NCBI RefSeq assembly: GCF_000485595.1
Contig: NW_014577178.1
Coordinates: 391,836-414,687 of the forward strand
Length of the DNA stretch: 22,852 nucleotides
Reading direction: 5' to 3'
From: Priapulus caudatus
Lineage: Eukaryota > Priapulida > Priapulimorpha > Priapulimorphida > Priapulidae
The notes beneath the pieces are model-generated. The model saw nothing but the letters and a program-made list of their open reading frames with translations, searched no databases and was not told where the DNA came from. Position 1 is the first letter of the stretch. Each line of letters opens with the position of its first letter. The position numbers and the translations under genes are program-made. Positions 1-22,852 of the stretch are shown in pieces.

Positions 1-55
<55 letters not shown>
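1..55. repeat. (TG)n microsatellite at the left edge
   Basis: Uninterrupted TG dinucleotides run from the first base, so the tract probably continues outside the window. The following 56-1241 is AT-rich intergenic DNA with no convincing gene; the short open frames there have no recognisable domain. Confidence 0.95.
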
Positions 56-57
<2 letters not shown>

Positions 58-1241
58 CTTTGGTTATTTAATCTTTATAATACGAAAAATCGTGTTTAAA
101 TGCGTCAGGCAACTATCGTTTTCGTGGTTATTTAGAGTTGTATAATAGAACGTACTGCTACTATAGTAAGTGTATGACATATGTTACTCCGCCGCTTACC
201 TCATTTCTAATACACTTCCTCTGCGCAACAGGTTTATGCATAAAGGATTTTCACCGGGTGTTATACGAGTTTCGCACCCCTGTAATTCATTGCTAGATAA
301 TAGATACTTCGGAGTAATAGTACGTCTGTTGTTGAAACAAGGAAGTGGAAGGGAATATATTAACCCACGTAGTCCAGGGAAACTGTACTGCGCGGTGGTA
401 TAGATAAAAACCGTGAAGGAAATCCGGGAATTTAAATGCCGACACTAATAACCATATATATGTGGTTATTCTTATAACAGTGTATCCTAACTTAAAACTA
501 ACAGTTACAATGCGCATATCCTTTCCGTACTAATACACATGATCAGTATATTAGCTAGGGACCTACTTCATAACAGAGTAATAAGTATTATAATTGTAAG
601 TTGCATATCAGTTGTAACTCATTCATTTCATCGTAGTTTGTTTGTACATGATAATGTGTTTTTTATGCTGCAGCATTAGTAAAAAATTACGTCACACACT
701 TCCCGGCCAGATATCGCTAGTTTGCCTGTCGTAAACATAAACGTGATGTTAATTGATGAATCATACAATTTTCTTGTCATTCCAGTCAATCACGATATCA
801 ATACTTTGCTCCGGGTCATAACGGAGAAACATAACAATATAAAATTAAGTTAGCTATTAGGAGCGGCATGGCAGCTTCGCTGCGTGGATGTATTTGTGAA
901 CTATTATTGAAAGCTTTCATATGCCTAAACTTATAATGAATTCTCCGCTAAATGGTTTTAAAATTAAACGTGATAATATATGCTCGTCATATAAGCTATT
1001 ATTCATGAAAATAAGACCAAGTTTGTTCAAAATAATAGTCTTTTTCAGCAAGTGATGCGTTAATTTTTAAATGAAATTTTTGGTTAGTTATCATTTTACC
1101 TTCGTAGCTAAATTCTATTACACACTTTTTCTATAAGTGAAACATAAATCAGACGGTTGGATTACCCTCTAACTAAATGTTAAACCTACTTCATATTCTC
1201 CCAAACGTATTTGGAGTAATTTCAATCCAAAATCTAAGAAC
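56..1241. other. AT-rich intergenic stretch, no gene seen
   Basis: I read both strands for coding potential, splice-bounded exons, RNA genes and repeats and found nothing I can support. The open frames at 170-403 and 293-517 are short and have no family-like composition. Confidence 0.6.
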
Positions 1242-1336
1242 AAACACAACATTTTCTTTCCTGCGTGCCTTCAGCGAGTAGACGTGGTTTGGAATCCCCG
1301 AGTTTTCCCTCACGTCCGTGCTTCGGCAATATATAG
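1242..1336 (+). promoter_or_regulatory. Histone H1 promoter: H1-box and TATA box
   Basis: AAACACA at 1242-1248 matches the H1-box found upstream of many animal H1 genes. TATATAG at 1330-1336 is the TATA box, about 70 nt before the ATG at 1406. A CAATCC motif at 1223-1228 may serve as a CCAAT-like element. The order H1-box then TATA box fits known replication-dependent H1 promoters. Transcription probably starts around 1360, but no start site can be seen directly. Confidence 0.7.
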
Positions 1337-1405
1337 CCTGTACGCATTTCGCATCGTATTGTCATTGTAGTTAGTTTTGAGAAAGTATACTACATTTAAA
1401 TAACT

Positions 1406-2023
1406 ATGGCTGCAAGTCAAGGATCCCCTAAAAGGGCATCGCCTGTAAAAGGTTCGCCGAAAAAGGTAGTGAAGAAGAGAAGACGATCGGGGTCCAAGGC
1501 AAAGAAAGCTACGCACCCAACGACTCTTGATATGGTTGTAGCTGCAATTCGTCAACTAAAGAACCCAAGAGGATCTTCAGCTCAAGCTATCCGCAGGTAT
1601 ATCTTGGCTACCTATAAGGTGGACGCCAACCGCGTAGGTGGCATGCTACGTCGCGCTTTCAAGGCTGGACTTGAAAAAGGAGCTATCGCCCGCCCGAAGG
1701 GTTCAACTGCAATTGGAGCAATTGGCCGATTCCGAGCCGCTAAGCCTGTACCCAAGCCAAAGGCCAAGAAGGCAGCACCAAAGAAGGCAAAGAAGCCTAG
1801 GGCAAAGAAAGCCGCAACACAAAAGAAGGCAAAAAAGCCCAGAGCAAAGAAAGCTGCCAAGTCTCCAAAGAAGGTAAAGAAAACTACCAAGAAAGCGAGT
1901 CCCAAGAAAGCAAAGAAACCTGTGAAGAAGGCCACTAAGCCAAAAGCAAAGAAGCCAGTGACAAAAAAGTCCAAGTCTGCTGCAGCCAAGAAGCCCAAGG
2001 CAAAGAAGACTGCGAAGAAGTAG
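1406..2023 (+). CDS. Linker histone H1, single exon, 205 aa
   Basis: Linker histones bind the nucleosome dyad and linker DNA and compact chromatin. The frame has three typical parts. Residues 1-35 are a basic tail with three SP-basic motifs (SPKR, SPVK, SPKK). Residues about 36-112 are the winged-helix globular domain, starting at HPTTLDMVVAAI and including GSSAQAIRRYI and the KGSTAIGAIGRF wing. The C-terminal tail from 113 is a run of KAKKP/KKA repeats with two SPKK motifs. Length and lysine/alanine/proline composition fit H1. The ATG is the first in frame after the TATA box. There is no intron, and a histone stem-loop follows 29 nt after the stop, so this is probably a replication-dependent gene. 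No core histone gene lies in the window. SP-basic repeats in the N-tail recall sperm-type H1s, but this does not prove germline use. Confidence 0.96.
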   Translation: MAASQGSPKRASPVKGSPKKVVKKRRRSGSKAKKATHPTTLDMVVAAIRQLKNPRGSSAQAIRRYILATYKVDANRVGGMLRRAFKAGLEKGAIARPKGSTAIGAIGRFRAAKPVPKPKAKKAAPKKAKKPRAKKAATQKKAKKPRAKKAAKSPKKVKKTTKKASPKKAKKPVKKATKPKAKKPVTKKSKSAAAKKPKAKKTAKK

Positions 2024-2052
2024 TCTGTGGAGGCCTATTTCAATAACCAACC

Positions 2053-2072
2053 GGCCCTTATCAGGGCCACCA
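2053..2072 (+). terminator. Histone mRNA 3' stem-loop
   Basis: GGCCCT-TATC-AGGGCC (2053-2068) is a perfect 6-bp stem with a 4-nt loop, followed by ACCA (2069-2072). This is the canonical replication-dependent histone 3' end bound by SLBP; the mRNA is cleaved just downstream without polyadenylation. The downstream element that pairs with U7 is expected within about 20 nt; a purine patch (CAGGAATAA, from about 2081) is a weak candidate. Confidence 0.93.
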
Positions 2073-2156
2073 ATTCCTCCCAGGAATAATTTCTGAATTT
2101 GCACTTATTAGATACTAGGAAAGGTTAAAGTAGGTGTGTAATATCACACGATTTCT

Positions 2157-2376
2157 ATTATTAAACGCTGTGGCTACGGGTACGACAGCCGTATCTTAAT
2201 GTCTTGAAGCTGGAGGTACGGCAGTCCATTAGCTTTCATACTTAACGAGACAAAGATGGCGGCGTGTGGCGCCAGATTTCTAAATAACGCCTTGGGAAGT
2301 AAATTCACGATTTGAGAGTTTAGATGAGCTAGAACCCTAACCCCTAACCCGTACCTCCAGCCACTGCGTTTATTAA
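2157..2376. mobile_element. Foldback / MITE-like inverted-repeat element
   Basis: The left end TTAAACGCTGTGGCTACGGG (2161-2180) matches, imperfectly, the reverse complement of the right end (about 2351-2374), which reads AATAAACGCAGTGGCTGGAG. A second arm, GCTGGAGGTACGG at 2209-2221, has a perfect 13-bp inverted copy at 2349-2361. The right side carries CCCTAACCCCTAACCC (telomere-like). No coding capacity is seen. I found no clean target-site duplication because the inverted similarity continues into the flanks, so exact ends and superfamily are open. Confidence 0.5.
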
Positions 2377-2379
2377 ATG

Positions 2380-3290
2380 TTATATTATGTTGCAAGTATT
2401 TTGTCCGCCATTGTATAATTATTATTAGTGACTACAATTTTCTATGTCATTAATTAGTCAATAACTGAATAAGTTCATAATAGGCCAGAGTCAGTATTCG
2501 TTGAGGGAAGGGTAAATTGTATCAATCAAACGTTGCAGTTACGATCAAATGTAATTAATTGTGCTTAATGTAAAGCTCAAAATTTGTTTTCAATCGTTAT
2601 CTAATCTAATCTAAATCTGAAACGTTTCAATTTTACTTTCACTCTTGCTTCAAATTTTTGCTGCGGATCACTACACTTTCTAACTAGCCGTTTCCATTTT
2701 ATCGTGCCCGTACGTGCAAGGTTCCAAAAGGATCTCAGCTCACATGCGGAGATTGTATGACATAATTATCTTTTGTACCGTAACTATACCCAGTACGTAC
2801 CGTTCTGCCATAGCGGCTACACTGCGCGCACCGCCGATATCGGTCAGTCGGTTATTGGAGCAATGACGTCAGTTTTGCCGGCGTTCTCTGCTTCTGGTCC
2901 CTGGTACGACGCTACCACGCGCTATCACCGCCTTACAACGCACATGTTGTTACCTTTGCCCGGGAGGCAGGTGAACAAAGGCTGTGAAATGCCGCACCTG
3001 ATGGTACGGAAAATATAACCACTAGACATATAAGTGAAATCTAGAGCGACCAACCGGAAGTTGACAACTATTAAAGAATGCGCAACGTGCTGTCGTTTTC
3101 AGATGCTTGCAACGTTGGTTGTGTGTGCAGGTCGCGCGCGACACTCTTACTACGTTGAGCCCATGTTATTATTGTGTTAAATTGTTGTGTATCAGATGAC
3201 GCTGCATGGCTCTAGCCTCTGATATGCCACATTAGTATTATTATTTACCGAAACAGTGTTTATCGTGAGCAGTAAACTTACTGTGCGTAG
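2380..3290. other. Intergenic region, CpG-richer towards 3060
   Basis: No gene is supported. The open frame at 2773-3018 has no family resemblance and no splice partner. The stretch from about 2700 is richer in CpG and holds an inverted CCAAT (ATTGG, 2854-2858), a perfect CRE palindrome TGACGTCA (2864-2871) and an ETS-type ACCGGAAGT (3053-3061). These are candidate regulatory sites for the downstream gene. Confidence 0.45.
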
Positions 3291-3293
3291 GAA

Positions 3294-3330
3294 TATAAAC
3301 TGGGAACAAAAATTGGAGTTGTTTCATTGT
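3294..3330 (+). promoter_or_regulatory. Core promoter of the mosaic gene: TATA box and initiator
   Basis: TATAAA at 3294-3299 is followed 32 nt later by TCATT (A at 3326), a good initiator match at the expected distance. This puts the transcription start near 3326, 50 nt before a strong splice donor (GACG/GTAAGA at 3376) that would end a short non-coding first exon. Confidence 0.6.
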
Positions 3331-3375
3331 TGAGTTCAGCTAGTTGGTGGCTGCGTGTCTGTGAGAGGATTGACG
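3326..3375 (+). other. Putative non-coding exon 1 (5' UTR) of the mosaic gene
   Basis: Bounded on the left by the TATA/initiator pair and on the right by the donor GTAAGA at 3376. It has no ATG in a useful frame. It would splice over 3376-3913 (AT-rich, nothing else seen) to the acceptor TTTAATTTCAG ending at 3913. The exon is inferred; no transcript evidence is available. Confidence 0.55.
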
Positions 3376-3949
3376 GTAAGATTGGTTAAACCTATTTCTA
3401 TATTAGGCTGCATTTCGTTGTATGCGTAAGACAACAGCACGTATAATATATTCTTGATTATATCATATTATATTTAGTTGGTACAAGACAAGGCGATTTA
3501 GCTGAAATCTTCCTCAAACAGACCGCTGAATAGATACTTCTACAACAAACGCTACTGATTTACCTACGTTGCATGTGCGAAATAACTTGGCATAGACTTT
3601 CATCACGACATTGCAATTGTTACACAAATACATAAATAACTAACCAGCGAAAAATTATAATGAACGATTTCATAAATCTATGCGTGACAGTTCAATTTGG
3701 TAGACGATATGAAGTATGGTGAAACCCCGTGACACCGACGTTAACCGATTGATAAAGTCTTTTATCATTTGTAAATGTACTGTCCATTTTACGTTTCAAC
3801 TAGTTTTATGCGATATTTTATTTGAATATAAACGAACGCAATCGCTAACTTGTGGTGGGTAATAATGTTATGTGCTAATAAATGCGTATATATATGTATT
3901 TGTTTAATTTCAGATATATACAACAATACAATCAGCGAGAAAAAACACA

Positions 3950-4001
3950 ATGAGGGTGGTCATAGCATATGCATTGTTACTGGTTGGCTGCTGTTGCTCG
4001 A
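3950..4001 (+). CDS. Mosaic gene, first coding exon: signal peptide (aa 1-17)
   Basis: ATG is the first in the exon that follows the acceptor at 3913. It encodes [17 protein letters not shown], a short basic N-terminus followed by a hydrophobic core and small residues, a standard secretion signal. Donor GTAAGT at 4002 leaves phase 1; the A carried over joins GC of the next exon to make Ser. Confidence 0.85.
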
Positions 4002-7000
4002 GTAAGTAAACGGCAATCTTTGATGATTACCAGAGTCAGGAAGTGAATACCATAAAGTACTGTGAACATTTTCTGTTTAGGTTTAGCTCAACTCTTGACC
4101 TCGATGCCTGTAGCGTGTAATTGCAACATGCACACCTCAGTTTGGTAGTACACAACAGCAGTGCTAATTTTACTATGTGTACGTTAGTTACACAACTATA
4201 AACTGTTTGGTTTTTCCCTCATTTTTTCAAATGAAATTATATTGTTCACAACGAATGTACATTTCCTACAAGCGACAGATGGAGATTCGCAAGAAGTGGA
4301 AAGCAGCGGGGTCATAAACCCCCTTTTTATGCTGATTTTACACACCAAAGTACATGTAGTATTATAAAATCGCACATTTGTAGTCAGAATGTTTCTAACG
4401 TTATATTTTTAAAGCTCGCAAGCGACCAGAATCCATACGGGTTGCAGTTGCACATTCCCGCAGACGTAGCGATTTTACAGCAATTTTTTTTACAGCGATT
4501 CACGAATCGCTATCAAGTTGCATGAAAAAATCGCAGGTCTGCGCTAGGCTTTTTCCTTTCGCATTCGCAAGACCCTACAGTTCTGATGTCCACAATTAAC
4601 TCTCAGACGAAGAAGTAGATCACTAAAACATATAATAGAATATATAGAGATTTACTCATGCAATATAACAAAACTGTTTTTTATGCATTTATTAATTATA
4701 TGTATTGTTGATGTTATCAAGGCGTGCATGCACTGCTACCATGGGAAGTAACGGGAAGAATTATGTACCAACCGAAAGCGGGTTCCTTTGCGCAAGAGTG
4801 CATCGAGAGGTATCACACAGCGATGACAGCACAGAACAACACACTCTCCAGAATCCTGGGGCAGGGGTGCGCTCAGGTATCTTCAGACATGAGAGTCACG
4901 TGGGCGGCACTCGATGTAAAGAAAATATCGGCCAACCAGGTATAATGGGATTAATTAATCAGCAAGTATCTCTTATTTATATTTGTATAAGCACATGGCA
5001 CGTACGGTCATGGTCTGATCCGTGTATTATCGTCACTGTGCTGCAAAATATGAAAACAAGTTCATATCATGATTACTCGTTAACAATGGCCCTTTATCGG
5101 CTACAAGGACCATCGCTCCGTTCGAACGCAAACAAAGTTTAGGTACTCGTGTCGGATATTTGCTTGGTGTTCAGATTCTGACCAGTTCCTGCAATAAATA
5201 CATAATGTATTGTTGCGACGCGAGGTAAAACGGCTCGTAGTGAGCTTGCGTGCGGGTGTCGGTGAGTGATCTGATGCGCCGCGAGTGCCCGACTTCCGTG
5301 TTGATTCATCGCGCGAATGGACATGCGTGGCACGACACAAACAATGACGGGTAGGGTGAGCAGCGCGAAACGCTAATCTGGGCGACCTACAGGAGGTTAC
5401 GCAGGTGCAAAGTTAACTAATCACAAGTCGCTGCTTCGGCCGATACATTACCTGCGTGCGACGGAGACAGATACAATGAGAACACATAGCCGACAGAGCT
5501 AGGTGTGTCAAACGAACCTCCCGAAATAGTCGAGCATTGGCCTAGTGCGCACGCTGTTATTCAATTGTTACCTACGTGTACATAGACGAATGCTGTTCTG
5601 CTCAGCGGGACGCTTCACGGATGATACTCGTGATATATTTTTCATTAATCACACTTATGTGGCGATGTGATTATCACGTCACTGGGGCGTTGTATAATAA
5701 TCAAAAAACGATCACTAATATATGTAGTAGCAGTGATATATTTTTGATATGGTACATATCTCTTGTGTTGTAGCTACTCTTCAAATACATTATCTATCTG
5801 AATGATGAGAGCGGCCCGGCGCCAGGTCCACTTGACCTGTTAGAGTCTTGTGCGAACAGCATCGCCAACATTCTTCCCGCCATCACCAGTAACGGTATCC
5901 CAGACCTTGGCAGGGGCTGTCCTAGTGTTGTGCCGACGGACAACCACTTTAGCTGGGGTACGGATACAGGCCCGGACAGTGAACAAGCACAAAGTGACAT
6001 CTTGATCATTCAAGATGCTCCACATCCAGGTAAATGTTCGCACAGGTCACGGGCGGGCTGGGCTATCACGCGTGACGCAATTTATACCGCGTAAGACTGA
6101 TTCCTGCTGTCCGTGTGCATAGACCCAAAACCTGTATTGACAAGTCTTGTTCGATAAAAAAATTACAGCGGTTACTTAGTAGATTCATGTGTATAAATGC
6201 AAACACTGCGGAATAACAGCCTCGCCACTGTGTCCTTTGTTCATTCAGACCTGAAGCTGAGTGCTCCTCCCCCAATCCCCGACAAACCGGCATTGAAAGC
6301 TTTTGCCGTGACCAGCGAAGGTCCCTCATTCAAAATGATTGGTACCGTGACGTACCGGTCGGAGAAAGACGTGCCCCACGCTTGCCTGGATGTGTACAGG
6401 AACGTCATTGGATCGAACAACAGGACCATTACCACGCAGCTTACGCAGGCTTGTCATACCCATTTGGATACCGTTATCTTCGCTGACCTGGAAGCAGAAA
6501 AGCGCTCATCGAAGCAGGTGTATATTAACCTTGTTTATCGCAATAAAGAAATTATTATGACGACGGCAGCAGAATAATACCGAGTCTCATGGAACCAAAT
6601 GCACTCGCAGCCCGAGGCTTATAAGCGCGCCTATAACTTATTATTTACCGCTATAAAAGCGTGATCTCAATTCCAGATTAAGTTGAGAGCGTTAATGCAG
6701 GTCATGTCATGTATATAACAATGACGAGTAAAACTCTCACGCTGGCTTTACCATTTAAAACTATTTTACGCGTTGAAATATTTGCATATCATTGAACTTC
6801 TTGTAATTTCGGGTTAATAGTACGATATTCTCCGTCACCAGGTGGAGCTTATCTACACGATTGTGCTCGACCACGAGTCCGTGGACGAATCTCAGTCCAT
6901 CCAGGATTGCGCCGACGTCTTGTTAAAGGAACTACCGTCGATCACGAACATCGTCATTCCAACGATCGCAGGGCGGTGCCCACCACTCCTACCTACACGC

Positions 7001-7260
7001 AATTCCTTCCACACGGAGTTTACAGGTAATTAACTGTGAAACGAAATTTCGGTAATACATCAAATTATCGCAGTTATTTTTGTCGTTTTGTGTACTGATT
7101 GTTTGTCCTAATATTTGTTTTGTAGATGTGGATAGCTGTCAGTCAAATCCATGTGAACATGGAAAATGTATTGACCGTATAAACTCTTACGAGTGCATCT
7201 GCGACCCTGGATGGGAGGGCCATAGCTGTAATACTAGTAAGTACCGTTATATAGTACATG

Positions 7261-7306
<46 letters not shown>

Positions 7307-7838
7307 ATTGTTATTATTATTATTTTTGTTAATTTATTATCATTACTTCTTCGAGCTCAGAATAGTGGTATACTTCACATATTGACATTCGGATTTCACT
7401 TTACTCTCATCAAAGAAATCTTAAATAATTAATTTGTCAACATAAATATTGTTGTTTAAATGTAATTATTTTATCAAATTAATGTAGGTGCCGTATTAGC
7501 AGACGCGAAAATAGAGTTCCTGGTGAGAATTTCAGGCAACGTATATCATAGATACAACAGGTCGCATGGGTAAATGTTAACTTCTTTGTTTTTGATATAC
7601 CTCAGATATTGACGACTGCACTCCTAACCCATGCGGGCACGGAACATGCCGGGATGCTGTCGGTGGCTTCATCTGCTCCTGTCAGGCTGGCTGGTCTGGA
7701 CCTACATGCAATGTTCATGGTAACACACATTGCCCTATGAAGGGTCGAAATACTAATTAATGATTGCCTAAACATGATTTTTCGGCTATATGCGCACCCA
7801 TGCCCGTGCATTCGCCTACCCACGCACGCACGCACACG

Positions 7839-7887
<49 letters not shown>

Positions 7888-10661
7888 CATATGTCATAAA
7901 GAAATTATATTGACTAAGGTAAAATACTTTGTTTATCTAGATGCCATCCCGCACAGTGACAACGAGATTAAGGGCACCCTTAGATACACCTCTGGGTCTA
8001 GGATCAGGCAGCGGTGTGCGAACATATACAACCGGTACATGGTGGCGCTCAACGGCACAGTAACCTCAGAACTGAACGGCTTATGCGGTTCTGGCATCGG
8101 TGTGACATGGCGCGCACTCGACGTGAAAAAGATATCGAGTACAGAGGTATGTTTTAACTCGCAAATATTAAACCTATTCTGCATACCCGATCTGCTTATG
8201 ATTAGACACGTCTGTTACATATAATCAAAATGATGTCATTTCCTTTAATCTCCAAGGAAGAGAATAATGTCTAACGAAATAAATAAATCCATTCAATGGA
8301 TTAATTATTAGTTCAATTGATTCATTATTGGTGGGTTATACGTTCATGTCTTCATTGAACATTTCTGCGCGGGGATATACACCTGAAGTATATACAACTG
8401 ATACACAGTATCGTTATTGATATATAGATATATATCGGTCAGTGGTGTAGTTATGGGGGGGGGGCAAAGGGGGCCATGGTCCCCCTTGTTGTTCCGAAAG
8501 TAAACAAAAATACAAAAATGAGAATTGTACTACTAAAATGAGAATTGTCGTAGTCAGAATGAAGGCTGTACATGTACTCAAAAGTGCCTCAAATACCATC
8601 TCCTGCAATTTACATTTTCAAAATTTTCTGAGGGTGGACCCCCATTATCCCCCGCCTGTTTTCACCCCACCTCCTTGGAATCCTGGATCCGTCACTGAAC
8701 AGTTACATATCTTGGGAGCAGAGAACACCGAACAAAAATGTCGCCTTTTTGCATGACGCCCAAAACAATGATAGCAGAGCTGAGAGGGTGTGGAGAGGGA
8801 GGTGGAAGAACCATTAACATATTAAGTTATCCACTATTTTGCGCAGTTTGCTGTTTTCCCCCCCACCCTGTTAAAAATCCTGGGTACGCCACTGATATCG
8901 GTGTTATTGCAGGTGTTGTTTTACTACACGTTTGACCTACGGTCGAGACTCACGCAGCTCGACGACTGCTTTGACACGCTTATTGACGCGCTGCCGAGGA
9001 CGACACGTGTAACCATCCCCGAACTCAACACTCGCTGCCCGGCCATCTTTCCCGGAGAGGCCTACTTTGCCAGGAAGGATCTACAGCTGAGGAGTGGAGA
9101 CGTCGTGCCTGTGGGAACCTGCACTGACTGTAATTTTGTTGTGTGTGATATGTAGTAGCGTATTAGGCTGCGAAAGCGCACAATTCGCGTCACACATTAC
9201 TATGTTCGCGAGCGATAACGTCACGCGAACTCAGTCATGATGTTTTAATAATATTTACAAGTATATGATCAGCATTCAAAATGTTCAGAATAGCACAAAA
9301 GTTTACTTTCGTATAGCACTCGCTAGTGCTGATGCAACTCATACCATTGCGTACATATATTAGTAATGTATGTTTATTTATTTTTATGAAGGTAACTGTA
9401 AGACGGGTACATTCATGAGCTCTACTGCGTGTGTCAAATGCCCTCGTGGAACATACCAAGATGAGGCAAAGCAGACCACGTGCAAGAAATGCAGCGGTGG
9501 CACCTACACGTTCACAGAGGGCAGCACTAACGTGAATGACTGCATACGTACGTTGTCTAGATATTATTTTCAATACTCTTTTGTGAAAGCCCATGTAATT
9601 CATATTCGTGAAATTTTGTCCACTATCTGAACTTCAAATCTCGGGTTTACTGTCTTACGTAATAAAGTGACCACTTTTCGACATTACGTTCTGTGCGCTC
9701 TACTGCGCCACTTAAACAAGGGAAATCGCGTTACTTTTATCGTTGATCGATAACGGTGAATCAAAATCACGCGCTATTTTGCTTAATATGGCAAAACCGC
9801 ACATGCGCATCACGCCGACCCATCGAAATAGTGCACGTAGTCTCCCATTGGCTATCGGCATTCCATTGGCTATCATGCTTCGGATGTCGAACATGTTTGA
9901 AATGGCATAGAACGTCATTGTTAGTATTCTTGTTAATTTAATTAAAGATAAAATAATGTATGCAATAAAAGAGTTTATATTTCACTGTTTGAAATGCCGT
10001 GTGATAGTGACTTGTTCGTACGTTTTATGAAAAAACGTAACGGTTTGCCAATGACCATTATGTACTTCAACAAATGTTTCGCTCTTTTAGAGCTCTGCGA
10101 ACCTGGTACATATTCGGATAACGGCATGCCAATCTGCCTACCATGCCCGATTCACAATTACGCTCCGTTGCACGGATCAACTGAATGTTTGAAATGCCCT
10201 ACCCGTACCTACACAGCTACAACGGGATCATCTAAGTGCGCGTGTAAGTGGTATTTATTTTGCACTTGTTTAGCATTAGTTTTTTTCCGCGTTAATCGAA
10301 ACAAGGAACTGGGAACAAGTGTGTAAATATTCATACAAATAACGCGTTTTTTTATTTAGTAGTCATCAATATCAATAATAATTAATATTAACGGACCTTG
10401 TTCACCATGTTATCTCTACAGTGCCGTGCAATTCTGGATATTACTCCGAGTCCGGGCTGGAGCCCTGTAAGCCATGCCCACCTAACTTCTACCAGAACAT
10501 TGCTGGTAGCGGTGTGTGCAAGGAATGCCCCCATCTAACAACGACATCGGGCAGGACTGCCTCGTTTAGCATCGCACAGTGTTTCATGGGTACGTCAATT
10601 GTTTCGAACTATCATGATCCCGACTGAAACATCGTTGGCTCTCGTCAGATTTCATTATATA

Positions 10662-10707
<46 letters not shown>

Positions 10708-12471
10708 ATACACGACTGTACTTCTCCAGCACTGTGAGGTTTAAATGAAACCATCGCTTTCATTTACAGATGGCAATTTCAACGACTTGTGGGCCAACCC
10801 GGATCCAACAAGCGAGGTGCCACCTCTTAAAGGAGACAACGGGTTCGGCGTGGTGATGCAGCACTACACCACTAGCTCACTCGATTTCTGCCGCCTGCGA
10901 TGCCAAGAGAGGGATTTCCCGATATGCGTCGGTGTTGACTTCAAGCCCGGATATGGATGCGATCTCCTAAGCATGCGTCTGCTATATACAGATGATCACT
11001 TGTACAAATCGAACGAGCCTGTACTCCGTAACTTTGGTACGTTGACAGTGTTTTTTCACGGTGGAATTATATTGGAGCTAATATGTAGGAATTTATCATA
11101 AACAAAGTTCGTTTTATAGCAGCTTAGCTCCCGATGTACCGAGGCGCTATGTAGGTCGTGAAACATATTAAAAAAATAATAAAATAATAAAATTAGACTA
11201 CAGTGATTTTACGTTCCCCAATAGCACAAAAATCTCAATATATTTTTTTTTTAAAGATTAGTATCTCTAATAACCGTTTCACTGTAGATGGAGGCTACTT
11301 CTGCTCCAAGGGTGAGGTAAATCTGCAGTGCAGTAACTCCAATGAGGTCTTGTCGCTACATCAAGTGAGATTCGTCAACATAAGCGAGTACTCGTGGGCG
11401 AATGTTTGCGAAGCGAAGAGGTACAGAGGCGATGCATGTCATGTCGGAGAAATCGTCGATGCTATACGAGCTAACTGCGTAGGCGAGCGAAGCTGTACTT
11501 TCGAGAACCCTTGCCAGGACACGACGATGTACGCGGAAATTGCCATGGATTGTGTTGGTAAGATTTTTTATGCATATTTAAATTAACCCTGTAATCGTTT
11601 TAACTCGTATAAATAATAATTAATCATGCTCACCTCGTATACACTGTACGTTATAATTTGTTATTCCTCGTCCGAATATCTGTACCGTAGTCAAATATGT
11701 TTGATGACATCACTGATCGAGATGATGCCCGTTTCTCTATTACAGCTGATCCATGCCATGATCACGTCTGTCAGAATGGAGGGTCCTGCTACCCAGGCAA
11801 CCACGAAGGTTATTGCGAATGTACTGAAGGTTTTGGTGGAAACGAATGTCAATACGAAACAGACATTTGTATCAGAAATCCTTGTGGCGACAGTGGATTC
11901 TGCATTATTCTTAACGAAGACGAGTACGTCTGCGAATGCAAGCCCGGTAGGTGGCGACAGTATATGGTAATAAAACGCGCGCATCTGTCACTCTGCTACG
12001 AGGCAGTGAAACGAGAATGTGTTATGGAAAAAAGAGGAAACTAAATATTATCAGTGTGAAACTATAATGTGTGCATAAAAATACGGAAGTGAACTTTATC
12101 AGTGCTATATAAACAACACGGCGTAGTAAACGGCTAAAATTTAGATTCGGCACGTGCGCACAAACGCTAAAGCTATTTATGATACATTTCACTAGAATAA
12201 TAAGCATTTTCATCATTGCGCAATATTTACGCAGGACATGATGGCGAACATTGCGAGAACCACGTCGACTATTGTGCCGAACATGATTGTGCGTTCGGCA
12301 GCTGCATCAGCAAAGACGATGGCTACATCTGCGAATGTCAGGACGGCTTCATCGGAGAATTGTAAGTGAATGCCTCGATTTACATATATCGCTGGCAGCA
12401 CTTCACTAACCGCTCACGTGAATCCTGGTTGTAACTGTTAAAATATAGACGGAGTGCCATATTTTGCTCAC

Positions 12472-12502
<31 letters not shown>

Positions 12503-12838
12503 CATTATCATTAATATTTGCGTGTTCTTTCCAGTTGCGACCAAAACGTTGACATGTGCGCCAATAATCCCTGCAAACATGGGGGAAGTTGCGAGGGACG
12601 CCCTCTAGCACGATATGTGTGTTATTGCACGAAGGGCTGGGAAGGCGACACATGCGAGACAGCGGCTAGAGGAAACGCAGCAGGAAAAACACGCGATCGA
12701 TTGCAAGACGCCGGTCGTTCTCTCAGCCCTAAAAATGTCATTTTTACGGAAGAAAAGGGAACCCGTGACGCTGAGCAAAACTCTGGTCGTAATAGCAATC
12801 GTAATGCTGACCGGGACAATAAGAATGAAGAGGAAGAA

Positions 12839-12874
<36 letters not shown>

Positions 12875-15800
12875 AGAGAACCAGAAGACAGTATGTACTA
12901 AAAAGATTTTGTTTGTGTAGCTATTACGTTTGTATAATATGGACAGAAGCAACATTAAATAACTGAATTAATTATGCGATATCCTAACTGTTAGAAAATA
13001 TTTGCATTTCAATGCGTTTTTAAGATGATAATGGTGGTGGTAATTAATCTATCACGTCTGACTAATCTTTTCCTTTCGGTTTTTAGGAAGATGTCCTCCA
13101 GGACATTTCTCGCATACGGGTCAGAAGCCATGTAGGAGATGCCCCTTAGAAACATTCCTGCCTGTACCTGGAGGAATCCAGTGCCTAGCATGTCCACGTG
13201 GAATGTTTGCCGATAGGCCTGGGTCAGCTAAGTGCTATCGTAAGTTAACTATCCCGTTAAAAAGGGATTTCGTGCTGCAGTATACGCGCAATATTCATGA
13301 TTCTCATGCCTGTTATACTGTAATAAATTGTTGCTTTTCATTTCCTCCCTTTCAGCTCCTTGCAGTGTTGGCTTCTTTTCTGACAACGGGCTTGCTCCTT
13401 GCCAGCCTTGTCCGCAGCACTACTTCCAGAATCGCCCTGGTCAGACTTTCTGTCGCGAATGTCCACCATTGACGACTGCCGCCTTGGAGGGAGCGTTCAG
13501 TGTTGCTCAGTGCTACGTCAGTAAGTAAACCTCATCAAATCTGCACTGTCCTCGCGTACTCGCCGCTAAACTCAACCCGCGAGGAAATTACTCTCGGGAA
13601 CGATGTAAATATTACCATGGGTCGCTAACAGAACTATTCAGCTAAATTATTTCCCCGCTATAAACGTGCTCGTAACGCGATGGACCAAACATTATATAAT
13701 GTTACATTCATCAACTAAAATTCAGATAAAAACACACTGCATCAAAAGCACAAGCTGAACTTTGAACGGTAAAATTTATGTCCGTTTATCCGCTGCAAGT
13801 CTACCGAAAGTGTATATTCACTCTGTACTCGTTGCAGACCGCAGATTTAGCCCGGTGTGGGTTAATACGGAGCAGCCAATTCCGGTGCCTCCCGCCGAAT
13901 TCGATCAAGGTTTCGGCGTCGTCATTGCGCACTATAACACAACCTCGCGCGACTTCTGCGTGCTCAAGTGCCAGGAGCGCAACTTCCCCGTCTGCATCGG
14001 CGTAGACTTTCGCGAGGGTTACGGCTGCGACCTACTCAGCATGCGTTTACGCTACACGACCAATTATCCATTCGTCAGCATTGCGCAGCCCATGTTCAGA
14101 AGCTTCGGTGAGTCAGTGAGTGCCCACCCCCGTGGGAGTGCTGTTGTGCCTGTTGATTACCTTCTATTATACGCAGTTCTGACATGTCCGCCCACACACC
14201 CATCTATACTTACCGCGCCAAATTATTTGTTGTTGTAGTCGCTCCGTATTCGCCACAATACAACTCTGGTAGTTATGCCCTGCATAGTTTACAGCCCGTG
14301 CCAGTCTGTTACCATTCACTCGTAGCGAACGGTTTTTTCCTAACTACAGCCATAAAATCTAACCTAGTGACACTTCACCGCCGTCATTTTAGCCTCCAAA
14401 TTATACGTCATTACGAGAGGCTATGTTATTATCATGTATCAAATATAGGTGTTCTTGGTTGAATAATGAGTTCAGTGACTCTATATACTCTATACCAGTG
14501 TATATTGTTACTGGTGGAACAGTTTATCTCGATAGCAGAATGTCTTTTTTTACATTCAATTTGACCAAAATAGTCAGCATAATTAATAGCACAACAAAGT
14601 GGATTTAGTTCAGCGGCGGAAACATCTCAAAATCACGTTAACGTGGACGAATTTCTTTCAGTGGGCGGATACTACTGCAGCGACAAAGAGATAAATCTAA
14701 AGTGTGACAAACCTAACGAAATCATGGCTCTCAACTCTCTCCGGTTGATAGACGCATATAAGTACTCTTGGGTGAATATATCCTGCTCCGACAGTTTATA
14801 CAACGGGCCTGTGTGTAATGTGCAAGAAATGGCGTCACAGGTACGTAAGCGTTTAGTGTATGGTATACCATTTTCTGTAAAGCGGTGTCGTAGGAGCTCA
14901 CCGAAAGCCGCCAATTATTACTTTACATGCGAGTACAAATCGACGGCTATTATATTTATTTATAATTTTTCACAAAAAAATGTACAAAAATTGCTTTGAA
15001 AATAACGCGTTACAAAATTCCATCGTTGGCTGTGTAGAAACCCGGCGCCATTTATATATAAAATGAAAAAAAAATATGGCAAAAAACCTGCGCTGTCTAA
15101 ATACAAGAACATCCAGCGCTTTCTCTGTAAAACTCCGCGCTTTCTATATAAAAAAAAACGTCCCGCGCTTTCTATGTGAAAAATCCTGCGCTCTCCATGT
15201 AAAAAGATCTTGCATTTTCCGTATAAAATGTTTCCGATGTGTAAATAATCCCGCGCTTTCTACATGAAAATACACCCGGCGCTTTCCACCCAACAGGTGA
15301 TGGGCGAGTGTAACGGAAAGCATGAATGCACGCTCGTGAATCCGTGCGTCGACACGTCCAAGTTCACCGAACTCGGCATGGACTGCTTGGCGAACCCCTG
15401 CTTCCAGTCGCCGTGCCAGAAGGGCGGCATATGTCACATCGGTCGGCACGGCGCCGAGTGTGAGTGTCCGCCGGGCACGCAGGGCGAGTTCTGCGAGTTC
15501 CGACGACAGTCGCGACAACAGTTCGCTCCGATCAATCCGTGTGTGCAGAACCCCTGCTTCAACGGCGGCCAGTGTGTCTACCTCGCCGGCAGCGACTACG
15601 TTTGCCAGTGCCCTGATAGTACGTAACATGCGACCAATCTCTCGCGTATTACGTGTGTATCGCACGATCGTTATGATATTGTGACGTTACACCTTCAAGT
15701 GTAAAGCACCCTGACGAAATATTATCGGCACTTACGTGAAATCTAAGCAGATTTGTAAAACTAAAGCAAAAACACGTGTTTTTAAAATTGTTCAGTGTCG

Positions 15801-18496
15801 CTAGGCACGTTATCGGGCACATTTTCAGCTGTGAATGCACGCACTTGCGCGTGCACTTGTGTGCACAGCCGCACAGGTGCACAGTACGTGCGCTTATACA
15901 GACGCATAGGCGCGTTTACAGGCGCACAATGTGCGCGTGCACACAAGCATACAATACGTGTCCGCGCAGCTAGACATTACGTGCTTTCAATGCATATGTT
16001 TTAGTGCTTCGCATAGCAATTCATGTGTTTTACTCTGCAATGTACGTTTTGCTTTCCCACCAGACTGGTTCGGTAGCCGATGTGAGTCGGATGGATGTGA
16101 CAACCGATGCGAGCATGGACACTGCAGAGTTGAGACGCTGCGCGGCCTCGTGGGATACACATGCGAGTGCGAATCCGGCTGGAACGGAGAGTAGTAAGTA
16201 GCAATAATAATCCCCAAAGGCCCCATTAACCCACTTATCGTCGCTCGTATACTTCAGTCAAGGCTACATTATTTACTACAAGGTCATACATATTTCAGTA
16301 TCTATTTGGTATCATGAATGGCTCATCTACGTAAATAATTTAATTTCGTCTACAAATACGCAATCTATCGATTTTCATTTTCTATCATCACTAGTACTGT
16401 ACGTACTAAACTATCACGAGCGCAGGAGCATAACGATGACGAGTATATTCGCCTATTGCAGCTGCCACCTGAGGGCCTCCGATGATCCTTGTCTGAACCA
16501 ACCCTGTCAGCATAGCGGTTTGTGCAACGCCGCGCCGCGTGGAGAATACAACTGTAGTTGTCTGTTCCCTTGGACTGGCAAAAGCTGCGAAATACATCGT
16601 TGTAAGTAACTAGTAACCAGCGTACAAATCGCATAGTGTGCATAGCGTACGTTCGAATTGTGTAAACACACTGATGATCTGTGATAGAAAATCGACTCAG
16701 TAAAACTGTACCACGTTAGCCTTAATCGTTTACATAAATAACAGTAACATTTTGTATTGTGTTTGGCAGATGCGGCAAGAGCACCAGTGTCACCATACCT
16801 ACATAGTCGATATAATCTTCCGCTGGGATTCTTCTTCGGCCAGCCAACACCGGCGCAGTCCACCGATGCACAGCAGCCAATAGATTTGCGTAGTCAGGCA
16901 ATAAATCTACAGCCAGATCGATTAGCTCAAGGACTGCTGAGACAAGGCAGTAAGCATCAAGCGTCAGCTTCGCGACGAGGACCTCAACAGGCAGCTTTTA
17001 TTAACCAGCAAAATCAGCCACCAATAAGACAGATCCTATCGCAAGGACCACAGCAACAAGGGCTTCCTAGCCAACCACAAGATGCCAGACAAGAACTTTT
17101 AGTATCACAACAGGGGCCTCTTCAACAACGGCCACTGCAACAAGGACCACTGCAACAAGGCCCACTACAACAAGGGTCACTGCAACAAGGACCACTACAA
17201 CAAGGGCCACTGCAACAAGGACCACTGCAACAAGGGCCACTGCAACAAGGGCCACTGCAACAAGGGCCACTGCAACAAGGGCCACTACAACGAGGACCTC
17301 CACAGCAAGTACCTCTGCAGCAAGGACGGCAACTGCAACAGGAATTATTTTATCAACAACAGGGAGAAGGGCGATCAAGGCAAGTCTCACAGCAAGGACC
17401 ACAGCAGCAAAGCTTCCCCAGCCAACCACCATCGACTGTAGTATCACAACAGGGACGTCCGCAGCAAAGACCCGTGCAGCAGGGACAGCAACCGCAGCGG
17501 GAATTGTTTTACCAACAGCAAGCAGAAGGACAATCAGGACAGGTCACCCAGCAAGAATCACAGCAGCAAACCTTTCCCAGTCAACCACTAGAGGGTCGGG
17601 TATCACTACAAGGACCTCCGCAACAGGTACTTCAGCAGCAAGGACGGCAGTCGCAAGGTATCTCTAACCAACCACAGAGAGCTGAACAGAATGGTCGAGT
17701 ATCACCACAAGAACGTCAACAGCAAGGTCGCCAGCTGTCGCGAGAACTATTTTATCAGCTGCAGGGTGAAGACCAATCAAGACAGGTCTCCCAACGTGGA
17801 CCGCAGCAGCAAGGCCTCACCAGCAAACAACAGATTGTGGGGCAAGCGAGAGAAATTCCTTTCCCGGGAATACCAGCACAAAGCCAGACATCCGGATTTC
17901 CTACTTCGCTCCAGAATCCTCCTCGCCTAGCTAACCAGCCACAAGGTCTACCACAGCTTGGGGCGCAGCAACGTTTTGCTCAAAGACTCAGAGAATTGCA
18001 ACAACAGTCGCCTTACCCGCAACCTGTATTTGTTCAGAAAGGAAGAAACGGCCGCCAAGACGCAGTTCGAGGACCTAGCCTCAGCTTGGCGCAGCTACCT
18101 GACGACGATTTACCTCACACGGACATAGCGCGAGTTCCGACAGTCATTCTGCAAACAGACAGCCAACAGCAAACGAAAGCTGCCGCGGGACGAACCGACG
18201 TACACGAACTACGCAGTAATGTATCACAGATAGTCAGCTATCCGTCGCCAATCCCTGCATTTGTATTTGACAATCACCCGAACAATTACGACGAGAAGGA
18301 TGAGGAATATGATGAGAGCCGTGTAGAGTACAATGGGCCGCTTGGCATGTGGAGCACCTGGAGTGAGTGGTCGGACTGCTCGCCATGCGGAGGTTGTGGC
18401 AAAAAGACCCGCGCGCGGGTGTGCTCAACCAATAACTGCCTGTAAGCTATAGTATAAATACTATATATTTTTCATTATACATATGAATATTATATG

Positions 18497-18568
<72 letters not shown>

Positions 18569-19366
18569 TACGTGCGTGCGTGCGTGCGTGCGTGCGTGCG
18601 AGGGCGTATGTGTGTGTATATATTACTATGGCGACTTTTATTGTAAATGATAAAGTGCTTTATCGTAACCTCGCTATTCATACAATGAATTTGTGGGCAA
18701 TGGTCGAGTAACTAGCTACATCGATTTATGTCATTTTTGCATACGCACAACGTAGCCCATTGTCACATTTCCATTCAAACTTGATTTTAACTTGTCTATA
18801 TATATCTACTAGTAATATTTTCTTCTACTACTACTATTCTTTTTGCAGAGGTGAGGCCATGGAGGAGACTATCTGTCAGAGTGCGCCGTGCTATCAGAGT
18901 ATTTATGGCGATTGTGATCTCTATAAGGGAGCTTGGTAAGTATGAAAGTCCATTACCGCCAAAACCCACCTATTTTAATCGCGCTTAAAATGTATTTTAA
19001 GCGCGATTGAATTCCAGCCAATCAGAACAGTGGTTTTTAATCGCAATTAAAATAGATTTTAAGCGCGATTAAATTCCAGTCAATCAGAACAGTGGTTTTT
19101 AATCGCGATTAATGAGATTTTAAACGCGATAAGCACGAGTGCGCGCGTTCTCTTGTGTATGTGCGCATGAGCGTGCATGCCTTCAGTGTTTATCCCGTTG
19201 ATATGTGGACAATGTAGGCAAGGAAAAAAACCGTTAAATGCTGAAAATGATCTTATCGTTTAATTCTGTTTTCGATCACAGGCGATCGAGATTCTGCCGA
19301 CCAAGCTGCTGCAAGAATTACTTCTATCACCCGACACTGAGGCAGTGTATGCGCAGAATGGTGTAG
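3950..19366 (+). CDS. Secreted multidomain EGF/SUEL-lectin/TSP1 mosaic protein (27 coding exons, 2175 aa)
   Basis: Whole-gene model. Coding segments: 3950-4001, 4722-4939, 5774-6029, 6249-6517, 6842-7025, 7126-7236, 7606-7719, 7941-8146, 8913-9129, 9392-9547, 10091-10243, 10422-10589, 10770-11036, 11288-11557, 11746-11946, 12235-12361, 12535-12890, 13087-13239, 13356-13520, 13838-14107, 14662-14840, 15297-15618, 16064-16193, 16462-16601, 16770-18441, 18849-18935, 19282-19366. All junctions are GT-AG, every phase agrees, and the total is 6528 nt including TAG. Most introns are phase 1, typical of shuffled extracellular modules. Order: signal peptide; four-Cys domain x2; EGF x2; four-Cys domain; ephrin-receptor-like x3; PAN-like; SUEL lectin; EGF x4; acidic linker; ephrin-receptor-like x2; PAN-like; SUEL; EGF x4; Q-rich; TSP1; Cys tail. 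There is no transmembrane segment, so the protein is probably secreted into matrix or coat. I recognise no named orthologue. The end of exon 9129 is the least certain junction. Confidence 0.85.
4002..4721 (+). other. Intron after the signal-peptide exon
   Basis: AT-rich intron of 720 bp. Around 4420-4580 it has several GCGATT/AATCGC words in both orientations (for example CAGCGATTCACGAATCGCT near 4493-4511), suggesting a decayed palindromic repeat. No gene or RNA is seen. Confidence 0.6.
4722..4939 (+). CDS. Mosaic gene exon: four-Cys domain copy 1, first half (aa 18-90)
   Basis: Encodes the N-terminal half of an unrecognised domain. The landmarks are VTGRIMY, a helix-like stretch with the first Cys (AQECIERYH), a second Cys (GQGC), then [16 protein letters not shown]. 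The same landmarks recur at 6249-6517 and 7941-8146. It enters in phase 1 after a weak acceptor (GTTATCAAG) and leaves in phase 0 at CAG/GTATAA. Paralogy with the other copies supports the exon despite the weak acceptor. Confidence 0.8.
4940..5773 (+). other. Intron splitting four-Cys domain copy 1
   Basis: An 834-bp phase-0 intron. It includes a CpG-richer part (about 5215-5480), but I see no gene, RNA or defined repeat in it. It ends in the acceptor TTGTGTTGTAG. Confidence 0.6.
5774..6029 (+). CDS. Mosaic gene exon: four-Cys domain copy 1, second half (aa 91-175)
   Basis: Opens with [11 protein letters not shown] (strand-like), then a helix with Cys ([16 protein letters not shown]), then [16 protein letters not shown], which carries the fourth Cys. 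Aligns with exons 6842-7025 and 8913-9129. After the domain it adds an acidic, Ser/Asp/Gln-containing linker to about residue 175. Phase 0 in, phase 1 out (CCAG/GTAAAT). Confidence 0.85.
6249..6517 (+). CDS. Mosaic gene exon: four-Cys domain copy 2, first half (aa 176-265)
   Basis: Starts with a proline-rich linker ([10 protein letters not shown]), then the repeat: [11 protein letters not shown], first Cys in [10 protein letters not shown], second Cys in LTQAC, and a strand [15 protein letters not shown] corresponding to [13 protein letters not shown] of copy 1. Phase 1 in (ATTCAG/AC), phase 0 out (GCAG/GTGTAT). The frame runs on into the intron, so the donor is placed by homology and phase. 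Confidence 0.85.
6518..6841 (+). other. Intron splitting four-Cys domain copy 2
   Basis: A 324-bp AT-rich phase-0 intron, at the same point in the domain as the introns at 4940-5773 and 8147-8912. Nothing else is seen in it. Confidence 0.7.
6842..7025 (+). CDS. Mosaic gene exon: four-Cys domain copy 2, second half (aa 266-326)
   Basis: [13 protein letters not shown], then the helix with Cys ([13 protein letters not shown]), then [14 protein letters not shown] with the fourth Cys. Matches the second halves of copies 1 and 3. Acceptor CACCAG, donor ACAG/GTAATT, phase 0 in and phase 1 out. Confidence 0.88.
7126..7236 (+). CDS. Mosaic gene exon: EGF-like domain 1, calcium-binding type (aa 327-363)
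   Basis: Six cysteines in EGF spacing, from [15 protein letters not shown] to GWEGHSC. The D-x-D start and the C-x-D-x4-Y-x-C pattern ([10 protein letters not shown]) fit calcium-binding EGFs with the Asp/Asn hydroxylation motif. Phase 1-1 exon, the usual shuffling unit, with donor CTA/GTAAGT. Confidence 0.93.
7237..7605 (+). other. Intron with (TTA)n microsatellite
   Basis: Between the first two EGF exons. A (TTA)n tract with a small interruption covers about 7263-7324; the rest is AT-rich with nothing else seen. Confidence 0.85.
7606..7719 (+). CDS. Mosaic gene exon: EGF-like domain 2, calcium-binding type (aa 364-401)
   Basis: Six cysteines from [15 protein letters not shown] to [17 protein letters not shown] fits the C-x-D-x4-F-x-C hydroxylation pattern. 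Phase 1-1. Lies between copies 2 and 3 of the four-Cys domain. Confidence 0.93.
7821..7886. repeat. (CACG)n then (TA)n microsatellite in intron
   Basis: A short CACG-rich run (7821-7838) passes into an uninterrupted TA tract (7841-7886), inside the intron before four-Cys domain copy 3. Confidence 0.95.
7941..8146 (+). CDS. Mosaic gene exon: four-Cys domain copy 3, first half (aa 402-470)
   Basis: [13 protein letters not shown], first Cys in [15 protein letters not shown], second Cys in LNGLCGSG, then [16 protein letters not shown]. The last segment is almost identical to copy 1 ([15 protein letters not shown]). Phase 1 in (TCTAG/AT), phase 0 out (AGAG/GTATGT). Confidence 0.9.
8440..8894. mobile_element. 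hAT-like non-autonomous DNA transposon (MITE), 455 bp
   Basis: The left end reads CAGTGGTGTAGTTATGG; the right end read in reverse complement is CAGTGGCGTACCCAGG, so the terminal inverted repeats match at 9 of the first 10 bases. The element is flanked by a perfect 8-bp direct repeat ATATCGGT (8432-8439 and 8895-8902). An 8-bp target duplication with CA...TG ends is typical of hAT elements. There is no transposase; the G-rich left and C-rich right sub-termini are low complexity. A second 3'-end-like sequence (CCTGGATCCGTCACTG, 8682-8697) lies inside, so the element is composite or internally duplicated. It sits in the intron of four-Cys domain copy 3. Confidence 0.85.
8913..9129 (+). CDS. Mosaic gene exon: four-Cys domain copy 3, second half (aa 471-542)
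   Basis: [13 protein letters not shown], helix with Cys ([13 protein letters not shown]), then [16 protein letters not shown] with the fourth Cys, then a linker ending with two cysteines (GTCTDC). Phase 0 in. The donor is uncertain: GTAATT at 9130 gives the needed phase 1 and joins to NCKTGTF; GTGATA slightly downstream also gives phase 1. The acceptor is only 18 nt after the end of a MITE. Confidence 0.78.
9392..9547 (+). CDS. Mosaic gene exon: ephrin-receptor-like (GCC2/GCC3) module 1 (aa 543-594)
   Basis: Pattern [20 protein letters not shown], then [16 protein letters not shown], then NDC. The repeated C-x-x-G-T-[FY] and C-x-x-C-P motifs are those of the GCC2/GCC3 (ephrin-receptor-like) family, also seen in SVEP1 and SCUBE proteins. 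Phase 1-1. Confidence 0.85.
9548..10090 (+). other. Intron between ephrin-receptor-like modules 1 and 2
   Basis: A 543-bp AT-rich intron with a direct repeat around 9840-9875 (CCCATTGGCTATCGGCATT then CCATTGGCTATCATGC). No gene or RNA is seen. Acceptor GCTCTTTTAG. Confidence 0.65.
10091..10243 (+). CDS. Mosaic gene exon: ephrin-receptor-like module 2 (aa 595-645)
   Basis: [19 protein letters not shown], then [19 protein letters not shown], then SSKCA. Full GCC2/GCC3 cysteine spacing. Phase 1-1, donor GTAAGT at 10244. Confidence 0.9.
10422..10589 (+). CDS. Mosaic gene exon: ephrin-receptor-like module 3 (aa 646-701)
   Basis: [36 protein letters not shown], ending FSIAQCFM. Its paralogue is the exon at 13356-13520, which has the same NFYQN/HYFQN and FS(I/V)AQC signatures. 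Phase 1-1. Confidence 0.9.
10656..10705. repeat. (TA)n microsatellite in intron
   Basis: A TA dinucleotide tract with one small interruption, inside the intron before the PAN-like exon. Confidence 0.95.
10770..11036 (+). CDS. Mosaic gene exon: PAN/apple-like domain 1 (aa 702-790)
   Basis: The core is [20 protein letters not shown], then [20 protein letters not shown], with four cysteines spaced C-x3-C-x6-C-x11-C. This resembles the helix and following strands of PAN/apple domains, which bind protein or carbohydrate. The fit is by eye and partial: only the central cysteines of an apple fold are present. The exon at 13838-14107 is a close paralogue, sharing VGVDF/IGVDF and [11 protein letters not shown]. 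Phase 1-1. Confidence 0.7.
11037..11287 (+). other. Short AT-rich intron
   Basis: Contains an A-rich AATAATAAAA tract near 11170-11195. Acceptor TTTCACTGTAG. Nothing else is seen. Confidence 0.6.
11288..11557 (+). CDS. Mosaic gene exon: SUEL-type (galactose/rhamnose-binding) lectin domain 1 (aa 791-880)
   Basis: Begins [15 protein letters not shown] and ends [20 protein letters not shown] followed by AMDC. The Cys-rich start, the C-x-G-x-x-S-C segment, the NPC-x-D-T loop and the final strand ending in Cys are hallmarks of SUEL / Gal_lectin domains. The usual YGR sugar-contact motif near the start is not seen, so sugar specificity may differ or be lost. The whole domain is one phase 1-1 exon, unlike its paralogue at 14662-15618. 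Confidence 0.85.
11746..11946 (+). CDS. Mosaic gene exon: EGF-like domains 3 and most of 4 (aa 881-947)
   Basis: First [18 protein letters not shown] to [15 protein letters not shown]. Second: [14 protein letters not shown] to EYVCECKPG, whose last Cys is in the next exon (GEHC). Phase 1 in and phase 1 out. This layout matches the exon pair 15297-15618 and 16064-16193. Confidence 0.9.
12235..12361 (+). CDS. Mosaic gene exon: end of EGF 4 and EGF 5 (aa 948-989)
   Basis: GHDGEHC completes EGF 4; [14 protein letters not shown] to [14 protein letters not shown] is EGF 5, whose final Cys is the first Cys codon of the next exon. Leaves in phase 2 (GAATT/GTAAGT), as does the paralogous exon at 16064-16193. 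Confidence 0.9.
12474..12502. repeat. (TTA)n microsatellite in intron
   Basis: Trinucleotide tract about 30 nt before the acceptor of exon 12535-12890; the pyrimidine tract TTCTTTCCAG remains intact between them. Confidence 0.95.
12535..12890 (+). CDS. Mosaic gene exon: EGF 6 and a charged linker with a poly-Glu run (aa 990-1108)
   Basis: FC completes EGF 5; [15 protein letters not shown] to [10 protein letters not shown] is EGF 6. About 75 residues of linker follow: basic and Asn-rich ([14 protein letters not shown]), then about 16 consecutive Glu encoded by a (GAA/GAG) tract at about 12829-12872. Donor A/GTATGT at 12891 gives the phase 1 needed by the next exon. The linker could be shortened by an alternative donor, but I see no better one. 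Confidence 0.85.
13087..13239 (+). CDS. Mosaic gene exon: ephrin-receptor-like module 4 (aa 1109-1159)
   Basis: [20 protein letters not shown], then [20 protein letters not shown], then SAKCYR. Standard GCC2/GCC3 spacing; starts the second copy of the duplicated block. Phase 1-1. Confidence 0.92.
13356..13520 (+). CDS. Mosaic gene exon: ephrin-receptor-like module 5 (aa 1160-1214)
   Basis: [36 protein letters not shown], ending FSVAQCYV. Close paralogue of exon 10422-10589. Phase 1-1, donor GTAAGT. Confidence 0.92.
13521..13837 (+). other. Intron before PAN-like domain 2
   Basis: A 317-bp AT-rich intron; nothing recognisable. Acceptor CTCGTTGCAG. Confidence 0.65.
13838..14107 (+). CDS. Mosaic gene exon: PAN/apple-like domain 2 (aa 1215-1304)
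   Basis: Core [20 protein letters not shown], then [20 protein letters not shown], with the same four-Cys spacing as exon 10770-11036. Higher GC than its paralogue. Phase 1-1, donor GTGAGT. Confidence 0.72.
14108..14661 (+). other. Intron before SUEL domain 2
   Basis: A 554-bp intron. Open frames extend into it (14184-14462, 14423-14608) but they have no domain character. Nothing else is seen. Confidence 0.6.
14662..14840 (+). CDS. Mosaic gene exon: SUEL-type lectin domain 2, first part (aa 1305-1364)
   Basis: [20 protein letters not shown], then [16 protein letters not shown] and [12 protein letters not shown], aligning with residues 791 onward of the first SUEL domain. Leaves in phase 0 (CAG/GTACGT), an intron absent from the first SUEL copy. 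Confidence 0.88.
15041..15294. repeat. Degenerate minisatellite filling the intron up to the acceptor
   Basis: About eight imperfect units of roughly 22-27 bp share a CCGCGCTTTCTATGTAAAAA-like core (for example 15140-15165, 15163-15187, 15250-15274). The last unit, CCGGCGCTTTCCACCCAACAG, supplies the pyrimidine tract and AG (15295-15296) of the next exon. Confidence 0.8.
15297..15618 (+). CDS. Mosaic gene exon: end of SUEL domain 2, EGF 7 and most of EGF 8 (aa 1365-1471)
   Basis: Starts [20 protein letters not shown] and ends the lectin with GMDC. Then EGF 7 ([13 protein letters not shown] to GTQGEFCEF) and EGF 8 ([13 protein letters not shown] to DYVCQCPD), whose last Cys is in the next exon. 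Marked GC-richness compared with the flanking introns. Phase 0 in, phase 1 out (GATA/GTACGT). Confidence 0.9.
15619..16063 (+). other. Intron with a GTGCAC-rich alternating tract
   Basis: At about 15835-15955 the intron is a run of GTGCAC, GCGCACA and TGCGCGTGCA words, alternating purine-pyrimidine and not a simple dinucleotide repeat. Otherwise AT-rich. Acceptor TTTCCCACCAG. Confidence 0.75.
16064..16193 (+). CDS. Mosaic gene exon: end of EGF 8 and EGF 9 (aa 1472-1514)
   Basis: WFGSRC completes EGF 8; [12 protein letters not shown] to [13 protein letters not shown] is EGF 9, closed by the first Cys of the next exon. The donor must fall at GAGTA/GTAAGT (phase 2), since reading on gives TAG. 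The same phase is used in the paralogous exon 12235-12361. Confidence 0.9.
16462..16601 (+). CDS. Mosaic gene exon: EGF 10 (aa 1515-1561)
   Basis: [20 protein letters not shown] to [17 protein letters not shown]. The first Cys completes EGF 9. Phase 2 in (CTATTGCAG/C), phase 1 out (CGTT/GTAAGT). Last EGF of the protein. Confidence 0.9.
16770..18441 (+). CDS. Mosaic gene exon: glutamine-rich repeat region and start of TSP1 (aa 1562-2118)
   Basis: A single 1672-nt exon. Residues about 1675-1750 contain a pentapeptide repeat GPLQQ (15-nt unit, about a dozen copies, 17115-17300). Three longer units follow, each with a [GR]xxLxxELFYQxQ-type core ([30 protein letters not shown]), then Q(V)xQ and SQP/SKQ. 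After about 18000 comes a less repetitive, acidic stretch ([20 protein letters not shown]), then the TSP1 start [20 protein letters not shown]-rich secreted proteins can be structural or transglutaminase-cross-linked, but that is inference. Phase 1 in, phase 2 out (GCCT/GTAAGC). The frame has no stop over 557 codons, which supports it strongly. Confidence 0.9.
17112..17310 (+). repeat. 15-bp coding tandem repeat (GPLQQ)n
   Basis: Units such as GGGCCACTGCAACAA repeat about 12-13 times with few substitutions, mostly synonymous (GGG/GGA/GGC, CTG/CTA). This near-identity points to recent expansion by slippage or unequal exchange. Confidence 0.95.
18442..18848 (+). other. Intron splitting TSP1, with (TG)n(CGTG)n tract
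   Basis: A compound TG then CGTG microsatellite spans about 18496-18620, alternating purine-pyrimidine and likely able to form Z-DNA. The rest is AT-rich. Acceptor CTTTTTGCAG; the adjacent second AG (18849-18850) would break the frame. Confidence 0.9.
18849..18935 (+). CDS. Mosaic gene exon: end of TSP1 and start of C-terminal tail (aa 2119-2147)
   Basis: [14 protein letters not shown] closes the thrombospondin type 1 domain begun at the end of the Q-rich exon; together they give W-x-x-W-x-x-W, C-x-x-C-x-x-C and the later CSTNNC and final two Cys. Then [15 protein letters not shown] begins a tail. Phase 2 in and out (CTTG/GTAAGT). Confidence 0.9.
18971..19131. repeat. Tandem 62-bp repeat containing a palindrome
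   Basis: About 2.5 copies of a 62-bp unit in the penultimate intron. Each holds AATCGCGCTTAAAAT then its reverse complement ATTTTAAGCGCGATT two bases later (perfect 15-bp arms at 18977-18991 and 18994-19008; later copies are imperfect), followed by CCAGCCAATCAGAACAGTGG. Could be a tandem array of a small foldback element. Confidence 0.85.
19282..19366 (+). CDS. Mosaic gene terminal coding exon: Cys-rich C-terminus (aa 2148-2175)
   Basis: [20 protein letters not shown] then QCMRRMV and TAG at 19364-19366. With the previous exon the tail after TSP1 has five cysteines (GDC, RFC, SCC, QC). I do not recognise it as a named domain; it may form a small disulfide knot. Acceptor GATCACAG, phase 2. 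Confidence 0.85.
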
Positions 19367-20240
19367 ATGTGTCACCTTCTCATTCACACACGATGATACT
19401 GAATGACAGTCTGCAGTTATTCGGTCTACAATAGTTGTTAAAACGATGCTCGCAAATCATGTTTGCCTAGGAACCGGTGTGAAGGTATTATCTAGGCACA
19501 GATCATCGTATCTTCAGCGACTTCTGAAGCGATAATTCTGTATTACATCGCCCATGAACGTAATTAGCTAATCCATAAATTGCTTCTGCGTAGAGCATTT
19601 CGTAAGCAATGTCGTGTATATATATAACTGATCGCCATGATTGTGAACATATTGAAGCATTATTGACATTTGCGTGCCTAGTTGTTCATCGGTTTACTAG
19701 ATGTAGTTACGCTATGAGCTGATTTTGTGACAACGGATTTTCTTGCCTAGTACTTGTATGTGTATATATCTCTGGAATTTGTCCTTATTGACAGATGGAT
19801 TGTGAGGATAAATTAATTATTGGTTCAGCGTATTTAACAAAAAACTGAAACTTGGAACTAGCTGAGTATACAAAATAATGACTAGAAAACAAATGTCCTA
19901 CGATTGTGAAAGGCGTATTTTAATATAACCAATCTGTTTCTTCGTTGTATTAAGTGTGTTACAGTTGTACAGTTAGCTGCGCTTGCGCTGGTAACGCAAG
20001 TTTTGATGTTATTTTACTGAGCCCGAACTATGAATTTTTTTTTTAAACAGTGTACATTCAATTATATATTTACGTCACCCCAACTATTTGAATGCATGCA
20101 TATATTTCATAGATCACCATGTTTTATCCATATTAGATTAAGTTGAATTTTTATATTCACGCCATTAAACACGTTTTAATGGTTTGATGAATAAATTTAA
20201 GTTGTAATATTTTCGTTTTATGCTCGATGTATTAATAAAA
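19367..20240 (+). other. Probable 3' UTR with candidate polyadenylation signals
   Basis: AT-rich with no coding capacity. AATAAA occurs at 20190-20195 and 20234-20239, and again at 20317-20322. No good signal lies closer to the stop, so the UTR may be about 0.8-0.9 kb; the true end is unknown. Confidence 0.45.
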
Positions 20241-21230
20241 CCAGAAATTATGAAGCAATATGCATAATTAGTCTGATATTTAGTTATAACCCTGTAGCGG
20301 CGAGCAATGGCTATAAAATAAACCACAACATAACAAAGGACTGTAACCGATAAAACTAGAATATGCTTTCTTCCAGAAGAACCAGTAAGATCTTTGCAAA
20401 TCCATGAAATTAAATCACATTGTGGGTGATTTAAAAGGATCATTAAAGTGATAATGTAAAAGCGGTGCTAACGCGACTGCGATTAAAATCGTGAATTCGC
20501 AGTTATCATTCGCGTTACCACATATATATAGTTAGTGTGATCAATCTCCTAGCATGTTTAGTCAATTTGAATACGCTTTGCTTGAAAAAATTGTCTTTGA
20601 GACACGAGCGTCGTTTGGTGTGGTGATCTCTCTTTCTCCATTCAATATGAGACAATTCCCGTTCCATAATTGCCGTCGCCCCCTGTGAGTAAAATTGTTG
20701 AAATTGCTTAAAACGCGATGTTGTACTATTTCAACCACGATGTACGCCTCTTTCCTCTAACCACGGCGTTGTGCGCTTTCGCAAGGGTTATTTGTATGTC
20801 ACTAACGGATACGTAACAACCCCGTATGTCCCCCTCAGATATGTGTGTCACGTAAATGCGTGGGCTACACGGGTGGTTAGAATGGAGGCTACAAACTGAC
20901 ATAGATTTCATAGAAAGTGAACACCTTATATATATATATATATTAAAACCTGTACGTATATATATATATATATATACATAGACAGGCCTATACCGGTTTT
21001 CACTCCCACGACAGGTGCTTCTTCAACACACACACACACACACACACGCTCGAAAACACCCGAATAGATCGAAAACAAATTTAATTGCTTAACCGGAATA
21101 TAAATTGAATTAGTGGCCTTCCAGCGTTGACTGAATGCGGCTTCCTTGCGTATAGGGTGTTTCCACTTACACGCGAGCGTGTATCCGAGGGCGGTAAAGT
21201 TGTTCCCAGACGTCAACCGCGATCACTCGA
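20241..21230. other. Intergenic region between the two secreted-protein genes
   Basis: No gene is supported on either strand. An imperfect inverted repeat around GCTAACGCGACTGCGATT and ATTCGCGTTAC lies near 20467-20520. (TA)n tracts are at about 20930-20974, and an (AC)n tract at 21026-21047. Confidence 0.6.
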
Positions 21231-21234
21231 CCGC

Positions 21235-21409
21235 GACATATAGTTGTTGTGCAATTTTCGCTCGCGCTAGTAGATCAGGCTGGAGCTGTGTGTTGCGGCA
21301 GCAGTGAAATACTAGGCAACAGTGTGAGTGTGTGTGTGTATGTGAGAGAGAAATAGAAGAGAGAAAGGGAGAGAGAGTGATATAGAGAGCGCGCGAACAC
21401 TCTATCGAC
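21235..21409 (+). promoter_or_regulatory. Probable promoter and GA-rich 5' UTR of the CBM14 gene
   Basis: A weak TATA-like CATATAG at about 21237-21243 lies upstream of a TG then GAGA-rich leader (21324-21390) that runs to the ATG at 21410. The transcription start cannot be fixed from sequence. Confidence 0.35.
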
Positions 21410-21932
21410 ATGGACGCTTTCATAGGAAACGGGATGAAATTAATCATCCTAATTTCGATTCTCGGTGAGTGTGTTGAAACATTTGATGCATCACGCCTTA
21501 ACAGGCGTAAATGATTTATTCGGAAATCATAATTTGTACGCGTGATATAATTTCCATGGCATTTATAGCACAGGTATACGTGTTTGCGTTAAGATTCAGT
21601 AGACAATGCCACGCAGCCGTCGCTAGCTTTAACAGTTCCGTTTGATACATTACATATATAGTCAGTATAGACTATAATAATAATATAATATAATACACTC
21701 TAATAATAAGATATTAACGCGACAAGTAACTGTTATTCGGGTTTCTCTTCTGTAGTGCACGCATCCTATTACTACCTAATACTGGCACTCTTCTGTTCAT
21801 GGTTGGCACACTGCCATACTGTGCCATTGCTGTGCCATGCCTGTGCCATATCATACCTGTGCCATTCATGTTTGATGAGATGCTATTCCACCGAAATTTT
21901 ATCACGCTAATGAAATGTTTCGTTCACCTTTG

Positions 21933-21974
<42 letters not shown>

Positions 21975-22275
21975 GTCGCTCCGTCGATCGCCATCAACCT
22001 TCTCGATGCGGATATTGATGAAATCCAATGTGACGTCACCGTGGCTCGCTACAAGGAACACAGGCACTGTAATAAGTACTACGAATGCGTGCATAATATC
22101 TACCTAGAGCGATACTGTCCTTTCGCCACCGTTTGGAATCTGTACTGCCCGATGGCAGGCCGATGCGACATCGCCACAGAGGAGCAGCTTATTAGCTGTA
22201 CGATCAAGGATTATTCGCCTTCCGTGGCACCAGAGCGGTACTACAACTGGACCTCTACCGCCCCTCGCATACCTG
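21410..22275 (+). CDS. Secreted chitin-binding type 2 (CBM14/peritrophin-A) protein, 5' part
   Basis: Two coding exons: 21410-21464 and 21973-22275, joined in phase 1; donor G/GTGAGT, acceptor ATATAG/TC. Exon 1 gives MDAFIGNGMKLIILISIL, a signal peptide; a second ATG (codon 9, MKLIILISIL) could equally start it. Exon 2 starts VVAPSIAINLLDADIDEIQC and holds CNKYYECVHN, ERYCPFATVWNLYC and RCDIATEEQLISC, the six-Cys CBM14 pattern with aromatic YY before the central Cys. After the domain comes a Ser/Thr/Pro segment, cut by another phase 1 donor (CCTG/GTGAGC at 22276). Later exons lie beyond the window. CBM14 domains bind chitin in cuticle, peritrophic or shell matrices and in chitinases; which applies here is unknown. 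Confidence 0.85.
21465..21972 (+). other. Intron ending in an (AT)n tract
   Basis: At 21809-21864 there are four to five tandem TGTGCCAT words. A (TA)n tract at 21937-21970 runs directly into the AG at 21971-21972, so there is no pyrimidine tract immediately before the acceptor. Confidence 0.8.
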
Positions 22276-22328
22276 GTGAGCGAGCAGTGTCTCTTCTCCG
22301 TAGTCCATAGCCTTCGCCCATGTATCGT

Positions 22329-22369
<41 letters not shown>

Positions 22370-22793
22370 GGAGAGAGAGATTATTATATATATATTATGT
22401 TAAATTATATATTATTATTATGTCTACGGCAATTGCGCTCTGTTTCCCAGCCTCTTGCGTGATATTTGCAGTGTGACGAAGGTGTAAAGCCACGTTTATG
22501 TGCGTAGTGACAACATCAGTCGATGATGTTTGTTGATATAAAAACGCGTAAATCGGTCGTGCTGGTGGGGATACTGCTTGACTATCTGTTTTATTTGGGA
22601 TGATTTATTTGTATGGTAATCTAAACTCCGTACGATGTAGCGTACGAAATTTGCGGGATTTTAAGGGTGCCATAATGTCTAACATTCGATCGTCCGAGTC
22701 GTCGATTCGCGATAATGTATCCTGTCGGTATTTCAATGCATACCATAGAGGAATTTAAAGGTTAACGGAGATCCTGTTTCGGCTCAGACAACA

Positions 22794-22795
<2 letters not shown>
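22276..22795 (+). other. Intron of the CBM14 gene (incomplete) with (TA)n and (GA)n
   Basis: A (TA)n tract with interruptions (22329-22370) is followed by GAGAGAGAGA. No further exon can be supported before the right edge. Confidence 0.7.

Positions 22796-22852
<57 letters not shown>
22796..22852. repeat. (TC)n microsatellite at the right edge
   Basis: Pure CT dinucleotides to the last base; the tract probably continues outside the window. Together with the (TG)n at the left edge, both window borders lie in simple repeats. Confidence 0.95.

What the first reader, a model, noticed from the sequence alone, without database searches (positions are those of the whole stretch)
4722..9129. Unnamed four-cysteine domain, present three times and always split by a phase-0 intron at the same site
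Six exons pair into three copies (aa 18-160, 190-326, 402-530). Each first half has a strand, a helix with Cys (ECIERY, ACLDVY, RCANIY), a second Cys (GQGC, TQAC, GLCG) and an LDVKKIS-like strand. Each second half has a strand, a helix with Cys (SCANSI, DCADVL, DCFDTL) and an IP...CP-hydrophobic-hydrophobic-P end. The implied beta-alpha-beta-beta-alpha-beta order, two similar halves and two likely disulfides suggest a ferredoxin-like fold, somewhat like SEA domains, but with cysteines that SEA lacks. I do not recognise it as a named family.
Basis: partly seen in the sequence, partly recalled or inferred. Interest (0 to 1): 0.8.

Follow-up and report, generated by a model that had tools for sequence, protein, structure and literature searches.

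The report
Unnamed four-cysteine extracellular protein domain
A large, probably secreted animal protein carries three copies of a small domain, each built from two similar exon-encoded halves with the same cysteine spacing, that the family and protein databases searched did not recognise; it may fold like the SEA domains of mucins, and its job is unknown but most likely structural or adhesive.

Summary
A 27-exon model (3950-19366, + strand, 2175 aa, probably secreted) contains three homologous modules (28-33% identity, E 7e-15 to 5e-20; 0 of 1000 shuffles per pair). Each is two exons split by a phase-0 intron at one alignment column, with phase-1 outer borders.

No Pfam family matches at E <= 10 (an agrin SEA control matches). 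Three protein-database searches found no relative of the modules, nor did contig scans. In the host genome only this gene's half-exons match; a paralogue's upstream stretch is unreadable.

Folding could be tried only with the intron read through: a low-confidence beta-alpha-beta-beta-alpha-beta model (pLDDT 56, best of five; third strand intron-encoded), resembling ferredoxin-like domains. A SEA-like fold is likely, not shown. Best reading: a new, apparently lineage-restricted, disulfide-stapled SEA-like module of an extracellular matrix or adhesive protein.

The parts
3950..4001 (+). first coding exon, signal-peptide-like, ends in phase 1
   Evidence: gene model and hydropathy peak, windows starting at aa 3-5
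4722..4939 (+). module D1, first half (CX22C, NNT sequon)
5774..6029 (+). module D1, second half (CX22C) plus linker
6249..6517 (+). linker and module D2, first half (CX22C, NRT sequon)
6842..7025 (+). module D2, second half (CX22C)
7126..7719 (+). two EGF-like domains (exons 7126-7236, 7606-7719)
   Evidence: Pfam EGF/hEGF
7941..8146 (+). module D3, first half (CX22C, NGT sequon)
8913..9129 (+). module D3, second half (CX22C), plus a short tail with one more Cys
9392..10589 (+). three Ephrin_rec_like repeats (exons 9392-9547, 10091-10243, 10422-10589)
   Evidence: Pfam PF07699, E 1.2e-27, 3 stretches
10770..11557 (+). unnamed 89-aa PAN-like stretch (10770-11036; likeness recalled, no Pfam match at E <= 1) and SUEL-lectin-like exon (11288-11557; 22.1 bits, below the Pfam cut-off of 31.4)
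11746..19366 (+). rest of the gene: EGF-like domains, second block with two Ephrin_rec_like, PAN-like and SUEL-like parts (the last two by similarity to the first copies), glutamine-rich repeat exon, TSP1, Cys-rich end, stop
   Evidence: gene model; Pfam; similarity; stop position

Best explanation
The three copies are one new extracellular domain family, here called the double CX22C module. Each module has two homologous or convergently similar halves of the type strand, helix or helical hairpin with CX22C, strand. The halves meet in a beta hairpin, where the gene has its phase-0 intron, and together form a compact ferredoxin-like, SEA-like sandwich. Most likely each half is stapled by its own disulfide across its helices, and the first half carries an N-glycan at the helix-helix turn. 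The hairpin corresponds to the loop at which SEA domains are cut, but no G-SVVV motif is present, so the module is probably an uncut, disulfide-stabilised spacer or binding unit. The modules sit at the start of a secreted mosaic protein with EGF, Ephrin_rec_like, SUEL-lectin-like, glutamine-rich and TSP1 parts, which most likely works in extracellular matrix, mucus or adhesion. Shown: copies, intron register and phases (on a sequence-derived gene model), CX22C, sequons, domain order, absence of named relatives in the searches made. Inferred: fold, disulfide pairing, glycosylation, secretion, function.
Against: Model confidence is low (mean pLDDT 56, pTM 0.44; the other four models 35.7-38.0), and its third strand is made of intron residues while the true third strand was drawn as part of a helix with pLDDT below 50. 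The second half alone gave only a helix at pLDDT 51. Foldseek had 0 of 919 listed matches at E <= 0.001, and its top rank is a protease at E 0.005 with rmsd 23.5. No sequence link to SEA: no Pfam SEA hit and no meaningful hhalign match to a three-sequence SEA set (P 0.19 over 14 columns). Half-to-half similarity may partly be shared helix periodicity (offsets -4, -3 and +4 come next), and the profile comparison of halves is not significant. No expression or biochemical data.
Confidence: 0.55

Rival explanations
1. The module is a diverged member of the SEA superfamily by descent, which lost the autoproteolysis motif and gained four cysteines, in line with the divergent SEA domains known in other surface proteins. 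(This overlaps with the best explanation; it differs on origin.)
For: Strand-helix-strand-strand-helix-strand order in the model and ferredoxin-like matches, including Nup54; extracellular mosaic setting with EGF domains; SEA domains keep the fold despite low sequence conservation (PMC6586460, passages).
Against: No Pfam SEA match at E <= 10 while an agrin SEA control scores 2.4e-14; no G-SVVV at the hairpin; a half-repeat with CX22C is not known to me from SEA (recalled).
Confidence: 0.3
2. It is an unrelated new fold made by duplication of a small strand-helix-helix-strand unit with a CX22C staple; the SEA likeness is only the common ferredoxin-like arrangement. (Overlaps with the best explanation; differs on origin.)
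For: Equal CX22C in 6 of 6 halves and half-to-half similarity in register; no relative of the modules in the searches made.
Against: Exon phases 1-0 and 0-1 of the two halves do not allow simple tandem exon duplication, so the intron must be later or the duplication older; the profile comparison of halves is not significant; the low-confidence model is ferredoxin-like.
Confidence: 0.25
3. It is a known domain type that is too diverged here to be recognised, or known in lineages that are absent from the searched sets.
For: The protein search needs shared exact 5-residue words and a length window, and no orthologue of this protein turned up in it.
Against: Pfam, PDB sequence and protein searches gave no credible match for the modules.
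Confidence: 0.25
4. The exons are a mis-assembled or chance gene model.
For: No transcript evidence in hand; exon borders were chosen by eye.
Against: Three copies conserve frame, splice position, four cysteines and a sequon at about 30% identity.
Confidence: 0.02

Closest known systems
SEA domain (Pfam PF01390; mucins, agrin)
   Same: probable ferredoxin-like order of strands and helices, similar length, extracellular mosaic proteins with EGF domains; hairpin 2-3 is the notable site in both
   Different: no Pfam match, no autoproteolysis motif, four helix-associated cysteines in two CX22C pairs; modules are N-terminal in a protein without a later membrane-like segment
MUC16 SEA domains
   Same: tandem SEA copies with a conserved disulfide (PMC12143179, passages)
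   Different: MUC16's bond joins strands 2 and 3; here the strands of the hairpin have no cysteine
SEA-like domains without autoproteolysis (Notch heterodimerisation domain, EpCAM C-terminal domain; Nup54 by a cited title and the fold search)
   Same: SEA-like fold without self-cleavage motif (Notch, EpCAM: passages); Nup54's ferredoxin-like domain appears weakly in the fold search
   Different: no sequence similarity detected in the Pfam and PDB sequence searches; EpCAM's domain has no cysteines

Membership tests
SEA domain (PF01390) | match to the Pfam profile | tested here: not met
   0 families at E <= 10 for D1, D2, D3 and a typed consensus; agrin SEA control E 2.4e-14
SEA domain (PF01390) | ferredoxin-like alpha/beta sandwich | tested here: inconclusive
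   low-confidence model with intron residues
SEA domain (PF01390) | G-SVVV-type autoproteolysis site between strands 2 and 3 (absent from some SEA-like domains) | tested here: not met
   sequences at the exon junction are ISANQ-LLFKY, SSKQ-VELIY, ISSTE-VLFYY; feature
MUC16-type SEA | disulfide between strands 2 and 3 | tested here: not met
   the aligned modules hold only the four Cys columns, none in the hairpin strands; feature from PMC12143179. Strand positions are predicted
Internal two-fold repeat with CX22C | same cysteine spacing and in-register similarity in both halves | tested here: met
   (6 of 6 halves; 0 of 2000 permutations); profile comparison not significant (P 0.07)
SEA-like domains of Notch/EpCAM type | juxtamembrane position | tested here: not met
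   modules are N-terminal; highest 19-residue hydropathy after the signal-like stretch is 1.2

The most novel reading that the evidence does not exclude
A domain family new to the databases, built from two CX22C half-repeats that fold into one glycosylated, disulfide-stapled sandwich, and confined to one poorly sampled animal lineage, where it serves a secreted adhesive or matrix protein.
Probability: 0.4. Interest if true: 0.55.

Novelty: new variant of a known kind. Interest (0 to 1): 0.42.

Why it matters
Unnamed domains in secreted mosaic proteins are where lineage-specific matrix, mucus and adhesive biology hides. Three copies within one gene, each with a half-repeat, give a clean seed for a new family profile and a test of whether SEA-like sandwiches can arise by duplication of a smaller disulfide-stapled unit.

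Tried and rejected
Pfam on D1-D3, consensus and flanks: no match for the modules. PDB sequence search with D1 (two matches, E 1.6 and 2.2) and with the three-copy profile (four matches; the best, a phosphopantetheine adenylyltransferase at E 0.021, covers 61 positions and is taken as chance; the others are E 0.72 to 1.3). Protein database: 676 candidates, none at E <= 10; 5 hits among 7248 candidates, covering 8-15% of the query; one carries a Pfam SEA domain, but one search shows that the significant alignments of all five fall on the EGF pair and that the modules alone reach no better than E 0.9; 980 candidates, none. Bacterial/archaeal contigs and viral contigs: 173 and 41 pattern matches, 0 confirmed. 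SEA family in the host genome by exon: 0, but the search also rang in no control, so it does not show absence. Exon-duplication origin of the halves: disfavoured by the phases. Cross-half disulfides that would lock the two halves: possible, not preferred. First alignment for folding (A2) put first halves on second halves and was dropped for A3. Module profile against the open frames of the paralogous stretch: no hit better than 4.9 bits, taken as noise. Papers: eight searches listed, by titles and starts of abstracts, no description of this domain (one search listed 20 of 49); passages of PMC6586460, PMC6954182, PMC12143179 and PMC7349879 were read, none in full; Pei and Grishin 2017 was seen only as a citation.

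Full report
Observation. The window holds one long + strand gene. Reading splice sites from the sequence by eye gives 27 coding exons from 3950 to the stop ending at 19366, with GT-AG at all 26 introns, and a protein of 2175 aa. It starts with a hydrophobic signal-like stretch; from aa 20 on no 19-residue window exceeds a hydropathy of 1.21, so I take it as secreted. Order: module D1, module D2, two EGF, module D3, three Ephrin_rec_like, an unnamed PAN-like stretch, SUEL-lectin-like (below the Pfam cut-off), several EGF, a second block with two Ephrin_rec_like, PAN-like and SUEL-like parts, more EGF, a glutamine-rich repeat exon, TSP1 and a Cys-rich end (Pfam; the second PAN-like and SUEL-like parts by similarity to the first; PAN-like is my recalled likeness and has no Pfam match).

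The three modules are real copies: E 7.3e-15 (D1-D2), 5.4e-20 (D1-D3), 6.7e-17 (D2-D3), 28 to 33% identity, 0 of 1000 shuffles for each pair. Their internal intron is phase 0 at one alignment column; the module borders are phase 1. The exon lengths leave 2 and 1 modulo 3 in each pair, so one half cannot be skipped without a frameshift while a whole module can (lengths).

What was missed. Each of the six halves, as aligned, has exactly two cysteines, and the spacer is 22 residues in 6 of 6; the D3 exon pair codes one more Cys in its tail (aa 540). Aligned on these, first and second halves resemble each other with the Cys columns left out: score -54 against a mean of -283, sd 63, 0 of 2000 joint column permutations, best of 13 offsets. 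Offsets -3, +4 and -4 come next, so helix periodicity explains part of it. A gapped shuffle test gives 3 of 500; profile comparison of the halves is not significant but puts both Cys in register (P 0.07, probability 0.5%). The N-x-T of the first half is invariant; 3 of the protein's 8 sequons are these.

Known relatives. None found by sequence: Pfam 0 at E <= 10, with agrin SEA as working control; PDB sequences without a credible match; three searches of 5.8 billion proteins without a relative of the modules, limited by word sharing and length windows (the five hits match the EGF pair); bacterial/archaeal and viral contigs none. In the host genome (385 Mb, 2952 contigs) the single copies and a consensus find only the half-exons of this gene; the consensus finds all six halves and nothing else at E <= 10 (only 4-7 first-look candidates are scored per search). 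A paralogue of the Ephrin_rec_like/PAN-like/SUEL-like/EGF part lies on contig C83; its upstream stretch is unreadable, so modules there cannot be excluded.

Mechanism. I take the module as a disulfide-stapled, glycosylated, SEA-like sandwich whose two halves are joined at the hairpin where SEA domains are cut in mucin-1, Notch2 and GPR126 (PMC6954182 passages). There is no G-SVVV, so no self-cleavage is expected. Three such units open a probably secreted mosaic protein with lectin-like, EGF and glutamine-rich parts, which suggests a matrix, mucus or adhesive role. Function is inferred from architecture only.

Verdict. Observation confirmed; interpretation partly supported. I do not file it as SEA: the profile test and the self-cleavage motif were not met and the fold is inconclusive. 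It may still work like one.

Noticed in passing
window 10770-11036 and 13838-14107: An ~89-aa stretch with four cysteines, no Pfam match, twice in the gene (55% identical) and again, in two exon pieces, on contig C83, each time before a SUEL-lectin-like exon; a second unnamed domain.
   Followed up: partly
host genome contig C83, about 611185-620390 (loci L025, L026): Paralogous gene with Ephrin_rec_like, PAN-like, SUEL-like and EGF parts; its upstream part is unreadable.
   Followed up: partly
window 16770-18441: One long exon codes a glutamine-rich region with 10 LQQGP/LQQGS repeats, reminiscent of adhesive or cement proteins (recalled).
   Followed up: no
window 12535-12890: EGF exon runs on into a run of 16 glutamates encoded by a GAA/GAG repeat.
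   Followed up: no
window 1406-2023: Intronless 205-aa ORF that reads like histone H1 (identification recalled; ORF checked).
   Followed up: no
window 21411-22276: Start of a further gene with a signal-like stretch and a chitin-binding-like Cys pattern (recalled, no call).
   Followed up: no
window 4940-5773, 6518-6841 and 8147-8912: The internal introns of D1 and D2 are 834 and 324 bases, both multiples of three (D2's contains stop codons); D3's intron is 766 bases.
   Followed up: partly
window 18849-19366: Cys-rich C-terminus after TSP1 (CRPSCC motif), PLAC-like by recall only; only TSP1 above the Pfam cut-off there.
   Followed up: partly
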